In this document: in pieces, positions 1 to 64,000 of the stretch
How positions within the stretch are numbered: the first letter of the stretch is position 1
Layout: every line of letters starts with the position of its first letter
Assembly: GCA_003165595.1 (NCBI GenBank)
Contig: PLWQ01000018.1
Coordinates: 1 to 64,000, forward strand
From: Fibrobacterota bacterium
GTDB taxonomy: Bacteria > Fibrobacterota > Chitinivibrionia > Chitinivibrionales > FEN-1185
Length of the DNA stretch: 64,000 nucleotides
Direction of reading: 5' to 3'
Program-made: the position numbers and the translations under genes
The notes under the pieces: model-generated
What the model was told of the DNA's origin: nothing
Database searches by the model: none
What the model saw: the letters and a program-made list of their open reading frames with translations, nothing else

Positions 1-12
1 TCATTAATATAG

Positions 13-249
13 TCAGAGAGGGCAGGTGGTTACATTTTATCGGTCCAGCAATCGAATCAAAGCTCATCTATTGCATTCTTTTACCTTTTGTCGCCCACGG
101 GCAAAAAGGTCGCTCAGTTCTCTAATTTAGCCAGAACCTCGGTTTTCTTTAGCACCTCAAACCGCAACCTTCGGGAAGGCCTCTACATCCTCCGTGCCCA
201 ACTCCCCGACAAAACCGTCCTGAGCCGAACCTTCATGTTCACAAGATAA
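13..249 (+). pseudogene. 3' remnant of a secreted protein with C-terminal sorting-type tail
   Basis: The frame is open from 13 to a TAA at 247-249, but it has no start codon and is preceded by an in-frame TAG at 10-12. Its last ~30 residues (tail reading NLREGLYILRAQLPDK, then TFMFTR) match the ends of the two intact secreted proteins at 1490-2584 and 2617-3654. The DNA of the last ~85 bases is nearly identical to that of the third copy. It is either the end of a gene broken by the TAG or a detached 3' cassette. The window edge prevents seeing more upstream. Function unknown; the tail resembles type IX-like sorting domains (inference). Confidence 0.6.
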
Positions 250-269
250 GCAACACCCGCCAACGCGGA

Positions 270-1359
270 ATGTCGCAAGAGTACGGTTTCATAAGATCGT
301 GCTTTTGCCGCGTCGGGACTCTTGCGGTGACCTGCTTCCAGGTCCCTTACGGCAGCACAAACGGTTCACCCTACTTAGGATGGGACCTTAACTGCATTTG
401 TGGCTCCACCTGTTCTTACGGTCAACAAACGCACACCAACCCCTTGGAACCGGGAGTCAACAATCCGGACTATCCTTTCTGGGAACAAATCTTTTCTCCG
501 AATGTGAGTCTGAACCCCGGCTCGGTGGTGGTAATTCTTGCTTATGCTAACATTGGTTCTCATTCCGGGGGGCCGGATTTGGACGTTACCGGGAATTTTA
601 TCGTGGATGGGGTTCGATTCATCTCCACAACCGACAGGTACCCCCGATTACGGGGTTGACCAGACGATCTATGCGGATTATCCACAATCGGGCTATCCCG
701 CTCAGAAAAATAGTCCCTCTCTTTTGTTTTCCACGAACGGTATGTTCACTGAGGACGAAGAGAACCGGGGTTACGAGGACATGGGGAATGAACCAGGCGG
801 CAATGGAATGTCCAAGACGCCTTTCTTTCTAAATAATGCATGCAAATTAAATAATTACACTTGGACGCAACCCGGAGAGGCTGAAAACCCCAACAACGGC
901 GGGTTGGCAATAAGCAAATGCTTGGGCAATTTGTACGCTCTTGGGCATTCCGGGCTTATTTGCATGGGCACAGCAGATGACAACCATCCAGGCGACAGCT
1001 ATTCACCTTTTACGACTTGTTTGGTAAATGGTCTCGATTTCGGTCAAGCGTTTCTTGCACAGCAGAATTCTTACCCATGGGGTCCTTTCTACAGCCTTCT
1101 CGGCGCAGGGTCTCTGAGAGCCCAACCCTATGTTCAGTACAACTCGGCTGTCGAGCAAAACTTAACCATAACAACGAGCCAATCTCCATTGACCCTAAGT
1201 CAGCCTTTCTTCATACAGAATGTCACTGTTAGCGGGTCAGGTAGCTGGTCTTTAACCTCGAACAATTCGGCGGCGCCGCCCGGCCCGGGGACAAAGTCGG
1301 AAATAGTCGTATTGCCGGAATGTGATTTGGCGGGCGAAGTTGATTTGAAGGCGAACTAA
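270..1359 (+). pseudogene. Frameshifted, probably 5'-truncated extracellular protein gene
   Basis: Two overlapping frames make up one gene: 270-659 and then the +1 frame ending at 1359. Reading switches cleanly if one C is dropped from the CCCCC run at 640-644, giving ...DRYP-DYGVDQT... . The apparent ATG at 270 lies inside a terminator-like hairpin and has no ribosome site, so the true 5' end is probably missing. The joined product (~360 residues) is rich in Asn, Ser, Gly and Pro. It contains a GHSGLICMGT stretch and a GPFYSLLGAGSLRAQPYV stretch, which recall the end of gingipain/C25-like domains, then a beta-rich end with LPECDLAGEVDL. I cannot assign a family firmly. It is either a dead gene or an assembly indel. 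Confidence 0.45.
277..306 (+). terminator. Hairpin after the first secreted-protein remnant
   Basis: AAGAGTACG (277-285) pairs with CGTGCTTTT (298-306), with two G-T pairs and a 12-base loop. The same hairpin in perfect form follows the third paralogue at 3685-3715, so it looks like a duplicated transcription terminator. It covers the first codons of the frame that begins at 270, which argues that 270 is not a true start. Confidence 0.5.
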
Positions 1360-1489
1360 TGATCTATGGCAAAACCTGGTGTTTTCTACCAGAAAACGGT
1401 TTAAGAGGATTCTTGGCCAAGGTTGAAGCATTTCGAGTATATTGTTGGGTAGTTGACATTAAATTCAATCTTTTCTCAGGGAGGGCGCA

Positions 1490-2584
1490 ATGAAAAGAAC
1501 CGTCCCACAATTTCTCCTTACAGTTGTGTTCCTGATTGCGGTGTTTTTCCCGGGACGGGCGTTTCCTGATTATGTGGAAGGAATAGACACTACCGATGCA
1601 AACGGGTTCGGATTAGATTCTGCGTTTCAAGTGTCATATGGCTTTATCGGCGGCAGGAAAGCACAAAGTCTTGCGTACTACGTCTACGGGGGGTGTGGAT
1701 GCGATGGTTTTTTCCCCTATAACTTTGATGACATCACCATGGCTCCAAACAAGGTGTGGTTTCCCGGGAGGAATAATTACGTAAAGGGGGAAAACTTATT
1801 TAATTGTTTCACAATGGTGAGTACCAAGGACAGTACCTACTCAAAAGTCCAGTTTCTGCAACAAGTCTCAGGTAATGAATATGTGTTCAGATATGGTATC
1901 AATACCACTCCCAAGGATAGGTCTCTTATCAAGTCCGGCTACAATCGTTCGGAATTCTACAAACCGAACAACTTTGTTGAGACTTTCTATAACCATTCGG
2001 GTACTATTGCCGATACTATAGCATGGGATCCGCCTTTGCCGAGCAACAACCATCTTCTCGGATACGTCTTTTATTTCACAAAACGTTTAGAAAACTTAGG
2101 AAATGTTGATACAACTGCTCCTGTAAACATGGCGCAATGGGATTCCCTAACATTTTACGATACAAGTTGGGTGCCATTTTCGACAGCATTGCAAGATTCT
2201 TTTTTTTATTCCATTTATTACCGGAATCTTGTTGCGGTCTATGCCGAGGGAAGATCAAGTTTCCTGTCGGGATGGTCAAAGCATGAATACCAGATAGTCG
2301 ACACCAAGACATGGTCACGCGAAAATGGCGAGTCAATTAACAAAATGCAAGTAACAAGGTCTGGAACTGGCTATTCAGTAAGAATTCGAGGATTCTCTGG
2401 AAAGACATCATCTATTTCGTTATTGTCCCTTTTGGGCCAGGAAGTCTTTCGTCTTACCACTATTGGGGATAGATCTGTATTTCTGAGCACCTCAAACCGC
2501 AGCCTCCGTGAAGGCCTCTACATCCTCCGGGCCGAACTTCCCGACAAAACCGTCCTTACCCGTACCTTCATGTTCACGAGATAA
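1490..2584 (+). CDS. Secreted protein with C-terminal sorting-type domain (paralogue A)
   Basis: 364 residues. A signal peptide is clear (basic start, hydrophobic LLTVVFLIAVFF, cleavage near GRAFPD). The mature part starts DYVEGIDTTDANGFGLDSAF, which is shared with the next gene, so the two are tandem paralogues. The last ~80 residues form a sorting-type beta domain ending LREGLYILRAELPDKTVL and TFMFTR. The ATG follows AGGGAGG. Cysteines are clustered near residue 70 (GGCGCDGF). No catalytic motif was recognised; the body may be a beta-sandwich or fibronectin-like domain (inference). Export followed by surface anchoring or release is likely. Only ~32 bases separate it from the following gene, so co-transcription is probable. 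Confidence 0.75.
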   Translation: MKRTVPQFLLTVVFLIAVFFPGRAFPDYVEGIDTTDANGFGLDSAFQVSYGFIGGRKAQSLAYYVYGGCGCDGFFPYNFDDITMAPNKVWFPGRNNYVKGENLFNCFTMVSTKDSTYSKVQFLQQVSGNEYVFRYGINTTPKDRSLIKSGYNRSEFYKPNNFVETFYNHSGTIADTIAWDPPLPSNNHLLGYVFYFTKRLENLGNVDTTAPVNMAQWDSLTFYDTSWVPFSTALQDSFFYSIYYRNLVAVYAEGRSSFLSGWSKHEYQIVDTKTWSRENGESINKMQVTRSGTGYSVRIRGFSGKTSSISLLSLLGQEVFRLTTIGDRSVFLSTSNRSLREGLYILRAELPDKTVLTRTFMFTR

Positions 2585-2616
2585 GACTGCGCCAATCTCT
2601 CAGCGTGGAGAAACCG

Positions 2617-3654
2617 ATGAAAGCCATGGCATCCAGGTTTGCGTTTGCAGTAGTACTGCTGGTGGCAGGCCTTTTGCCGAGTCTGGCATTCTCTGACTAT
2701 GTCGAAGGAATCGATACGACTGACACGAACGGGTATGGGCTGGATTCGGCATTCGTAATCACTGGCTACGGCCCGTACATTTGGGGCAACTCTCTCCACG
2801 GCTATGGATTTGGTGACTGTGGTGGATTCTATAATTATACTTTTGGTGACATTGCGATGGCTCCGGAAAAGCTGGTTGCAACGGGTGTATCCCGGAATCT
2901 GTTTGGCTGTTTTATCTTAAGAAACAATAGGGATAGCACTTATTCAAAAATTCAGGTATTGCAACACGTTTCCGGATTCAAATACATATATAGGTGCGGT
3001 ACCAACACCACACGCAACAATCGAATGCTGACGCAATCCAATTATGACCATTCGCTATTTTGGAAGCCGAACAACCTGGCTTGCACCTACGGATTCAATC
3101 CGCCAAGTACTATTATTTCGTGGGAACCGCCGCTTTTGAACAACAACCATCTTCTTGGGTACATTCTCTACGGTTCAAAGATCGACGCAGCTATTGACAC
3201 AAATGCACCTGTGAACATGGCACAATGGGATTCCCTGTCTTTTAGCGACTCTACTTCTATGGATTCCAGACATTCTTACCTTGTGGACGGTCAATATTTT
3301 AATCTTGTGGCGGTGTACGCAGAGGGCAGGTCTGGCTTCCTATCTGGATTCACCAGGCTGGAGGGCTGCAGTTCGGGAGGCGCGATTCTAAAACCCTCAG
3401 CATTGCATTCGTCATTAAACGCAATGCAAATTGCACGATCAACTGCAGGCTTCCTCATCACGCTCAACAGGATCTCAGCCTGTCCCTTTTCCATCGTAGT
3501 CTTCTCCTTGTCAGGACAAGAAATGGTCTGTCTTCCAGTTAATGGAAAACAGGCGATGCTGACAAACCGCAACCTTCGGGAAGGCCTCTACATCCTCCGT
3601 GCCCAACTCCCCGACAAAACCGTCCTTACCCGTACCTTCATGTTCACGAGATAG
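2617..3654 (+). CDS. Secreted protein with C-terminal sorting-type domain (paralogue B)
   Basis: 345 residues from ATG 2617, chosen because GGAG lies 6 bases upstream; a GTG at 2605 is in frame but overlaps that site. It has a signal peptide (MKAMASRFAFAVVLLVAGLL, cleavage near SLAFSD), then the DYVEGIDTTDTNGYGLDSAF block shared with the previous gene. Both share further blocks such as PVNMAQWDSL and NLVAVYAEGRS. The C-terminal tail (NLREGLYILRAQLPDK) is almost identical in DNA to the fragment at 160-246. Downstream is a perfect stem-loop at 3685-3715. Unknown function; an extracellular structural or binding role is the most that can be inferred. Confidence 0.75.
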   Translation: MKAMASRFAFAVVLLVAGLLPSLAFSDYVEGIDTTDTNGYGLDSAFVITGYGPYIWGNSLHGYGFGDCGGFYNYTFGDIAMAPEKLVATGVSRNLFGCFILRNNRDSTYSKIQVLQHVSGFKYIYRCGTNTTRNNRMLTQSNYDHSLFWKPNNLACTYGFNPPSTIISWEPPLLNNNHLLGYILYGSKIDAAIDTNAPVNMAQWDSLSFSDSTSMDSRHSYLVDGQYFNLVAVYAEGRSGFLSGFTRLEGCSSGGAILKPSALHSSLNAMQIARSTAGFLITLNRISACPFSIVVFSLSGQEMVCLPVNGKQAMLTNRNLREGLYILRAQLPDKTVLTRTFMFTR

Positions 3655-3684
3655 CAAATCAACGCCCGCATCGACCAATACTAC

Positions 3685-3720
3685 AAGAGCACGGTCCAAC
3701 AAAGATCGTGCTCTTTCTGC
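3685..3720 (+). terminator. Terminator after the secreted-protein pair
   Basis: AAGAGCACG (3685-3693) and CGTGCTCTT (3707-3715) pair perfectly around a 13-base loop, followed by TTCTG. It is a better-paired copy of the hairpin at 277-306. Confidence 0.6.
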
Positions 3721-3843
3721 GTCACCGTCATTGTTTGGGTCACCGCGCCCAACGCCGCTCATTGATTTCTCAGCGCAAGCCTTTCCAACTTTCAACTTTA
3801 AACCTTTCAACTTTTCAACTTTCTTCTCAGTGTTCTCTGTGTC

Positions 3844-4896
3844 TCAGTGGTGAATCCTTTTTCCGAGCTTAGCCCAGACATCTGCCTTTATCAGGATCCC
3901 GTTGGGCGCGAAAAGCATCACGAGCACCAGAATGGCGCCGAAAACCGCTTCGTCGTACGAGCCGAAATAGCCTCGCAATGACAGAAAATTGAGCACGACG
4001 CTGGCGGCAACGGCTCCCCATAAATTAGCCATGCCGCCCACCGCCACGATGGCAACGTAGCGGATCGATTTCATGATTGACGCTTCGGAAGGGCCGATGC
4101 CGCCGTTATAATGGGTGAGGAACACGCCCGCCACGGCGGCGAATACCGCGCTCAACACAAACAGGCCCAGTTTGTAGCGCGCGGTGTCGACGCCCATTGC
4201 CGATGCCGCTTCCTCGTTGCCGTGAATGGCCCGCAGCGCCCTGCCTGCCCGCGAATCAACGAGGTTGTGCATAAAAAGAGCCGCCGCACACACCAGGAAC
4301 CAGGCGACGTAATAGTTGGGAACGCGCTCCGCCATTGCACCCGAAACACTTAGGCCCGGAACGAGCACAAAAGGAGGCACGCCCGTGAGCCCGTCCGCGC
4401 CGCCGAACACCTTGGTGCCGAGCACTATCTTGTAAATGATTGAACCGAATCCCAGCGTTGCCATGGCCAGGTAATGGCCGTGCAGCCGCAGTACCGGTAC
4501 GCCGATGAGAAATGCGACGGCAACGGCAGCGAGGATGGCAGCCGCGCATGCCAGGCAGGGGTTGAGCAGCGCGACGGCTGATCCGTACGCATCCTTTCCG
4601 AGCGCAAGGAATCCAGCCTTCACGAATGCGTGCCCGATGCCCGAGCGCGCGAAGGCCGAAAAGTCGGCAGTGACAAGCGCCGCGGACACGTAGCCGCCGA
4701 TGGCGAAGAATCCCGCGTGACCAAGCGAGATTTGTCCCGCATATCCCATCAGCATGCACAATCCGATAACCACAATGGTGTAGTAGGCCGCCATGGTGAG
4801 CTGCGTGAGGTAGAACGATTGGCCTGCCGCGGTCACGGCAACCTGGACCGCGGTTACGAAAACGGCCAATACACAAAGCGGAATGAGTCGTTTCAT
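3844..4896 (-). CDS. livM: Branched-chain amino acid ABC transporter permease LivM
   Basis: 350 residues from ATG 4896 (MKRLIPLCVLAVFVTAV); a TTG at 4917 is an alternative start. Multiple hydrophobic segments and the family hallmark block YAGQISLGHAGFFAIGGY near residue 55 identify the LivM inner-membrane permease. The EAA-loop-like HGNEEAASAMGVD near 230 would contact the ATPase. It begins 27 bases after livH ends and completes the paaK-ACT-livKHM run on the minus strand. No livG or livF ATPase gene follows: the next genes are secreted proteins on the other strand. The ATPases must be encoded elsewhere or shared with another transporter. Confidence 0.92.
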   Translation of the reverse strand: MKRLIPLCVLAVFVTAVQVAVTAAGQSFYLTQLTMAAYYTIVVIGLCMLMGYAGQISLGHAGFFAIGGYVSAALVTADFSAFARSGIGHAFVKAGFLALGKDAYGSAVALLNPCLACAAAILAAVAVAFLIGVPVLRLHGHYLAMATLGFGSIIYKIVLGTKVFGGADGLTGVPPFVLVPGLSVSGAMAERVPNYYVAWFLVCAAALFMHNLVDSRAGRALRAIHGNEEAASAMGVDTARYKLGLFVLSAVFAAVAGVFLTHYNGGIGPSEASIMKSIRYVAIVAVGGMANLWGAVAASVVLNFLSLRGYFGSYDEAVFGAILVLVMLFAPNGILIKADVWAKLGKRIHH

Positions 4897-4923
4897 GGGT
4901 GTGCACCAGGCCCTCAAGGGTTC

Positions 4924-5814
4924 CTAGAACTCCGAGAGTCTTCCTGTTTCCTTGTTGCCGAACAACCCGGCGGGTTTGAAAAAGAGAATGACAAGCAATA
5001 TGCCGATGGCTATCACGTCTTTATAGGCGACCGGGACCACGCTGATGCTCAGCGCCTCGATGATTCCCAGCAGGAGGCCGGCCGCCACGGCCGCCGTAGT
5101 GTTGCCCAGACCTCCCAGAATCGCAACCGTAAATCCCTTGATGGCCAGCGGCGTGCCGATTTCGTACTGCGTCTGCGTGAGCGGCGATATCACACAGCCC
5201 GCAAGCGCGCCGATCGCCGCGCTTAGCATAAACGATATCGTCACCATGTTCTTCGCGTTGATCCCGCAGAGCACTGCCGCCATGCGGTTTGACGAGCACG
5301 CGCGCATGGAACGGCCCGTGAGGGTGTGGCGAAAGAATATCGAGAGGAAGATCACCATTGCTCCGCACACGCCCAGCACCCACAGCACCTGCGGCGACAT
5401 GTGCGCGCCAAGTATGGAGATGGACGAGCATTCGTTGCCGGTAAAATAAGGCAGGGCGCGCACCTTTTCGTCCCAGATGTGAAGTGCGGCCTCCCGGAGA
5501 AGAATGGAAACGCCGATGGTGATCATGATCATTCGCAGCACGGAAGGCTGCCGCAGCCACCGGATGCACGCAATCTCCACCAGCGCGCCGACGAGCGAGG
5601 TGATCACAACCGCGCATGCGATGGCGGCGGGAAGCGGCATCACCGCGGACAGCGAAACGGCGGTCATGCCGCCCAGCATCACGAACTCGCCTTGCGCAAA
5701 GTTGATGATGCCGGTGGTATTGTAAATTATGTTGAACCCGATTGCAACGATTGCGTAAATGCTTCCGCTTGTAATGCCGGAGAAAAGATATTGAAGCAAC
5801 AGTTCGAAAGACAT
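4924..5814 (-). CDS. livH: Branched-chain amino acid ABC transporter permease LivH
   Basis: 296 residues from ATG 5814 (MSFELLLQYLFSGITSGSIY); the in-frame extension to 5877 runs into a hairpin region and is rejected. The sequence holds the LivH signature GIINFAQGEFVMLGGM near residue 35 and eight or so membrane segments. CSSNRMAAVLCGINAKNMVT near 190 is the ATPase-contact loop. It is the partner of LivM in the inner membrane. It lies 178 bases downstream of livK, separated by four strong hairpins that probably make expression lower than that of the binding protein. Confidence 0.92.
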   Translation of the reverse strand: MSFELLLQYLFSGITSGSIYAIVAIGFNIIYNTTGIINFAQGEFVMLGGMTAVSLSAVMPLPAAIACAVVITSLVGALVEIACIRWLRQPSVLRMIMITIGVSILLREAALHIWDEKVRALPYFTGNECSSISILGAHMSPQVLWVLGVCGAMVIFLSIFFRHTLTGRSMRACSSNRMAAVLCGINAKNMVTISFMLSAAIGALAGCVISPLTQTQYEIGTPLAIKGFTVAILGGLGNTTAAVAAGLLLGIIEALSISVVPVAYKDVIAIGILLVILFFKPAGLFGNKETGRLSEF

Positions 5815-5850
5815 CCTGTACTCTCTCGATGCAGATGACAACATAGAAAA

Positions 5851-5977
5851 CCCCTCTTCTGTGGAAGAGGGGTACACCCGCCCAACGGAAAGGGCGGGGA
5901 AACGTCGAAGGCCGGGGTAAGGTTCTTGAACAACGCGACTTTACCCCGCGACTCCTTCTCCCGCAGGAGAAGGAGTC
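5851..5977 (-). repeat. Array of four hairpins between livK and livH
   Basis: Four consecutive inverted repeats: CCCCTCTTC/GAAGAGGGG (5851-5859/5864-5872), CCCGCCC/GGGCGGG (5877-5883/5892-5898), CGGGGTAA/TTACCCCG (5913-5920/5941-5948) and a perfect 12-bp GACTCCTTCTCC/GGAGAAGGAGTC (5950-5961/5966-5977). They fill the gap between livK and livH. In enteric bacteria comparable REP structures between a binding-protein gene and its permease genes stabilise the upstream message; the same role is inferred here. Confidence 0.75.
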
Positions 5978-5992
5978 CTCCTCGCATCCCGA

Positions 5993-7198
5993 CTAGTTTC
6001 CGTACACAGCGAATTTTCCGCCCTTTACCGTCAGCATTTCAAATGCGTTGATGTCAAGGCCATTGTGGTCGGTGGGCGAGAAGTTGAAAATTCCCGCCGT
6101 GCCCACGAATCCCTTGAGGCCCTCTATTGCCTCGCGCACTTTCTCCTTGTCGGCGCCCGCGGTCTCAATCGCTTTTGCGAGGATGGAGATCGCGTCGTAC
6201 GCATGGCCGCCAAAAGTGCTTACGTCCTCTTTGTATTTGCTTTCGTAATCGGTCTTGTATTTTTCGAGCAGCGCCTTCTGCGGATTGTCTTTTGCCAAGA
6301 CATCGACGACCAGCAGCCTCCCGGCCGGGAAGATAATGCCTTCCGCGGCTTCGCCCGCTGCCTGCACATATTTGATGTTGCCGAACCCGTGACTCTGGAA
6401 GAGCGGAATCTTGAGCCCGAGCTGTTTCATGTTCTTTGCGAGGATCGCCTGCGCCGGTTCGATGGACCAGTTGACAACGGCGCCAGGATTGGCGGCCTTG
6501 ATTTTGGTGAGCACGCCGGTAAGGTCTGTGGCGTCTTTTTCGTAAACCTCGTTTGCGACGATGGTAATTTTATAGTCCGGGGCTATCTTCTCGAGCTGTT
6601 CCTTGCCTGCCTTGCCGAAGCCGGTATTGCTTGACGTCACCGCGATCTTATCGATCTTGAGCTTGTTAAGAACCATGAATATCTTGCGCGCGGCATCGCT
6701 GTCTTTTTGCGGCGTTTTGAATACATATTTCGCAAGCGGATTCACGATGGCCTCGGCTGCCGCGCAGGAGATCAGGAGCGTCTTGTTTTCTTCGCACAGG
6801 GCCTTGATCTGCATGGTTTCGCCGGTTGTGGACGGTCCGATAATCGCAAAGACCTTCTCTTCTTCTATCAACTGTTTGGCGAACGATACCGCGTTTTCGG
6901 GCTTGCTTTGGGTGTCTTTGATAACGAGAACCAGTTTGTGACCCTTGACGCCGCCCTTGGCATTGATCTCGTCGACGAGCATCTGGGCGGTTTTTGCCTC
7001 GGGCGAGCCCAGATTGGCCGCCGGGCCGGTCACGGCAAACAGCGCTCCGATTTTGATGGGGTCCGCTGGCTTGGCGGGTGCGGCGGCCGGCGCGGGCGCG
7101 GGAGCCGTTTTTGCGTCTTTGGCCTCTGACGCGCTTGACAAAGTCCATGTACTCAGGATCATCGCGGCGCAGCAAAGCGCCCACATGCGTCTGGTCAT
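5993..7198 (-). CDS. livK: Branched-chain amino acid ABC transporter substrate-binding protein
   Basis: 401 residues from ATG 7198, which has AGGAGG seven bases upstream. A signal peptide (MTRRMWALCCAAMILSTW, cleavage near SSASEA) is followed by an Ala/Pro/Lys-rich linker (residues ~30-48). Then comes a periplasmic type 1 binding fold starting IKIGALFAVTGPAANLG; GPSTTGETM and HAYDAISILAKAI are typical of the family. It captures a branched-chain or aromatic amino acid or related acid and delivers it to LivHM. Neighbouring paaK and ACT genes suggest an aromatic or branched organic acid as ligand (inference from context). Strong hairpins follow the stop codon. Confidence 0.92.
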   Translation of the reverse strand: MTRRMWALCCAAMILSTWTLSSASEAKDAKTAPAPAPAAAPAKPADPIKIGALFAVTGPAANLGSPEAKTAQMLVDEINAKGGVKGHKLVLVIKDTQSKPENAVSFAKQLIEEEKVFAIIGPSTTGETMQIKALCEENKTLLISCAAAEAIVNPLAKYVFKTPQKDSDAARKIFMVLNKLKIDKIAVTSSNTGFGKAGKEQLEKIAPDYKITIVANEVYEKDATDLTGVLTKIKAANPGAVVNWSIEPAQAILAKNMKQLGLKIPLFQSHGFGNIKYVQAAGEAAEGIIFPAGRLLVVDVLAKDNPQKALLEKYKTDYESKYKEDVSTFGGHAYDAISILAKAIETAGADKEKVREAIEGLKGFVGTAGIFNFSPTDHNGLDINAFEMLTVKGGKFAVYGN

Positions 7199-7222
7199 TC
7201 GGAACCTCCTTCGGGTAACGGG

Positions 7223-7346
7223 TGAATCTCCACGTTTGCACATTACAGGCTGCTCTCTTGGGCGTACATCCGGTTGTAATCGCGGTCCCCGAAGGTTCGC
7301 TGTCGCGTCTACTCCTGTAGTGTTGTATGCAGTCGTAGTCGTGGTG
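7223..7346 (-). repeat. Dispersed repeat RA/RB, composite copy
   Basis: On the minus strand 7223-7292 matches 35223-35292 over ~70 bases (shared pieces include GGGGACCGCGATTAC and GAGCAGCCTG). Positions 7296-7346 match 44505-44554 (shared pieces include GACTGCATACA and CTACAGGAGTAG). In this copy the two segments are adjacent; elsewhere they occur singly, so they are separable modules. Most differences in the first module are third-position-like in one frame. Confidence 0.65.
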
Positions 7347-7403
7347 CTTCGGGGAACGCAAACGACTAACTATAAAATTCTTCTTCCTTAGAGATGGAAG
7401 ATG

Positions 7404-7432
7404 CTCCGCAGCTTGCTGCGGGGCTCTTCACT
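7404..7432 (+). repeat. Dispersed hairpin repeat (CCGCAGCTTGCTGCGG type), copy 1
   Basis: CCGCAGCTTGCTGCGG forms a near-perfect palindrome and is followed by GGCTCTTCACT. A second copy lies at 24890-24918 and a diverged one at 36223-36251. Confidence 0.6.
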
Positions 7433-7528
7433 ATGGTGACGGATCGAGTAACATTCGACCTGGAAAGCGTCGGAACAAAGAGCGTGTTCCGCTCGCACAA
7501 GGACCATCCTGGAGGTCGAGAAAACCGG

Positions 7529-7960
7529 TCAGATCTTCCTGACTTCCTCGTCTCTAAGCAGCTTGTAACCGTTTTTCGTGAGCACGTCGATCGCCTTGTC
7601 GCCGTTTTCAAAGCGTAGAAACAGGATTGCCATGTTGGAATGCTGTTCTACAAACGAGTATGTGTATTCGATGTTGAGGTCGTTTTTGTCGCACAGGCTC
7701 ATGATGTCGTAGAAGATCCCTTCGCGATCGCTGATCTCAACGGCAATCACGGTGTTGAGCTTCACCGTGAACCCTGCCTTCTTGAGCACCTCATTGGCCT
7801 GTTCCGGTTTGTTAACGATCATGCGGAGGATGCCGAAATCCGACGTGTCGGCGATGGTGAGCGCGCGGACGTTGATCTTGTTCTCCTTGAGGATCAGGGC
7901 GACATTCGCGAGCCTGCCCGGCTTGTTCTCGAGAAACACGGAAATCTGCTGGATATTCAT
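7529..7960 (-). CDS. Tandem ACT-domain protein
   Basis: 143 residues, two ACT domains. The first runs from QISVFLENKPGRLANVALIL (residues 5-24) to about 70; the second starts near 72 with VIAVEISDREGIFYDIMSLC. The start has AAGGAG seven bases upstream. ACT domains bind amino acids, and two-ACT proteins of this length commonly accompany phenylacetate-CoA ligase and indolepyruvate oxidoreductase genes in anaerobes. It is followed by livK and preceded by paaK 91 bases upstream, all in one direction. An amino-acid-responsive regulator of aromatic amino acid metabolism is the likely role (inference). Confidence 0.85.
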   Translation of the reverse strand: MNIQQISVFLENKPGRLANVALILKENKINVRALTIADTSDFGILRMIVNKPEQANEVLKKAGFTVKLNTVIAVEISDREGIFYDIMSLCDKNDLNIEYTYSFVEQHSNMAILFLRFENGDKAIDVLTKNGYKLLRDEEVRKI

Positions 7961-8051
7961 GTCACGTCTCCTTGGGATTAATTCCAGATCGCAAATTCCA
8001 GATTACAAATTAGAGTTCCAGTGCCGTTGGTCTAAACCGTCATGCGACACT

Positions 8052-9350
8052 CTAGAGGACTCTCTTGTCGATGATTCTCTTTGCCTTGCCCTCGCTGCGC
8101 GCGATTGCTTTGGGCTCAACGAGCTTGACTTTCGCATGTATGAGCAGGGCCTCGTGCAGTTCCTTCTCCATTTGCTTTTCCCTGCGCTCCAGGTTCTTTA
8201 TCTCGTCGGAGAAGATGGCGTCGCTTACTTCGACCTGCACTTCCAGATAATCGAGGTTGTCGCGGCGTTCCACTACAAGCTGATACTGCGGTTCCACGCC
8301 CTCCATCCGCAGGAGCACTTCCTCTATCTGGGACGGGAACACGTTGACGCCCCGGATAATGAGCATGTCGTCGGTGCGGCCGAGAATCCGGTGCATGCGC
8401 ACCGACGTTCGTCCGCAGCCGCACTTGGAATGGTCGAGGTAGGTAATATCGCGCGTGCGGTAACGGACTACCGGCGTTCCTTCTTTGGAAAGCGTGGTGA
8501 TAACAAGCTCCCCCTTTTCTCCGTCGGGCAGCGCTTCTCCCGTACCCGGGTCGATTATTTCCGGAAAGAAATGGTCTTCGTAAACGTGCAGCAAATCCTG
8601 ACGTTCGCATTCCGCGGCGACTCCGGGCCCGATAATCTCGGTGAGACCGTAGATGTCGAAAGCCTTCAGGTGGAGCTTCTCCTCAATTTCCTTGCGCATG
8701 TTCTCGCTCCATGGCTCAGCGCCGAAGAAACCGCTCCTCAAAGGCAGCTTTGAGAAATCGATCTTTTCTTCCTTGCCGGCTTCGGCAATATACAGGCTGT
8801 ACGAGGGGGTGCAGGCAAGAACCGTCGTTCCGAAATCGTGCATTATCTGCAGCTGCCGCTTAGTATTGCCGCCGGATATGGGAATCACCATCGCGCCGAT
8901 TTTTCGCGCGCCGTAGTGGACGCCGAGTCCGCCGGTGAACAGGCCGTAGCCGTAGGCATTCTGCACGCGGTCCTTGGCCGTGGTTCCGCCCGAAGCAAGG
9001 GTGCGCGCCATCACCTCGGACCAGATTTCGAGGTCTTTTTTCGTGTAGGCGTCGACAACGGGTTTGCCGGTGGTGCCTGAGGAGGTGTGAATCTCGGCAA
9101 TGTTGTTGACGTCGCAGGAGAGCAGGCCGTACGGATACACGTCCCGCATTTCGGCCTTTGTAATAAACGGTAGCTTGACAATATCGGAAATATCCTTGAT
9201 GTGCGTGGGCTTCACCCCCGCGGCATCCATTTTGCCGCGGTAGAAGGGGTTCCCGTTGTACGCTTTGCGCACGAGGCTCTGCAGTCTTTTGGTTTGAAGC
9301 TGGGCAAGCCGCTTCCTGCTCAAGGTTTCAAATTCTCTATTCCATATCAT
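8052..9350 (-). CDS. paaK: Phenylacetate-CoA ligase
   Basis: 432 residues from ATG 9350, the usual family length; the longer in-frame extension to 9596 is not conserved-looking. ANL-superfamily adenylation motifs are visible: the P-loop [12 protein letters not shown] near residue 92, [12 protein letters not shown] near 230, VVRYRTRD near 300 and the [20 protein letters not shown] hinge near 333. Lys near the end ([13 protein letters not shown]) fits the catalytic position. It forms phenylacetyl-CoA or a related aryl-CoA from the acid, ATP and CoA. In anaerobes such ligases recover ATP from aryl-CoA made by indolepyruvate ferredoxin oxidoreductase, whose genes are not in this window. It heads the ACT-livKHM run. 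Confidence 0.93.
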
Positions 9351-9595
9351 AGGCTGGCTCCATAAGAAACGGGGTGAAAAAGGCATGCGCCGGCGGAATC
9401 TCTGGTGAACATAATAACATACTATATGGGACAGCCGGTTTGGCAAGAGGGAAGACTCGCGTGTGCCTGAGAATGGTTGCCATTTGCACGGTGCTGCTTG
9501 GACACGAAAAGAATTTGCGGCGGCGATACGGACGGGATCAGCATCGTGAGCTTTGCGGCTTTGCAGGAATGTCTTGTGTACGAGGAATTCGCGCA

Positions 9596-10336
9596 TCAGC
9601 CCTTGAGGGCGAAGGAAAGCATCAGGTCGAAAAACTCCATGCCGTCCCAGTGTAGGTCATCGAGACTGCGGTGGCTTTCGCACCACGAGGGAATCATTAC
9701 CAGGGGAATAAGCGTGGGCGGCTGAGAAAGCAGGCAGGCTGCGGTTCGCGCCAGCGCCGTGGTCATTCTCCGGTGAATCACGAGCCGTTTGACATTTGCG
9801 GAAAGCGGCCGGCTGCAGGACGCCGGGTCCGACAGCACATTGTACTCCCTGCACGCGCAGGGCCGGATCGCATGGATGGCGCATGATTCGTTGACGAGAA
9901 ACGGGCACAAGATGGCCTGGTCCCAGTACCGGGCCGCGATCTGCGCCTGGTTTGTCTCTTCCCCGATGCTTTCCAGGACTTTCCATAGGCCATTATTGAC
10001 AAGCGAGTCCTGAGCAGACGCGAATTGCCGGTTAAACGCCGCGGCGCTTTCGCCTTCCGCCAGAAGCGCTTCGCGCCAGATGAAGAATGCCTCGGGAATC
10101 GAGACCGGAACCAGTTGCCGGCAGCACATACCGCATCCGGACGCGCAGGAAGTCCGCTCCCCGGCGCGCGACGCTTTTTGAGCGGCAAGTGCGACAACGC
10201 CGTTGCACAGTTCGTACAGCGGCGGTGCCGCATCGGCGAGGCCGAGGGGAACATCCGGAATCGCCACCCGGGCAGGCGGGAGCGTGCCGTCCGGGGTTTC
10301 TATACGGACAGTGATGGTGCGGATTTCGGGTTCCAT
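9596..10336 (-). CDS. YkgJ-family cysteine-cluster protein
   Basis: 246 residues. Cysteine motif CASGCGMCC near residue 64 and a second set [20 protein letters not shown] near 145, followed by a further Cys near 172, match the YkgJ (UPF0153) family, thought to bind zinc or an iron-sulfur cluster. The start lies nine bases after the rex1 stop, so the gene is probably co-transcribed with rex1 from the NADH-controlled promoter at 11020-11048. That link hints at a redox-related role (inference). No signal peptide. Downstream is a ~245-base gap before paaK. Confidence 0.8.
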
Positions 10337-10345
10337 TTCGCCGCC

Positions 10346-10975
10346 CTACACCGTCGCCTTGGCCGTTACATTGACAAAATAGATGAGGTTCTCAAGCTCG
10401 ACCGCGAGGTTCACGTTGTTGATGATACAGTCGTTGGTGCCTTTGAGCTCGATGGGCGCGAAGTTGAGCACGCCTTTGATGCCCGCCTTCACGAGCATGT
10501 CCAGCGTTTGCTGCGCTGCCGAGTCGGGAACGCTGAGGATTGCGATCCGCACCCCGTTCTTCAGGATGAACCTTGCCATTTCGTCAATTTGCAGGATGGG
10601 GGTGGGCGCTTTGGGGTTGATTTTTGCAGGGTCTATGTCGAAGGCAGCGATAATCTTGATGCCTTCCTTCTCGAACGTGTTGTAGCGGACAAGGGCCGAA
10701 CCGAGCTGGCCCGCTCCCACGAGCACAACCTTCTGGACTTCGTTCTTGCCCAGGATGCTGTTGAGTTTGGCGATAAGAGCGTCTATCTGGTAGCCGCCGC
10801 GCTTGTTTCCCGAGATGCCGAACAGCGAGAAATCCTTGCGCACCTGCGCGGATGTTCCGCCAACGGCGTCGGCAAGGTATTCGGAGAAAATCTTGATGAA
10901 CCCCAGGGTCTTAAACCTCACAAGCGCGTTCTTGTAGCGCGAGAGGCGGATGATACAATTTTTGTTGTTGATCAT
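10346..10975 (-). CDS. rex: Redox-sensing transcriptional repressor Rex (copy 1)
   Basis: 209 residues from ATG 10975 with GAGGTG upstream. An N-terminal winged helix (RLSRYKNALVRFKTLG and SAQVRKDFSLFG, residues ~9-55) precedes an NAD(H)-binding Rossmann domain whose GxGxxG is intact (VVLVGAGQLGSALVRY, near 82). Rex binds TTGTGA-N6-TCACAA-like sites and is released by NADH. It is divergent from the hydCB-hydA operon, with several Rex-like sites in the 321-base gap, so autoregulation and control of hydrogenase 1 are likely. The closest relative in the window is rex2 at 34118. Confidence 0.93.
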   Translation of the reverse strand: MINNKNCIIRLSRYKNALVRFKTLGFIKIFSEYLADAVGGTSAQVRKDFSLFGISGNKRGGYQIDALIAKLNSILGKNEVQKVVLVGAGQLGSALVRYNTFEKEGIKIIAAFDIDPAKINPKAPTPILQIDEMARFILKNGVRIAILSVPDSAAQQTLDMLVKAGIKGVLNFAPIELKGTNDCIINNVNLAVELENLIYFVNVTAKATV

Positions 10976-10976
10976 A

Positions 10977-10996
10977 ATGCACCTCGTGTCACAAAA
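10977..10996 (-). promoter_or_regulatory. Rex-like half site overlapping the rex1 ribosome site
   Basis: The minus strand reads TTTTGTGACACGAGGTGCAT. The block TTTTGTGACA, four bases, then GGTGCA recurs in the same relative orientation downstream of the rex2 promoter (34859-34878). The TTGTGA half matches the Rex consensus; the other half does not. Confidence 0.4.
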
Positions 10997-11019
10997 GGTT
11001 GGAAGTGTATTCAAGTACA

Positions 11020-11048
11020 AATATAGTCGAAACGGGACTTAGTGTCAA
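11020..11048 (-). promoter_or_regulatory. Predicted sigma70-type promoter of rex1
   Basis: On the minus strand TTGACA (11048-11043), a 17-base spacer, then TATATT (11025-11020). This is a near-consensus match. A Rex-like palindrome (11054-11071) abuts its -35 side, the same layout as at rex2. Confidence 0.65.
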
Positions 11049-11053
11049 TGTTT

Positions 11054-11071
11054 ATGTTACAGAAGTCACAA
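11054..11071. promoter_or_regulatory. Rex-operator-like palindrome between rex1 and hydC
   Basis: ATGTTACAGAAGTCACAA matches TTGTGA-N6-TCACAA at 10 of 12 defined positions. It lies five bases upstream of the rex1 -35 box. Confidence 0.55.
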
Positions 11072-11189
11072 AAAGCAGAGATGGTCACCAGGTGAAGAGG
11101 GTGAGTCGTCTGTGCTGTTCAATGGGAGAGCGAGACCGGTCAGGCCATCTCAGAAGTACTATTAATGTTCCAAAGAAGCACAAAAGGTC

Positions 11190-11218
11190 TTGACTTACAT
11201 CCGAAAAACAGGTATATT
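11190..11218 (+). promoter_or_regulatory. Predicted promoter of hydrogenase operon 1
   Basis: TTGACT (11190-11195), 17 bases, TATATT (11213-11218). It lies ~80 bases upstream of the first start codon of the operon. Confidence 0.6.
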
Positions 11219-11252
11219 TTAGCGTCGCAAGGTTATTGAATCGTAAGTTTTG

Positions 11253-11270
11253 TTGTGAAAATAAGAACAA
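11253..11270 (+). promoter_or_regulatory. Rex-operator-like site downstream of the hydrogenase 1 promoter
   Basis: TTGTGAAAATAAGAACAA matches TTGTGA-N6-TCACAA at 10 of 12 defined positions. It lies ~28 bases past the expected transcription start, where bound repressor could block elongation. Confidence 0.5.
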
Positions 11271-11296
11271 ATATACATTCCAGAGGGAACAGCGTA

Positions 11297-11782
11297 ATGG
11301 AAAGCACCAAGGAGATGAGCGTCAAAGACCAGGTAAAGGCGATTGCCGGGCAGTGGCGCGACCGCGAAGGCAATCTCATCATGATCCTTCACCAGATCCA
11401 GGGAAAATTCGGCTATGTGCCGCGTGAGGTGGCGCTGCTTCTTTCGCGGGAGCTCGATGTCCCGCTGGCTACTATTTACGAAGTAATCACGTTCTACAAT
11501 TACTTTAAACTCGAAAAACCGGGCAAATACAATATTGCCGTCTGCATGGGCACTGCCTGTTACCTCAAAGGGGCGTCGCAGATCCTTGACGCTGTGAAAG
11601 ACCTGCTGAATATTGACGAAGGCGAGACCACGCCCGACGGTATGTTCCGTCTCGATGCAGTGCGGTGTCTGGGCTGCTGCGGCCTGGCGCCCGTGATCAT
11701 GATCAACGACCGCATCTACGGTAAGGTGAAAAAGGAACAGGTAATGGAAATTCTCGCGGCTTACAAGAAGAACAAGGAATGA
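11297..11782 (+). CDS. hydC: NuoE-like [2Fe-2S] subunit of [FeFe]-hydrogenase 1
   Basis: 161 residues from ATG 11297 (AGAGGGA upstream); an earlier in-frame ATG at 11255 overlaps the Rex-like site. It is a thioredoxin-like [2Fe-2S] protein of the NuoE/HydC family. The four ligands fit CMGTACYLKG near residue 96 (two Cys) and CLGCCG near 137 (two Cys). The N-terminal part has the usual helical block (ILHQIQGKFGYVPREVALLL). It hands electrons between NADH-linked HydB and the hydrogenase subunit in the cytoplasm. The stop overlaps the next start as ATGA, so the operon is translationally coupled. Confidence 0.92.
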   Translation: MESTKEMSVKDQVKAIAGQWRDREGNLIMILHQIQGKFGYVPREVALLLSRELDVPLATIYEVITFYNYFKLEKPGKYNIAVCMGTACYLKGASQILDAVKDLLNIDEGETTPDGMFRLDAVRCLGCCGLAPVIMINDRIYGKVKKEQVMEILAAYKKNKE

Positions 11783-12150
11783 CAATGGAGAAAATCACAA
11801 AGGATCGTCTGGACGAAGTGCTCAAGAATCCGCCGCCGGAAAACGGCCGTTACATCAGGGTGGGGATGAGTTCGTGCGGAGTCGCGGCCGGTGCGGCGGA
11901 GGTGTTTGCGCTGCTGCGGTCCGAGGTTGAAAAGAGAAAACTGGCCGTGCCCGTGGTACCCTGCGGTTGCTCGGGAGGATGTCACAGCGAGCCGCTCGTG
12001 GAGGTTTGCGTGGACGGATTGCCCTCGGTCACCTACGGGAAGGTAAATGCCGAGATTGCCATGCGCATTATCGAGGAACACGTGCGCGACAAGCGGCTGG
12101 TTCAGGATTATATCGTGGACGCGCCCATGAAGAGAGCGGTGGCGTTATGA
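11779..12150 (+). CDS. Small thioredoxin-like [2Fe-2S] ferredoxin, hydrogenase-associated
   Basis: 123 residues, start overlapping the hydC stop (ATGA). The four-Cys pattern is SSCGVAAGA near residue 33 and CGCSGGCHSEPLVEV near 62-76. This is the thioredoxin-like [2Fe-2S] fold that usually forms the N-terminal domain of HydB; here it is a separate gene. The next protein keeps a cysteine-poor version of that domain. Its stop overlaps the hydB start, again as ATGA. It very probably is a subunit of the same complex (inference from gene order). Confidence 0.85.
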   Translation: MTMEKITKDRLDEVLKNPPPENGRYIRVGMSSCGVAAGAAEVFALLRSEVEKRKLAVPVVPCGCSGGCHSEPLVEVCVDGLPSVTYGKVNAEIAMRIIEEHVRDKRLVQDYIVDAPMKRAVAL

Positions 12151-13889
12151 CCACAACCGTTGTGCTTATCAGGGATACCGACAGCGGCGGCGCCGACAGG
12201 ACGCGCGATGTGCACGATCTTTTTACGCAGAAGGTAAGAGATGCCGGCCTCCAGAACGAGGTGCAGGTGGTTCGCGCGGCCGACCTCGGCATTTACAACA
12301 AGGGAATGGTTGCGAAGATCCTTCCGCAGGGAATCGTGTATGCCGGGATCGCCGATGCCGACGTGGACGATATCGTAACGACCACGCTGGCGCAAAAAAT
12401 GCCGGTGAGCAGGCTTGTATACTGCGGAGCCAACGAGCAGGTTCGCATCGTGATGCGCAATTGCGGCATTGTCAATCCGGAATGTATCGAAGACTATATC
12501 GCACGCAAAGGGTACCAGGGGATCAAACGTGCGCTGTACGACCTAACGCCGGAGAAGGCCATAGAAGAATTGAAAACAAGCGGCCTGCGGGGCCGCGGCG
12601 GCGCGGGATATCCCACCTGGCTCAAGTGGTCGCTTGCGAGAAACGCGTTCGGCGACCGGAAATTCGTTATTTGCAACGGCGACGAAGGCGATCCCGGCGC
12701 GTACATGGACAGAAGCGTGCTGGAGGGCGATCCGCATTCGGTGATTGAAGGCATGATGATCGCCGCCTACTGCATAGGAGCGACAAAAGGATTCCTTTAC
12801 ATTCGCGCTGAATATCCTCTGGCGATCAAACGGGTGCAGAAGGCGCTCGATGACGCCTACGGCACGGGGCTTCTGGGAAAAGATATTTTGGGCACTTCGT
12901 TTTGCCTGGATCTGGAAGTGAGGCTGGGAGCCGGCGCATTTGTGTGCGGCGAGGAAACCGCGCTTATCGCTTCCGTTGAGGGCAAGCGCGGCACACCGCG
13001 TCCACGTCCGCCGTACCCGTCGGACGTGGGCCTGTTCGGAAAGCCCACCGTTATCAACAACGTGGAGACGTTTGCCAACGTCTCGTACATACTTCTGAAC
13101 GGGGCAAAGACCTTTGCGTCCATAGGCACCGACAAGTCCAAGGGCACCAAGGTGTTCGCCCTTACCGGAAAGATCCGCAATTCCGGTCTTGTCGAGATAC
13201 CCATGGGCACGCCGCTGCGCGTGATTATCGAAGACATCGGCGGCGGTGTCGCATCGGGAAAGAAGATCCTTGCGGTGCAAACGGGCGGCCCTTCGGGCGG
13301 CGTGATTCCGGAGCAGCATTTCGATACCCCGGTTTCCTACGAACATCTGCTCGAACTCGGCTCGTTCATGGGCTCGGGAGGCATGATCGTCATGGATGAA
13401 GACGACTGCCTTGTCGATATTGCAAAATTCTACCTCGGGTTCTGCGTGGATGAGAGCTGCGGCAAGTGCGCGCCTTGCAGAATCGGAGGGTTCCAGATGC
13501 TCAAGGTTCTGGAAAAGATCACCGACGGGAAAGGAATGCCGGAAGATCTGGACACTCTCAAACGGATCGCGCAGGCCATGCGGAAAGCGTCGCTGTGCGC
13601 GCTGGGTCAGGGTGCGCCAAACCCGATCATTTCCACCATGAAATATTTCGCCGAAGAATACCGGCAGCATATTGTCGACCGGAAATGCAGGGCGGGCAAA
13701 TGCACCAGGCTCATGCGGTTCGAAATTCTTGACACCTCCTGCAAACGCTGCAAATTGTGCGTTGTAAACTGCCCGGTCCACTGCATAGCGGGCGACAGGG
13801 AAAAGGGATACCGGATAGACCAGGAAAAATGCATCAAATGCGGCCGCTGTTTTGAAGTTTGCAAATTCGAAGCCGTGGCGAGGAGTTAG
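12147..13889 (+). CDS. hydB: NuoF-like NADH/FMN subunit of [FeFe]-hydrogenase 1
   Basis: 580 residues from ATG 12147. Residues 1-~100 form a thioredoxin-like domain without the usual Cys set. Then comes the NuoF core: NADH/FMN-binding GLRGRGGAGYPTWLKW near 145, CNGDEGDPGAYMDR near 175 and GAGAFVCGEETALIASVEG near 260. The N3-type cluster motif ESCGKCAPCR lies near 438. The C-terminus adds two [4Fe-4S] ferredoxin motifs, CKRCKLCVVNCP near 533 and CIKCGRCFEVCK near 563. This is the subunit that exchanges electrons between NAD(H) and ferredoxin in electron-bifurcating HydABC complexes (established for Thermotoga-type enzymes). The activity here is inferred. Confidence 0.93.
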   Translation: MTTTVVLIRDTDSGGADRTRDVHDLFTQKVRDAGLQNEVQVVRAADLGIYNKGMVAKILPQGIVYAGIADADVDDIVTTTLAQKMPVSRLVYCGANEQVRIVMRNCGIVNPECIEDYIARKGYQGIKRALYDLTPEKAIEELKTSGLRGRGGAGYPTWLKWSLARNAFGDRKFVICNGDEGDPGAYMDRSVLEGDPHSVIEGMMIAAYCIGATKGFLYIRAEYPLAIKRVQKALDDAYGTGLLGKDILGTSFCLDLEVRLGAGAFVCGEETALIASVEGKRGTPRPRPPYPSDVGLFGKPTVINNVETFANVSYILLNGAKTFASIGTDKSKGTKVFALTGKIRNSGLVEIPMGTPLRVIIEDIGGGVASGKKILAVQTGGPSGGVIPEQHFDTPVSYEHLLELGSFMGSGGMIVMDEDDCLVDIAKFYLGFCVDESCGKCAPCRIGGFQMLKVLEKITDGKGMPEDLDTLKRIAQAMRKASLCALGQGAPNPIISTMKYFAEEYRQHIVDRKCRAGKCTRLMRFEILDTSCKRCKLCVVNCPVHCIAGDREKGYRIDQEKCIKCGRCFEVCKFEAVARS

Positions 13890-13891
13890 CA

Positions 13892-15637
13892 ATGGTAAAG
13901 GCAAGAATCAACGGAATAACGGTTAAGGTGCCCGAAGGAACTACCATTCTCGACGCGGCGCACAAGGTGCAGATAAAGATACCCACGCTCTGCAAGCACC
14001 CGGACCTGCGGGCCACGGGCGCGTGCGGAGTGTGCATTGTCAAGATAAAAGGCTCACAGAAAATGGTGCGCGCCTGCTGCACGCCTCTCGAAGAAAACAT
14101 GGAAATCACCACACACGACCCGGAAATCGTGGCGGTGCGGCGTTCGGTGATCGAACTCATTCTGTCGAGGCACCCGAACGAATGCCTCACCTGCGGCCGC
14201 AACCAGAACTGCGAACTGCAGAAGCTGGCGTCCGATTTCGGCGTCCGGCGGGAATCGTTCCCGCAGTATTTGCCGGATATCAAGCCCGACACATCCACCG
14301 GCACCATCGTGCTGGAGCCGCGTAAATGCATTTCGTGCGGCAGGTGCATTACCGTGTGCCAGGAAATGCAAAACGTGTGGGCGCTTTCCATGCTGGAGCG
14401 CGGCATCGATACCAGGATCTCGCCCGCAGGCGACATTTCGCTGGCGGATTCGCCGTGCGTCAATTGCGGCCAGTGCTCGGCACATTGTCCCACCGGCGCC
14501 ATTTTCGAAAACGATGAGACCGCAAAGGTATGGCAGGCCCTGCAGGACGAGAACAAATACTGTATCGTGGAAATCGCGCCCGCCGTGCGCGTAGCCATCG
14601 GCGAGGCTTTCGGGTTACCCCTGGGCCAGAATTGCACCGGGAAACTGTACACGGCGCTGCGCCGCATGGGATTTGAGGCCGTGTTCGACACGAATTTCGG
14701 CGCCGACGTCACCATTGTGGAGGAAGCGCACGAATTCGTAGAGCGATTCGTTCACAAGAAAGGCGCGCTCCCCCTCATCACGAGCTGCTGTCCAGCCTGG
14801 GTTGATTTCATGGAGAAGTTCTACCCCGACATGATCGAGCATTTCTCGTCGTGCAAATCGCCGCACCAGATAGTGGGCGTGCTTTCCAAAACGTACTATG
14901 CGCGCAAGAAGCGGCTCGATCCGGCAAACGCATACGTCGTTTCGGTGATGCCGTGCACGGCCAAAAAGTACGAAATCAAGCGGTCCGGCGAGATGTTCGC
15001 CTCCGGCCACCAGGACATCGATGTGTCGATAACCACGCGGGAACTGGGCCGTATGATAAAACAGGCGGGCATAGACTTTGCCTCGCTTCCCGACGAGGAA
15101 TCCGACCATATTCTGGGAGAATACTCGGGAGCGGGCACAATTTTCGGCGTCACGGGCGGGGTGATGGAAGCAGCGCTGCGCACGGCCTACGATTACATTA
15201 CCGGCGGAAAGCTCAAGAACATCGACTTCGAGAACGTGCGGGGTCTCGCAGGAGTTAAGGAAGGCGCCGTCCCCGTGGGCAGCCACACGGTAAAAGTGGC
15301 TGTGGCGCACGGCCTTCGGAACGTGGAAGCGGTGCTGTCCAAAGTGCGGCTCGCCAAGGCAAGGGGCGAGGAACCACCGTATCATTTTATAGAAGTAATG
15401 GCCTGCCCGGGCGGGTGCGTTGGCGGCGGCGGTCAGCCCTACGGCGTCACCGACGAGCTGCGCGTCAAACGAGGCAAGGGCCTTTACAAAGACGACGAAG
15501 CGCATACCATGCGGTACAGCCACGAGAATCCCTGGGTCAAGAAGGTGTATCAGGATTTCCTCGGGGAGCCGCTGGGAACCAAAGCAAAAGAATTGTTGCA
15601 CGCGGCGTACAAGGCGAGGCCGGAATACAAGAAATGA
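13892..15637 (+). CDS. hydA: [FeFe]-hydrogenase catalytic subunit 1
   Basis: 581 residues from ATG 13892 (AGGAG upstream). In order: NuoG-like [2Fe-2S] domain (C34, C45, C48, C62/63), His-ligated [4Fe-4S] (H94, C98, C101, C107), two [4Fe-4S] ferredoxin motifs (C146-C156 and C189-C199), then the H-cluster domain. All three H-cluster signatures are canonical: TSCCPAW at 297-303, MPCTAKK at 353 and ACPGGCVGGGGQP from 504. Both L1 cysteines are kept, including the proton-transfer Cys. The small-subunit-like C-terminal tail is fused. It reduces protons or oxidises H2, linked through HydB/HydC to NAD(H) and ferredoxin. It needs the maturases encoded just downstream. Confidence 0.95.
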   Translation: MVKARINGITVKVPEGTTILDAAHKVQIKIPTLCKHPDLRATGACGVCIVKIKGSQKMVRACCTPLEENMEITTHDPEIVAVRRSVIELILSRHPNECLTCGRNQNCELQKLASDFGVRRESFPQYLPDIKPDTSTGTIVLEPRKCISCGRCITVCQEMQNVWALSMLERGIDTRISPAGDISLADSPCVNCGQCSAHCPTGAIFENDETAKVWQALQDENKYCIVEIAPAVRVAIGEAFGLPLGQNCTGKLYTALRRMGFEAVFDTNFGADVTIVEEAHEFVERFVHKKGALPLITSCCPAWVDFMEKFYPDMIEHFSSCKSPHQIVGVLSKTYYARKKRLDPANAYVVSVMPCTAKKYEIKRSGEMFASGHQDIDVSITTRELGRMIKQAGIDFASLPDEESDHILGEYSGAGTIFGVTGGVMEAALRTAYDYITGGKLKNIDFENVRGLAGVKEGAVPVGSHTVKVAVAHGLRNVEAVLSKVRLAKARGEEPPYHFIEVMACPGGCVGGGGQPYGVTDELRVKRGKGLYKDDEAHTMRYSHENPWVKKVYQDFLGEPLGTKAKELLHAAYKARPEYKK

Positions 15638-15651
15638 TTTTGCCAATAATT

Positions 15652-15752
15652 GACTTGGTGGGGGAGGTTTCCCCCTGGCCACAAGCCTCCTCGCCGCGCT
15701 CCGCGCGTCTGCGGGGTCTTGTGGCACACCCCCTCGGCAGGTGGCCCCGAGG
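15652..15752 (+). repeat. Dispersed repeat R3, copy 1 (downstream of hydA)
   Basis: It begins ~15 bases after the hydA stop. It shares TGGTGGGGGA, GTTTCCCCCTGG and later CACACCCCCTC and GCAGGTGGCCCC with 20464-20576. GGGGGA/TCCCCC gives a tight hairpin. The middle differs but keeps the potential for a long hairpin in both copies. Confidence 0.6.
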
Positions 15753-15756
15753 CCGC

Positions 15757-15838
15757 TGGCCGAGCCCGGAGGGAGACCGACCCAATTCAGTCGCGAAACA
15801 AATTGCGCCACTGAATTGGGATACGCCCAGATTTTCTT
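15757..15838 (+). repeat. Partial copy of dispersed repeat R4
   Basis: It contains GGCCGAGCC, AGGGAGACCGACCC and CGCCCAGATT, in the same order as in the fuller copy at 26080-26232. It directly follows the R3 copy. Confidence 0.5.
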
Positions 15839-15845
15839 GTATTTT
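15816..15845 (+). promoter_or_regulatory. Possible promoter of the maturation operon
   Basis: TTGGGA (15816-15821), 18 bases, TATTTT (15840-15845). It would start transcription ~7 bases later and place the structured leader at the 5' end of the message. Part of it is made of repeat R4 sequence, so the call is weak. Confidence 0.3.
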
Positions 15846-15895
15846 ATTGTAAATCATTTAGTGGTTTTTTAGCCGAACAAAACGTATTATTATTC

Positions 15896-16010
15896 CATAT
15901 CGTTTCCTGCGGCAAGGGGCACTGCTCCGATACCAAGGGCGAAGAAGATCGGGAACGGACAATCCCGCTTTTGGCCCCGGGAACACGAGGCCAAAAGCGG
16001 GATTTTTTGT
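15896..16010 (+). ncRNA. Candidate riboswitch-like leader with terminator, upstream of the hydrogenase maturation operon
   Basis: A compact region folds upstream of a terminator. CCGAT (15927-15931) pairs with ATCGG (15948-15952), and CGTTTC near 15901 can pair with GAACG at 15953-15957. CGGGA (15950-15954) can instead pair with TCCCG (15963-15967), which is the 5' arm of the terminator. The three helices are mutually exclusive: this is the aptamer/antiterminator/terminator layout of a transcription-attenuating riboswitch. I do not recognise a known class. The first gene starts at 16038 with GGGAGG upstream. No ligand can be named from the sequence. Confidence 0.5.
15961..16008 (+). terminator. 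Strong intrinsic terminator before the maturation operon
   Basis: AATCCCGCTTTTGGCC (15961-15976) and GGCCAAAAGCGGGATT (15989-16004) form a perfect 16-bp stem with a 12-base loop, followed by TTTT. It lies only ~30 bases upstream of the next start codon, so it may act as an attenuator rather than only ending hydA transcription. Confidence 0.85.
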
Positions 16011-16037
16011 TTTCACCACACCCTGCAGGGAGGTACA

Positions 16038-16298
16038 ATGGACAAACGCGTCGGTTTCGTGGGGATCATCATCCACGATCGCAAGCAATGGGCCGAAGAA
16101 GTCAACAAGATCCTTTCCGAATTCGGCGAAACCATTGTGGTGCGCACGGGCGTGCCGCATGTTCGCGACAAGAGCTCGGTCATCATGCTCGTTGTGGACG
16201 CCACCTCCGACCAGGTAGGCTCGCTCACGGGCAAGCTGGGCGCGCTGCCGGGCGTGTCCGTCAAGTCCATGCTCGGAAAGCAGAACGGAATCGACTGA
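16038..16298 (+). CDS. TM1266-type iron-only hydrogenase system regulator
   Basis: 86 residues, the normal length. The start RVGFVGIIIHDRKQWAEEVN and the VMLVVDAT-like core mark the TM1266 family: small ACT/NikR-like ferredoxin-fold proteins found next to hydE/hydG/hydF and called iron-only hydrogenase system regulators. No DNA-binding domain is visible; its ligand is unknown. RBS GGGAGG. It leads a tight operon with aspA (3-base gap), hydF and hydG, behind a strong terminator/leader. Confidence 0.9.
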   Translation: MDKRVGFVGIIIHDRKQWAEEVNKILSEFGETIVVRTGVPHVRDKSSVIMLVVDATSDQVGSLTGKLGALPGVSVKSMLGKQNGID

Positions 16299-16301
16299 GG
16301 C

Positions 16302-17699
16302 ATGAACACCCGCACCGAACACGATCTTCTCGGCGAGCGCCAGGTCCCTGCCGACGCGTACTGGGGCATCCACACGCTCCGCGCACAGGAAAATTTTCCG
16401 CTCGGAGGCGGCCGTGTTCGTCCCGAGCTGATCGCGGCGCTCGCTCGTGTCAAGAAGGCCTGCTGCCTCGCTAACGCCGACCTCGGCTACCTTGGCGCGG
16501 GGCAGTCGCGCGCCATCGAATCGGCGTGCGACGAGATCATCGAAGGCGGGCTTGCCGACCAGTTCCCTCTCGACAAACTGCAGGGCGGGGCAGGCACCTC
16601 CACGAACATGAATGTCAACGAGGTGATTGCCAACCGCGCCTTGGAGCTCCTCGGCAGGAGCAGGGGAGATTATTCGGCGATTCATCCAATCGATCATGTC
16701 AACCTGCACCAGTCGACAAACGACGTGTACCCGACGGGCCTCAAGGTCGCTTGCATTCTGGGCGTGCGGGTGCTGAGCGCCGCGGCGGCCGAATTGCAGG
16801 GCGCTTTGCAGAAGAAGGAAAAGGAGTTTGCAGCCGTCGTCACCATCGGACGCACCGAGATGCAGAACGCCGTGCCCATGACGCTGGGCAGCCAGTTCGC
16901 GTCGTTTGCGGATGCACTGGGCCGGGACCGCTGGCGAGCGTTCAAGTGCGAAGAGCGGTTGCGTGTTGTCAATATAGGCGGAACCGCCATCGGTACCGGT
17001 TTGGCGGCGCCGCGGGAGTACATTTTTCTCGTTATTGAAAAGCTGCGTGAGTGTACCGGGCTGGGGCTCACGCGGGCGGAAAACGGCATGGACCAGACGG
17101 CCAATGCCGATTCGTTCGCCGAGGTCGCGGGCATTCTTGCCGCGCACGCCGTCAACCTGCAGAAGGTAAGCAACGACCTGCGCCTCCTGCACTTTGCCGG
17201 CGATATCGTGTTGCCGCCGGTCCAGGCCGGATCGTCCATGATGCCCGGCAAGGTAAACCCGGTGATCTGCGAGGCTGCCATCAATGCTGCGGTCAGGGCG
17301 CGGTCCAACGCCGCGCTGGCCATCGAGCTTGCATCAATGGGAACGCTTCAGATCAACGAGTTTCTGCCGCTTCTGGGGCAGGCGTTGCTTGATGCGATTT
17401 ACGTGTGCGCATCAGCCGATCGCATGCTCGCACGGCATGTTGAGGGAATCGCCGCCGATCCCGAGATGTGCAGGAAGCACGTCGACGAAACCACCTCGAT
17501 TGTAACCGCGCTCGTGCCGGACATCGGCTACGAAACGGCTCAGAACCTGGTGGTTGAATTTCGCGTGAAAGGCGGCCGGTCGTTTCGCGGATTTCTCGAG
17601 GACAAACTGGGCAAGGACGTTGTTGACGAAGTACTCTCTCCTGCGCGGCTTATGGCGCTGGGGCATTCGAAGAACGGCCCGGACAAGCGCAAGGCATAA
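16302..17699 (+). CDS. aspA: Aspartate ammonia-lyase in the hydrogenase maturation operon
   Basis: 465 residues. Fumarase/aspartase superfamily blocks are clear: GAGTSTNMNVNEVIANRALE near 100, the Ser/His region HPIDHVNLHQSTNDVYPTGL near 128, and the signature GSSMMPGKVNP near 308. It would convert L-aspartate to fumarate and ammonia in the cytoplasm. Its place between the TM1266 gene and hydF, with 2-3-base gaps, is a recurring arrangement in hydrogenase maturation clusters. Supply of ammonia or a linked amino-acid signal for H-cluster assembly has been suggested by such context; that role is inference here. Confidence 0.92.
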   Translation: MNTRTEHDLLGERQVPADAYWGIHTLRAQENFPLGGGRVRPELIAALARVKKACCLANADLGYLGAGQSRAIESACDEIIEGGLADQFPLDKLQGGAGTSTNMNVNEVIANRALELLGRSRGDYSAIHPIDHVNLHQSTNDVYPTGLKVACILGVRVLSAAAAELQGALQKKEKEFAAVVTIGRTEMQNAVPMTLGSQFASFADALGRDRWRAFKCEERLRVVNIGGTAIGTGLAAPREYIFLVIEKLRECTGLGLTRAENGMDQTANADSFAEVAGILAAHAVNLQKVSNDLRLLHFAGDIVLPPVQAGSSMMPGKVNPVICEAAINAAVRARSNAALAIELASMGTLQINEFLPLLGQALLDAIYVCASADRMLARHVEGIAADPEMCRKHVDETTSIVTALVPDIGYETAQNLVVEFRVKGGRSFRGFLEDKLGKDVVDEVLSPARLMALGHSKNGPDKRKA

Positions 17700-17701
17700 C
17701 A

Positions 17702-18961
17702 ATGGAACAAACCCCAAAATCGATGCGGTTGCAACTGGGCCTGTTCGGCAGGACCAACGTCGGGAAGTCCAGTTTTCTCAACTACGTTGCCAAACAGGAC
17801 ATCGCGGTGACTTCGCCCGTGCCCGGTACCACCACCGACATCGTGGAAAAGGCAATGGAGCTTTCGCCGGTGGGGCCGGTTGTGTTTCTCGATACCGCGG
17901 GCGTGGACGATGCATCGCAGCTTTCCGTTGAGCGTCTCAAGAAAACCCGTGCGGTTTTCGACCGCGCCGATGTCTTTGTGCTCATTGTCGAACCGAACGT
18001 GTGGACCGCCTTTGAAGATTCCGTGTGCGCGGAAGCAAAGAGGCGCGATGCGGGGTGCCTCGTTGTTGTTAACAAAGGCGATGTTGCCCGGCCGTCGCCG
18101 GAGTTCGTCGGCGCGTGCGGGGCCGCGGCCGCCGGGGTCATCACGTGCTCGTGCCTCGACATGGCTGCGCGCGAAGCATGCGCGGCGGAGTTCGGCAAGG
18201 CGGTGGCGGCGCTTACCGAAAAGGCAAAGCCCGGCGACCTTCCCTTGGTGGGCGATCTGGTTCCCGCCGGCGGGGTTGCGGTGCTGGTGGTGCCCATCGA
18301 CCTCGGCGCTCCCAGGGGCAGGCTTATATTGCCGCAGGTACAGACCATACGGGATGCGCTCGACAACGACGCCGCTATCGTTATTGTCAAGGAGCGTGAG
18401 TATGCCTCGCTGCTGGGCAAACTCACCGTAAAACCCGACATTGTCGTATGCGACTCGCAGGTGGTGATGAAGATGGTGGCCGACACGCCCCCGGATGTGA
18501 AATGCACAACCTTTTCCATCCTGTTCTCGCGGAGCAAAGGAGACCTTGTAACGCAGGCTGCCGGGCTCGGCGTTATCGGTTCGCTTCGCGACAAGGACCG
18601 CGTACTCATTGCCGAGGCGTGTTCGCATCACGCGCTCGAAGACGACATCGGCCGCGTCAAGATTCCGCGCTGGCTGCGGCAGTTTACGGGCGCCGACCTG
18701 GTCATAGACGTTTCGAGCGGGCGCGACTATCCGCAAAACCTTTCGGACTACCGGCTCGTGGTGCATTGCGGATCATGCATGCTCACGCGGCGGGAGACGC
18801 TGGGCCGGATTCGCCTCGCGCGTGAGGCGGGCGTGGCGATAACAAACTACGGATTATGCATTTCGTATTTGCAAGGGGTCATAGAGCGCGTGCTTGAGCC
18901 GTTTCCCGCGGCCCTCGACGCGTTGCACAGGAATGCGGGAAACAAAGGAAGAACGGCATGA
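17702..18961 (+). CDS. hydF: [FeFe]-hydrogenase maturation GTPase HydF
   Basis: 419 residues. GTPase motifs: P-loop GRTNVGKS at 16-23, switch threonines in PGTTTD, DTAG near 64 and NKGD near 124. The C-terminal [4Fe-4S] scaffold ligands C307-x-H309 and C356-x2-C359 match the conserved CxH-x46-53-CxxC pattern. HydF is the scaffold on which the diiron precursor of the H-cluster is assembled before transfer to HydA. It starts two bases after aspA; its stop overlaps the hydG start (ATGA). Confidence 0.95.
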   Translation: MEQTPKSMRLQLGLFGRTNVGKSSFLNYVAKQDIAVTSPVPGTTTDIVEKAMELSPVGPVVFLDTAGVDDASQLSVERLKKTRAVFDRADVFVLIVEPNVWTAFEDSVCAEAKRRDAGCLVVVNKGDVARPSPEFVGACGAAAAGVITCSCLDMAAREACAAEFGKAVAALTEKAKPGDLPLVGDLVPAGGVAVLVVPIDLGAPRGRLILPQVQTIRDALDNDAAIVIVKEREYASLLGKLTVKPDIVVCDSQVVMKMVADTPPDVKCTTFSILFSRSKGDLVTQAAGLGVIGSLRDKDRVLIAEACSHHALEDDIGRVKIPRWLRQFTGADLVIDVSSGRDYPQNLSDYRLVVHCGSCMLTRRETLGRIRLAREAGVAITNYGLCISYLQGVIERVLEPFPAALDALHRNAGNKGRTA

Positions 18962-20448
18962 TTGCAGCAACGACAAAAGCATGGGTAGAGAAGAGGATTC
19001 CCGCTGCGGAGCGGGTCAAGTACATGAGCGGGCCGGTCGATTTTGTCGACGATGCCGCCATAGAACGCACGATTGCGGCGAACGCAAAGCCGGAGGCGGG
19101 CCGCGTGCGCGAGATTGTCCGGAAGTCTTTGGCCATCCAAACGCTTTTGCCCGCCGAAACCGCCGCGCTCCTCAACGTGACCGACCCCGGGCTCATTGAC
19201 GAAATGGAAGATGCAGCGCTTGCGATAAAGAAGAAGGTGTACGACAATCGCATCGTCACCTTCGCACCGCTGTATATGAGCACGGTGTGCGTCAACAACT
19301 GCCGGTATTGCGGATTTAGAAGCGAAAACAACGAAATTCGGCGCGGCGTGCTGTCGCAGGAAGAAGTCCGGCGCGAAACCGAGGTGCTGGCCGGTGTCGT
19401 GGGTCACAAGCGGCTCATCGCCGTGTACGGCGAACACCCGAGATCCGATACCGAATACATCGCCGAGACGCTCCGTACCATTTACAGCGTGCAGATGAAA
19501 ACGAAGCGCGGCTACGGCTCGATCCGGCGCGTCAACGTCAATGCGGCGCCACTTCCGGTGGCCGATCTCCGTGTTCTTCACCAAACCGGACTCGGCACCT
19601 ACCAGGTCTTTCAGGAAACATACCATCACGAAACCTACCGGAACATGCACCCCGCCGGCACGCTCAAGGCCGACTATCAATGGCGGGTGTATTGCATGCA
19701 CCGCGCCATGGAAGCGGGCATCGACGACGTCGGCATCGGCGCGCTGTTCGGACTGTACGACTGGAAGTTCGAAGTGATGGGCCTTCTGTATCACACGCTG
19801 GAGCTGGAGCGGGCATTCGGCATCGGCCCGCATACCATTTCGTTTCCGCGCATAGAACCGGCGCAGAACACGCCGATCACAGCGGAGCTGCCGCGCAAAG
19901 TGACCGACGCCGAGTTCAGGCGGGCGGTGACCGTGCTGCGGCTTGCGGTTCCCTACACGGGAATGATCTTGACGGCAAGGGAATCGGTGCAGACGCGCAA
20001 CAGCCTCATATCCATGGGCATCACGCAGATGGACGCGTCGTCGCGGGTGGGGCTCGGCGCTTACAGCGACACCAAGCCCGATCAGCAGCCCGATCGCCAG
20101 CAGTTTATCCTCGGCGACACCAGGTCGCTTGACGAACTGGTGGGCTCGCTCGCGCAGAAGGGGTATATCACGTCGTTCTGCACCGCAGGGTACCGGTGCG
20201 GAAGGACAGGCAAATGTATCATGGACCTTCTGCGCAGCGGCCAGGAAGGAAAGTTCTGCAAGCTCAACGCGGTCATAACGTACCGGGAATGGCTTGACGA
20301 TTTCGCAAGCGAAGCGACACGGGAAGCTGGCGAGAAGGTGGTTGTGCGGGAAATTGAAGAGATCAGGGCAAATAATCCAATAGTTTTTGAGGCGTTCATG
20401 AAGAATTATGAGCGGACAAGGGCGGGGGAGAGGGATTTGTATTTCTAG
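18958..20448 (+). CDS. hydG: Radical SAM tyrosine lyase HydG ([FeFe]-hydrogenase maturase)
   Basis: 496 residues. The radical-SAM CX3CX2C cluster is at C111, C115 and C118 (CVNNCRYCG). The ThiH-like barrel and C-terminal extension have full length. HydG splits tyrosine to give the CO and CN ligands of the H-cluster. In well-studied HydG the auxiliary cluster is held by CX2CX22C; here the first and last Cys are present (C408, C434), but the middle position is Gly411 (FCTAGYRCGRTGKC), with extra Cys at 414 and 420. This may be a subfamily variant. A gap of ~210 bases with a repeat separates it from hydE. Confidence 0.93.
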   Translation: MIAATTKAWVEKRIPAAERVKYMSGPVDFVDDAAIERTIAANAKPEAGRVREIVRKSLAIQTLLPAETAALLNVTDPGLIDEMEDAALAIKKKVYDNRIVTFAPLYMSTVCVNNCRYCGFRSENNEIRRGVLSQEEVRRETEVLAGVVGHKRLIAVYGEHPRSDTEYIAETLRTIYSVQMKTKRGYGSIRRVNVNAAPLPVADLRVLHQTGLGTYQVFQETYHHETYRNMHPAGTLKADYQWRVYCMHRAMEAGIDDVGIGALFGLYDWKFEVMGLLYHTLELERAFGIGPHTISFPRIEPAQNTPITAELPRKVTDAEFRRAVTVLRLAVPYTGMILTARESVQTRNSLISMGITQMDASSRVGLGAYSDTKPDQQPDRQQFILGDTRSLDELVGSLAQKGYITSFCTAGYRCGRTGKCIMDLLRSGQEGKFCKLNAVITYREWLDDFASEATREAGEKVVVREIEEIRANNPIVFEAFMKNYERTRAGERDLYF

Positions 20449-20463
20449 CCAATGTCAAATATT

Positions 20464-20576
20464 GTCCTGGTGGGGGAAGTTTCCCCCTGGGGTGCAGCTT
20501 CCTCGCGCCGGAAAACTGCGCGAGGTGATCTGCACCCACACCCCCTCTGCAGGTGGCCCCCATGGCAGTTGGTTGG
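20464..20576 (+). repeat. Dispersed repeat R3, copy 2 (downstream of hydG)
   Basis: Shares TGGTGGGGGAAG, TTTCCCCCTGG, CACACCCCCTC and GCAGGTGGCCCC with 15652-15752. It contains the perfect hairpin GGGGGAA/TTCCCCC and a second inverted repeat GGGTGCAG/CTGCACCC. It starts ~16 bases after the hydG stop, as copy 1 does after hydA. Confidence 0.6.
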
Positions 20577-20659
20577 CAAGATAGAAACGACGGCGTGGGG
20601 GCACCAAGAGAGTTTCTCCGGACTGGAATACAGATGTCGATGCAAAGAATGCGAAACGT

Positions 20660-21778
20660 ATGACTAAGACAATCCCTGAAATCCTGGCCGGTGAGACCTT
20701 CGCTCGGGACGACGTTATCGCCCTGCTGTCGACCACGGATCCGGCCGACGCCGAGGCGATCCGGACCGCTGCACACCGTGTGCTTGTTGACAATTGCGGG
20801 ACAAGCGTGTTTCTGCGCGGCCTGGTGGAGTTCTCCAACCGTTGCGCCAGCGACTGCCACTATTGCGGCATCAGGAAGGGCAACGCCGGTGTGAAGCGGT
20901 ATTGTCTTACCAAAGACGAAATTGTCGACGCAGCCCGGTTTTGCGCCGAGGCTGGATATGGCTCCATGGTTCTGCAGTCGGGCGAGCGCCGCGATGAACG
21001 GTTTGTCTCGTTTGTCGAGGACGTGGTGTGCGCCATCAAAAAGGAGACCGTCTCAAACACCCTGCCGCGCGGTCTCGGCATAACTCTTTCGGTTGGAGAG
21101 CAGACGCCGGAAGCGTACAAGAGGTTCTTTAACGCCGGCGCGCACCGCTATCTCCTGCGGATCGAAACGTCTTCGCCGCGGCTATTTGCATCGATTCATC
21201 CTTCCCGGCAATCGTTCGAGGCGCGTCTGGCATGCCTGGCATTTCTCAAGGATGCCGGCTTTCAGGTGGGAACCGGGGTCATGATCGGGCTGCCGGGCCA
21301 GACCGTGCAAGACCTTGCCGATGATGTCCTGTTCTTCCGGGCCATCGACGCCGATATGATCGGCATGGGACCGTTCATCGTGCACAGACAGACGCCCATG
21401 GCGCGCCATGACGAAGCCATGGCGGCGCGCAAGAAGGAGACCCTGGAGCTGGCCCTGCGCATGATTGCCGTCACCAGGCTTGTATGCCGTGACGTCAACA
21501 TCGCGTCCGCAACCGCACTGCAGGCCATGGAGCCGCTGGGCAGGGAAATGGGGCTTTTGCATGGCGCAAACGTGGTGATGCCGCAGGCGACGCCGGCGCG
21601 CGTCCGGCGCGATTATCAACTGTATGAGGGCAAGCCCTGTCTCGACGAAAACGCGCAGGAATGCCGCGAGTGCCTGTGCGGCAGAATCCGGTCGCTCGGC
21701 CGCGAGCCTGCAACCGGCCAGTGGGGCGATCCGAAGCATTTTGACGCGCGGCAACGGCACGCCGCAGCGCAACAATAG
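20660..21778 (+). CDS. hydE: Radical SAM maturase HydE
   Basis: 372 residues. The radical-SAM motif is C62, C66 and C69 (RCASDCHYCGI). A BioB-like barrel follows, with GTGVMIGLPGQTVQDLADD near 215. The optional auxiliary cluster motif CX7CX2C is kept (CLDENAQECRECLC near the C-terminus). HydE processes an iron-cysteine complex delivered by HydG into the dinuclear core of the H-cluster. No clear Shine-Dalgarno precedes the ATG. It closes the maturation set; a MATE transporter gene follows after 34 bases. Confidence 0.94.
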   Translation: MTKTIPEILAGETFARDDVIALLSTTDPADAEAIRTAAHRVLVDNCGTSVFLRGLVEFSNRCASDCHYCGIRKGNAGVKRYCLTKDEIVDAARFCAEAGYGSMVLQSGERRDERFVSFVEDVVCAIKKETVSNTLPRGLGITLSVGEQTPEAYKRFFNAGAHRYLLRIETSSPRLFASIHPSRQSFEARLACLAFLKDAGFQVGTGVMIGLPGQTVQDLADDVLFFRAIDADMIGMGPFIVHRQTPMARHDEAMAARKKETLELALRMIAVTRLVCRDVNIASATALQAMEPLGREMGLLHGANVVMPQATPARVRRDYQLYEGKPCLDENAQECRECLCGRIRSLGREPATGQWGDPKHFDARQRHAAAQQ

Positions 21779-21812
21779 CGCTTTTGCAAACCGCGACAGA
21801 GGCTTTTCACTC

Positions 21813-23213
21813 ATGCTGCAAAGAGAACCCGTGATTAACCAGCAACCGTCAACCAGCTACGGCGGAATCCTGAAACTCGCGGCACCCCTCATCCTGTCGA
21901 TGAGCGGGATGGTGCTGATGCAGTTTACAGATGCACTTTTCTTGTCCTGGTATTCCGCGGATGCGATCGCCGCGGTTGTGCCCGCATTCATGCCGTCGTT
22001 TCTCCTGGCAAGCGCGCTCACCGGCACCGCCGGATACACGTCTACCTTTGTGGCCCAGTACGTGGGTGCCAACCGTCCGCAGCGTGTCGCAGCTTCGGTG
22101 TGGCAAGGTATCTACTTTTCAATTCTATCGGGTGTGTTGCTGGCCCTCGTGTCGGTTGCGGCCCGGCCGTTGTATGCATGGGTGGGACATGCCGCCGCTA
22201 TTCAGGCCATGGAAGTGCGGTTTTTCTCAATCTTGTGCTGGGGAGGCTTCTTCTTTGTGGTTTCCAGCGCGCTCTCCGGATTCTTTTCCGGCCGGGGGCA
22301 GACCACGGTGGTGATGGCGGTCAACATGGCGGGACAGGCGGTCAACATCGTATTCGACTATTTGTTGATTTTCGGTAAGTTCGGCTTTCCGCGTCTCGGC
22401 GTCACGGGCGCCGCGCTGGCCACGGTGGGTTCGCAGGCGCTCATCGCGCTTGCGTTCGCTTTTCTGTTCCTAAGGCGCGCCAACCGTCGCCAATGGTCCA
22501 CGTGGAGTTCCGCCGCATTCGACAAGACGCTGTTTTCCCGGCTTGTCCGGTTCGGGCTCCCGGGCGGCATGAGATTTTCCCTCGAAATGGCGGGATGGAC
22601 CGTGTTTGTCTTCTTTATCGGCCGCATCGGTTCCATCGACCTGGCCGCCACCAACATCGCGTGGCGAATCAACGGCATCGCGATCTTTCCTGTTACCGGC
22701 TTGTCTGCTGCCGTGGCCATCCTCGTGGGCAATGCACAGGGCGCACTGCGTCCCGACATTTCGGCGCGGGTAATGTGGCGAGGCACCATTCTCTCGCAAG
22801 TCTGGATGCTCGTAATGGCAATCGTCTTTGTTGTGTTCCCACGGCAATTGTTCGGCATTTTCGCAGGAAGCGATCCGGCGTCCGCTTCTCAATTTGCAAC
22901 TCTCGGCACAATGCTGCTGCGATTCGTGGCCGCCTATTGCCTTGTCGACGCCTTCAACTACGTGTGCGTTTCCACGCTTGTGGCGGCCGGCGACACTCGC
23001 TGGACATTGTACGCATCCATTGCACTCAATGCGCTGTTCTTTGCGGGGCTGGCCGCGGCGGACAAATGGCAGCGGACGCTGTTTGCCGAATGGGCGATTG
23101 CAACCGCCTTTGTGGTGCTTCAGGCGTTCATGTTTTTCGGCCGCTACATGCAGGGAAAATGGAAAGGGTTTCGCGTAATCGAACCGAAAGTGGCGGATGG
23201 TGCGCTTTCCTAG
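21813..23213 (+). CDS. MATE-family efflux transporter
   Basis: 466 residues from ATG 21813 (MLQREPVINQQ), with AGAGG upstream; the longer frame back to 21624 overlaps hydE. About 12 membrane segments in two halves. GILKLAAPLILSMSGMVLMQ near residue 16 and the repeated P-x-G-rich blocks (RFGLPGGMRFSLEMAG near 248) fit MatE domains. It should export cationic or other small molecules using an ion gradient; the substrate is unknown. Only 34 bases follow hydE, so co-transcription with the maturation genes is possible but no functional tie is known. Confidence 0.88.
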   Translation: MLQREPVINQQPSTSYGGILKLAAPLILSMSGMVLMQFTDALFLSWYSADAIAAVVPAFMPSFLLASALTGTAGYTSTFVAQYVGANRPQRVAASVWQGIYFSILSGVLLALVSVAARPLYAWVGHAAAIQAMEVRFFSILCWGGFFFVVSSALSGFFSGRGQTTVVMAVNMAGQAVNIVFDYLLIFGKFGFPRLGVTGAALATVGSQALIALAFAFLFLRRANRRQWSTWSSAAFDKTLFSRLVRFGLPGGMRFSLEMAGWTVFVFFIGRIGSIDLAATNIAWRINGIAIFPVTGLSAAVAILVGNAQGALRPDISARVMWRGTILSQVWMLVMAIVFVVFPRQLFGIFAGSDPASASQFATLGTMLLRFVAAYCLVDAFNYVCVSTLVAAGDTRWTLYASIALNALFFAGLAAADKWQRTLFAEWAIATAFVVLQAFMFFGRYMQGKWKGFRVIEPKVADGALS

Positions 23214-23389
23214 CCGGTTTTGAGAAAGGGCTCAACGCAAAGTCATGCGCATCGTCAGCTTCTCAGCCGCTCAACACTCCAACTTCTTCTTTCCCTCTCC
23301 TGCCAATTCACCACCCACCCTCCTGCAGCGGACTCAACGGAAGAATCGCCAAGTTCCGGTCGCGGCGATCTTGCACGCCTTTACATGCA

Positions 23390-24160
23390 CTACAGGGTTT
23401 CGGCGAAGAAATCCTTCATGTATTTCCAGGCGCGCGCCGCGGAGAGTGCATTGTATGCCATGCCTTTGCCGTTGTCGGTGCCGTTACCGGGGTTTGTGAA
23501 TGCGTGGACGCTGTTGCCGAAGTACACCATTTGCCAATCGGCTTTCGATTTGCGCATGGTGTCCTGGAATAGTGCGATAGCCTCGGGTTTCAAGGTCGGG
23601 TCATCGGCGCCGTGCAATACAAGAATTTTCGCCTTGATGTTCGTGATGTCCTGGGGCTGGGCCGGAAACAGTCCGCCGTGGAACGTGACGATGTCCTTGA
23701 CGTTTGCGCCACTGTACGCCAGTTCCAGCACTGCGGAACCGCCGAAGCAGAAGCCGATGGCGGCCGTGCGCGACGCATCGACGAACGGCTGCTTGAGAAG
23801 CTCGCTGAACGCGGTAACAACGCGCTGACGCATTTTTGGAGTGCCCCGAACGGCGCCGGCCATGGCCCCGGCGGTCTTCATGTCTGCGGTGCTTTGCCCG
23901 TTGCCGTACATGTCGGCGGCGAAAGCAACGTATCCGAGCGCGGCCAGATCCTTTGTCTTGCCTTTTGTGAAATCGTTAAGCCCCCACCATTCGTGCACCA
24001 CAAGAATTCCCGGACGTTTGGTGGTTACCGCGTCGTCGTAGGCGAGAAATCCTTTGCATGTGGTGGTGTCGATCTTGTAAACTATTTCGCGGGTGACAAC
24101 GGCAGACGAGGCCGTCATCGAAAGAATCGGCAACAGGGCCAACAGCATCATTTTCTTCAT
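23390..24160 (-). CDS. Exported dienelactone-hydrolase-family protein
   Basis: 256 residues with a signal peptide (MKKMMLLALLPILSMTASSA). Alpha/beta-hydrolase with a Cys nucleophile in GFCFGG near residue 146, HGADDPT for the acid and VHAFT for the His, the dienelactone hydrolase pattern; HEWWGLND near 57 is a family hallmark. Likely periplasmic hydrolase of unknown ester or lactone substrate. AAGGAC precedes the ATG. The gene ends convergently with the MATE gene; the 176-base gap between them shows no obvious terminator. Confidence 0.85.
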   Translation of the reverse strand: MKKMMLLALLPILSMTASSAVVTREIVYKIDTTTCKGFLAYDDAVTTKRPGILVVHEWWGLNDFTKGKTKDLAALGYVAFAADMYGNGQSTADMKTAGAMAGAVRGTPKMRQRVVTAFSELLKQPFVDASRTAAIGFCFGGSAVLELAYSGANVKDIVTFHGGLFPAQPQDITNIKAKILVLHGADDPTLKPEAIALFQDTMRKSKADWQMVYFGNSVHAFTNPGNGTDNGKGMAYNALSAARAWKYMKDFFAETL

Positions 24161-24187
24161 AGAATCGTCCTTTCCCGGGTTCGATCA

Positions 24188-24850
24188 TCATTTGGAACGG
24201 GGAGTGAGAAATGCAAAAGCGTGAGCCCAGTCGTTGCGAAGCAATCCGGGTATGCACCAGAGCATGCACAACGGTTCAATCGCCCGGGCCGCCTCGGCTT
24301 TGCCCATGTCCTGGACGTCAAAACCGAACAATGAAACCACTGCCGCCACCGCCTTTTTGGATTCCTCGTTGTTGCCGCATATGAACATCGCGGGCTTGGC
24401 GGCCTCGAATTTCGGATTCACCATGAATGCATTGCCTATGGAGTTGAACGCCTTCACAAAATGCGCCTCGGGCGCGGCTGCCTGCAATTGCTCCATGAGA
24501 GAATTGTCGAGCGTGGTAAAGAATTTGATTACCCCGTTTACGGGCGGGGCGTCGGCAATAGGATTGGTGACGTCGATAATGGTTTTGCCGGCCAGGGCGG
24601 CCACACCAACGGATTGGATCGCACCAACCGCCGCAGTGCCCTTGACGGCGAGAACGAGCAATTCCGAAAAGCCTGCGGCTTCGGAAAAGGTACCGGTGCC
24701 AGCTTTCTTGCCTTGCCGTGTTTTCCATTCTGTCAATTTGTCGGGATTACGGCTTCCCATCATCACTTCGTACCCGTGCTTGATAAAGCCGGACGCCAGG
24801 GTCTTGGCGACTTCGCCCGAGCCCAGTATGCCTACTTTGTTGAATTCCAT
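24188..24850 (-). CDS. NADPH-dependent F420 reductase-like oxidoreductase
   Basis: 220 residues. The N-terminal NAD(P)-binding motif is VGILGSGEVAKTLASGF near residue 6. MMGSRNPDKL at the end of beta-2 supplies basic residues expected for NADP. VTNPIAD near 98 and VKAFNSIGN near 131 are typical of the COG2085 family. The true substrate is open; many homologues in organisms without F420 have other roles. It lies 27 bases upstream of the dienelactone hydrolase gene in the same direction, so the two may be an operon. Confidence 0.8.
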   Translation of the reverse strand: MEFNKVGILGSGEVAKTLASGFIKHGYEVMMGSRNPDKLTEWKTRQGKKAGTGTFSEAAGFSELLVLAVKGTAAVGAIQSVGVAALAGKTIIDVTNPIADAPPVNGVIKFFTTLDNSLMEQLQAAAPEAHFVKAFNSIGNAFMVNPKFEAAKPAMFICGNNEESKKAVAAVVSLFGFDVQDMGKAEAARAIEPLCMLWCIPGLLRNDWAHAFAFLTPRSK

Positions 24851-25211
24851 TTTGTACCCTTTCTACTTGAATATCCACATTTGCGCATCCCCGAAGCTTG
24901 CTGCGGGGCTCTTCACTTGGGCATGATTTTGAATTTCTTCAGTCTCAATTCCATCCATCCTAACATTATCCGTCGTGCATCAACTGCGGTTAGTCGCGAC
25001 CGGTTTCTTCCCATTTACGCACTGTTTTCCTGATAATGAGAAAAGAGATACTACATCTGCCGCGCCCTGCGCCGACGGAACGCAAACCTTTGGTAAAAAA
25101 ACGCAATTATTGTGCCATTGAAACGGTTTCATCTGTTTGGTCACAATCATAGAAACCCCGACCGCCAACGAGTTATTTTCATGGCTCACACCACACCGCT
25201 CAGGGAGAGCC
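24851..25211. other. Divergent promoter region between the F420-reductase-like gene and yqgE
   Basis: No gene is supported. It holds a short match to repeat RA (TCCACATTTGCGCAT at ~24876-24890) and a hairpin repeat at 24890-24918, identical over CTTGCTGCGGGGCTCTTCACT to 7412-7432. The remainder shows no clear feature. Confidence 0.5.
24890..24918 (+). repeat. Dispersed hairpin repeat (CTTGCTGCGG type), copy 2
   Basis: CCCCGAAGCTTGCTGCGGGG folds as a hairpin and is followed by CTCTTCACT, as in copy 1 at 7404-7432. Confidence 0.6.
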
Positions 25212-25790
25212 ATGGAACAGAATCTTCCCGATTCGGAGCCCGATCCTGCCGCGCAAGAGAACATCGGTCGGCTTTGCGACGGAGCCGTGCTTCTCGCGCG
25301 TGACGCATTGGCAGATCCAAATTTCTTCGCCACCGTCGTGCTTATGTGCATCTATTCCAGGGAAAACGGCGGCTATGGGCTCGTACTCAATCGGCCTTCG
25401 AACATGCCGCTGTCCGAAGTGTTCGATGGCTTTACCGAAAGTGAAGGGCGGCGCAGAGTGTACATCGGCGGACCGGTTCAGCAGGAGGAACTGCAGATTC
25501 TCGAAATTACCGACGCGGGACGTGACCAGTCGCATCAGGTGGCGCCGCGGCTGTTTCTCGGCGGAAAATGGGAGAGCGTCGAAGAAATGCTGCTTGTCGA
25601 TCCGGAATCGGCGCACTTGTTCCTCGGCTATTCCGGGTGGGCGGCAGGCCAGCTCGAAAACGAAATATCGATGGGTGCGTGGGACGTGTACAAAATCGAC
25701 GTTGAAAAATTGCTGATGAATCCGGGGAAAATGCCGACCATGGACGTGATGGAAATAGGGAGATATCTACAATCCCTGAGGTTGTCATAA
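25212..25790 (+). CDS. YqgE/AlgH-family protein
   Basis: 192 residues from ATG 25212, with GGGAGA seven bases upstream. GAVLLARDALADPNFFATVV near residue 23, GLVLNRPS near 60 and YIGGPVQ near 90 are the conserved YqgE/AlgH (DUF179) blocks; FLGYSGWAAGQLENEI near 140 is the second conserved half. The family is widespread; its biochemical role is unsettled. No signal peptide. It stands alone, with divergent and convergent neighbours on either side. Confidence 0.88.
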   Translation: MEQNLPDSEPDPAAQENIGRLCDGAVLLARDALADPNFFATVVLMCIYSRENGGYGLVLNRPSNMPLSEVFDGFTESEGRRRVYIGGPVQQEELQILEITDAGRDQSHQVAPRLFLGGKWESVEEMLLVDPESAHLFLGYSGWAAGQLENEISMGAWDVYKIDVEKLLMNPGKMPTMDVMEIGRYLQSLRLS

Positions 25791-25842
25791 ATTCGTTTCT
25801 TGTAGGGGGAAGCTCAGTCTGTCTCAAAGTCGGCGAAGCAGC

Positions 25843-25975
25843 TGGGCGCCTGCCTTGAGGCACCGTGCCTCCTTCCGGGCTCGGCTATTCGCCTCGTTGC
25901 CGGACCGCCCGAAGGCCTTCGGCCGGGTCGGCCGTCAACGCACTCCAGTGCGCCCTTCAGTCCGCACTGGCGCAA
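25843..25975 (-). repeat. Dispersed repeat R4, copy in inverse orientation
   Basis: Contains GGGCTCGGCTATTCGCCTCG and TTGCCG, identical to 47075-47101, plus GGGTCGG and GCACTCCAGTGCGCCC. Some parts are shuffled relative to the other copies. Confidence 0.6.
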
Positions 25976-26079
25976 GAAACCCCTCTTTGCATCGCTCAAG
26001 CAAACCCGGCTTGAAAGCCCGAGTATCTTTCGTAAATTGTAAAGATGGAATTCGACTTAGAGGGCATCATCCTGTTGCC

Positions 26080-26232
26080 CCCGCGCGAGGTGGACCGGAG
26101 GGCCCGCCAAAGCGGGTTGCCGGCCGGCCCGGCGCCGCAAGCGCATAGGGCGGTCCGGCAACGAGGCCGACAGGCCGAGCCAGCAGGGAGACCGACCCGA
26201 GCACGGCGAGGGGCGCGCCCAGATTACTTGTT
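26080..26232 (+). repeat. Dispersed repeat R4, forward copy
   Basis: From GAGGTGGACCGGAGGG through CGGCAACGAGGCCGAC and CAGGGAGACCGACCC to CGCGCCCAGATTACTTGT. The order is the reverse complement of the copy at 47036-47172. It is rich in internal palindromes (CCCGCC/GGCGGG-like, CCGGCCGGCC). Confidence 0.6.
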
Positions 26233-26250
26233 ATGTACTCTGTATTCCTG

Positions 26251-26637
26251 CTAGTTTGCCAGAGCCTCTTTCACTGTCTTGAGCAACTCGTCCGGCTTCA
26301 CCGGTTTCTCCAATACCACCTTTACCGGCAGCCAGTCCTCGTCCGGCTCGAACGAGAAGGGCAGGGCTTTGCTCTTGCGAATGCCCGTGATTATCACGAT
26401 AGGGATGCCCTTTGTCGCCGGGTCTTCGGCGAGCTTGCGGGCGGTGTCGAATCCTTCGCTGTCGTGAGCCATCATCACGTCGAGCAGCATGGCGTTGGGC
26501 TTCTCGGCCTTTGCCATTGCATAGCCTTCTTCGCCGTTTGCCGCGCTCACAACGGCATAGCCTTTGGCTTCCAGAAGCGTGGTCGTGGCCTCGACAAAAT
26601 CGACGTCATCGTCGACGACAAGAATTTTGGGGTTCAT
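26251..26637 (-). CDS. CheY-like response regulator in hydrogenase operon 2
   Basis: 128 residues from ATG 26637 (GAGGTG upstream). A lone receiver domain: acidic pair DDD near residue 10, phospho-acceptor Asp in LLDVMM near 55, Thr in VIITG near 85 and Lys in LEKPVKPDEL near 112. The extra FSFEPDEDWLP segment is typical of receivers found with HydABC gene sets. There is no output domain, so it works through protein contact or as a phosphate sink. It closes the operon that starts with rex2 and a histidine kinase, 160 bases after hydA2; the kinase at 32233 is the likely partner (inference). Confidence 0.88.
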   Translation of the reverse strand: MNPKILVVDDDVDFVEATTTLLEAKGYAVVSAANGEEGYAMAKAEKPNAMLLDVMMAHDSEGFDTARKLAEDPATKGIPIVIITGIRKSKALPFSFEPDEDWLPVKVVLEKPVKPDELLKTVKEALAN

Positions 26638-26797
26638 AATAGCACCTCGTTTGTTAAAAGTAACAAAGTGACAGAATGACAAAGTAATGAAGAGGAATGC
26701 AGGGGACAGAAGCCAGAATAAAACCCGCAACCTGGAACTTGGAATCTGCAAACCTTCATTCGCCTTACAACCTTTCAACTTCTAAACTTTTCAACTT

Positions 26798-28570
26798 TTA
26801 AACTCTTTCTCTCACCGTGTACGTGGTATGCAGCAGGTGATGTGACTTCTCGCCCAGCGGGATCTTGAGAAATTCTCCATACACCTGCTTGATTTTCGGG
26901 TTGTCGTGCGACTTGCGCAATTTCTTGTTCTCGTCTTCTTTGTAAATTGCCTTGATGCGTTGCTTGCGTTTTGCGTCATCGGTGAGCCTGGGCTGGCCGC
27001 CGCCGCCGATGCACCCGCCGGGACAGGTCATGATTTCCACGAAATGGTAGGACGCCTTGCCCGTGGTAATGCGCTCAATGACCTTTTCCGCATTTCCCAG
27101 GCCATGCGACACGGCTACGCTCAGGGTGACGTTTTCGAGAAACGACCACTCGGGTACAGTTCCCGTAATGGTGAGCTGGGCCTCTTTTATCCCTTCGAGG
27201 CCGGCAATCGGCTCCACGTGGAGCTTGTCGAAAGGGAGAGGGCGGCCGGTGACGATTTCGTACGCGGTGCGCAAAGCGGCTTCCATGACGCCGCCGGTGT
27301 TGGCGAAGATGTCGCCCGCGCCCGAGGATACGCCCATCACCCGGTCGAAGTTATCGTCGGGGAGCGCGGCGAAATCGATGCCTGCCTGCTTTATCATACG
27401 GCCGAGTTCGCGCGTGGTAAGAACTGCATCGACGTCCTGCGCGCCGCTGTCGTTCATCTCCGGACGTTGCGCTTCGAATTTTTTTGCCGTGCACGGCATC
27501 ACCGACACCACAAAGATTTCTTCCGGCTTCTTGCCCACTTTCTGCGCCCAGTAAGTCTTGGCGAGCGCGCCGAACATCTGCTGCGGAGACTTGCACGTGG
27601 AAAGGTTGGGAATCAGTTCCGGGTAGAAGTGCTCCACGAACTTGATCCACCCCGGCGAACAGCTGGTGAACTGCGGGAGCGCAACTGGTTCTTTGTCGAG
27701 AATCGCCGTCTTGAGCCGCGTGAGCAGTTCCGTTCCTTCCTCGATGATGGTGAGGTCGGCAGTGAAATTCGTGTCGAACACCGTGGCAAATCCAAGGCGC
27801 CGGAGGGCCGAAACCATCTTGCCCGTCACGAGGGTTCCCGGTTCGAACCCGAAACACTCGCCGAGCGCCGCCCGCACTGCAGGCGCTGTTTGAACCACCA
27901 CGGTTTTCTTCGGGTTTTCCAGGGCGTCCCAGACGCGCTGGACATGGCTCTGTTCCACGATGGCGCCCACCGGACACACCGCCGCGCATTGTCCGCACTG
28001 TACGCACGTGACGCCGGCAAGGTCGGAATCGAATGCCGGCCCGATGACGGTCTTGAACCCGCGCGCCTGGGGGAATAGGGCGCCAACACGCTGCGTAATG
28101 TTGCATACCGCAACGCATCGGCGGCACTTGATGCACTTGCCGTTGTTGCGAACGATGCCGGGTGTGCTTGTGTCAAGGTGGGCGGCCGTCTTCTGGCCCT
28201 CGTAGCGCACGCTCTTGATGCCGAGGTCGCTTGCGATCTTTTGCAGTTCGCAGTCTTCGTTGCGCTCACAGGTCTGGCAATCTCCGTCGTGCTCCGACAG
28301 GAGCAGTTCCATAACGGTACGCCGGGCTTCACGAACGCGCCCGGAATTCGTTTTGATCTTCATGCCGTCCGTAACGGGAACCGAGCACGAAGCAACGAGG
28401 TTTTTGGCGCCCTCGACTTCCACCACACAGATGCGGCACGCGCCGATGGCGTCGAGACCTTCCAGAAAACACAATGTTGGTATGCGCACGCCGGCAAGCT
28501 TTGCGGCCGCGAGAATGCTGATATTGTCCGGGACAGTAAGGGGAGTGTTATTGATTGTTATGGCCGCCAT
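26798..28570 (-). CDS. hydA2: [FeFe]-hydrogenase catalytic subunit 2
   Basis: 590 residues from ATG 28570 (AGGAG upstream). Domain order equals that of hydA: [2Fe-2S] (C34, C45, C48, C62), His-ligated cluster (H94, C98, C101, C107), two [4Fe-4S] motifs (C146-C156, C189-C199), then the H-cluster domain. L2 is MPCTAKK at 358 and L3 is CPGGCIGGGGQP from 516. L1 reads FTSCSPGW: C304 should ligate the cluster, but the second Cys, which carries protons in classical enzymes, is Ser305. It begins five bases after the hydB-gltD fusion. It is likely active with altered kinetics, or tuned to a different direction (inference). Confidence 0.94.
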   Translation of the reverse strand: MAAITINNTPLTVPDNISILAAAKLAGVRIPTLCFLEGLDAIGACRICVVEVEGAKNLVASCSVPVTDGMKIKTNSGRVREARRTVMELLLSEHDGDCQTCERNEDCELQKIASDLGIKSVRYEGQKTAAHLDTSTPGIVRNNGKCIKCRRCVAVCNITQRVGALFPQARGFKTVIGPAFDSDLAGVTCVQCGQCAAVCPVGAIVEQSHVQRVWDALENPKKTVVVQTAPAVRAALGECFGFEPGTLVTGKMVSALRRLGFATVFDTNFTADLTIIEEGTELLTRLKTAILDKEPVALPQFTSCSPGWIKFVEHFYPELIPNLSTCKSPQQMFGALAKTYWAQKVGKKPEEIFVVSVMPCTAKKFEAQRPEMNDSGAQDVDAVLTTRELGRMIKQAGIDFAALPDDNFDRVMGVSSGAGDIFANTGGVMEAALRTAYEIVTGRPLPFDKLHVEPIAGLEGIKEAQLTITGTVPEWSFLENVTLSVAVSHGLGNAEKVIERITTGKASYHFVEIMTCPGGCIGGGGQPRLTDDAKRKQRIKAIYKEDENKKLRKSHDNPKIKQVYGEFLKIPLGEKSHHLLHTTYTVRERV

Positions 28571-28575
28571 GGCCG

Positions 28576-31500
28576 TTATCTCCTTTCGTGAGCTGTTTTT
28601 TTGCCGAAGTCGCAGCGCAGGCAACGTTTTGCCTGCCGGACCGAAACGCTTTCGGTCCAGCTTTGTTCGACTTCGTCGAAATTGTTCTTCCTCCTGTCGG
28701 CGCCTATGAGCGGCATCTTTTCCCGCGGATACGGCACCGGATCGGCGTCCGGATCGTAGGAGGTCGCCACCTGCTGCTCCTCGCGCCAGAACGCGTGATT
28801 CTCGCCGGTAAACATACGATCGATACCTGCGGCTGCGCGTTCGCCTGCGGCTATGGCTTCAACGACGCTCGACGGGCCGCTTACCGCGTCGCCGCCGGCA
28901 AACACCCAGCTCACCGAGGTCTGGCCGGTGGCGTGGTTTGCCGCAAGGGTATTGTACGATGTCAATTCGAGGCTGATGCCGTCGAACACTTCGGTGGTGT
29001 TCACCCGCTGGCCGATGGCGGCGATCACCTGGTCCGCTTCCAGAACGAAGTCGCTTCCCTGGTCGGCCTCCGGACGCCGCCTGCCCGAGCTGTCGAATTC
29101 GCCCAGGTGCATGGGACGGCACTTGATCCCGGAGACCTTTCCGTTGGTTGTCAGGATTTCGACGGGCGCCGTGAGCAGGGTGAGGGACACGCCTTCCTGC
29201 TGCGCTTCCTCTATTTCCTCCGCATAGGCGGGCATTTCTTCGCGCGTGCGGCGGTACAGAATAGATACCGATTTCGCGCCGAGCCGCACCGCGGTTCGCG
29301 CAGCGTCAACTGCCGCGTTGCCGCCGCCGACTACAACGACTTTCTTCCCGACCGGCACCGAGCCCTTCAGGTTGTACTCGCGAAGGAACGCAAGCGCCTC
29401 AACGACGCCCTCGCCGGTTTCGCCTGGAACGCCGAGCATTACGGGCTTTTGCGCGCCCACGCCGACGAAAACGGCTTCGTAGCCGTCGTCCTTGAGGCTC
29501 GCAAGAGTAAAGTTCTTGCCCATCCGTTTGCCCGTGATGATCTTTGTGCCCATGTGCTCTATCATCCGCACTTCGCGCGCCAGCACTTCGCGGGGAAGGC
29601 GGTACGAAGGTATGGTTTGCACGAGCATGCCGCCGGGACGAGGTTCGGCTTCGAGTACCGTGGGCCGGTATCCCAGCCTTGCCAGGAAGTATGCGCACGA
29701 GAGCCCGGCCGGGCCCGCGCCAACGATTGCTATTTTGCGCTTGGCATTTGTTTCGTTTTCCCGCACTTCGGGAACCTGGACCACAATTTCCTGATCGGCC
29801 ATGAACCGCTTGATGCCGCGTATGGACACCGCATTGTCAAGCGATGCCCTTCGGCATTTGAACTCGCAGGTGTGGAAGCACACCCGCGCGCACACCGATG
29901 CGAACGGATTGCGCTGGCGGTGAAGCCTGAGCGCTTCGGCATAGCGTTTTTCGCCCGTGAGCGCGACGAAACCGGGAATATCCACACCGGCAGGGCACGC
30001 GCTCTGGCAGGGCGCTCGAACCAGTCCCGCGCACACGCCGGCCTCGCAATGTTTGTCGCGGATGTGCGCGTCGTATTCGTGGCGGAAATACCTGATGGTG
30101 GACAGCACCGGGTTGGGCCCGCACTGCCCCAGTCCGCACAATGCCGTGTCTTTGATCTGTTCGCCCAGTTCAATGAGGCGTTCCACGTCGCCTTCCACGC
30201 CATTGCCTTCACATATGCGATTAAGGATCTCAAGCATGCGCTTGGTGCCCACGCGGCACGGCACGCATTTGCCGCACGATTCCTCCTGCACGAATTCGAT
30301 GAAGTAGCGTGCGATGTCGACCATGCACGAATCGTCATCCATAACGATGAGCCCGCCCGATCCCATGATCGCGCCGAGCTTGTTGAGCGAATCGTAGTCC
30401 AACGGAACGTTGAGGTGCTGCTTTGGTATGCATCCGCCGCTGGGTCCGCCGATCTGGGCCGCCTTGAAATTCTTGTTGTTCCGTATGCCGCCCCCAATGT
30501 CGTAGATAAGCTCCCCCAGGGTAGTGCCTACAGGAACTTCAACGAGTCCGGTGTTCTTCACCGCGCCCGCAAGGGCAAAGACCTTGGTGCCTTTGCTTTT
30601 TTCCGTGCCAAAGGACGCATACCATTGCGCGCCCTTCACAAGAATTGCGCCCACGTTGGCGTAGGTTTCCACATTGTTAAGCAGCGTGGGCTTGCCCCAC
30701 AAACCTTTTACGGCAGGGAATGGCGGACGGGTTCTTGGCTCGCCGCGGTTTCCTTCTATGGAGGTCATGAGCGCGGTTTCCTCGCCGCACACGAACGCTC
30801 CAGATCCCATGCGGATTTCGAGGTCGAACGAGAAACCGGTGCCCAGGATGTTTTTACCCAGGAGGCCGGCTTTCCGGGCCTGGACAAGCGCGATGCCGAG
30901 GCGCTCCACAGCGAGCGGGTATTCGGCACGAACATACACGTATCCCTGGTGCGATCCCACCGCGTGCGCGGCGACGGTCATGCCTTCAATCACGCTGTGC
31001 GGATCGCCTTCCAGCACGCTTCTGTCCATAAACGCGCCTGGATCGCCTTCATCGGCGTTGCACAGCACATACTTGACGTCGCCTGGCGCCTTGGCGGTGA
31101 ATTTCCATTTCAATCCCGTGGGAAACCCGGCGCCGCCGCGTCCACGAAGACCGGATGCGAGCATTTCGTCAATCACGGCTTCGGGCTTCATCGAGAGCGC
31201 CTTTGCGAGGCCCGCGTAGCCGTCCCGGGCAATGTACTGAGAAAGGTCGAGCGGATCGATTATGCCACAGTTGCGAAGCACTATTTTGGTCTGCCGTTTG
31301 AAGAAAGCAATGTCGTTCTGCAGTGGAACAGGCTTTGCCGACGCGCCTTCCGTTACCACAAGCCGCTCCACGATCTTTTTCCCCTTGATATGGCTCGAGA
31401 CGATCTCGGCCGCGTCCTGCGGAGTGACGTTCTGGTAGAACACGCCATCGGGCGCAATAAGGACCACCGGTCCGATGACGCAGGGGCCAAGGCATCCCGT

Positions 31501-31716
31501 TGCCACGATCACCGCCCTGTCTTTGCAGTCCTGCTTGACAAGCTCCAATTCAAGGGCGTCCTTCACGGCAAGCGATCCGGAGGCGAGGCACCCGCCGCCG
31601 GTGCACACGAGTATCCGGTAGGGTATCTTTTTCTGCGCGGCTTCGCTGTCTTTTGCAAGCGAGTCCCGGAGGTTCGCGAGTTCAGCTGCGCTTGTGATGG
31701 GTTTCAGATCCTTCAT
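28576..31716 (-). CDS. HydB (NuoF)-GltD fusion, flavoprotein subunit of hydrogenase 2
   Basis: 1046 residues. Residues 1-~125 are a thioredoxin-like [2Fe-2S] domain (CTGGGCLASG, ATGCLGPC). ~150-560 is the NuoF core (GLRGRGGAGFPTGLKW, CNADEGDPGAFMDR, GSGAFVCGEETALMTS and the cluster motif ESCGKCVPCR). From ~575 comes a GltD/NfnB-like half: a Cys-rich four-cluster helical region (CQSACPAGVDIPG, CARVCFHTCEFKC), an FAD motif (VGAGPAGLSCAYFLARLG) and an NAD(P)H motif (VVGGGNAAVDAARTAVRLG). HydB1 instead ends in two ferredoxin motifs. The fusion gives two nicotinamide sites and suggests coupling of NADH, NADPH and ferredoxin. The start overlaps the hydC2 stop (ATGA). Confidence 0.92.
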   Translation of the reverse strand: MKDLKPITSAAELANLRDSLAKDSEAAQKKIPYRILVCTGGGCLASGSLAVKDALELELVKQDCKDRAVIVATGCLGPCVIGPVVLIAPDGVFYQNVTPQDAAEIVSSHIKGKKIVERLVVTEGASAKPVPLQNDIAFFKRQTKIVLRNCGIIDPLDLSQYIARDGYAGLAKALSMKPEAVIDEMLASGLRGRGGAGFPTGLKWKFTAKAPGDVKYVLCNADEGDPGAFMDRSVLEGDPHSVIEGMTVAAHAVGSHQGYVYVRAEYPLAVERLGIALVQARKAGLLGKNILGTGFSFDLEIRMGSGAFVCGEETALMTSIEGNRGEPRTRPPFPAVKGLWGKPTLLNNVETYANVGAILVKGAQWYASFGTEKSKGTKVFALAGAVKNTGLVEVPVGTTLGELIYDIGGGIRNNKNFKAAQIGGPSGGCIPKQHLNVPLDYDSLNKLGAIMGSGGLIVMDDDSCMVDIARYFIEFVQEESCGKCVPCRVGTKRMLEILNRICEGNGVEGDVERLIELGEQIKDTALCGLGQCGPNPVLSTIRYFRHEYDAHIRDKHCEAGVCAGLVRAPCQSACPAGVDIPGFVALTGEKRYAEALRLHRQRNPFASVCARVCFHTCEFKCRRASLDNAVSIRGIKRFMADQEIVVQVPEVRENETNAKRKIAIVGAGPAGLSCAYFLARLGYRPTVLEAEPRPGGMLVQTIPSYRLPREVLAREVRMIEHMGTKIITGKRMGKNFTLASLKDDGYEAVFVGVGAQKPVMLGVPGETGEGVVEALAFLREYNLKGSVPVGKKVVVVGGGNAAVDAARTAVRLGAKSVSILYRRTREEMPAYAEEIEEAQQEGVSLTLLTAPVEILTTNGKVSGIKCRPMHLGEFDSSGRRRPEADQGSDFVLEADQVIAAIGQRVNTTEVFDGISLELTSYNTLAANHATGQTSVSWVFAGGDAVSGPSSVVEAIAAGERAAAGIDRMFTGENHAFWREEQQVATSYDPDADPVPYPREKMPLIGADRRKNNFDEVEQSWTESVSVRQAKRCLRCDFGKKTAHERR

Positions 31717-32240
31717 TTATGAATCTCCTCCTTGCTTTTTGCCCTGTACAAAGCGAGAATATCGCCGACTTTGGCGGGTTTCACCCGCTGGTGCACGTCT
31801 TGGTTTACCATAATCACGGGCGCGAGCCCGCATGCGCCGAAACAGCGGCCGATGTCGAGCGAGAACACGCGGTCGGGCGTTGTCTGTCCTATGTCGATGC
31901 CCAGCGCCTTCTTCATGGCCGACAAAACCTCGTTGCCGCCGCGAACGTAGCAGGCGGTGCCGAGACACACGCGAACGAGGTAGGCGCCCCGGGGATATCG
32001 CGAAAAAAACGAATAGAATCCCACGACGCCGGCGACTTCGGAATACGATTTATCGAGTTCGCGCGCGATTTTGCGGACCACGGGGTCCGGAAGATACCCG
32101 AACATTGTTTGCGCGGTTTGCAGCACCGGGATAAGCGCTCCCGGTTTGGATTTGTACTCGGCTAGCACCGCATCGAGCTGCTTGCTCATTTGCTCTTCGG
32201 TAACGGTGCCGCCGCAGGCGCACGTGGTTGTCTCAGGCAT
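31713..32240 (-). CDS. hydC2: NuoE-like [2Fe-2S] subunit of hydrogenase 2
   Basis: 175 residues. NuoE family: helical N-terminal part (VLQTAQTMFGYLPDPVVRKI) and thioredoxin-like [2Fe-2S] ligands in VCLGTACYVRGG near 91 and GRCFGACG near 131. An extra N-terminal CACGG motif near residue 7 is not in hydC1. GGAG precedes the ATG; the start lies inside the end of the kinase gene (8-base overlap) and the stop overlaps the fusion gene start. It transfers electrons between the flavoprotein fusion and HydA2. Confidence 0.92.
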   Translation of the reverse strand: MPETTTCACGGTVTEEQMSKQLDAVLAEYKSKPGALIPVLQTAQTMFGYLPDPVVRKIARELDKSYSEVAGVVGFYSFFSRYPRGAYLVRVCLGTACYVRGGNEVLSAMKKALGIDIGQTTPDRVFSLDIGRCFGACGLAPVIMVNQDVHQRVKPAKVGDILALYRAKSKEEIHK

Positions 32241-34125
32241 AATTGTACTCCTTTACATCCGAGGCTGTCGTAAAAGTTTCCGTTGCGCATTTTGGTATGG
32301 TAAAAATAAACGCGTTTCCGTTTTCGCGAGGCTCGCACCACATCGTTCCGCCATGGCGCTCCACGGTCTCCTTCGACAGGAAGAGTCCCAGGCCGGTCCC
32401 GCGCACTTTCTTTCCGTCAACCGAGGCGTCGAGCCGCGAAAACCGCCTGAACAGGCGGCCGATCTGCTCGGCAGTGAGGGGTCGGCCGGTGTTGAAGACT
32501 TCCACCACCGCCCCGGAATCGTTTTCGGCGTGGCTGATGGTTATTTTCCCCTGTGCGCCGCCGTACTTGATGGCGTTCCCCAGGAGGTTGTTTGTCACCA
32601 TGAGCATGAGGGACGCGTCCACGTTGACGCAGACCGACGGCGGCACGAGGTTCTCGATGACGATTTCCTTTTCGTGCGCCTGGCGTGCGTACGCGTCAAC
32701 CGAGACGTCGACGATGTCTTCGCGGAGCGACACCTGGGTGCGCGACAGCGACAGCTCGTTTTTTTCCACCCGGCTCAGGTTGAGGAAGTTTCGCACGGTT
32801 TGATCGAAATACTCGAGGTTGCGTACCACGCTGTCGAGCGCTTTCTTCTGCTGGGGCGAAACCTCTCCAAGGTGGCCGTCGCGTACCGTGCAGGTGTTGA
32901 GAACCGTGGAACCGAGGATCCCCTTGAGTTCGTGTGATACCATTCCCACCAGGTCGAGGTACCGGGCGTTGAGCACCGCAAGCTGTTCGTTCTTGTCCCG
33001 CAGCGCCAGCGCCCGTTCGTGAAGTTTGCACGCCATGTCGTTGAACGACAGGGCCAGCGAGGATAGCTCGCGAATGGATCCCGTTGTTTCAACCCGGTGC
33101 GTGAGGTCGCCCGCGGCAAGGTTTTCGGTGGCGGTCGCGAAGCGGGTGAGGGGCTTGGCAATGGAGTTTGCAAGCAGAAACGCGACAATGCCGGCAAACA
33201 GGGCGGCTATTCCTATTATTGCAAAGTACCGCGTCAGTGTGGAGCGGATAAGGTCCATAAACGGCTGTTCCAGGATGCCCACATAGAAGATTCCAACGAT
33301 GGCGCCGTTTACATCGCGGATCGGTTCGTATGCAGTGAGATACCAGTCGGTTACCACGAATGCGCGGTCGAGCCACGGCTTGCCTTTTGCAACAACGTTG
33401 TCGTATACTCCCGCGGAAACGCGCGTGCCTATGGCTCGCTGACCGCTGTCGTTGAGCACGTTGGTGGCGATGCGTACGTCGTCCTTGAAGATCGTGACCG
33501 TGCCCACCGGCTTGGAATGATAGAGCTTGGACTCATAGACGATGTCGTGTATCTTGTCAACAAGTCCGAAATAGCCGTTGACGATCTTGCCGCCATACAG
33601 CACGCGAGTGACCATGCCATTTGCATCGAAGAACGGCACCGCGCATTCCATAGCAAGTGCACTGGTGAGCTCGGTCTTGTTCGTCGGATGCGCCATGGGC
33701 GTCTGCTTGAGTTCGATGCACGCGCGAGAGAACACTTCGCTGCCCATGGCGGCAAGCTCCGCGCTGTCTATGGTGCGTGTACCGCCGTTGCCGTTACCCG
33801 CGAATGCACGGCGAACGATGTCGCTTCGCACCGAATCTTTTACGGCCCGTTCCACCACGAAGAGGTAGTCGAGTCCGAGTTGCGATTTCAGCCGCGCCGG
33901 ATTGTCCATGGAGGAAATGAGGTCAAAAGCCCTCTGCATCTGGGTGATCTCGCCGTTGTACACCACCCGCGCCGCCTTGAGATCGTTCTGGGCCTGGTTC
34001 TGCGCGCGGTTGATGACGTTGAGCCTTATGCTGTTATACTCGAACAGCCCGCTGATGGCCCCGAGCACAACAATTACCAGGAGAAACGAAAGTATGAGGC
34101 GGGTGCGGATGCTCATGCTACGCAT
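32233..34125 (-). CDS. Cache-HAMP sensor histidine kinase in hydrogenase operon 2
   Basis: 630 residues from ATG 34125; ATG 34116 is equally possible and neither has a strong ribosome site. First membrane helix ILSFLLVIVVLGAISGLF (residues ~10-27), a periplasmic Cache-type sensor to ~290 ending in WYLTAYEPIRDVNGAIVGIF, second helix near 305-325, a HAMP domain (NSIAKPLTRFATATENLAAG), HisKA with the phospho-His in MVSHELKGIL near 404, and HATPase (NNLLGNAIKYGG, GTGLGLFLSKETVERHGG). The start overlaps the end of rex2 and the stop overlaps hydC2. It senses an unknown extracellular signal. The CheY-like gene at the operon end is the probable partner. Confidence 0.9.
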   Translation of the reverse strand: MRSMSIRTRLILSFLLVIVVLGAISGLFEYNSIRLNVINRAQNQAQNDLKAARVVYNGEITQMQRAFDLISSMDNPARLKSQLGLDYLFVVERAVKDSVRSDIVRRAFAGNGNGGTRTIDSAELAAMGSEVFSRACIELKQTPMAHPTNKTELTSALAMECAVPFFDANGMVTRVLYGGKIVNGYFGLVDKIHDIVYESKLYHSKPVGTVTIFKDDVRIATNVLNDSGQRAIGTRVSAGVYDNVVAKGKPWLDRAFVVTDWYLTAYEPIRDVNGAIVGIFYVGILEQPFMDLIRSTLTRYFAIIGIAALFAGIVAFLLANSIAKPLTRFATATENLAAGDLTHRVETTGSIRELSSLALSFNDMACKLHERALALRDKNEQLAVLNARYLDLVGMVSHELKGILGSTVLNTCTVRDGHLGEVSPQQKKALDSVVRNLEYFDQTVRNFLNLSRVEKNELSLSRTQVSLREDIVDVSVDAYARQAHEKEIVIENLVPPSVCVNVDASLMLMVTNNLLGNAIKYGGAQGKITISHAENDSGAVVEVFNTGRPLTAEQIGRLFRRFSRLDASVDGKKVRGTGLGLFLSKETVERHGGTMWCEPRENGNAFIFTIPKCATETFTTASDVKEYNYA

Positions 34126-34771
34126 GGTCTGCGACTCGTTTTTTGGCGCTGTTTTTTCCCGCAAAAAAAACAACATTCTCGAATTCACGAACAATATTGA
34201 CCGTGTTCACAAAACAGGAGCGGGGACTCTTGAGATCGACGGGGGACAGGTTGAGGATTCCCCGGACGCCCGCAAGCACCATGAGGTCGAGCGCGCTTTG
34301 CGCCAGACCGTTGCTGAGAGCGATGATCCCGAACCGAACGTTATTTTGAGCGGCAAAGTTGATAAGATGGGAAATCGGAAGCACGGCGAGTCCGGTTTCC
34401 TCGTCGGTGCGGGAGGCAGCGCCCTTGGATTCGTCGAAGGCGGCAAGAATCTGAACGTCCTGTTCGCGGGACAGGTATTCTTTGTAAACTGCCCGCGCAA
34501 GCGGCCCGAATCCCGCGAGGAGAGCTCTGTTGCGGTCATTCTTACCGAGTAGCCTGTTCAGGTGCTCGATAATTTGGTCCACCGGATATCCTATCTTGCG
34601 TCGGCCGGTCACGCCGAAATGGGAAAAGTCCTTGCGAACCTGCGCCGCGGTGATGCCGAGCGCGGAGGCTATTTGCTCGGAAAACACCCATTTGACATCG
34701 TACGACCTGAATCGGTACAAAGCGCTTCGGTAGCGCGAGAGTCTCGATACGGATCGTCTGTTGGTATTCAT
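34118..34771 (-). CDS. rex: Rex-family redox repressor (copy 2)
   Basis: 217 residues from ATG 34771. The winged helix (RLSRYRSALYRFRSYD and AAQVRKDFSHFGVTGR) is well kept. In the Rossmann part the glycine motif reads LLAGFGPLARAVYKEY, so the third Gly of GxGxxG is Ala; rex1 has the full motif. NADH affinity may differ (inference). It is the first gene of the six-gene hydrogenase 2 operon and overlaps the kinase gene. A near-consensus promoter with flanking Rex-like palindromes lies upstream. Confidence 0.9.
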   Translation of the reverse strand: MNTNRRSVSRLSRYRSALYRFRSYDVKWVFSEQIASALGITAAQVRKDFSHFGVTGRRKIGYPVDQIIEHLNRLLGKNDRNRALLAGFGPLARAVYKEYLSREQDVQILAAFDESKGAASRTDEETGLAVLPISHLINFAAQNNVRFGIIALSNGLAQSALDLMVLAGVRGILNLSPVDLKSPRSCFVNTVNIVREFENVVFFAGKNSAKKRVADHA

Positions 34772-34858
34772 AATGTGAAACCCGGTGCGATTCTCGTTGA
34801 CGGTGATTGTTGTGGTGCAGGATTGATGCCGTCTGTTCTTATAGGAGGCGAGTTCAAT

Positions 34859-34878
34859 TTGCACCATCTGTCACAAAA
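34859..34878 (-). promoter_or_regulatory. Rex-like site downstream of the rex2 promoter
   Basis: The minus strand reads TTTTGTGACAGATGGTGCAA, 9 of 12 defined positions of TTGTGA-N6-TCACAA. It resembles the site at 10977-10996 beyond what the consensus demands. Confidence 0.45.
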
Positions 34879-34888
34879 CTCTAGATTA

Positions 34889-34917
34889 AATATACCATGA
34901 AAAGAAATCGGTGTCAA
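34889..34917 (-). promoter_or_regulatory. Predicted sigma70-type promoter of the rex2/hydrogenase 2 operon
   Basis: On the minus strand TTGACA (34917-34912), a 17-base spacer and TATATT (34894-34889). Both boxes are identical to those of rex1. Confidence 0.7.
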
Positions 34918-34923
34918 TAATAA

Positions 34924-34941
34924 AAGTGATAAACATCACAA
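34924..34941. promoter_or_regulatory. Rex-operator-like palindrome upstream of rex2
   Basis: The minus strand reads TTGTGATGTTTATCACTT, 10 of 12 defined positions. It sits six bases upstream of the -35 box. Further TTGTGA and TCACAA half sites lie at 34976-34981 and 35002-35007. Confidence 0.6.
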
Positions 34942-35361
34942 TAAAAACAGATTTTACCTAGGAAGCCGGGCCCAATTGTGAAATTATTAATAGTACATGT
35001 TTCACAATAAACTGCCTTGGCGACAATAATAAGTGACTATATTCACATAATGCCTGCATGTGGCTATCATTCTTGGGAAAGAAACCCTGAAGAGCGGGTG
35101 CTGGTCCTTTCAACGGGGAAATCGCAGGCTTCCCGGCATTGCAGGATGCAGGCATGAAAAGGAGGTAACGGCTAGGAATGGAAGAAGAAGTTTATGGTCG
35201 TTTGCTAACCCCGATGCAAGCTCCGGGGACCGCGATTACGACCGGATGTACACCCCGGCGAGCAGCCTGCAATGCGCAAACCTTGGGATTCATTGCTTGC
35301 GCAAAAGGTTAGCGGAAAATCCTTTCGGATTTCCGTCAGTGACCACGGCCTGTGGCCGTAG
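34942..35361. other. Gap between rex2 and the receiver-like gene
   Basis: It holds AT-rich sequence with extra Rex-like half sites, then a copy of repeat RA at 35223-35292. A short open frame at 35178-35312 (44 codons, GGAGG twelve bases before its ATG) spans the repeat. Its central residues GTAITTGCTP match the peptide read from the RA copy at 7223-7292. I do not call it a gene. Confidence 0.45.
35223..35292 (+). repeat. Dispersed repeat RA, single-module copy
   Basis: Matches the reverse strand of 7223-7292. Differences are mostly synonymous in one frame (for example ACG/ACA, TGC/TGT, CGA/AGA). Confidence 0.6.
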
Positions 35362-35365
35362 TCAC
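35339..35365 (-). terminator. Terminator-like hairpin after the receiver-like gene
   Basis: GTGACCACGGCC/GGCCGTAGTCAC pair around TGT with one mismatch; the stem overlaps the stop codon. A related palindrome (ACCACGGCC-TTT-GGCCGTAGT) occurs at 61612-61632. Confidence 0.5.
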
Positions 35366-35799
35366 TTACTCAGAATTGACTCGACCGTTTTGATGAGCTC
35401 GGCAAAACTGAAGGGGTACCGGAGAATTGCGATGTCGCCTGCGTTCTCCAGCATCTGGCTATCCCAATAGGTCTTTTTGAGAGTGTCAAGCAAGGTGGCC
35501 GGAGCCGCGGGAAGCATGAGGATAACGGGAATGTGCTGGGTGCGTACCGATTTGCGAAGCGCCGCAACAATCGAAAACCCTTTTGACCCGGGGTTGTTGA
35601 TGTCGACCACAACGAGCCTCGGAAGAAGTTGCGCGGCCTTGATTATTGCGAGATAGGAACTGTTGGCGAACTCGGCGCGGTAGTTGCACTGGACAAGACC
35701 GGCCATTATGATGGCGGCAATCCGGTCGCTTGCCGAATAGCAGATGATGTCCGGCCCCTCGGGAGCGGACGACGTTTCAGGTTGTTTCCCTTGACCCAC
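35362..35799 (-). CDS. Receiver-like signalling protein, probably degenerate
   Basis: 145 residues from a GTG with GAGGG upstream. The fold looks like a response-regulator receiver: LVVVDINNPGSKGF near residue 62 carries the expected phospho-Asp position. But the N-terminal acidic pair is missing (IICYSASDR) and the conserved Lys before Pro is Arg (ILRYPFSFAEL near 126). It may bind a partner without being phosphorylated (inference). No output domain. It stands alone between the rex2 upstream region and a short unknown gene. Confidence 0.65.
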   Translation of the reverse strand: MGQGKQPETSSAPEGPDIICYSASDRIAAIIMAGLVQCNYRAEFANSSYLAIIKAAQLLPRLVVVDINNPGSKGFSIVAALRKSVRTQHIPVILMLPAAPATLLDTLKKTYWDSQMLENAGDIAILRYPFSFAELIKTVESILSK

Positions 35800-35855
35800 T
35801 GGTTTCCCTCAAGGAAAATCGTTGTTTCTTGCACGAGGCGATGCCGGCGGCCGCA

Positions 35856-36161
35856 TCACCGTGGAGTAAGTTCTTTTTCGAGATATGCCGCTACGTGGTC
35901 GAGAAGCGCGTCGTTGCCGTGCTTTAGCCCGTTGATGGCGAGCCAATATACGGGATCCTTGTCGTACCAGCGCCTGTGCCAGTTGTCGATGTCGGAAGGG
36001 ATCACAAACCGGTTGAGAATGTCCGGCGCCTCGTTGCGTATGAGGTCCATGAGCCCCTTAAGCACGCGAAACTCGTCCTTTGGATGCACGTTCATCAGAA
36101 TGTCGAGCTGCTTGGCAAGCTTTCTGTTTTTGTCGTACCAGCGTTTGAGCGTCTTTGCCAT
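35856..36161 (-). CDS. Small conserved-looking protein of unknown function
   Basis: 101 residues from ATG 36161, with GGAG six bases upstream. Mostly helical and basic at the start (MAKTLKRWYDKNRKLAKQLD), with aromatic-rich WHRRWYDKDPVYWLAINGLK near 65. No signal peptide or membrane segment. I do not recognise a family. It lies 56 bases upstream of the receiver-like gene in the same direction, so the two may be co-transcribed. Confidence 0.55.
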   Translation of the reverse strand: MAKTLKRWYDKNRKLAKQLDILMNVHPKDEFRVLKGLMDLIRNEAPDILNRFVIPSDIDNWHRRWYDKDPVYWLAINGLKHGNDALLDHVAAYLEKELTPR

Positions 36162-36222
36162 GGCGAAGGCTCCAATGAAAACAGGTGCCGATTTGTCCCG
36201 GCGGCGATCAGCGAATACCCGA

Positions 36223-36251
36223 GCACGCAACTTGCTGCCGGGTTCTTAACT
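36223..36251 (+). repeat. Diverged copy of the CTTGCTGCGG-type repeat
   Basis: GCAACTTGCTGCCGGGTTCTT resembles 7408-7429. A hairpin ACTCAGC/GCTGAGT follows at 36249-36272. Confidence 0.4.
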
Positions 36252-36374
36252 CAGCGCATGTCAAAGCTGAGTATACCATGCAGTACCGGAACATTGCAAT
36301 GCCGGGAAGCAAACCGATTCCGGCTGATTCGGGCAGGTTCCTGCCGGCCCGGCGCTCGTCCGGCCAATCATCTA

Positions 36375-36403
36375 TTGCTCTCCACGGGCCATCGTGATAT
36401 AAT
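36375..36403 (+). promoter_or_regulatory. Predicted promoter of the FecR-SUMF1 gene
   Basis: TTGCTC (36375-36380), 17 bases, TATAAT (36398-36403), ~100 bases before the start codon. The 344-base gap 36162-36505 otherwise holds a diverged repeat copy, an ACTCAGC/GCTGAGT hairpin and a GACGAC/GTCGTC hairpin near 36436-36459. Confidence 0.5.
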
Positions 36404-36505
36404 TTAGAGTTACCTCCGGCCACACACTTTTTATGGACGACGAAGAAGACTTTTGGTCGTCGGAGGACGGTACGTTCAACACGTTTCAAGGAAGCTCTCT
36501 ATTTT

Positions 36506-38353
36506 ATGAAACCACTTCTCCTGTGTGCGGTCATAGTGACCGCCGGATCACTCTCCGGTTTCGCAGCCGACAGCCTGTCGGTCCAGAAATGCATGATTGA
36601 CAAATCAATGGGGTCCGTCTGGGTGCGGCAGAAGGACAAAGGCATATGGGTTTCGCCCGAAAAGGCGGCAAAGTGCGATCAGGGGCATTCCGTCAAAACA
36701 GAGGATCAATCGCAGCTTGTGGTGACGTTCGAACCGTCTATGACTGGCACCATTGGAGAAAACACCGTCGTGACTTTCGACAAAATGCTCATCAACCGCT
36801 CCAAGAAGAATATCCGGATGGTCATTCATCTTTCCAAAGGAACATTTCGGATCAAGATGGAGCCCCTGTTCGGCTATACAGCCCTTCTCACGCTTCATAC
36901 GCCGTCGGCGACCATCGACCTGAATGACGCCGAAGCGGTCGCTGCGGTAGTGAACGACACGACATTCCTCGATGTTGCCGACGGTACGGCAAAAATCCGG
37001 CAGAATTCAAGTACTGCCAAGTCCGTGCTGCATGCAGGCACGCGTGCCGTGGCGGCCCCGAATAATCCGGAAGTCACGGTTTCAAGCACCACCGAAGAAA
37101 GTGCGCCTGCTGCGCCCCAGAAAGAAATGAAGGTGGCGATCCTGTCGATACAATCTTCCACGGTCTCCAAGGACAATCTCGACCGTGTGTCCGATTTTAT
37201 CGCCAACGAGATGGAGAAAAAATCGAGCACAAAGGTTCTGTATCTCGAAGATATCCGGGCCATGCTGCAGTCCGAAGGCCTGGAATCGCTCCTGAACTGC
37301 TACACGGATTCGTGTTTGTCGCAGATAGGCAGTGCAATCGGGGTGGACGCCGTTATTATCGGCGGGCTCGGGCAGGTCGGAAACAGTTATCTGTTCAGCC
37401 TCAAGATGATTGACGTCTTGCGAAACAGCGTGATCAATCGGGAGAATGTGAGGGTGAACGGCGACATCAGCAAGATCCTCGACGAGATTCCCTCGATGGT
37501 CACGAAGATCGCAAAGCAAAACGTTTCGAAGCAGGCCTCTGCCGCCGCGCCCGGTCCGGCGGCGCCTGCAAATTCGGGCAAGGCTGCGGCTGCGCAGCCG
37601 CAGCCGGTTCCCGCGGGCAGCAGGGACAATCCAGCGTACCGCGAAACGGTCGTTTGGCTCAAAGGCGGCACGTTTACCATGGGGGCCAAGGCAACCGAAG
37701 GGGAGATGGACGAATCACCGCCTCACTCGGTAAACCTCAGCAGTTTTTACATGGACAAATACGAAGTTACAAAGAAGGACTATGAGCGCGTGATGGGAAC
37801 CAATCCTTCTTCCGTCAAGGGCTGCGACGAGTGCCCGGTGGACAATGTGAGCTGGCTCGACGCGGACCAATACTGCACAAAGATCGGCAAGCGCCTGCCC
37901 AGCGAGGCCGAATGGGAATACGCCTGCCGCGCCGGCGCCGCAACGCAGTTCGCATTTGGCAACACGCTCTCAAGCGAGCAGGCCAATTTCAACGGCAAGT
38001 TTCCCTTTGGCGGCGTTCCGGAAGGGCCGTCCCGCGACCGCGCGGTGCCGGTTGGAACTTACAAGCCCAACGCCTGGGGGCTTTACGACATGCACGGCAA
38101 CGTCGCCGAATGGTGCTACGATTGGTACGATGCCGCGTATTACGGTAATTCGGCCGACGCGGATCCGCAGGGGCCAAAGGATGGAAAACTGAAAGTAGTG
38201 CGGGGGGGCGCTTTTAATCAGAAGGCCTCAAGCCTGCGCTCGGCCCGGCGCGCCGGCTACAACCCGTCCATAAAATTGAGCAACATCGGATTCCGGTGCG
38301 CGCAGGACGATACTGCGAAAGCGCGGCCGGGCATGGGCGGCACGGTGAAATAG
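36506..38353 (+). CDS. Exported FecR / CsgG-like / SUMF1 three-domain protein
   Basis: 615 residues with a signal peptide (MKPLLLCAVIVTAGSLSGFA). Residues ~25-165 form a FecR-like domain (VSPEKAAKCDQGHSVKTEDQ, IGENTVVTFDKM). ~205-345 resembles the N-terminal CsgG/TolB-type fold (VAILSIQSSTVSKDNLDRVS, IGVDAVIIGGLGQVGNSY). An Ala/Pro linker leads to a formylglycine-generating-enzyme-like (SUMF1) domain from ~380 (GGTFTMGAKATEGEMDESPP, YEVTKKDY, RLPSEAEWEYACRAG, GLYDMHGNVAEW, VRGGAF, IGFRCA). The catalytic Cys pair of true FGE is not evident, so a structural or binding role is more likely. The gene stands alone with its own promoter. Confidence 0.88.
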   Translation: MKPLLLCAVIVTAGSLSGFAADSLSVQKCMIDKSMGSVWVRQKDKGIWVSPEKAAKCDQGHSVKTEDQSQLVVTFEPSMTGTIGENTVVTFDKMLINRSKKNIRMVIHLSKGTFRIKMEPLFGYTALLTLHTPSATIDLNDAEAVAAVVNDTTFLDVADGTAKIRQNSSTAKSVLHAGTRAVAAPNNPEVTVSSTTEESAPAAPQKEMKVAILSIQSSTVSKDNLDRVSDFIANEMEKKSSTKVLYLEDIRAMLQSEGLESLLNCYTDSCLSQIGSAIGVDAVIIGGLGQVGNSYLFSLKMIDVLRNSVINRENVRVNGDISKILDEIPSMVTKIAKQNVSKQASAAAPGPAAPANSGKAAAAQPQPVPAGSRDNPAYRETVVWLKGGTFTMGAKATEGEMDESPPHSVNLSSFYMDKYEVTKKDYERVMGTNPSSVKGCDECPVDNVSWLDADQYCTKIGKRLPSEAEWEYACRAGAATQFAFGNTLSSEQANFNGKFPFGGVPEGPSRDRAVPVGTYKPNAWGLYDMHGNVAEWCYDWYDAAYYGNSADADPQGPKDGKLKVVRGGAFNQKASSLRSARRAGYNPSIKLSNIGFRCAQDDTAKARPGMGGTVK

Positions 38354-38460
38354 GAGTTCACCGCAAAGGCGCAAAGTACGCAAAGAGTGCTTGATTGAAA
38401 ATCAGGATTCCAAATCATGCGCCAATCTCATCAGGATTATACCCGATTCTTGTCGATGCC

Positions 38461-38967
38461 TTACCTTTTCTTCGCGATCTTTGCGCCTTTGCGGTGAGTG
38501 TTCTTTTTCTTCCTCACCAGCGATGTGACCCTCGGATAAAACCCCCACTGCCGGTAGAACCGGAATGCAGACTCGTTCCCTATGGCAACGTTGACGGATG
38601 TCGATTCTGCCTTTTTCCGGTCAAACCACACCATGATTTTGTCCACAAGTGCCGTGCCTACGCCACCGCCCCGAAAAGCATCATCCACGTAGAGCGACTC
38701 AATCTCGCCAAAGCCATGAGAATTGATAACCGCGACACAGTATCCCACAAGTTTCTTTCCAGCGGCGTCTTCCGCAAGCGCAATGTACAATGAACCGGTT
38801 GCAGCTTTTTCAAGCAAATCTGCTCTTCGCCGGGGCCATCGCATAGCGCTGAATTCGCCGCTGAAATTTACCGAAATCCCGGCGTGATGCCTCGCGAGTT
38901 TTCTCCACAGCGGGGCGATGGATTCGAGAAGCGCGGTATCGCCATCGAGGATTCTGATTTTGGTCAT
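38461..38967 (-). CDS. GNAT-family N-acetyltransferase
   Basis: 168 residues from ATG 38967. GNAT core: VGYCVAVINSHGFGEIESLY near residue 75, the acetyl-CoA loop FRGGGVGTALVDKIM near 100, and NESAFRFYRQWGFYPR near 135. Substrate unknown. The C-terminal tail (NTHRKGAKIAKKR) is encoded by the common CCGCAAAGGCGCAAAG micro-repeat, so it may be a late extension of the gene. Both flanks (38357-38386 and 38990-39025) carry related micro-repeats. Confidence 0.85.
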   Translation of the reverse strand: MTKIRILDGDTALLESIAPLWRKLARHHAGISVNFSGEFSAMRWPRRRADLLEKAATGSLYIALAEDAAGKKLVGYCVAVINSHGFGEIESLYVDDAFRGGGVGTALVDKIMVWFDRKKAESTSVNVAIGNESAFRFYRQWGFYPRVTSLVRKKKNTHRKGAKIAKKR

Positions 38968-39178
38968 GGTTGGCAACCCTGTCAAAAAGATTCACCGCAG
39001 AGACGCAGAAGACACAGAGAGAAACAAAATGCAAACCACGGACAAAAAAGAAAAATAATACGGACCGGGGTCAACGTCACCCAGATTTGGATATTGCGGC
39101 AACGAGCGGTACCCAGTATATTTCTGATGGCCGTGTCAGGAAGAAACCTTACGCGAAAATTCTGAGGAGAAACCAAAA

Positions 39179-40147
39179 ATGAATTACCGGAAGTTCGGCA
39201 ATACCGGCTGGCAGGTGAGCGAAATCGGCTGCGGCATGTGGGGGCTTGCGGATTGGACCGGCGGCAGCGACGCGGAATCCGATGAGGCGCTGGACTGCGC
39301 GGTGGAACGTGGATGTACTTTCTTCGATACTGCATGGGCATACGGCAACGGCAAGAGCGAACAGATCCTCGGCAGGCTCATCAAACGGCACCCGGGCAAG
39401 AAGCTCTACATTGCCACCAAGATACCTCCTAAGAATCTCAAATGGCCATCGAGGCCGGAGTACACCCTCGACGATTGTTTCCCGCCGGACCACATCCGTG
39501 AATACGCTGAGAAAAGCCTTCGCAATCTCGAAGCCCCCATCGACCTGCTGCAGTTCCACGTGTGGAACGACCGGTGGGCGGCCGACCGCCGGTGGCAGGA
39601 GGCCGTTGGCCTGCTCAGGCGGCAGGGAAAGGTGAACGCCGTCGGAGTATCTGTTAACAGATGGGAACCGGAGAATTGCCTGGACACTCTCCGGGGCGGA
39701 TGCGTTGATGCGGTACAGGTGATTTACAATATTTTCGACCAGGCGCCCGAAGACGCGCTGTTTCCGCTTTGCAGGGAGCAAAACATCGCCGTTATTGCGC
39801 GAGTTCCGTTCGACGAAGGTACGCTGGCCGGAGCTGTCACACGCGATACGAAGTTCCCGGCCGGCGATTGGCGTGCGAGCTATTTTGTCCCGGAAAATCT
39901 TGAGGCAAGCCTGGAACGGTTGGATCGGCTCAAGGAAGTGCTGTCCCCGGAAATGACGCTGGCCCATTTGGCGCTCAGGTTTATCCTGAGCAATCCGGAT
40001 GTGTCGACGACCATCCCGGGCATGCGCAGAAGAAACCATGTTATGTCGAATATCTCGGCAGAAGAGGCCGGGCCGCTCAGCAGATCGCTTCTTGACGAAT
40101 TGCGAAAACACCGATGGGACAGGAAACCCACTACCTGGTCTCAGTAG
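39179..40147 (+). CDS. Aldo/keto reductase
   Basis: 322 residues, AGGAG upstream. AKR signature blocks: NTGWQVSEIGCGMWGL near residue 8, FFDTAWAYGNGKSE near 48 (catalytic Asp and Tyr), YIATKI near 77 (Lys) and LLQFHVWND near 125 (His). Cofactor-site residues near 268-290 include TTIPGMRRRNHV. Predicted NAD(P)H-dependent oxidoreductase of the cytoplasm; substrate unknown. A monocistronic gene between micro-repeats and a convergent membrane protein gene. Confidence 0.9.
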   Translation: MNYRKFGNTGWQVSEIGCGMWGLADWTGGSDAESDEALDCAVERGCTFFDTAWAYGNGKSEQILGRLIKRHPGKKLYIATKIPPKNLKWPSRPEYTLDDCFPPDHIREYAEKSLRNLEAPIDLLQFHVWNDRWAADRRWQEAVGLLRRQGKVNAVGVSVNRWEPENCLDTLRGGCVDAVQVIYNIFDQAPEDALFPLCREQNIAVIARVPFDEGTLAGAVTRDTKFPAGDWRASYFVPENLEASLERLDRLKEVLSPEMTLAHLALRFILSNPDVSTTIPGMRRRNHVMSNISAEEAGPLSRSLLDELRKHRWDRKPTTWSQ

Positions 40148-40232
40148 GGACGCTCGCGGCGTCGTGGCAGCGGCATGACCGCATGCCACGGAACACCCTT
40201 AATGGTGCGGCCAATTGTCCCAACCGGAAGAC

Positions 40233-40730
40233 CTATCGATGCAGGCCCTCGTCGGTTTTCCGGGCGCTCGCTCCCACAATCCGCGCACTCTTGTTCCAGT
40301 GTTCAAACGGGTTGAAATGCCTGAATTTCTCGATGAGATAATGTGTCCGGACCGCGCCGGCCATCGCGAGAAGAATTCCGAGTATTCCAAGGTACATCAT
40401 TAGCCTTCCTCTCAGGACCGCCTTTTTCCCCTCAATCAATTTCGTGTCGTGGATCACCTTTTGTCCGGGAAAGGGCATACGCTTCGATGCTATGATTCTC
40501 CTCCCGACAACGACTAGGTAACAACCGGGTCCCACAAACAACAGGAGGAGGCATACGACAACCAGTTCCGAGGCATTCATCAATTGGTAGAAGTTGAGAC
40601 GGTCCATGTAGGCCATAACCGGCCGCAGACCCAACGCAAGCGCAATCGACAGGGCAACGAGACAAACAGCATACCAGGCAAAAAGCCTGGCTCTGTACCG
40701 CTTGTCGGTCTTGATGATTTCGTGTTCCAT
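40233..40730 (-). CDS. Small integral membrane protein, unknown
   Basis: 165 residues with three likely membrane segments: WYAVCLVALSIALALGL (~19-35), LVVVCLLLLFVGPGCYLVVV (~56-75) and MMYLGILGILLAMAGAV (~110-127). A charged loop lies between the second and third. No recognised family. It lies 33 bases upstream... of no partner in the same direction except the SGNH lipoprotein gene that precedes it at 40764, so it is probably the last gene of that minus-strand group. Confidence 0.6.
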   Translation of the reverse strand: MEHEIIKTDKRYRARLFAWYAVCLVALSIALALGLRPVMAYMDRLNFYQLMNASELVVVCLLLLFVGPGCYLVVVGRRIIASKRMPFPGQKVIHDTKLIEGKKAVLRGRLMMYLGILGILLAMAGAVRTHYLIEKFRHFNPFEHWNKSARIVGASARKTDEGLHR

Positions 40731-40763
40731 TCGCGTCAGACTCCGGAAAACCGGTTTGGTCCG

Positions 40764-42005
40764 TTACGGCGTGTACAAAACATAATCAATGGCAAAGGTA
40801 TCGCTATCCAGGGATGTAAAGCGAATCTTGTGCGTGAGGGCCGGATCGTCAAGGTAGAGCCTCTGCAGGTGCATCCACGATCCGGGAAAAGAGCTCCAGA
40901 GGGTGTCTGCCGCTGCGCTGTCGACCACGATCTGTACTCTGGACGTGGTAACTGTGGAAAGCTGATAGCCTATTGTAAGTTGGCGCGCGTGCGCGGAAAT
41001 CAAGAGCGTGTCGCCGGATCGGAGCGACTGAAATGCGCAGCGATTGAAGTCCCCCAAGGTTTCTGTCCAGCCCGTGTCCGCCGCAATCCGCACCAGGGAA
41101 TCGCCGCCTTTCATGCAGGTCGCGCGTTCGTACACATCCGATACCAGCGTCGTGGCTACCGGTACCCCGGGATCCACGGAATTCTCGCCAAGGGTATTTG
41201 ACAAAAAGCAAAGCAGCAGGAATGCGAGCAACTGGTGGCCCCTGTTATTCGGATGAATCGAGTCTGCGAAAAGGGAGTCGAGCGGGATCGCGCCGGACGC
41301 AACAAGCGGCCAGCACACATTACGGTAGCTGATAAGCGGAAGTCCGTAGTGCTCTCCGATGATTGCATGGAGGTGCTGATCAGCGGTGTCGCCGGTGCGG
41401 TTCATGTAGAACAACATGAGCACCGGAACTTCAGGATTCTGCAGACACTGGCGAACGATCCCTTCCATTGAGGCCATCGTTGTAAACGTGTCCGCGGGAT
41501 CGTCGTTGACCGCAAATTCCACGACCACCAGGTCAGGATCATGCGACAGAAGGTCGTCGCGCACCCGGGAGGCCCCGAATGTGCTGTTTGTGCCGCCCAC
41601 GCCGGCATTGATTTGTTCGAACGCGGCGTTAGGGAAGAGAGCGGAAGCATGTCGGCAGAAGATGCTTGCAAAATCGTGCTGCAGGTCGCTTGCTCCTGCG
41701 CCGCCCGTGACGGATCCGCCGACAAATCCGATTCGAACCGTTCCGCCGGCACGGGCTTTTTCGAAGAATTTCCACAGGCGGTTATTGTTTCCTTTTGAGA
41801 CTACCGAACGTGCAATTCCGGTGTCGTTGCGGAATACGGCATCGGCAATGTTTAATGTTGTGTCATAAGCCGCGGGCGAAACGGCGGATGACGACTTTTG
41901 CGGAGAAAACAGGGAGCACGAGGCAAGGGACAGGGTCGCCGCGGCGAGCACGAGGTACACGGCGCGCTGCGCAAGAAAACCCGGGGTAAGGGTGGTGCTT
42001 CGCAT
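40764..42005 (-). CDS. SGNH/GDSL-hydrolase-family lipoprotein
   Basis: 413 residues from ATG 42005. Lipoprotein signal (hydrophobic LVLAAATLSLA, lipobox ASC near residue 30). SGNH blocks: nucleophile Ser in FVGGSVTGGAG near 95, Gly in NAGVGGTNSTFG near 133, Asn in VVEFAVND near 160, and DSIHPNNRGH near 253 for the Asp-His pair. The C-terminal ~120 residues form a beta-rich domain. The GGSVT form is found in acyl esterases acting on polysaccharides, so a cell-surface carbohydrate esterase is plausible (inference). It is five bases from the upstream DUF2127 gene. Confidence 0.85.
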   Translation of the reverse strand: MRSTTLTPGFLAQRAVYLVLAAATLSLASCSLFSPQKSSSAVSPAAYDTTLNIADAVFRNDTGIARSVVSKGNNNRLWKFFEKARAGGTVRIGFVGGSVTGGAGASDLQHDFASIFCRHASALFPNAAFEQINAGVGGTNSTFGASRVRDDLLSHDPDLVVVEFAVNDDPADTFTTMASMEGIVRQCLQNPEVPVLMLFYMNRTGDTADQHLHAIIGEHYGLPLISYRNVCWPLVASGAIPLDSLFADSIHPNNRGHQLLAFLLLCFLSNTLGENSVDPGVPVATTLVSDVYERATCMKGGDSLVRIAADTGWTETLGDFNRCAFQSLRSGDTLLISAHARQLTIGYQLSTVTTSRVQIVVDSAAADTLWSSFPGSWMHLQRLYLDDPALTHKIRFTSLDSDTFAIDYVLYTP

Positions 42006-42010
42006 CTGTC

Positions 42011-42487
42011 TTAAACAACCTCTTTTTTGCGGGGCTTGCGGATGAGGGTCCACAGCAAATACGTCACAACTGCACAGTTTACGACGAGGACTGACGCGCG
42101 TGTGATGGTTACGCGTCTCACGATCTCGAACAACTCGATCGGAATAAAGAACGCAGTTTCGAACACCGTCACGTACTCGGCCCAGCGCTGTTGAAACAGC
42201 AAGCCGAGTCCTTCCACAAACAGCAAGCCTGCAAACCCGAACGTGGCCGCGCTGATTTCCCCGAGCATCCGGTTGTCAACCAAATCCAAACTTGCAAGGA
42301 TGCTCTGGATAAAATGGTTTTCCAGATCTAAGTGAAGTCTTACAACAAGGGAAGAAAACAGTTCGCTCACATCCCTGTCCAGCAGCTTGAGCGCCCCGAT
42401 GGCCAAGGCCAACAGCAACAGTCCTTTGAACAGCTTAAAGAGGGCTACGAGAAAAATACCCAGTGGACGGGCGGACTGCTTCGGCAT
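42011..42487 (-). CDS. DUF2127-family membrane protein
   Basis: 158 residues from ATG 42487; a GTG at 42496 is an alternative. FKGLLLLALAIGALKLLDRD near residue 20 and the block LGLLFQQRWAEYVTVFETAF with IPIELFEI near 110-135 are the DUF2127 hallmarks. Four membrane segments. Function unknown in the family. Close spacing to the SGNH lipoprotein gene and to the DUF4954 gene upstream suggests one transcript. Confidence 0.8.
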   Translation of the reverse strand: MPKQSARPLGIFLVALFKLFKGLLLLALAIGALKLLDRDVSELFSSLVVRLHLDLENHFIQSILASLDLVDNRMLGEISAATFGFAGLLFVEGLGLLFQQRWAEYVTVFETAFFIPIELFEIVRRVTITRASVLVVNCAVVTYLLWTLIRKPRKKEVV

Positions 42488-42519
42488 GGGGCTCACATTC
42501 GGTAGTAGAAGGTTCCTTG

Positions 42520-44415
42520 TTACAAGCGGGACAGCAGCCTCTTTACGTCGGTTTTCATTCGTTTGGTACGGTCAAACGTCTCGGTGACAAAAGAATCCGC
42601 TCGGGCCGGGACGTGCGCGGCATTGTAGTCGTCGAAAATACGCCTGCCGCGAGCGTCGTCCTTCTCCTTTGCCGCTGCCGCGCTCCGAGCAACGGTTTCC
42701 TGTATGTCAATAAATTTGCAAAGATTTTCCCGTATGCCGCGTCCGGCAAACCCCTCTTTTTTCAGGAGCGTGCGCTGGTGTTCCCACATTGTATCGGACG
42801 TTGCTTTGCGGTAGACGGATGCGGTGGTTTTGCCGGTGCAACGGCGATACAGTCCGCGCAGGCAATAGTATTCGATGAAGAAATTATATGCGGCAATACC
42901 CTTGAGCCGGTTTTGCTCGGTAAGGTAATTCTGCCCCAGGCCTTCAATAGTGCTTTCGTCGTACCAGGGCCGTGTCTCCGCTACCTGCCCAATGCGGTCG
43001 CGCGCGCGAACGATCAGGTCCATGATGTCGGGCCGCAGCGTTTCAAAAGCAAACGAAGCGCGGGTCGCTTTGTTGCGCTGCTCGAATTTTACCTCGTTCC
43101 TCAATACAGCGTATATGTTGTCGGAGAGCACCCAGGCCGGGAGCACTTCGTTCAGATACGGGCGGATGCCTTCCATCCGGGACGCCGGTGAGTTGATAAG
43201 AGAGAATGGAAACTCCAGCTTCTGCGGGCCGAGAGTAACGCCGGTGGCAACAATGGTATAGGGCGCTCCCGCGAAGTTCGCGGGATATTTTACATTTACG
43301 CCGAGCCCGAAAAACATTCCCTCGCCGCACCACAGCTCCTGGTCGGGCGCGCGCGACGTATGGTTTGACCCGACGTTCGCGCCGCTGGCGACGTTCCCCT
43401 TGCCTTCGGGCCACAACGCACCAATGAGCATGGCCTGGTGATGGAATCCGACAAACGGCCCTACGAGGCTCGCGGTTATTTCTCCTTCGGCGACATGCGT
43501 GTTTTGTCCGATGATGCTGTTTGTTATCTTTGCGTGCCGTTCGACCGCGCACCGTTCGGCAAGGACCGAATGGTCGACGATGGCCATGGAAGAAACGGAA
43601 CAGCCCCATTGCAGGGAGGAATTCTTGACAATTGCGCCGTCACCCACAAAAGCGCCGTCACGGAGAGAACAGAGCACCGTTGCATTTTCCACAAGCGTTG
43701 CCCCGTCGATGACGCAACCTGGGCTCAGAAAGGCATCCCGGACCAGCACCGCGCGTCGGACGACGCTGTCTGCGGCGACTACGCCGACGGGGAGCCTGCA
43801 TGCGGCGACGTATGCCTTAACAAAACGAGAATACTCCGCGAGGAACGCAGGTTTATCGCGCATGAAGGCGACTGCCCGGGCAACGGACATGGTGAGATCG
43901 GCATAGCCGAATATCTCTCGGCCGCCGGTTTCAATTCCAACCCGAATCTCGGTCCCGTTTCCGAATGCCGTTGCCCCGGTGCATTGGAGTGTGCCGACGG
44001 AAAACACGACGGCGCGCCTGCCGACGACGTACCGGACCACGGTTGAATTGTACACCAGGCTGTCGGTGCCGATTTCGGAATCGACAACGATACTATTGAG
44101 GATGCCGCTTGGAAGCGACAGGCCGGAGTCCACCGGCACTTTCCCGGCGCCAAATGCGCCAAGCACGCAGGTTCCGAAAAATGAGGAATGGGAAACGGTC
44201 TCCGGAACAAAACCACGTGCCACGAGCACGCTGTCCCATCTGTCGCAGCAATTGCCCTGTGCTTCGAGCACCGCGACTTCATGCTTTGACAAATGGCGCA
44301 CATGTTTGCCGAAAAGTCGGCTCGGGGAAGGCGGCGGTCGCAAGGCACGTATCGCGGCGAGGAACTCAGATGAGTCAAGCACGTGGCCAACGAGTTTCGA
44401 AAGGTCCCGGTTCAT
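42520..44415 (-). CDS. DUF4954-family protein with left-handed beta-helix
   Basis: 631 residues from ATG 44415 (GGAGG upstream). The central ~100-390 region has hexapeptide-type repeats (IVVDSEIGTDSLVYNSTVV, AFLSPGCVIDGATLVENATV, GAIVKNSSLQWGC), i.e. a left-handed beta-helix as in nucleotide-sugar pyrophosphorylases and acyltransferases. VGFHHQAMLIGALWPEGKGN and NVGSNHTSRAPDQELW near 330-365 are the strongest family blocks. The C-terminal third is helical. DUF4954 proteins occur mainly in Bacteroidota and Fibrobacter relatives; the reaction is unknown. First gene of the DUF4954-DUF2127-SGNH group. Confidence 0.82.
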   Translation of the reverse strand: MNRDLSKLVGHVLDSSEFLAAIRALRPPPSPSRLFGKHVRHLSKHEVAVLEAQGNCCDRWDSVLVARGFVPETVSHSSFFGTCVLGAFGAGKVPVDSGLSLPSGILNSIVVDSEIGTDSLVYNSTVVRYVVGRRAVVFSVGTLQCTGATAFGNGTEIRVGIETGGREIFGYADLTMSVARAVAFMRDKPAFLAEYSRFVKAYVAACRLPVGVVAADSVVRRAVLVRDAFLSPGCVIDGATLVENATVLCSLRDGAFVGDGAIVKNSSLQWGCSVSSMAIVDHSVLAERCAVERHAKITNSIIGQNTHVAEGEITASLVGPFVGFHHQAMLIGALWPEGKGNVASGANVGSNHTSRAPDQELWCGEGMFFGLGVNVKYPANFAGAPYTIVATGVTLGPQKLEFPFSLINSPASRMEGIRPYLNEVLPAWVLSDNIYAVLRNEVKFEQRNKATRASFAFETLRPDIMDLIVRARDRIGQVAETRPWYDESTIEGLGQNYLTEQNRLKGIAAYNFFIEYYCLRGLYRRCTGKTTASVYRKATSDTMWEHQRTLLKKEGFAGRGIRENLCKFIDIQETVARSAAAAKEKDDARGRRIFDDYNAAHVPARADSFVTETFDRTKRMKTDVKRLLSRL

Positions 44416-44716
44416 CTGCCTCCGCTCGGTCAAATCGCACAACAACACTTAAGGGGACCTCCAAATATTCAAGAACGCGTTTTGTCATTGCGAACGAAGT
44501 GAATCACCACGACCAGGACTGCATACAGCGCTACAGGAGTAGCCGCAAAGCGAATCTCGCGTTTTTGAAGAAAATTACGGGTGGTTGCCGCGTCGCTTCG
44601 CTCCTCGCAATGACATTAGGGCAATATCTAGAGGTTCCCTTAATTGTATTGAAATTATCACAATCCATGCGGAAATGCAAGCATGAGCTTGTGTAAAGCG
44701 GTGTACGGGGAGGAGG
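44416..44716. other. Intergenic stretch with repeat RB and a long inverted repeat
   Basis: GTCATTGCGAACGAAGTGAA (from 44484) and TCGCTTCGCTCCTCGCAATG (44594-44613) form imperfect terminal inverted repeats around a segment that includes repeat RB at 44505-44554. This resembles a small non-autonomous mobile element. No gene is supported. Confidence 0.5.
44484..44615 (+). repeat. MITE-like element with CATTGCGA ends, carrying RB
   Basis: TCATTGCGA (44483-44491) is the exact reverse complement of TCGCAATGA (44605-44613), with further pairing inside (CGAAGTGA/TCGCTTCG). Interior 44505-44554 matches the reverse strand of 7296-7346. Confidence 0.55.
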
Positions 44717-46141
44717 TTACAGGAGTGACAGGTGGTATGAACGCGAGGTGTGCTCACCCGTAAGGTGAAGATAATACCAGCCGTGGCCCGCTGTCGCTCC
44801 GGAGGACGAGCGGCCCGACCACGAGAATCGCCTGCCCGCACTTTGGCGCAGGGTGCACACCAGCCTGCCGTCCGGCAGGCAAATCGTGGCACCAAGAATC
44901 GGTTCCGACGAAGGAAACGAAAACCGCAACAGCCGGCCGGTTGCGATACCGCCTTCTATGGCAAGCTCGCACGTTTCTTTGCCGGGCCATGCACCAGCGA
45001 AAAGATCATTTTGGATGCCGGTAATAGGAACCTCGACCCATCCGCGCCCCGCATTCTTGTCGGGCGTGAGATCGGTGAGATTCTGACGGTCGGTGTCCGA
45101 ATAGCCGAAGTAGGTGATAAATTGATTGAGCAAGGTGTCCGGATGCGTGGTGCATTTCATGATGTCGATGCGTATTTTGCGCGTTGTCAAGTAATCAACG
45201 GCCGGGCCGAACGTGCCCATCACCAGGTAGTACAGGGCGGTGTTCGGTATGGCGCTCCAGTCGCCGACGTTGGAAGACCACAGGGAATCGAGGATGCATA
45301 GCTGTTGCCTGCACGGCACACCCGCGGCGGGCACGCCGATGATGGCGTCACTTTTGTTAATCTCGAAAAGTTGGGTGAGATTTTGGGGACAGTTTTGGCC
45401 GGTGGGCAGCGAACGGTTGATTGTTCCCACGTGGTTCTTCATCGTCATGGTAAGGCCAACCCAGGTTGCGATGTGCGGCTTGTTGGTCCCGATATTTACC
45501 AGAATATCCGCGTTTTGGATGATGGAGGTGCAGTTGAGCGTTTCGCCCATCACCACGACGGGAAAAGTGCTTGCGCCATTGCTCACCACAACATCGGCGG
45601 GCAGAAGCGTGCCCCGGAAGCCATTGTAGTCTCCCATGGCATCATCAGTGGTGTCGTAAATGGTGATATTCGAAAAAGGGACTCCGAAACCATTGAGCAC
45701 ATTGCATATCTTGTTGATGATTGCCGCACGCGGATGCATGCTGCCCGCGTCGTTCACTTTGATTGCCGCTATCACGTTTGCCCACGTTTTTGCATCCGGT
45801 TTGCGCAGGATGGTTGACCAGGCTGTCTGAGCATCGGTTGTCTGGGCCAGAGCGCATGCCATGGCGTCCATGGTGTCGGATACTTTTGCGGCATCAACCA
45901 CAGCGTTCTGCGAAACTGTGTCCCATTTGAGCGGCGAAGAAGTCTCTATGGCCGGATTGCGGCACGCAACAACGCGCAGATTGTCTATTGAAGGATTTAT
46001 CTGCATGCCCGCCACAAAGCCCGAGGCACTGCCAAACACGTTTCGCACGCCGGCTGATGCCGCTGCAAGACCTGCTGCCGCGAGGGTGGAAGTTTTAAGG
46101 AAGTGACGCCTGCCGGAATCTGGGGAGCGGTTATTTTTCAT
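44717..46141 (-). CDS. Tat-exported DUF362-type protein with FlgD-like C-terminus
   Basis: 474 residues from ATG 46141. A twin-arginine signal (SGRRHFLKTSTLAAAGLAAA, residues ~9-28) points to export of a folded protein. The central domain resembles DUF362: ADILVNIGTNKPH near 195 and VGLTMTMKNHVGTINRSL near 210 match the ILxNxxKxKxH...TGxxKN pattern. The last ~80 residues (SWSGRSSSGATAGHGWYYLH) look like a FlgD-like Ig domain often used as a secretion or attachment tail. Role unknown; DUF362 proteins may be iron-sulfur or regulatory proteins. No strong ribosome site. Confidence 0.7.
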   Translation of the reverse strand: MKNNRSPDSGRRHFLKTSTLAAAGLAAASAGVRNVFGSASGFVAGMQINPSIDNLRVVACRNPAIETSSPLKWDTVSQNAVVDAAKVSDTMDAMACALAQTTDAQTAWSTILRKPDAKTWANVIAAIKVNDAGSMHPRAAIINKICNVLNGFGVPFSNITIYDTTDDAMGDYNGFRGTLLPADVVVSNGASTFPVVVMGETLNCTSIIQNADILVNIGTNKPHIATWVGLTMTMKNHVGTINRSLPTGQNCPQNLTQLFEINKSDAIIGVPAAGVPCRQQLCILDSLWSSNVGDWSAIPNTALYYLVMGTFGPAVDYLTTRKIRIDIMKCTTHPDTLLNQFITYFGYSDTDRQNLTDLTPDKNAGRGWVEVPITGIQNDLFAGAWPGKETCELAIEGGIATGRLLRFSFPSSEPILGATICLPDGRLVCTLRQSAGRRFSWSGRSSSGATAGHGWYYLHLTGEHTSRSYHLSLL

Positions 46142-46305
46142 ATCTGGTAATATACCACTTTTGGGTTCGATGAGGAGGCGAAAAAATTCCACGTTTCGCA
46201 GATCCTCTTGCAAAAATGGGAATTGCCGCCTGTCCTCTGCCTTGCCGGAAGTCCTGGCTATCCTTCACATAGAACGACCCTGCGCGAGTCCTTTTGGCAA
46301 GGTTC

Positions 46306-46333
46306 TTGCGAATAAAAGGACAATTGTTATAGA
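46306..46333 (+). promoter_or_regulatory. Possible promoter of the superoxide dismutase gene
   Basis: TTGCGA (46306-46311), 16 bases, TATAGA (46328-46333). A moderate match in a 294-base gap that shows nothing else clear. Confidence 0.3.
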
Positions 46334-46435
46334 TTTGCTTGCGTCACAGTTTTGTAGGAGCGTCCAATACGCCCGATCGTCCCGGCGACAGGGCCGGGCA
46401 GACCCATTCACCAGCAGGAACCCCAAGGAGACCCC

Positions 46436-47011
46436 ATGGAACACAAACTGCCCGAACTGCCTTTTGCGAAGACTGCGCTTGTCCCTCACATCTCCCAGGA
46501 GACGCTTGAGTACCATCACGGCAAGCACCATAACGCCTACGTCAATAATCTCAACAAGCTCATCAAGGGCACCGAATTCGAATCGATGACCCTCGAACAG
46601 ATCTGCGCAAAAGCGAGCGGCCCAATTTTCAACAATGCGGCTCAGCATTGGAACCACTCGTTCTACTGGCAGTGCATGGCCCCCAGCTCGCTCCAGCCGT
46701 CCGGGGCGCTCGCCGATGCGATCGCAAGAGACTTCAAGTCGCCCGAAGGAATGCGCGACATGTTCTTTTCGTCGGCCGTTGGGAATTTCGGGTCCGGTTG
46801 GACGTGGCTGGTAAAGGGCGGGGACAGGTTGTCAATTGTCAATACCAGCAACGCCGCCATGCCTCAGAAAGACGGCAAGACCCCCCTGCTGGTATGCGAC
46901 GTGTGGGAACACGCATACTACATCGACTATCGCAACAACCGGCAGGCCTATCTCGAAGCGTTCTGGAAGATCGTCAATTGGAAATTTGCGGAGAAGAATT
47001 TCGAGGGGTAG
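46436..47011 (+). CDS. sodB: Superoxide dismutase, iron type
   Basis: 191 residues, AAGGAG upstream. Metal ligands fit His in EYHHGKHHNAYVNNL near 27, His in AAQHWNHSFYW near 74, and Asp/His in VCDVWEHAYYIDYRNNR near 155-159. FNNAAQHWNHSFYW with Gln69-type position favours iron over manganese. It converts superoxide to O2 and H2O2 in the cytoplasm. Presence fits an anaerobe with oxygen-sensitive hydrogenases. Monocistronic; an R4 repeat copy follows the stop. Confidence 0.95.
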   Translation: MEHKLPELPFAKTALVPHISQETLEYHHGKHHNAYVNNLNKLIKGTEFESMTLEQICAKASGPIFNNAAQHWNHSFYWQCMAPSSLQPSGALADAIARDFKSPEGMRDMFFSSAVGNFGSGWTWLVKGGDRLSIVNTSNAAMPQKDGKTPLLVCDVWEHAYYIDYRNNRQAYLEAFWKIVNWKFAEKNFEG

Positions 47012-47035
47012 CACGTTCGAATAATTGGATAGGAG

Positions 47036-47172
47036 CTGGGCGTTCCCCGGCCGGAGGCCGGGTCGGTCTCCCTTCGGGCTCGGCTATTCGCCTCGTTGCC
47101 GCCTGCCACGATGGCGCTTTGCGCCGTGGTCAGGCGGCAATGCGCTCCAGCGCACCCTCTGGTCCACCTAAC
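47036..47172 (-). repeat. Dispersed repeat R4, full copy in inverse orientation
   Basis: Reads CTGGGCG, GGGTCGGTCTCCCT, GGGCTCGGCTATTCGCCTCG, GCGCTCCAGCGCACCCTC and TGGTCCACCT in order: the reverse complement of the blocks at 26080-26232. Confidence 0.65.
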
Positions 47173-47296
47173 GCAAAAATCAAGAGAAAACATCGCGTTC
47201 TTTCCGGCAGGACGCATCAGTAGGGAACAGGAGTCCGGCAGTTTCCATGGGGTCGCGTCTGCTCTCGCAAATTCCTCGGCAAATGTTTTTCAACTG

Positions 47297-48322
47297 TCAA
47301 CTTTGAACTTTTAACTTTGAACTTTCCCATTCCTTCTTCAGCCATTCCATTGTCCTCTTGAACGCCTCTTCCTTCGACACTATGGGATGATACCCGAAAT
47401 CCCTCGTTGCCTTGGCATGCGAGAATGTATGGTCGATACAGGTCTGGACAACCGCGAAACGGTTGAAATTGGATTTCGGGCTCACAAGTTCGGACAGTGC
47501 AGCAAGCGGATAGGCCAGCGAATAGGGGATGCGGAGCCTTGCCGGCGGGAATCCGAGTTCGACCAAAAACGGTGCCATGAAGTCGAACAGGTTCTCGGGG
47601 TCGTGATCCGTTACGAAATAGGTCTGGCCCGCCACACGCGATCCGGGCTGCAGGTGTTCGGCTGCCAGCACATGCGCATGCGCAACGTTTTCCGAGTACA
47701 CATGCGAGAATTTTGCGGACCCGCTTCCGAGGCGAATATTGAGCCCGCCGCGCGCCGCCTTGATGATGTTGGGTACGTGATACTTGTCCCGAGCCCCGTA
47801 CATGCCGGCTGGCCGCAGCACGCACACAGCGAGGTTCGGGCCGTTTGCCGACAGCATCATTTTTTCCGCCGCTATTTTTGTGCGGGAGTAAGGGTCTTTG
47901 GGCACAGCAGCGGGGTAGGGAAGCGATTCGTCTCCGTCAACTACGGGCCTGGCGCCGTCGACCACCACGTCCATGGTGCTTGTAAACACGAGCTTCGCAA
48001 CACCGAGGCTTTGGCACGCCGCCACAACATTGCGGTTGCCGTCCACGTTTACTTCGTCGTATATGCATGCCGGCAGCGCCGGGTCCCACACTGCGGCAGC
48101 GGTCTGAAAAACGGTGGTGGCGCCCAAGCATGCCGCCAGAACGGTTTGCGGGTGGCGGATGTCGCCCACGATAGCCTCGACCCGGCTGTCGTCCAGCACC
48201 TTTATGTCAAGAATCCGTACGCGTTTGCCTTTTTGAAGGAGCTGTGAAACGATCTCGTAACCGAGCATCCCTGCGCCGCCGATGACGAGGTTGATATCCT
48301 TATCGTTGGACTGTTCGTTCAT
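47297..48322 (-). CDS. NAD-dependent epimerase / 3-beta-hydroxysteroid-dehydrogenase-like protein
   Basis: 341 residues, GGAG upstream. Extended SDR: VIGGAGMLGYEIVSQLLQKG near residue 12, GDIRH near 53, and active-site YSRTKIAAEKM near 148 with Thr/Ser at FTSTMD near 113. VLRPAGMYGARD near 170 is typical of the 3-beta-HSD/epimerase group. It probably acts on a nucleotide sugar, sterol-like or isoprenoid-type substrate; cannot be narrowed. The last residues (SSKLKVQS) come from a micro-repeat, as in the GNAT gene. Confidence 0.85.
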   Translation of the reverse strand: MNEQSNDKDINLVIGGAGMLGYEIVSQLLQKGKRVRILDIKVLDDSRVEAIVGDIRHPQTVLAACLGATTVFQTAAAVWDPALPACIYDEVNVDGNRNVVAACQSLGVAKLVFTSTMDVVVDGARPVVDGDESLPYPAAVPKDPYSRTKIAAEKMMLSANGPNLAVCVLRPAGMYGARDKYHVPNIIKAARGGLNIRLGSGSAKFSHVYSENVAHAHVLAAEHLQPGSRVAGQTYFVTDHDPENLFDFMAPFLVELGFPPARLRIPYSLAYPLAALSELVSPKSNFNRFAVVQTCIDHTFSHAKATRDFGYHPIVSKEEAFKRTMEWLKKEWESSKLKVQS

Positions 48323-48480
48323 CAGTGCTCCAGATTCAAAAAGTAATAAAGTGACAGAGTGACAAAGTTACGAAGTAAAAAGGAATGCATTCTTTTCAAC
48401 TTCTCAACCATTCAACCTTTCTTCTTGGCGTTCTTTGCGTGCTTCGACGAACTCAGCGCAGGCCCTTTGCGGTGAACTGC

Positions 48481-48735
48481 TTATTCCACAGTAATCGCTT
48501 CTTTCGGACATATTTTAACGCACTTGTTGCACCGCGTGCACAATGATGCCCAGAGCGGCGTGATCCTCCACTGCTGCGGATCACACGGATCCTTTTCCTC
48601 TGCGCCGAATGTCTGGTGCAGGGTGAAAACGGCCGGTCCGCATGCTCGCATACACGCGCCGCATGCACGCGGATCGACTTCGTTGCCGTCGCCGCATATC
48701 GAATAGTCGATGGTTATCCTGGTTCGCCTTGCCAT
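48481..48735 (-). CDS. Small ferredoxin-like iron-sulfur protein
   Basis: 84 residues. The second half has a [4Fe-4S] motif CTRCNKCVKICP near 66-77 and the first half CGACMRACG near 25-33, so two clusters or one plus a metal site are possible. It starts four bases after the next gene ends, so the two are one operon. An electron carrier or a small subunit of the larger iron-sulfur protein upstream (inference). Confidence 0.78.
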   Translation of the reverse strand: MARRTRITIDYSICGDGNEVDPRACGACMRACGPAVFTLHQTFGAEEKDPCDPQQWRITPLWASLCTRCNKCVKICPKEAITVE

Positions 48736-48739
48736 TGCG

Positions 48740-49609
48740 TCAATACTTCTCCGCGATCTGCGGAACCTCGTCGCGCGACCTCAGGTACAGGGCTCCGGGG
48801 GCGCAGGCATGCCGGCAGGTGCCGCATCCGTAGCATTTGTCGTAGTCGACAGTCACCGTTTTCCTCGCACCCGTCTTGTGGAGTGCCCCGAACTGGCATA
48901 TGTCCTCGCAGGAGCCGCAGCCGGTGCACACGTCCGGACGCACGTCGGCTACATACTCCGCTTTGTAAATAGATTTGATGCCAAAATCCAGCCGCGGTCT
49001 TATGCCCGCGCACTCTGGGGTCGCGCAGGAGCAGAGATTGTTGATATATGGGAACGGCCCAAACCAGATGGTCCCGATATACCCTTTGTTATTGAAAGCG
49101 GCAAACCGCTGGATGGCCTCTTTCCGGGTCAGGAAGAATTTGTCCTTTGCGGGAATAAACCGCGGAAGCTTCGAAATGATATCGGACATTACGCCGAAAT
49201 TGATGCAGCATGCTTCCTGGATGCCGCGGCTCATGTAGCGGCACATGCAGTTCTTTTCGATGATGGGTTCGGCCGCGCAGGTTTCGAGTATCGCTATCGC
49301 GTCCTCCAACGGGACAACCTGGCCGATGTGGCCTTCGGCGCGGAATGGGTTGCGCGGCGGCCTGGTGCTGTGAAGCATGCCCTCAGCCATGCGCTTGAGG
49401 AGACGACCGATAAGAGGCATTCTTATCTTGTAGTCGAATCCCACGGGGTTGAACCCGTTGACTTTTCGTACGGGTACCTGCTCGAAATTCTTGTATTGCT
49501 CAAGCAGGTAGTCGCGGAGGTTGTATTTCTCGGCGATCTCGTCCGCGTAGTGCGCGGCGTTCAAATACCATTTGCCGCCGTCGCCGTGTTTGGCGCAGAG
49601 GTCACACAT
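48740..49609 (-). CDS. 4Fe-4S ferredoxin-type protein with extra cysteine motifs
   Basis: 289 residues from ATG 49609. It starts with CDLCAKHGDGGKWY. A long middle region has NCMCRYMSRGIQEACCINFG near 120 and CSCATPECAG near 195. The C-terminal third has two [4Fe-4S] motifs, CTGCGSCEDICQ near 230 and CYGCGTCRHACA near 260. No flavin or catalytic motif was recognised. Similar multi-cluster proteins with a small partner are known in anaerobes without a defined substrate. Co-transcribed with the small ferredoxin gene. Confidence 0.75.
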   Translation of the reverse strand: MCDLCAKHGDGGKWYLNAAHYADEIAEKYNLRDYLLEQYKNFEQVPVRKVNGFNPVGFDYKIRMPLIGRLLKRMAEGMLHSTRPPRNPFRAEGHIGQVVPLEDAIAILETCAAEPIIEKNCMCRYMSRGIQEACCINFGVMSDIISKLPRFIPAKDKFFLTRKEAIQRFAAFNNKGYIGTIWFGPFPYINNLCSCATPECAGIRPRLDFGIKSIYKAEYVADVRPDVCTGCGSCEDICQFGALHKTGARKTVTVDYDKCYGCGTCRHACAPGALYLRSRDEVPQIAEKY

Positions 49610-49775
49610 GGATTGATTCCCGATTTCTATAGACGGCGATTGAACATTTACGACATTTACAAGATAAAATAGGCACGCGTCCAAGGGTAAAAAAAACCGC
49701 AAGAACCAAGTGAAAAACGTATATTATGAACTGGCCATTTGTTGAAATTTCTGTCAACCGAAACGAGGGGGGAAC

Positions 49776-50783
49776 ATGAATGTCCGTAGTTGTGTCGGGA
49801 AAACGATGATTGCCTTGTGCGTGGCCGTGTGTGGAATTGGTTTTGGCGGAGCCGTGAGCGCGGCGGATACGGTTCAGGTGAATATCAGGTCTTTACTCAA
49901 CGCCCGCTCCGTAACCACCTTTTCAAACGGGAAGCTCTATACATGGACAATGGGTATTGACGGTGGAGGAGGCGGCGACGGATACGGTACGCACTCCGCG
50001 GCTCTGCATCTTACGCCGTCCTATACCGGGCACACCCTGCCGGACAGTGCGTTGTACCCTGCAAATTCCAACCATCCAAAAATGATTTTGAATTTTTCCA
50101 ATTCCGACAGCGCCAGCTTCCAGACTCACTATATCAAAGGAACGGATTCCGTCACGATTCACGTGCCGCAGGGAAACTACTCGGGTGTCTACCTTGCCTT
50201 AATGAGTGCGGAAGGATCGACAGCAATCAAGGTTGTACTCAACTATTCGGACGGTCCGGCGACTTCCACCTTTACGCTAAATGATTATAATCAACCTCTC
50301 GCTACAGGTGTTTTCCATGTCGACTCCAATATGCAAAAGTGGAGCACTACAAATGTTCCTGTTGACAACGCATTTCACAACCTCGACGGTTTTTGCGTCA
50401 CGACGAATTCAGCAAAGACTCTTGACAGCGTCAAGCTTGTAAAACAGACGGCGGGAAGCTACGTCACCCTCTGGGGCGTCACCGGCGTTGGCAGCAACAT
50501 AACCACATCCGCATCGCAGCGGGCCCCCAAAGCCTCATTTGATGTGGTTCACCTTTTCAACAGCCGCGACGGCAGGGTTCAATTCTCAAATGTTAAGACG
50601 GGCGCGGAACTGTCGGTGTACTCATTGAGCGGTGAGAGGGTAGCCCGCATCGCAAGTGTCCGTCAAGGCACACTCACGCTGGGCAATCACAACGCCGACG
50701 CCACCGTTTGCCCCGGCGTGTACATCTGCGAACTTCGGCAGGGGCAGGAGATCCAGCGGGTGCAGGCGATTATCGGAAGGTAG
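49776..50783 (+). CDS. Secreted protein with C-terminal sorting-type domain (different body)
   Basis: 335 residues; GAGGGGGG six bases before the ATG. Signal peptide (MIALCVAVCGIGFGG, cleavage near VSAADT). The body is Ser/Thr/Asn-rich and beta-like, with no recognised enzyme motif. The last ~75 residues (GAELSVYSLSGERVARIASV, CPGVYICELRQGQ) resemble a type IX-like sorting domain, but unlike the REGLYILRA tail at 1490-3654. Two palindromic repeats and a terminator follow the stop. Confidence 0.7.
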   Translation: MNVRSCVGKTMIALCVAVCGIGFGGAVSAADTVQVNIRSLLNARSVTTFSNGKLYTWTMGIDGGGGGDGYGTHSAALHLTPSYTGHTLPDSALYPANSNHPKMILNFSNSDSASFQTHYIKGTDSVTIHVPQGNYSGVYLALMSAEGSTAIKVVLNYSDGPATSTFTLNDYNQPLATGVFHVDSNMQKWSTTNVPVDNAFHNLDGFCVTTNSAKTLDSVKLVKQTAGSYVTLWGVTGVGSNITTSASQRAPKASFDVVHLFNSRDGRVQFSNVKTGAELSVYSLSGERVARIASVRQGTLTLGNHNADATVCPGVYICELRQGQEIQRVQAIIGR

Positions 50784-50796
50784 GGGATGCCCCCTA

Positions 50797-50856
50797 ACCC
50801 CCTGTGGAGGAACCGGAAGGTTGTTTCCGTAGCACTCCCTTCGGGAGATGGAGGGG
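50797..50856 (+). repeat. REP-like palindromic repeat, copy 1
   Basis: Shares ACCCCCTGTGG, CGGAAG, TTGT..CCGTAGC, CTCCC and GATGGAGGGG with 50938-50994. Confidence 0.6.
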
Positions 50857-50887
50857 ACAGCGAAGCACGAAACGCAGCGCAAATGTC

Positions 50888-50916
50888 AAGGCCCTCGGAT
50901 CATCGAGGGCCTTTCT
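50888..50916 (+). terminator. Strong terminator between two genes on opposite strands
   Basis: AAGGCCCTCG (50888-50897) and CGAGGGCCTT (50904-50913) pair perfectly around GATCAT, followed by T-rich sequence. It serves the secreted-protein gene and, read the other way, could also serve the TPR gene. Confidence 0.8.
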
Positions 50917-50937
50917 TGTTGCCGGCAGCCGCCTGAC

Positions 50938-50994
50938 CCCCTGTGGTAGGCACGGAAGCTTGTCACCGTAGCGCTCCCGGGTGATGGAGGGGCG
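50938..50994 (+). repeat. REP-like palindromic repeat, copy 2
   Basis: See copy 1; same orientation, 82 bases further on. Together with the terminator these fill the 309-base gap 50784-51092. Confidence 0.6.
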
Positions 50995-51092
50995 TACGGC
51001 GCGCGAAAATAGCGTCATTTCCTCTGCGTTTCCCCGGGAATCAATACTCGCCGCCGCTGCCGGCCTGTACGCTGGCTGCTCCGTGCGCGGAG

Positions 51093-54000
51093 CTATCTCG
51101 CGAAGTCGACGGAGCGGGCGGTGTCGCCGGTCTCCGTTTTCCGCATCCTGAGCCGCATATAGTTGGCAAAGTTTGCTATTTTTACGTTGCCGGGGCTCAG
51201 GGTATCGGCCTTTTCCGCAAGAGCAAGAGCTTCGGAGGGGCGATTGGTTTGTTCGTAGCATCGCGCGAGCTGGAACATGTAGTCGGGGTTGGTTGGCACA
51301 AGGGAATTGGCATTTTCGAGGTAGATCGTGGCGTGCTTTGCCATGTCCCGATCGAGCAGCGACGTGCCTATTTCTTCGGACGCACCGGCATTGGTCGCTT
51401 CGCCGAGAAGATAGTTCTGGTATGCCTTGAGCTCCTGGGTTGTTTCGCCTCGCTTGCCATAGATCCGGCCCAGCACCAGCCAGAGGTACGGTACCGTGTC
51501 TTTGACTGAAATGCACTTCCGGATCATAGCGATCGCCCTGTCGTACGTCGCGCTCTGTCTTGCATACTCCCGCGCGGCATTGAAGTAGTTGCGGTAGTCG
51601 GCCGGGAACCTCGCGGCGTTCTGCTGGTACATCTTTCCTGCCAGGGCGGGATCGGTCGATTCCGAGAGCTGGGCCAGGCGGTAGGCTGCGTCCGGATCCT
51701 TCGCGCCGGTCAAAGAAAGGTAGCCCTTGTAAACGGCAATGGCACGAGTGGTGTCATTGACCTTGTCGTACGCGTCGGCCAGCAGCCGCATGAGGGTGGT
51801 GCGCAGGTCTCTGGGCGCGCCGGGCGCGGCGCGCGCCTTCTCCAGATTCCGGATTGCAGCCGCATAGTCTTTGGCGCAGTGGAATGCCTGGCCCCGCACA
51901 AAACAGTACGATGCATTCCCGGCTTCCGCATCGTCGATTTGGGCGAGACAGGAAAGCGCTGTCGCGCAATCCTTGTTTGCAAGCGCCTGCCTGGCAACCG
52001 CCATCGCCGCCGCCGTGTCGTGCGGCGACTTCCGGAGGAACAATTTGTAGGCGACAATCGCGGAATCCGGCTGGTTCTGCTTGCGGTACAGGTCGCCGAT
52101 CAGCTTGTACTCGTCAACGGCGTCCGGGTTGGCGGCAACCGCCGTTCGCAGGCTCACCAGCGCGTCGGCGGCTTTGCCCATGTGAAGCTGGCAGCGCGCC
52201 AGCGCCGAAGTCGTGCCGGCGCTGTGCGGATCCATCTGCAGAGCCATGCCGTAATAGGAGATAGCCCTGGTGTACGCGCCTTTCTTTTCGAGAAGGGACC
52301 CGAGCTGGGCGCACATGGCCGCGTCGGCTTCGCCGGTGCCGGTTGCGGTAGTCAATGCAGTCGCCGCTTCTTCCCGCGTTCCGCGGGAAAGCGCAAGCTC
52401 TGCATATCGCTTGTAAACCCCCTTGATCGCGGGATCGAGCGCGGTCGCCTTTCGGTACGCGGCCAGGGCTTCGTCGAAGCTTTTCATATCGTAGTACAGG
52501 TCGCCAAGTCGTTTCCAGGCTTCGGCGTCGCGGGGAAGGAGCTTGCAATACTTTTTGAGATAGGTGGCTGCCTGCAGATCGTCGCCAAGGGCCGCGGCAG
52601 CGTCATACAGAGTCTTGAAAACGTCGGAGTTCTGCGGCAGGAGTTTTGACAGCGACTTGTACACGTCCAGAGCCTTGCGGTATTCCCGGCGGGCATACAG
52701 GGCAGCGCCGAGCCTCATCCGGGATTCGATATCTGTTTTGTCAAGCTCTGCCACTTTTCCGTCCGCAGCGGACAGGGCCGCGCTGTCCCCGAGCTTCTTG
52801 CAGCAGTAGGCGAGTTGTTTCCAGTAGTCGGCCCTGGCGGGCTCCTTCGACACTAGAAAGTCGAGCTGTTCCCTGGCATCCTTGTATCGGTCGGTGCGAA
52901 GGCTCGCTTCGGCCGCAACCTTCCGGGGTTCGACCAGCGACGGGTCTTTCCGTATGGCAAGTCTTGCGGCGTCAAGTGCCCTGTCCCACATTTCGAGTCC
53001 GGCCGCGGCCATTGCCACGCCGCACGCGGCGCGCGCGCTGTGATCGAGATCGAAACTTTTCTGGTAGGAATCCAGGGCGTCGGCATATCGTTTTACTTTG
53101 AGGTTGTCGTCGCCGATGGATGCAAACAATGCAGGGTTGGCAGGGCTTTGTGCGGCAAGCTTCAGGTATGTCTCGTGCGCCTTGTCCGGCATGCGCGCTT
53201 TCTGATACAAATCCGCCAGCCGCTCAAGCGCGGCCGTGTTGGTTTCGTCACGCCTGGCCTCCTGCTCGAGGCACGATATCGCCCGCTTCAAACTACCGGC
53301 ACCCGCGTAGGCCTCGGCAAGCCGATTGTTGATGTCCGGCGCCAGCGAATGTCCGGTGTCGGCGGCGGCGACAAACTTGAGATGGGAAATCGCGGCGGCA
53401 AAATGTTTCCGTTCAAGCTCGCCTGATCCTGTCTTAAGGTGCGAAACCACGGACTCGACCGATTTTGAGCGGCCGAACGCCTCTGCCGCCGCCTTGTAGG
53501 CCGAAAACGCGTCGGCGCCGCCGGTCTTTTCGGTTGCGACCGCACGATTGTAGCAGTCCGTTGCCGTCATTATTCCTTTGTCAACAACTTTCTCATATTC
53601 GCTTGCCGACGCAAGGAACTTTTCCTTCCGGTAGTACGCGCGCGCCAAGTCGAGGTCCGCGTCGAACAGCGAGGGATTTCTTTCGAGCGCGTCCTTGAGA
53701 AAGACGAGCGCCGAATCCGTCTTGCCAGCGTCGAGGAGCGCATGGCCGATCCGGTAGGCTTCTTCGGCGTTCGGAGATGCGGCGAAGGCGGTTCGCATGA
53801 GCGCCAGTGCCTTGTCGAACGCACGTTCTTTCCAATAGAGATCCGCGAGCGTCCGGATGACGGCTACGTTTTTCGGATCCATGTCTATGGCTTTTTGCAG
53901 CGCGGTCTTTGCCTGGCCCGTCTTTCCGAGCGCGATGCTCGCAGTGGCGTATTCCCGCGCCGCGGGCGCCGCTGGCCTGAGAGTGAGGGATCTACTTGCA

Positions 54001-54338
54001 AAAGTCAATGCCTTGGCGTGCATGCCCATTCTGTTGTAAATCGCGGCGATTCCGGTCAATGCATCGGCGTTCTTGGGGTCCATGCGCGAGCCGACCAGAT
54101 AGCAGGCAAGCGACCGGTCCAGAAAACCGAGTTCTTCGTTGGCTTCGCCCAGCTTTGCCCAGATATCGGCAGTGCGAGAGGGCGAGGGAATCGCCGAGTC
54201 GGCGTACGCGGTTGCTTCCGCGTATTTTTTCGATGTGATCAATTGGTCCAACGTTGTATCGGGGAATATTGGCTGGGTCAAAAACAGACAGAGGACCACA
54301 AGCAGACAGGAGCGGTTGGGGAAATCGGCGTTTGTCAT
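51093..54338 (-). CDS. Very large exported TPR-repeat protein
   Basis: 1081 residues, signal peptide (LLVVLCLFLTQPIF, residues ~12-25). Nearly the entire mature chain is tetratricopeptide repeats of ~34 residues, more than twenty, with typical spacing such as AEATAYADSAIP, DRSLACYLVGSRMDPKNADA, KALALMRTAFAASPNAEEAY and YAAAIRNLEKARAAPGAPRD. It should form a long superhelix in the periplasm or at the outer membrane and act as a protein-binding scaffold, possibly for secretion or the gliding/sorting system (inference). No catalytic motif. Ribosome site weak. Confidence 0.85.
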   Translation of the reverse strand: MTNADFPNRSCLLVVLCLFLTQPIFPDTTLDQLITSKKYAEATAYADSAIPSPSRTADIWAKLGEANEELGFLDRSLACYLVGSRMDPKNADALTGIAAIYNRMGMHAKALTFASRSLTLRPAAPAAREYATASIALGKTGQAKTALQKAIDMDPKNVAVIRTLADLYWKERAFDKALALMRTAFAASPNAEEAYRIGHALLDAGKTDSALVFLKDALERNPSLFDADLDLARAYYRKEKFLASASEYEKVVDKGIMTATDCYNRAVATEKTGGADAFSAYKAAAEAFGRSKSVESVVSHLKTGSGELERKHFAAAISHLKFVAAADTGHSLAPDINNRLAEAYAGAGSLKRAISCLEQEARRDETNTAALERLADLYQKARMPDKAHETYLKLAAQSPANPALFASIGDDNLKVKRYADALDSYQKSFDLDHSARAACGVAMAAAGLEMWDRALDAARLAIRKDPSLVEPRKVAAEASLRTDRYKDAREQLDFLVSKEPARADYWKQLAYCCKKLGDSAALSAADGKVAELDKTDIESRMRLGAALYARREYRKALDVYKSLSKLLPQNSDVFKTLYDAAAALGDDLQAATYLKKYCKLLPRDAEAWKRLGDLYYDMKSFDEALAAYRKATALDPAIKGVYKRYAELALSRGTREEAATALTTATGTGEADAAMCAQLGSLLEKKGAYTRAISYYGMALQMDPHSAGTTSALARCQLHMGKAADALVSLRTAVAANPDAVDEYKLIGDLYRKQNQPDSAIVAYKLFLRKSPHDTAAAMAVARQALANKDCATALSCLAQIDDAEAGNASYCFVRGQAFHCAKDYAAAIRNLEKARAAPGAPRDLRTTLMRLLADAYDKVNDTTRAIAVYKGYLSLTGAKDPDAAYRLAQLSESTDPALAGKMYQQNAARFPADYRNYFNAAREYARQSATYDRAIAMIRKCISVKDTVPYLWLVLGRIYGKRGETTQELKAYQNYLLGEATNAGASEEIGTSLLDRDMAKHATIYLENANSLVPTNPDYMFQLARCYEQTNRPSEALALAEKADTLSPGNVKIANFANYMRLRMRKTETGDTARSVDFAR

Positions 54339-54550
54339 ATTCAGGTCTTTGTGCGACCGCGGAAGGTTCGGGGAAGTCTTCTTGCAATATAAAAGCGGGG
54401 GAGCATGGAAAGACAGCGGAAAATGTGGCAGGGAGGCATCCTAAAGGGTATGCCGGTCTTCTCCCGGAGAAATTTCGAATGACGGATCACCTCGTTCGCA
54501 TCGGTCCGCGTTGCTTTCGGATGCTCACCTTGGCCGGCAGTACGCGCCGG

Positions 54551-55525
54551 CTACTTCACTGACCCAACCGTCCATGAAACACCGTCTGCGGAGGTGAGAA
54601 CCATGCCGTCCGTACCTACTGCCAGAAATTGATTCTTTCCGTAGATGACGCCGTTGATCACGTTTGAGGTTCCGGAATTGCGCCCGGTCCATACGGTTCC
54701 ATCAGGGGAAGTGAGAACTGTTCCGTTGTTTCCCACCACCACAAACAAGCCGTTTCCGAAGGTAGCTCCGTTGAGAAATTCCGACGTTCCTGAACTCCTG
54801 ATCGTCCACGAGCCGGCATCGGGAGAGGTGAGAATAGTGCCGTTTTTGCCCACAGCGACAAATTGACTGTCACCGTAAGCAACTCCGCTGAGACTCGGTA
54901 TAGCTGTTGAGCTATAGGCTGTCCAAGTGACGCCGTCGGGCGAACTCATGATGGCGTCGCCGTATCCCACGGCGACATACTTGCCCCCGCCGAACACGAT
55001 GCCATTGAGAAGTTCCGTCGTGCCGGAATTCCTGATTGTCCATGAGTTTCCGTCGGAAGACGTCAGAATGGTGCCCCTGTCACCGGCAACAACGAATTGG
55101 CCTCCTCCGTAGGTAATACCATTAAGGGCGGGCGTCGTTGCGGAAATCCGGGTTGACCAGGAAATGCCGTCCGCGGATCCAAGAATGGTGCCGACGTCGC
55201 CAACGGCCACAAATTGACTATCTCCATATGCAACTCCATAGAGCGTACTTGTTGTTCCCGATGTTCTCCCGATCCACGTACCGCTGTCGGACCAACTGAA
55301 AATCGTGCCGGAAGCGGATATAGACCATGGATTGTCACTGCTTGTCTGGCTTCCTCCTACAATCAGGTAGGCACCATTATGCCAGATGACCCCGTAATTG
55401 TCTTCTTCGGTTACCTGTTTGTTATCCTGCCTCACCGGATTGAGCCTGGGGAAATCTGGACCGCAAGCCAGCAGAAGGGAAAGTCCGACGACCATGAGAG
55501 AGGCGACTGAGAAAGCTCGGTTCAT
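54551..55525 (-). CDS. Lipoprotein with YCF48-like beta-propeller repeats
   Basis: 324 residues; AGGAGG upstream. Lipobox LLACG with Cys at residue 21. After a short linker come seven or so repeats of ~41 residues, each like YGDSQFVAVGKNGTILTS then DGxxWTxRxSGT, i.e. a WD40/YCF48-like beta-propeller. The repeats are highly similar in DNA. Surface or periplasmic binding protein is likely. It lies 212 bases upstream of nothing on its strand except the TPR gene, which could share its transcript only weakly. Confidence 0.82.
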   Translation of the reverse strand: MNRAFSVASLMVVGLSLLLACGPDFPRLNPVRQDNKQVTEEDNYGVIWHNGAYLIVGGSQTSSDNPWSISASGTIFSWSDSGTWIGRTSGTTSTLYGVAYGDSQFVAVGDVGTILGSADGISWSTRISATTPALNGITYGGGQFVVAGDRGTILTSSDGNSWTIRNSGTTELLNGIVFGGGKYVAVGYGDAIMSSPDGVTWTAYSSTAIPSLSGVAYGDSQFVAVGKNGTILTSPDAGSWTIRSSGTSEFLNGATFGNGLFVVVGNNGTVLTSPDGTVWTGRNSGTSNVINGVIYGKNQFLAVGTDGMVLTSADGVSWTVGSVK

Positions 55526-55893
55526 TATTTCCTCCTTGGTGAAACGCTGATCTTTTACCCTTGCAATCCGTGGTCTGAGCTCCCCGCAGCGGAACAGGCG
55601 TTCATTTTGGAAGAACTAAGCCGGGACTACGATCTCAACGTTCTAATCACGATGCGACAAATCGCATTCATATGTTTGACACCGGCTTCCCCGATTCCGT
55701 TTCAACCAATCGGACTTCTTTCGGTGCAGGTATCCGGCCAACCAAGCCGTCGCCCGCGCCTCCATCGAATGCAGACGGCTTCGCAGGTTTTGCCCAAGCC
55801 TCCCGGTGTTGCGTAGTGTATTTTGTGTGGTTTCCTCAAGGCCTTACGGTATGGTATTTGCCCGATATTTCGTGCAAGCAGAGGTGATTAAGA
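55526..55893. other. Divergent promoter region, no feature recognised
   Basis: 368 bases between the propeller lipoprotein gene and the hybrid kinase gene. Short frames occur but show no ribosome site or family resemblance. No repeat of the families found elsewhere was noticed. Confidence 0.4.
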
Positions 55894-57846
55894 ATGCCCG
55901 ATTCCACGATTCTGTCCGATGCCGTCGCCGCGAGCATAATTGACGCTGCCGTTGTGGGGATATTGGTTGCCGACGTTTCAACCAAGAAGATCCGTTATGC
56001 AAATGCCGCACTCTGTGCCATGCTCGGGTATTCGCCACCGGAGCTTTCGCAAATGCCGGTCAAGGACATCCACCCCGCCGAGGATCTGTCGCCTGCCCTG
56101 GCCAGCTTCGAATCAATTGCCAAAGGCGAAACGAGCCAGGCTCGGTCGGTGCCCTGCGCGAGAAAAGACCGGACGGTTTTCTACGCCGACATCAACGGTT
56201 TCAACCTCACGGTGGGAGCATCACGATGCGTAGTGCAGTTTTTTGCCGACACAACCGAACGGAAGCGGGCCGAGGACGCGCTCCGGCTTAGTGAAGAGAA
56301 ATTCCGGGAGCTGGTGAACTTCCTACCGCTTACTATCTATGAGGCAAGCCCTGATGGGTGGTTCACCTTTGTCAACCCACGAGGGCTGGAATGGTTCGGC
56401 TACGCCGAGGCAGACTTGTCGAAGGGCATTCATATTTTCCAGACTATTTCGGAGCAAGACCGGCCGCGGTCCGTCGAGAACTTTAGAGTGGTGATGTCGT
56501 CGGGCGAGTCCGCGCCTCACGAATACCTGGCCATCCGGAAAGACGGAAGCACGTTTCCCGTCTTGCTTCACTCCAGCCGAATGATGAAGGACGGCCGGCT
56601 GGCCGGGATCCGCGGGATTGTCATGGACATTTCCGAGCGCAAGTTCGTTGAAAACAGCATTCAGAACGCGATGAAACTCGAGTCGCTCGGCATCCTGGCC
56701 GGCGGCATCGCTCATGATTTCAATAATATGCTCACCGGCATTTTCGGGCATCTGAGCATGGCCCGCGTGAATCTTGCCTCGGGCACGGAGGCGAGAGAGA
56801 ATATCGACAAGGCGATTTCGGTTTACGGCCGGGCGAAGGCTCTCACGCAGCAGCTCCTGACATTCGCGAAAGGCGGAGTTCCTGCAAAGCAAAGGATTTC
56901 CGTTTCGGGTATTCTCAAGGATACCGTGACTTTCGCTCTCAGCGGCTCCACCATCAGCGCGGCATTCGATATTCCGGATGATCTCTGGCAATGCGACGCC
57001 GACGCGAGCCAGATCGGCCAGGTAATTGACAATATCGTCATCAATGCACGGCAGGCCATGCCCGGAGGCGGCACGATCGCGGTGACCGCCGGCAACGTGC
57101 CCGAAGGGCTGTCCCTTCCGCCGCCGCTTCCCAACCGATCCTTTGTCAAGATTGCAATCCGCGACAGCGGGCCGGGTATTCCCCCCAACATTCTGCCTCG
57201 CATTTTCGATCCGTTCTTTACGACAAAGCGACAGGGAAGCGGTCTTGGACTTGCAACGGCATATTCAATAGTTAAGAAGCATGACGGTCATATTCTTGCG
57301 GAATCGAAAACCGGCGAGGGGACTGTCTTTGCGATTTACCTCCCGGCATCGCCGGCCGATCGGGATGTCCGAATGCCGCATGCCCGGCCGGCAGCGGACT
57401 CCACGCCTGCGGCGCCATGCCGCGTGCTCCTGATGGACGACGAGCAATCCATTCTTGCGATCGGGTCGAAATCGCTGGGCGATATCGGGTGCACCGTGAC
57501 CACTGCGGGTGAAGGCGGCGAGGCAGCAGATCTTTTCCGCACGGCCTTTCGCGACGGCAAACCGTTCGACGTCGTCGTTCTGGATCTCACCGTTCCCGGA
57601 GGCAAGGGCGGCAGGCAGGCTCTTGACGAAATGAAAAACGTCGATCCTTCGGTGCGCGCTGTCGCCACGAGCGGCTACTCCGACGATCCGGTAATGTCCG
57701 ATCCGTGCGTCTACGGTTTCACCGCCAAGCTTGCCAAGCCATATCTGATGGAAGACCTGCAGAAAACCGTGGTGGGAATTGCATTGCGCGGTGAAGCGGC
57801 GCTCCGGCGCGCAAAGCACGCCGAAATGCCTCCAGCGCAACTATAG
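55894..57846 (+). CDS. PAS-PAS hybrid histidine kinase with receiver domain
   Basis: 650 residues; GAGGTG upstream. Two PAS domains (~15-125, IRYANAALCAMLGYSPPEL; ~135-255, FVNPRGLEWFGYAEADL). The phospho-His is H274 in GIAHDFNNMLTGIFGHLSMA, the HDFNN-type H-box. HATPase runs from ~350 to 490 (NIVINARQAMPGGG, DSGPGIPP, FDPFFTTKRQGSGLGLATAY). A receiver follows at ~508-630 with DDEQ, Asp in VVVLDLTVPGGKGG and Lys in KLAKPYL. No membrane segments, so it senses a cytoplasmic signal. No obvious target gene beside it. Confidence 0.92.
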   Translation: MPDSTILSDAVAASIIDAAVVGILVADVSTKKIRYANAALCAMLGYSPPELSQMPVKDIHPAEDLSPALASFESIAKGETSQARSVPCARKDRTVFYADINGFNLTVGASRCVVQFFADTTERKRAEDALRLSEEKFRELVNFLPLTIYEASPDGWFTFVNPRGLEWFGYAEADLSKGIHIFQTISEQDRPRSVENFRVVMSSGESAPHEYLAIRKDGSTFPVLLHSSRMMKDGRLAGIRGIVMDISERKFVENSIQNAMKLESLGILAGGIAHDFNNMLTGIFGHLSMARVNLASGTEARENIDKAISVYGRAKALTQQLLTFAKGGVPAKQRISVSGILKDTVTFALSGSTISAAFDIPDDLWQCDADASQIGQVIDNIVINARQAMPGGGTIAVTAGNVPEGLSLPPPLPNRSFVKIAIRDSGPGIPPNILPRIFDPFFTTKRQGSGLGLATAYSIVKKHDGHILAESKTGEGTVFAIYLPASPADRDVRMPHARPAADSTPAAPCRVLLMDDEQSILAIGSKSLGDIGCTVTTAGEGGEAADLFRTAFRDGKPFDVVVLDLTVPGGKGGRQALDEMKNVDPSVRAVATSGYSDDPVMSDPCVYGFTAKLAKPYLMEDLQKTVVGIALRGEAALRRAKHAEMPPAQL

Positions 57847-57877
57847 CCGGTCCAATAACACGTCCCGGCGGGTGCGA

Positions 57878-58747
57878 CTATGGTATCACCTTGTTTACCG
57901 GATACTCAACGATGCCTGTTGCGCCTGCGCGCTTGAGCAGCGGAATGATCTTCTTGATCTCATCCACGTGGATAACGGTTTCCACTGCGCACCATTTCTC
58001 GTCGGATAAGGTCGAAACCGTCGGGTTGTGCAGCGCCGGCAGCACCATGAGCACGCGCTTCAAATCCGATTTCCGCACGTTACACTTGAGGCCCGCGAAT
58101 CTCTCGGCGTTGAGCGTTCCCTGCAGGAGAATGGTGATGTTCTCCAGCTTGCGACGCTTCGCCTCGTTTTCCCATGAAGACTTGTTCGCAATAAGAATGG
58201 TCATTGTCTCCATAAGAACGTCGATCACCCGAAGGCGGTTGGCGCGAAGCGACGAGCCCGTCTCGGTTATGTCGACAATTGCGTCGACGAGACGGGGCGG
58301 CTTTACCTCGGTCGCGCCCCACGAAAACTCCACATCCACCGGGATTTTCTTACTCTTGAAATACCGCTTTGTGGTCGAAAGCAACTCTGTTGCGATGCGC
58401 TTCCCGCGCAAGTCGGCCGGTTTCCTGAAGGGCGAATCTTCCGAAACGGCAAGCACCCACTTGCACCGCTGGCGCGACACCTTTGAGTATTCGAGCTCGC
58501 ACACGCGCACGACCTTTGCATTGTTCTCAATTGTCCAGTCGAGCCCGGTGATGCCGGCGTCGAGAATACCCTGCTCCACGTACCGCGGAATTTCCTGCGG
58601 CCGCATGAGAATAAGGTCGAGCTCCGGGTCGTCGGACGTGGGAAAGTACGACCGTTCGTCGGCACGGATGTGGATGTCGGCCTTCTGGAACAGCTCAATT
58701 GTCGATTTCTGCAGGCTGCCTTTGGGCAGGCCGAGGGTGAGTTTCAT
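57878..58747 (-). CDS. hisG: ATP phosphoribosyltransferase, long form
   Basis: 289 residues, the length of the long HisG with a C-terminal regulatory domain. [20 protein letters not shown] near residue 3, DAGITGLDW near 63, and the PRPP loop [16 protein letters not shown] near 158 are HisG signatures. The last ~75 residues ([40 protein letters not shown]) form the histidine-feedback domain. It catalyses the first step of histidine synthesis. No other his gene is in the window. Ribosome site AGGGAT. Confidence 0.95.
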
Positions 58748-58787
58748 GACTTACATCCCTTCAAAACATCGTTACTTTTGAGTTGAA

Positions 58788-58865
58788 AGTTTAAAGTGGA
58801 CAGTTGACAGCTTTAGGAAAAGGTCAGATGGATTACTGTAAACTGTCAGCCGTCAACTTTAAACT
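58788..58865. repeat. Inverted repeat between hisG and etfA
   Basis: AGTTTAAAGT (58788-58797) and ACTTTAAACT (58856-58865) flank GACAGTT/AACTGTC pieces. It belongs to the GTTGACAGT/TTTCAACTTT micro-repeat class also seen at 3782-3828, 26766-26806, 47291-47330 and 48388-48420. Confidence 0.45.
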
Positions 58866-58873
58866 GGTTTTGC

Positions 58874-60076
58874 TCATTTCCCCAACTGTTCTTTAAACGC
58901 CCTGGTGAGCGCCGGCAAAATCTGCAGCGCGTCGCCCACGATGCCGAGGTTAGCGATCTGGAAAATGTCGGCGCCGGGGTCCTTGTTGACGGCGATGATG
59001 TAATCGGCCGATTGCATGCCCGCCATATGCTGAACCGATCCGGAAATTCCGCAGGCAACGTAGAGCTTCGGACACACGGTCTTTCCTGTTTGTCCAACCT
59101 GATGCGAATAGGGAATCCAGCCCGCGTCCACCGCGGCGCGGCTTGCGCCGACCGCCCCGCCAAGTACCGATGCCAGGTCGAACAGCAGTTGCATGTTTTT
59201 TGGGTCCTGCATGCCGCGGCCGCCCGACACGATGATGTCGGCTTCGGTGATATTGATGGTCGAACTCGCTTCCTTCACGATGTTCGCAATCGTGGTGCGT
59301 ATGGTAAGCGCCGAATCGGGCACGTCGATAACCGTCACTTCACCCGTGCGGCTGTCGTCCCGAACCGCCTGCTTCATCACCTTGTGGCGCACCGTGGCCA
59401 TCTGCGGCCTGTGGTGCGGGCAGATAATGGTTGCCATGAGGTTTCCGCCGAACGCGGGCCGCGTGCCCAGCAACAGCCGTTTTTCCACGTCCACTTCGAG
59501 CTTGGTGCAGTCGGCGGTGAGGCCGCCCCACACGCGCGCGGCAACCTTGGGTATAAAGGACCGGCCGGTGGCTGTCGCTCCGGCAAGCACGATGCTCGGT
59601 TTTTCCTTGTCAACAAATTCGGAAACGATCTGTCCGTAGCTGTCGTCCTGAAAATTGGCGAGCTTCGCGCTGTTGTAGTAGACAACGCGGTCTGCGCCGT
59701 ACTTCACCAGGTCGCCGGCGGTTGTTTGCATGCCGGACCCCAGGAGCACGGCAATCAGTTTCTCTCCCAGTTGGTCCGCCAGTTTTCTTCCCTCGCCGAG
59801 CATTTCGTAGGATACGCCCGCTACTGCGCCGTCGTGCTGTTCTATGAATACGGCAACGTTCTTGTACGCGGAAATATCCGCGAGCATGGCCGACGAGTCT
59901 TTCGTTATCGTAATGGCCTGATATTTCTTGCATGCTTCCACACAGGCGGCGCACAAGTTGCACTTCGCGGGGTCGATAACCGCCTTTTTGTCGGTGATCG
60001 TGATTGCGCTCTGGCTGCAGGCGCGCACGCACAGCGAACAACCGATGCATTTTTCGAGATCGACTTTAATTCCCAT
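58874..60076 (-). CDS. etfA: Electron transfer flavoprotein alpha subunit with N-terminal ferredoxin domain
   Basis: 400 residues; AAGGAA upstream. Residues 1-~60 hold two [4Fe-4S] motifs (CIGCSLCVRACS near 10, CNLCAACVEACK near 39). The remainder is EtfA, with the FAD-binding C-terminal signature SRAAVDAGWIPYSHQVGQTG near 315 and YVACGISGSVQHMAGM near 342. Ferredoxin-fused EtfA is known from bifurcating complexes such as caffeyl-CoA reductase and lactate dehydrogenase. With EtfB (14-base gap) it forms an electron carrier. No acyl-CoA or lactate dehydrogenase gene is beside it, so the partner is unknown. Confidence 0.93.
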   Translation of the reverse strand: MGIKVDLEKCIGCSLCVRACSQSAITITDKKAVIDPAKCNLCAACVEACKKYQAITITKDSSAMLADISAYKNVAVFIEQHDGAVAGVSYEMLGEGRKLADQLGEKLIAVLLGSGMQTTAGDLVKYGADRVVYYNSAKLANFQDDSYGQIVSEFVDKEKPSIVLAGATATGRSFIPKVAARVWGGLTADCTKLEVDVEKRLLLGTRPAFGGNLMATIICPHHRPQMATVRHKVMKQAVRDDSRTGEVTVIDVPDSALTIRTTIANIVKEASSTINITEADIIVSGGRGMQDPKNMQLLFDLASVLGGAVGASRAAVDAGWIPYSHQVGQTGKTVCPKLYVACGISGSVQHMAGMQSADYIIAVNKDPGADIFQIANLGIVGDALQILPALTRAFKEQLGK

Positions 60077-60090
60077 GAGTCGTGGTTCCT

Positions 60091-60885
60091 TTATCGGATG
60101 ACGCCGAGATCGAGAATGGTTGATTTGATCTTGTTCACCAGGTCGCCGGTTTCGCCGCCCATCTTTTCGCCGCCCGTCTTTCGCTGCGGAACAAACGAAC
60201 GCAGCACCTGCGTGGGGCTTCCCTTGAGGCCGATTTTTTCCTTGTCGGCGGCTTTTAAGGCCTCTGCATTAATTGTTGCAACCGCGGTCTTCTTCGCCCG
60301 CATTTTCCCTTTGAGCGACGCCATGCGCGGCACGTTGATTTCCTTGACAACAGTCATGAGGCCGGGCAGCGGCATGTCCACCACTTCGTACCCGTCTTCC
60401 ATCATTCGTTCAACGCGGATCTGCGTTTCGGACACGTCCTCCACTTTCCTTACCCATGCCACAAACGGAATGCCCAGCATCTCGGCAACGCCCGGACCAA
60501 CCTGGGCGGTATCACCGTCGATGGCCTGCTTGCCGCAGATGATGAGATCTACTTTGCCGAGTGTCTTGATGGCATTGGCGAGCGTGTACGATGTCGCCCA
60601 GGTGTCGGATCCCGCAAAAGCCCTGTCGGTGACCAGATATGCTTCGTCTGCGCCCATTGCAATGGCGCTCTTGAGCACATCCTCGGCCTGCGGTGGGCCC
60701 ATGGAAATCACTTTGATGACGCAGGTGCCCAGCCGCTCCTTGATGCGCAATGCTTCTTCAATGGCATACTCGTCGAACGGGTTCACCACGGCTTCGACCC
60801 CGGCGCGGATAAGGGTCCCGGTGTCCGGATTGATCTTCACCTGCGTCGTGCCCGGCACCTGCTTAATGCAAACCACTATGTTCAC
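60091..60885 (-). CDS. etfB: Electron transfer flavoprotein beta subunit
   Basis: 264 residues from a GTG with AGGAG upstream. EtfB blocks: IVVCIKQVPGTTQVKINPDT at the start, NPFDEYAIEEAL near 37, and ADEAYLVTDRAFAGSDTWAT near 80. It forms a heterodimer with the ferredoxin-type EtfA encoded directly downstream and probably carries the bifurcating FAD (inference from family). Confidence 0.94.
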   Translation of the reverse strand: MNIVVCIKQVPGTTQVKINPDTGTLIRAGVEAVVNPFDEYAIEEALRIKERLGTCVIKVISMGPPQAEDVLKSAIAMGADEAYLVTDRAFAGSDTWATSYTLANAIKTLGKVDLIICGKQAIDGDTAQVGPGVAEMLGIPFVAWVRKVEDVSETQIRVERMMEDGYEVVDMPLPGLMTVVKEINVPRMASLKGKMRAKKTAVATINAEALKAADKEKIGLKGSPTQVLRSFVPQRKTGGEKMGGETGDLVNKIKSTILDLGVIR

Positions 60886-61007
60886 GAATGAAGCTCCTTG
60901 TGAGGTGATTTACGGATAATAGGAGTCTGGGACGAAAGAGAGAATCTTATAAAATACTTGATGAGGGCAGGGGAGGCAACTGCCGGAAAGCTGCCTCCGC
61001 GGCTCCA

Positions 61008-61445
61008 TTATTGAACGTACTTTCCTTCTTTTCTGCGCATCCTTTTAGTGTCCGCCTCCGTTTCATGATCGAACCCCAGCAAATGAAACATCCCGTGCAC
61101 AAACAGTCGAAGCACCTCATTGGCGTAGGTCACGCCATATTCCTCGGCCTGCGCCCGTGCTCTCTGCAAAGAAATGTAGATTTCCCCCAGCAGGTCCGAT
61201 TCGTCGTAATTGAATGAAAGCACGTCGGTGGGGCTGTCCTTGTGCCGGAACATCGCATTGAGTTTCCTAATGGCCCGGTTGGAGCAGAGGATAACGTGCG
61301 TTGTACGGTCACGGGGAATGCGTTCGTTTTTGTAAATGAGACGCGCGGTATGGAGAAGTAACCGGCCGGGACAGGGAAGATTCTCATACGCGTGACAAAG
61401 CAGGAGGGGTTCGCCTGATGGGCACGGTTTTGTCGAGTGATTCAT
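61008..61445 (-). CDS. ybeY: Endoribonuclease YbeY
   Basis: 145 residues. The metal-binding H-x3-H-x5-H motif is clear in FVHGMFHLLGFDHE near 115-128. RHKDSPTDVLSFNYDESDLL near 67-87 is the conserved substrate-groove block. YbeY processes the 3' end of 16S rRNA and takes part in ribosome quality control. No strong ribosome site is seen. It stands alone; in many genomes it sits by phoH, which is not seen here. Confidence 0.9.
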   Translation of the reverse strand: MNHSTKPCPSGEPLLLCHAYENLPCPGRLLLHTARLIYKNERIPRDRTTHVILCSNRAIRKLNAMFRHKDSPTDVLSFNYDESDLLGEIYISLQRARAQAEEYGVTYANEVLRLFVHGMFHLLGFDHETEADTKRMRRKEGKYVQ

Positions 61446-61807
61446 TGAAACTTACTTTCTTTGGACGGTTATTTTTCACCGCGGCCTGTCAGGAAAACAA
61501 GGCGGCAAAAATCATTGACGCCTGGCCAGAAACATTGTAAGATTTTTACGTCCTTTCATTTTGTGCTGCACGAAGATGCATTTGAGAAAAGCCTGTGGCG
61601 TTTTCTCAAAAAGCGACCACGGCCTTTGGCCGTAGTTCTCTACTCATAAATATATGTCGCTGTCTCACTCGGGACGCAAGGCAACAACGCCTTTTCAAAT
61701 CAGGCACTTGCGATATCGGGATGGCGGAAAACCTTTCGGACGGGACGCCATGCCGCCACGCGCATCCCGAAACATTGCCATCCGCATCGTACTTTACAGG
61801 GGTCATC
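61446..61807. other. Upstream region of the large FecR-domain gene, with possible structured leader
   Basis: It contains the ACCACGGCC/GGCCGTAGT palindrome at 61612-61632 (related to 35339-35365). A long imperfect hairpin follows whose outer stem is CGGGAT (61719-61724) with ATCCCG (61766-61771), and an inner GGCGG/CCGCC. A structured 5' leader is possible. No known class recognised. Confidence 0.35.
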
Positions 61808-63874
61808 ATGACTATCAGGCAATGCTTAACTGTGGCCGTAGGGGTCGTTCTTGCATTTTCCATCGGCCTTGTGCAGGCGGCCGAACGTGAGGCCTACCTC
61901 AAGAGCATGGTCGGCACGGTAAAGGTAAGAAAAGGCGAGAGTCCTATCTGGAAAGACGGGCGCCCCAACATGGTGCTCAAGGAAAAAGACGCAGTACGGA
62001 CGTTTGTGGAATCACAGGTCGAGATCATGACCGCCGAAGGCTCGACGATACGGCTGGACGAGAACACCACCTTGGAAATTGCGGCCCTCAAGGAGTTCGG
62101 CGGCGGCGCGCAAACCTCGTCGATCAGGATTCTCAACGGCACCGTATTAGCGAATGTGAAGAAACTGGTCAACGTCGGTTCAACCTTCCAATTCGAAACG
62201 CCGACGGCGGTCGCTTCGATACGCGGCACCTCGGTGGGATTCGACGTCACCGGCGACAAGACGCTCATCAAAGTGTACGAAGGCGAAGTCATGGTGGTGC
62301 CCAAAGGCGCGCAGACCGGCGTGAGCATCAAGTCAAATCAGATGACTACTGTTGTCAAGGGGCAAAAAATAGTGAGGCCGGAACAGCTTGCCGAACCGGC
62401 AAAGACCGGAGCCGCCGACACAGCGCGCCGCGACACCGCCAGGACTCCGGCTCCCGATTCCACGGGCAAGTCAAAGACGTTGCCGGATTCCAGCGGACTC
62501 ATGCCGCTTCGGCTCAATCTGCTGGGCCCGCAGGACAACACAAACGTAAAGCCGGGCGCCCAGATAAGTGTCTCCGGCACCGTGACGCCATCATCGGCAA
62601 AGGTCTCGGTGGGCGGGACGGCCGTACCCGTGTCGCAAAGCGGGGATTTCAAGACAACGATTGCCGCCCCGCAGGCTCCGGGCGATTACGATTTGACAAT
62701 TGAGGCCTCCAATGGTGCTCAGTCACAAAGTTCGGTACGGCGCTATTCGGTGGCATCGAGCGCTCAGTTTTTTCTCTCCGTAACAAGTCCTGCCGATGGG
62801 CAGAAATTCGGGCAGCCGCTTATCCCGGTGAGCGGAACCACGGCGCCGGGAGCGGAGGTTACGGTGGCGGGAGTCAAGTGCCAGGTTGCGGGCGACGGTT
62901 CTTTCTCGGCCCAGGTTCCCATTCCCGACGAAGAAACCCGGCTGGATCTGGAAATTGACGCATCGTACAACGGGCAGACCGCGAGGGTCACTCGGCAAAT
63001 AACGTACCAGGCGGCAATCACGATCTCGGTGGCCGCTCCCCAGGACAACCAGGTCGTCACCTCCACCTCGGTTCAGGTTTCGGGACAGGTGCTTCCGTCA
63101 ACCGCTGATCTCCTGGTAAACGACACCAAGATATCCCTCGGCACCAACGGCAAGTTCGGCGGGTCGGTGACGATTCCAGACGAAGAAGGGCAGGTGTCGC
63201 TTACGTTCGAAGTCGAGTCGCAGGGAGTGAGCAAGACACTCACCAGAACAATAACCTATAAGCGTCCCCTCGACAATGTCCGGCCCCAGATAACGCCGGC
63301 ATCCATGCCGCAGTATCCGAAAACGCCATCAATTCCATTTACCGTTACCGACCTTACGCCCGACGACGAGGTTACATTCTACAAGATAGCCGATGGGGCC
63401 CAGGAAACGGAAACGGGAAGCCCGAATTCCAGTTTCAAGCTTGACTTGCAGGAAGGAACACATTCCTACACGGTGTACGCGGAAGACAAGGCCAGAAACA
63501 GGTCCAACACGGTGACGGGAACGGTCCAGTACCTGTACCGGAAGCTTGCGATACAAATGCGAAAGCCCATCGGTACCGACGTCATCCGCATTCCGCCCGG
63601 CCATCCGCTGCGAACCGGTGAGATCGATGACGCCATCCCGACATACACGGTGCAATTTCAGATTTACAACGTGCCCGACAACGACCGCAGCCTTGTCAAG
63701 TCGGTGACGGTAAAGAACCTCAGCAACGGCCAATCGGCATCGATGAAAGACCTGTTCGATTTGGAAGTGCAAGTCGATATCCGGCTTTCACGAGGTCAAA
63801 ACAGGATCGAAGTTGACGTTCTCGACATCAATAACAACGTCACGGTGGGCAACGGGGTGGTCGAAGTCCAATAG
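61808..63874 (+). CDS. Exported FecR-domain protein with Ig-like repeats
   Basis: 688 residues from ATG 61808 (AGGGG upstream); the longer frame to 61595 is rejected because the signal peptide starts here (MTIRQCLTVAVGVVLAFSIG). FecR-like domain ~25-190 (IRLDENTTLEIAALKEFGGG, TPTAVASIRGTSVGFDVTGD). A proline/alanine linker near 205-235 leads to at least three Ig-like beta modules (SVSGTVTPSSAKVSVGGTAV, PVSGTTAPGAEVTVAGVKC, QVSGQVLPSTADLLVNDTKI) and a last region from ~490. Likely a periplasmic or surface scaffold. A further exported protein gene follows after 28 bases. Confidence 0.85.
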   Translation: MTIRQCLTVAVGVVLAFSIGLVQAAEREAYLKSMVGTVKVRKGESPIWKDGRPNMVLKEKDAVRTFVESQVEIMTAEGSTIRLDENTTLEIAALKEFGGGAQTSSIRILNGTVLANVKKLVNVGSTFQFETPTAVASIRGTSVGFDVTGDKTLIKVYEGEVMVVPKGAQTGVSIKSNQMTTVVKGQKIVRPEQLAEPAKTGAADTARRDTARTPAPDSTGKSKTLPDSSGLMPLRLNLLGPQDNTNVKPGAQISVSGTVTPSSAKVSVGGTAVPVSQSGDFKTTIAAPQAPGDYDLTIEASNGAQSQSSVRRYSVASSAQFFLSVTSPADGQKFGQPLIPVSGTTAPGAEVTVAGVKCQVAGDGSFSAQVPIPDEETRLDLEIDASYNGQTARVTRQITYQAAITISVAAPQDNQVVTSTSVQVSGQVLPSTADLLVNDTKISLGTNGKFGGSVTIPDEEGQVSLTFEVESQGVSKTLTRTITYKRPLDNVRPQITPASMPQYPKTPSIPFTVTDLTPDDEVTFYKIADGAQETETGSPNSSFKLDLQEGTHSYTVYAEDKARNRSNTVTGTVQYLYRKLAIQMRKPIGTDVIRIPPGHPLRTGEIDDAIPTYTVQFQIYNVPDNDRSLVKSVTVKNLSNGQSASMKDLFDLEVQVDIRLSRGQNRIEVDVLDINNNVTVGNGVVEVQ

Positions 63875-63908
63875 AACTTCGGCGAGACGCAGGGGAGACA
63901 GCGTGAAC

Positions 63909-64000
63909 ATGACAAAAGCACGGGCGGCGTTCTTGTGTATGAGCATGCCGTTGCTGTGTGCGTGGGGGCAAGCGCGGGCATCGGCCGACACCGGCAGGGC
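63909..64000 (+). CDS. Exported protein, 5' part only
   Basis: The frame from ATG 63909 (or GTG 63903, which is closer to GGGGAG) runs off the window. The first residues form a signal peptide (hydrophobic FLCMSMPLLCAWG, cleavage near ARASAD). Too short to identify. It is probably in one operon with the FecR/Ig-like gene. Confidence 0.6.
   Translation, partial: MTKARAAFLCMSMPLLCAWGQARASADTGR

Follow-up and report, generated by a model that had tools for sequence, protein, structure and literature searches.

The window analysed here is a stretch of 64,000 nucleotides from a Fibrobacterota contig, which carries on its forward strand an operon of H-cluster maturation genes. Curated models identify its members as TM1266 (TIGR03959/PF21699; 16038-16298, start codon at 16038), which fold comparison places among the small NikR_C/ACT-like regulators, aspA of the aspartate ammonia-lyase family (16302-17699), hydF (TIGR03918; 17702-18961), hydG (TIGR03955; 18958-20448) and hydE (TIGR03956; 20660-21778). 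A ribosome-binding site for TM1266, GGGAGG, lies at 16028-16033, and the gene upstream of the operon, hydA, encodes a group A6 NADH-dependent [FeFe] hydrogenase as judged by curated models. An intergenic element that begins GTGGGGGA(G/A)GTTTCCCCCTGG occurs twice in the window, after hydA (15658-15790) and between hydG and hydE (20470-20640), and looks like a genomic repeat family.

The leader of the operon ends in an intrinsic terminator (15961-16008, forward strand), whose 5' arm AATCCCGCTTTTGGCC (15961-15976) and 3' arm GGCCAAAAGCGGGATT (15989-16004) form a stem of 16 base pairs with 0 mismatches around a loop of 12 nucleotides, followed by a T tract at 16003-16008 and, after about 30 nucleotides, by TM1266. 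A perfect 16-bp terminator ahead of TM1266-aspA-hydF-hydG-hydE had been described in an earlier note on this DNA and is present exactly where it was placed. Folding of the leader is far more stable than that of shuffled sequences (z -6.1), mostly because of this terminator. No promoter was identified upstream of 15897 in the window, and a comparison of the leader DNA with the rest of its own genome returned nothing beyond short chance matches.

Sequence searches and alignment

TM1266 orthologues were gathered from relatives of the window genome and from named genomes, and the regions upstream of them were read for shared features. A covariance model built from 14 sequences (R1) was run on whole genomes and was followed by later models (R2 and R3). 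Weak matches (E>1e-4) were retained only if hyd genes followed them; matches lying within unrelated genes, or with no hyd genes, were dropped. All results come from computation. Covariation was assessed for 12 base pairs in an alignment of 99 sequences (A4), which had been fitted to a model carrying the same P1a and P2 pairs with P1b left out.

A conserved sensor hairpin in the leader

The upstream regions of TM1266 in most relatives share a motif of the form uCCUG[C/A]GGnnAGG-hairpin-CUGAnnCCAAGGG, after which come an intrinsic terminator and TM1266, in that order. The window copy of the motif spans 15905-15939 and is matched by R1 at 15903-15948 with an E-value of 1.9e-9, covariance-model E-values being rough in all of these searches. 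It belongs to a hairpin of about 40 nucleotides (15900-15942) that was overlooked in the earlier note; in the minimum-free-energy prediction the nascent leader folds into it. The layout of the hairpin is P1a (CCU/AGG), a 2x1 internal loop, P1b (GG/CC), a second internal loop and P2 (GGGGC/GCUCC). The 5' strand of P1a, UCCU (15905-15908), is near-invariant in the 99 sequences and pairs with AGGG at 15936-15939. It is followed by the conserved internal-loop residues G[C/A] (15909-15910), facing A15935, and by the 5' strand of P1b (GG, 15911-15912), which pairs with CC at 15933-15934. P2 occupies 15916-15928 (GGGGC-ACU-GCUCC), and the 3' side of the second internal loop reads GAUA (15929-15932; consensus GAnn). 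In the window genome, an additional outer helix joins TCGT (15900-15903) to GCGA (15939-15942). By inspection, the internal loops do not carry the NNN-GA / GA signature, and a kink-turn reading was rejected.

The pairings are supported by covariation. Changes on both sides of a pair were counted in 144 cells, as compared with 51±11 in shuffled alignments, and the covariation score was 0.332, as compared with 0.180±0.009 after shuffling and at most 0.121 when the structure was slid along the alignment; the signal remained clear after collapse to 70 sequences below 75% identity. Covariation is strong in P2, where AU, GC, CG and UA types occur at the same pairs, and in P1b. Since the alignment was fitted to a model lacking P1b, this helix constitutes the fairer test, and its first pair is represented by GC in 66 sequences, GU in 23 and AU in 6. 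More distant relatives build P1b from other bases, namely UAAC/GUUA (L031-L033), CC/GG (L067 and L206), GUU/AAC (L213) and GAG/CUC (L203). P1a is nearly invariant and therefore shows no covariation and is uninformative in this respect.

The upstream helix proposed in the earlier note (CCGAT at 15927-15931 with ATCGG at 15948-15952) is complementary but disfavoured, as forcing it costs 5 kcal/mol (-9.3 vs -14.3), and it is not the structure that is conserved among the relatives. Its proposed extension, CGTTTC with GAACG, is likewise complementary and nearly isoenergetic with the best fold (-14.1 vs -14.3), but no conservation of it was seen.

The covarying base-paired structure also bears on the possibility of leader-peptide attenuation, in which a short open reading frame behind the Shine-Dalgarno-like AAGGGG would couple translation to termination. 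In several relatives (e.g. L035, L040 and L041) AAGGGG is indeed followed a few nucleotides downstream by ATG or GTG. However, start codons occur there in 33 of the 69 loci against 30.2 in shuffles, no conserved short reading frame was found in the leaders of these loci, the window lacks a start codon at that position, and the covariation is that of a base-paired structure. This mode of control is thus very improbable.

Distribution of the element

Covariance-model searches identified the element in about 120 genomes, many of them metagenome-assembled, from three phyla, the phylum labels of the genome groups being taken from named records within the same group. It is consistently associated with the same genes, as it nearly always heads H-cluster maturation operons (TM1266, aspA, hydF/G/E) and otherwise lies directly before hydG. 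In the phylum of the window, represented by 168 genomes, the strong matches of R1 comprise the TM1266 leaders, an additional copy 370 nucleotides ahead of TM1266 in one genome (G012) and a copy directly before hydG in each of two genus mates. Among the 384 genomes of the Omnitrophota group, 67 have a match at E<=0.01, and at E<1e-4 all 36 matches precede TM1266 or hydG. In the Bacillota group R2 detected the element in 14 of 299 genomes, most matches again preceding TM1266 or hydG; in one order of this group R3 added further genomes, in two of which a hydG-like gene comes directly after the element, and model-based searching of individual TM1266 loci yielded another three. The copies before hydG-like genes in G719 and G865 (L223 and L224) have a much enlarged P2 arm. 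As a negative control, 120 genomes of the Spirochaetota gave only two marginal matches, neither of them near hyd genes, which indicates a low rate of false positives.

The genes led by the element vary in composition. Many of the operons do not include aspA; therefore, the sensing of an amino acid or ammonia, which the earlier note had considered on account of aspA, is not favoured. In one genome, G578, the element is followed by an SsuCBA-like ABC transporter and then by TM1266-hydE-hydF, the SsuC/SsuB/SsuA-like importer lying between the RNA element and these genes on the reverse complement of L179 (2084-7445). The importer possibly hints at a substrate needed for H-cluster assembly.

Competition between the hairpin and the terminator

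A terminator-like hairpin begins within 80 nucleotides of the motif in 68 of 85 loci, at a median distance of 56 nucleotides. Inside this hairpin, 28 of 69 loci have the exact complement of their own CCUG[C/A]; the corresponding number is 2.5±1.5 after shuffling of the hairpins and 19.9±2.4 after their exchange between loci. In transcripts ending before the 3' arm of the terminator, the computed probability of P1 across 68 loci is 0.20 with the real 5' arm and 0.55 with shuffled arms; a minority of loci (e.g. L039, L161 and L165) lack such competition from their own arm.

The same complementarity can be followed in the window by folding the growing transcript. Transcripts reaching no further than 15976 favour the sensor hairpin. 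At 15988 an antiterminator is preferred (-33.5 kcal/mol, as compared with -24.2 when the hairpin is forced), and once the 3' arm has been transcribed the terminator dominates (-48.5). The loop segment of the terminator, CGGGAACACGA (15978-15988), is the complement of 15900-15909 (UCGUUUCCUG), which includes the 5' strand of P1a, and forms the outer antiterminator helices 15900-15903/15985-15988 and 15904-15909/15978-15983; this loop complementarity is the one enriched in the relatives. Further inwards follow 15937-15940/15974-15977, which engages the 3' strand of P1a with the terminator arm, 15943-15947/15968-15972, and 15950-15954/15963-15967. The last of these is the pairing of CGGGA with TCCCG proposed in the earlier note, which is indeed complementary and is predicted as one piece of this longer antiterminator. 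As the 5' arm and the loop of the terminator complement both strands of P1, the hairpin and the antiterminator are mutually exclusive, and the antiterminator in turn excludes the terminator in these computed structures.

The element at 15900-16008 is thus, with high confidence, a conserved attenuator of the H-cluster maturation genes. The general proposal of the earlier note, an attenuator with mutually exclusive structures before TM1266-aspA-hydF-hydG-hydE, is upheld by the covariation and the conservation in three phyla. If the stem were a plain terminator serving hydA upstream, the maturation operon would be read by leak-through or from an unnoticed promoter and the upstream pairings would have arisen by chance. 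This reading has in its favour that hydA ends 325 nucleotides upstream and that a perfect GC-rich stem works without regulation. Against it, sequence and structure of the hairpin are maintained across about 120 genomes regardless of the upstream gene, terminators complement the hairpin strands beyond chance, and about 30 nucleotides would be all the room for a promoter between the terminator and the start codon. This explanation is accordingly considered highly unlikely.

In the model suggested by these folding energies, the sensor hairpin would fold first during transcription of the leader. The emerging 5' arm and loop of the terminator would then strip both strands of P1 and form the antiterminator, leaving the genes ON, while a hairpin that is bound and held would leave the 5' arm free, so that the terminator would form and the operon would be OFF. 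The OFF direction of the switch is derived from the energies computed for the window, where the composite antiterminator outcompetes the free hairpin at 15988; whatever holds the hairpin should therefore cause termination.

In L046 and L053 (about 1500-1780, oriented), both of them leaders of hydG, no canonical terminator is evident nearby by eye. In these the 3' strand of P1 may pair with CTGTTCTTCT, the continuation of which complements the hydG ribosome-binding site, an arrangement which suggests that the element may act there by translational control.

TM1266 as the candidate effector

The occurrence of the element follows that of TM1266. In the Omnitrophota group, 157 genomes encode HydG above the cut-off and 84 encode TM1266. 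TM1266 is present in all 36 genomes with the motif at E<1e-4, and at this threshold the motif occurs in 36 of 82 genomes with both HydG and TM1266 and in 0 of 75 with HydG alone (p=6e-13). The latter yielded three weaker matches (E<=0.01), all without a downstream hyd gene. When the regions ahead of the other TM1266 genes were searched with high sensitivity, the count rose to 81 of the 84 TM1266 genomes. Genomes in which the element heads only hydG encode TM1266 later in the operon or elsewhere, and G540 carries copies before both hydG and TM1266. Given such strict co-occurrence of a regulatory protein with the RNA, a protein effector is no less likely than a metabolite, and the confinement of the motif to TM1266 genomes points to an OFF attenuator with the TM1266 protein as its most likely effector. 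The motif and TM1266 are usually adjacent, and co-inheritance without binding may give the same co-occurrence; TM1266 genes without the motif are also found (L006, L015, L029 and L030).

The regulatory fold of TM1266 is ferredoxin-like and comes closest to the NikR C-terminal and ACT domains; RNA-binding proteins that share this topology, S6 and S10/NusE among them, are less similar. Family searches detected only the TM1266-like/NikR_C domain and no DNA-binding domain; R4, R15 and R36 are invariant arginines. No report of RNA binding by TM1266 was found in the open-access literature. Encoded by the first gene, TM1266 would be the most likely binder of the hairpin, in the role of an RNA-binding attenuation protein that itself senses a metal, a cofactor or the state of assembly. 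The chances that TM1266 is the effector of the hairpin are about even. The fuller proposal, in which an ACT/NikR-type attenuation protein senses the H-cluster assembly state or a metal, binds the hairpin of its own leader as well as copies in trans before hydG, and thereby terminates transcription of the maturation genes, is more tentative and falls a little short of even odds.

A true riboswitch is the main rival. In this case the same hairpin would bind, with no protein involved, a small molecule or metal of H-cluster assembly (a product or substrate of HydG or HydE, or iron), and the bound hairpin would favour the terminator. The highly conserved unpaired residues of the two internal loops (G7, A16, CURA and A78/A79), the classic layout of aptamer, antiterminator and terminator, the use of hydG alone as a target and the operon with an SsuCBA-like importer directly behind the motif are all in keeping with such a sensor. 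However, confinement to genomes bearing TM1266 (0/75 of those with HydG alone at E<1e-4) is unexpected for a metabolite sensor, and no second pathway that might hint at the ligand was found under the same control. Moreover, a hairpin that has internal loops but neither branches nor an evident pseudoknot is simple for a natural aptamer. A small-molecule riboswitch is retained as a strong, if less probable, explanation because operon linkage could by itself yield the co-occurrence and because several TM1266 genes lack the motif. The attenuator in which the hairpin, antiterminator and terminator compete, which is OFF when the hairpin is bound and for which TM1266 is the most likely effector, is the best overall explanation, with a probability of roughly 0.5.

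Relation to known attenuators

The covariance models of Rfam 15 gave no gathering-level match to the element, and permissive E-values returned only chance microRNA and leuA models, in agreement with the earlier note, in which no known aptamer class had been recognised. No report of a leader RNA linked to this operon, to TM1266 or to HydEFG was found in the open-access literature, including the main text of recent genome-wide searches for structured RNAs. The element is regarded as a new family of RNA, though of a known kind, the transcription attenuators. In Desulfosporosinus sp. Tol-M (L034), two molybdenum-cofactor riboswitches with equal scores (2597-2728 and 2800-2931) lie in tandem, 203 nucleotides apart.

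Like terminator-type riboswitches, the element occupies a 5' leader and combines a conserved folded sensor with an antiterminator and a terminator that compete for shared strands; it differs from them in its lack of an Rfam 15 aptamer match, its unbranched hairpin and its restriction to genomes encoding one small regulatory protein. RNA-binding attenuation proteins are known from the TRAP, PyrR, HutP and L10-type autoregulation systems (PMC4538822, PMC3913778). The present system resembles these in having a small regulatory protein and a leader hairpin before the operon putatively controlled, and in the choice between terminator and antiterminator. It differs in that family and fold searches show no homology of TM1266 to their proteins, and TM1266 is a putative RNA binder. 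ANTAR targets are two-hairpin antiterminators. They exemplify protein-controlled antitermination through mutually exclusive hairpins (PMC3369931), a principle that the present element would share, in which, however, one hairpin swaps strands with the terminator; the only domain found in TM1266 is TM1266-like/NikR_C. The first gene product of the window has the same fold as the TM1266 / NikR C-terminal domain (PDB 2nzc; TM 0.89-0.95). TM1266 does not have the additional domain through which NikR acts on DNA.

Control of [FeFe]-hydrogenase maturation at the RNA level was not found described in the open-access literature, and the annotation of TM1266 as a regulator has so far named neither a target nor a mechanism. 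A widespread structured RNA element and TM1266 are here brought together into one directly testable hypothesis, and the element could offer a genetic handle on hydrogen production and on the cellular sensing of H-cluster assembly.
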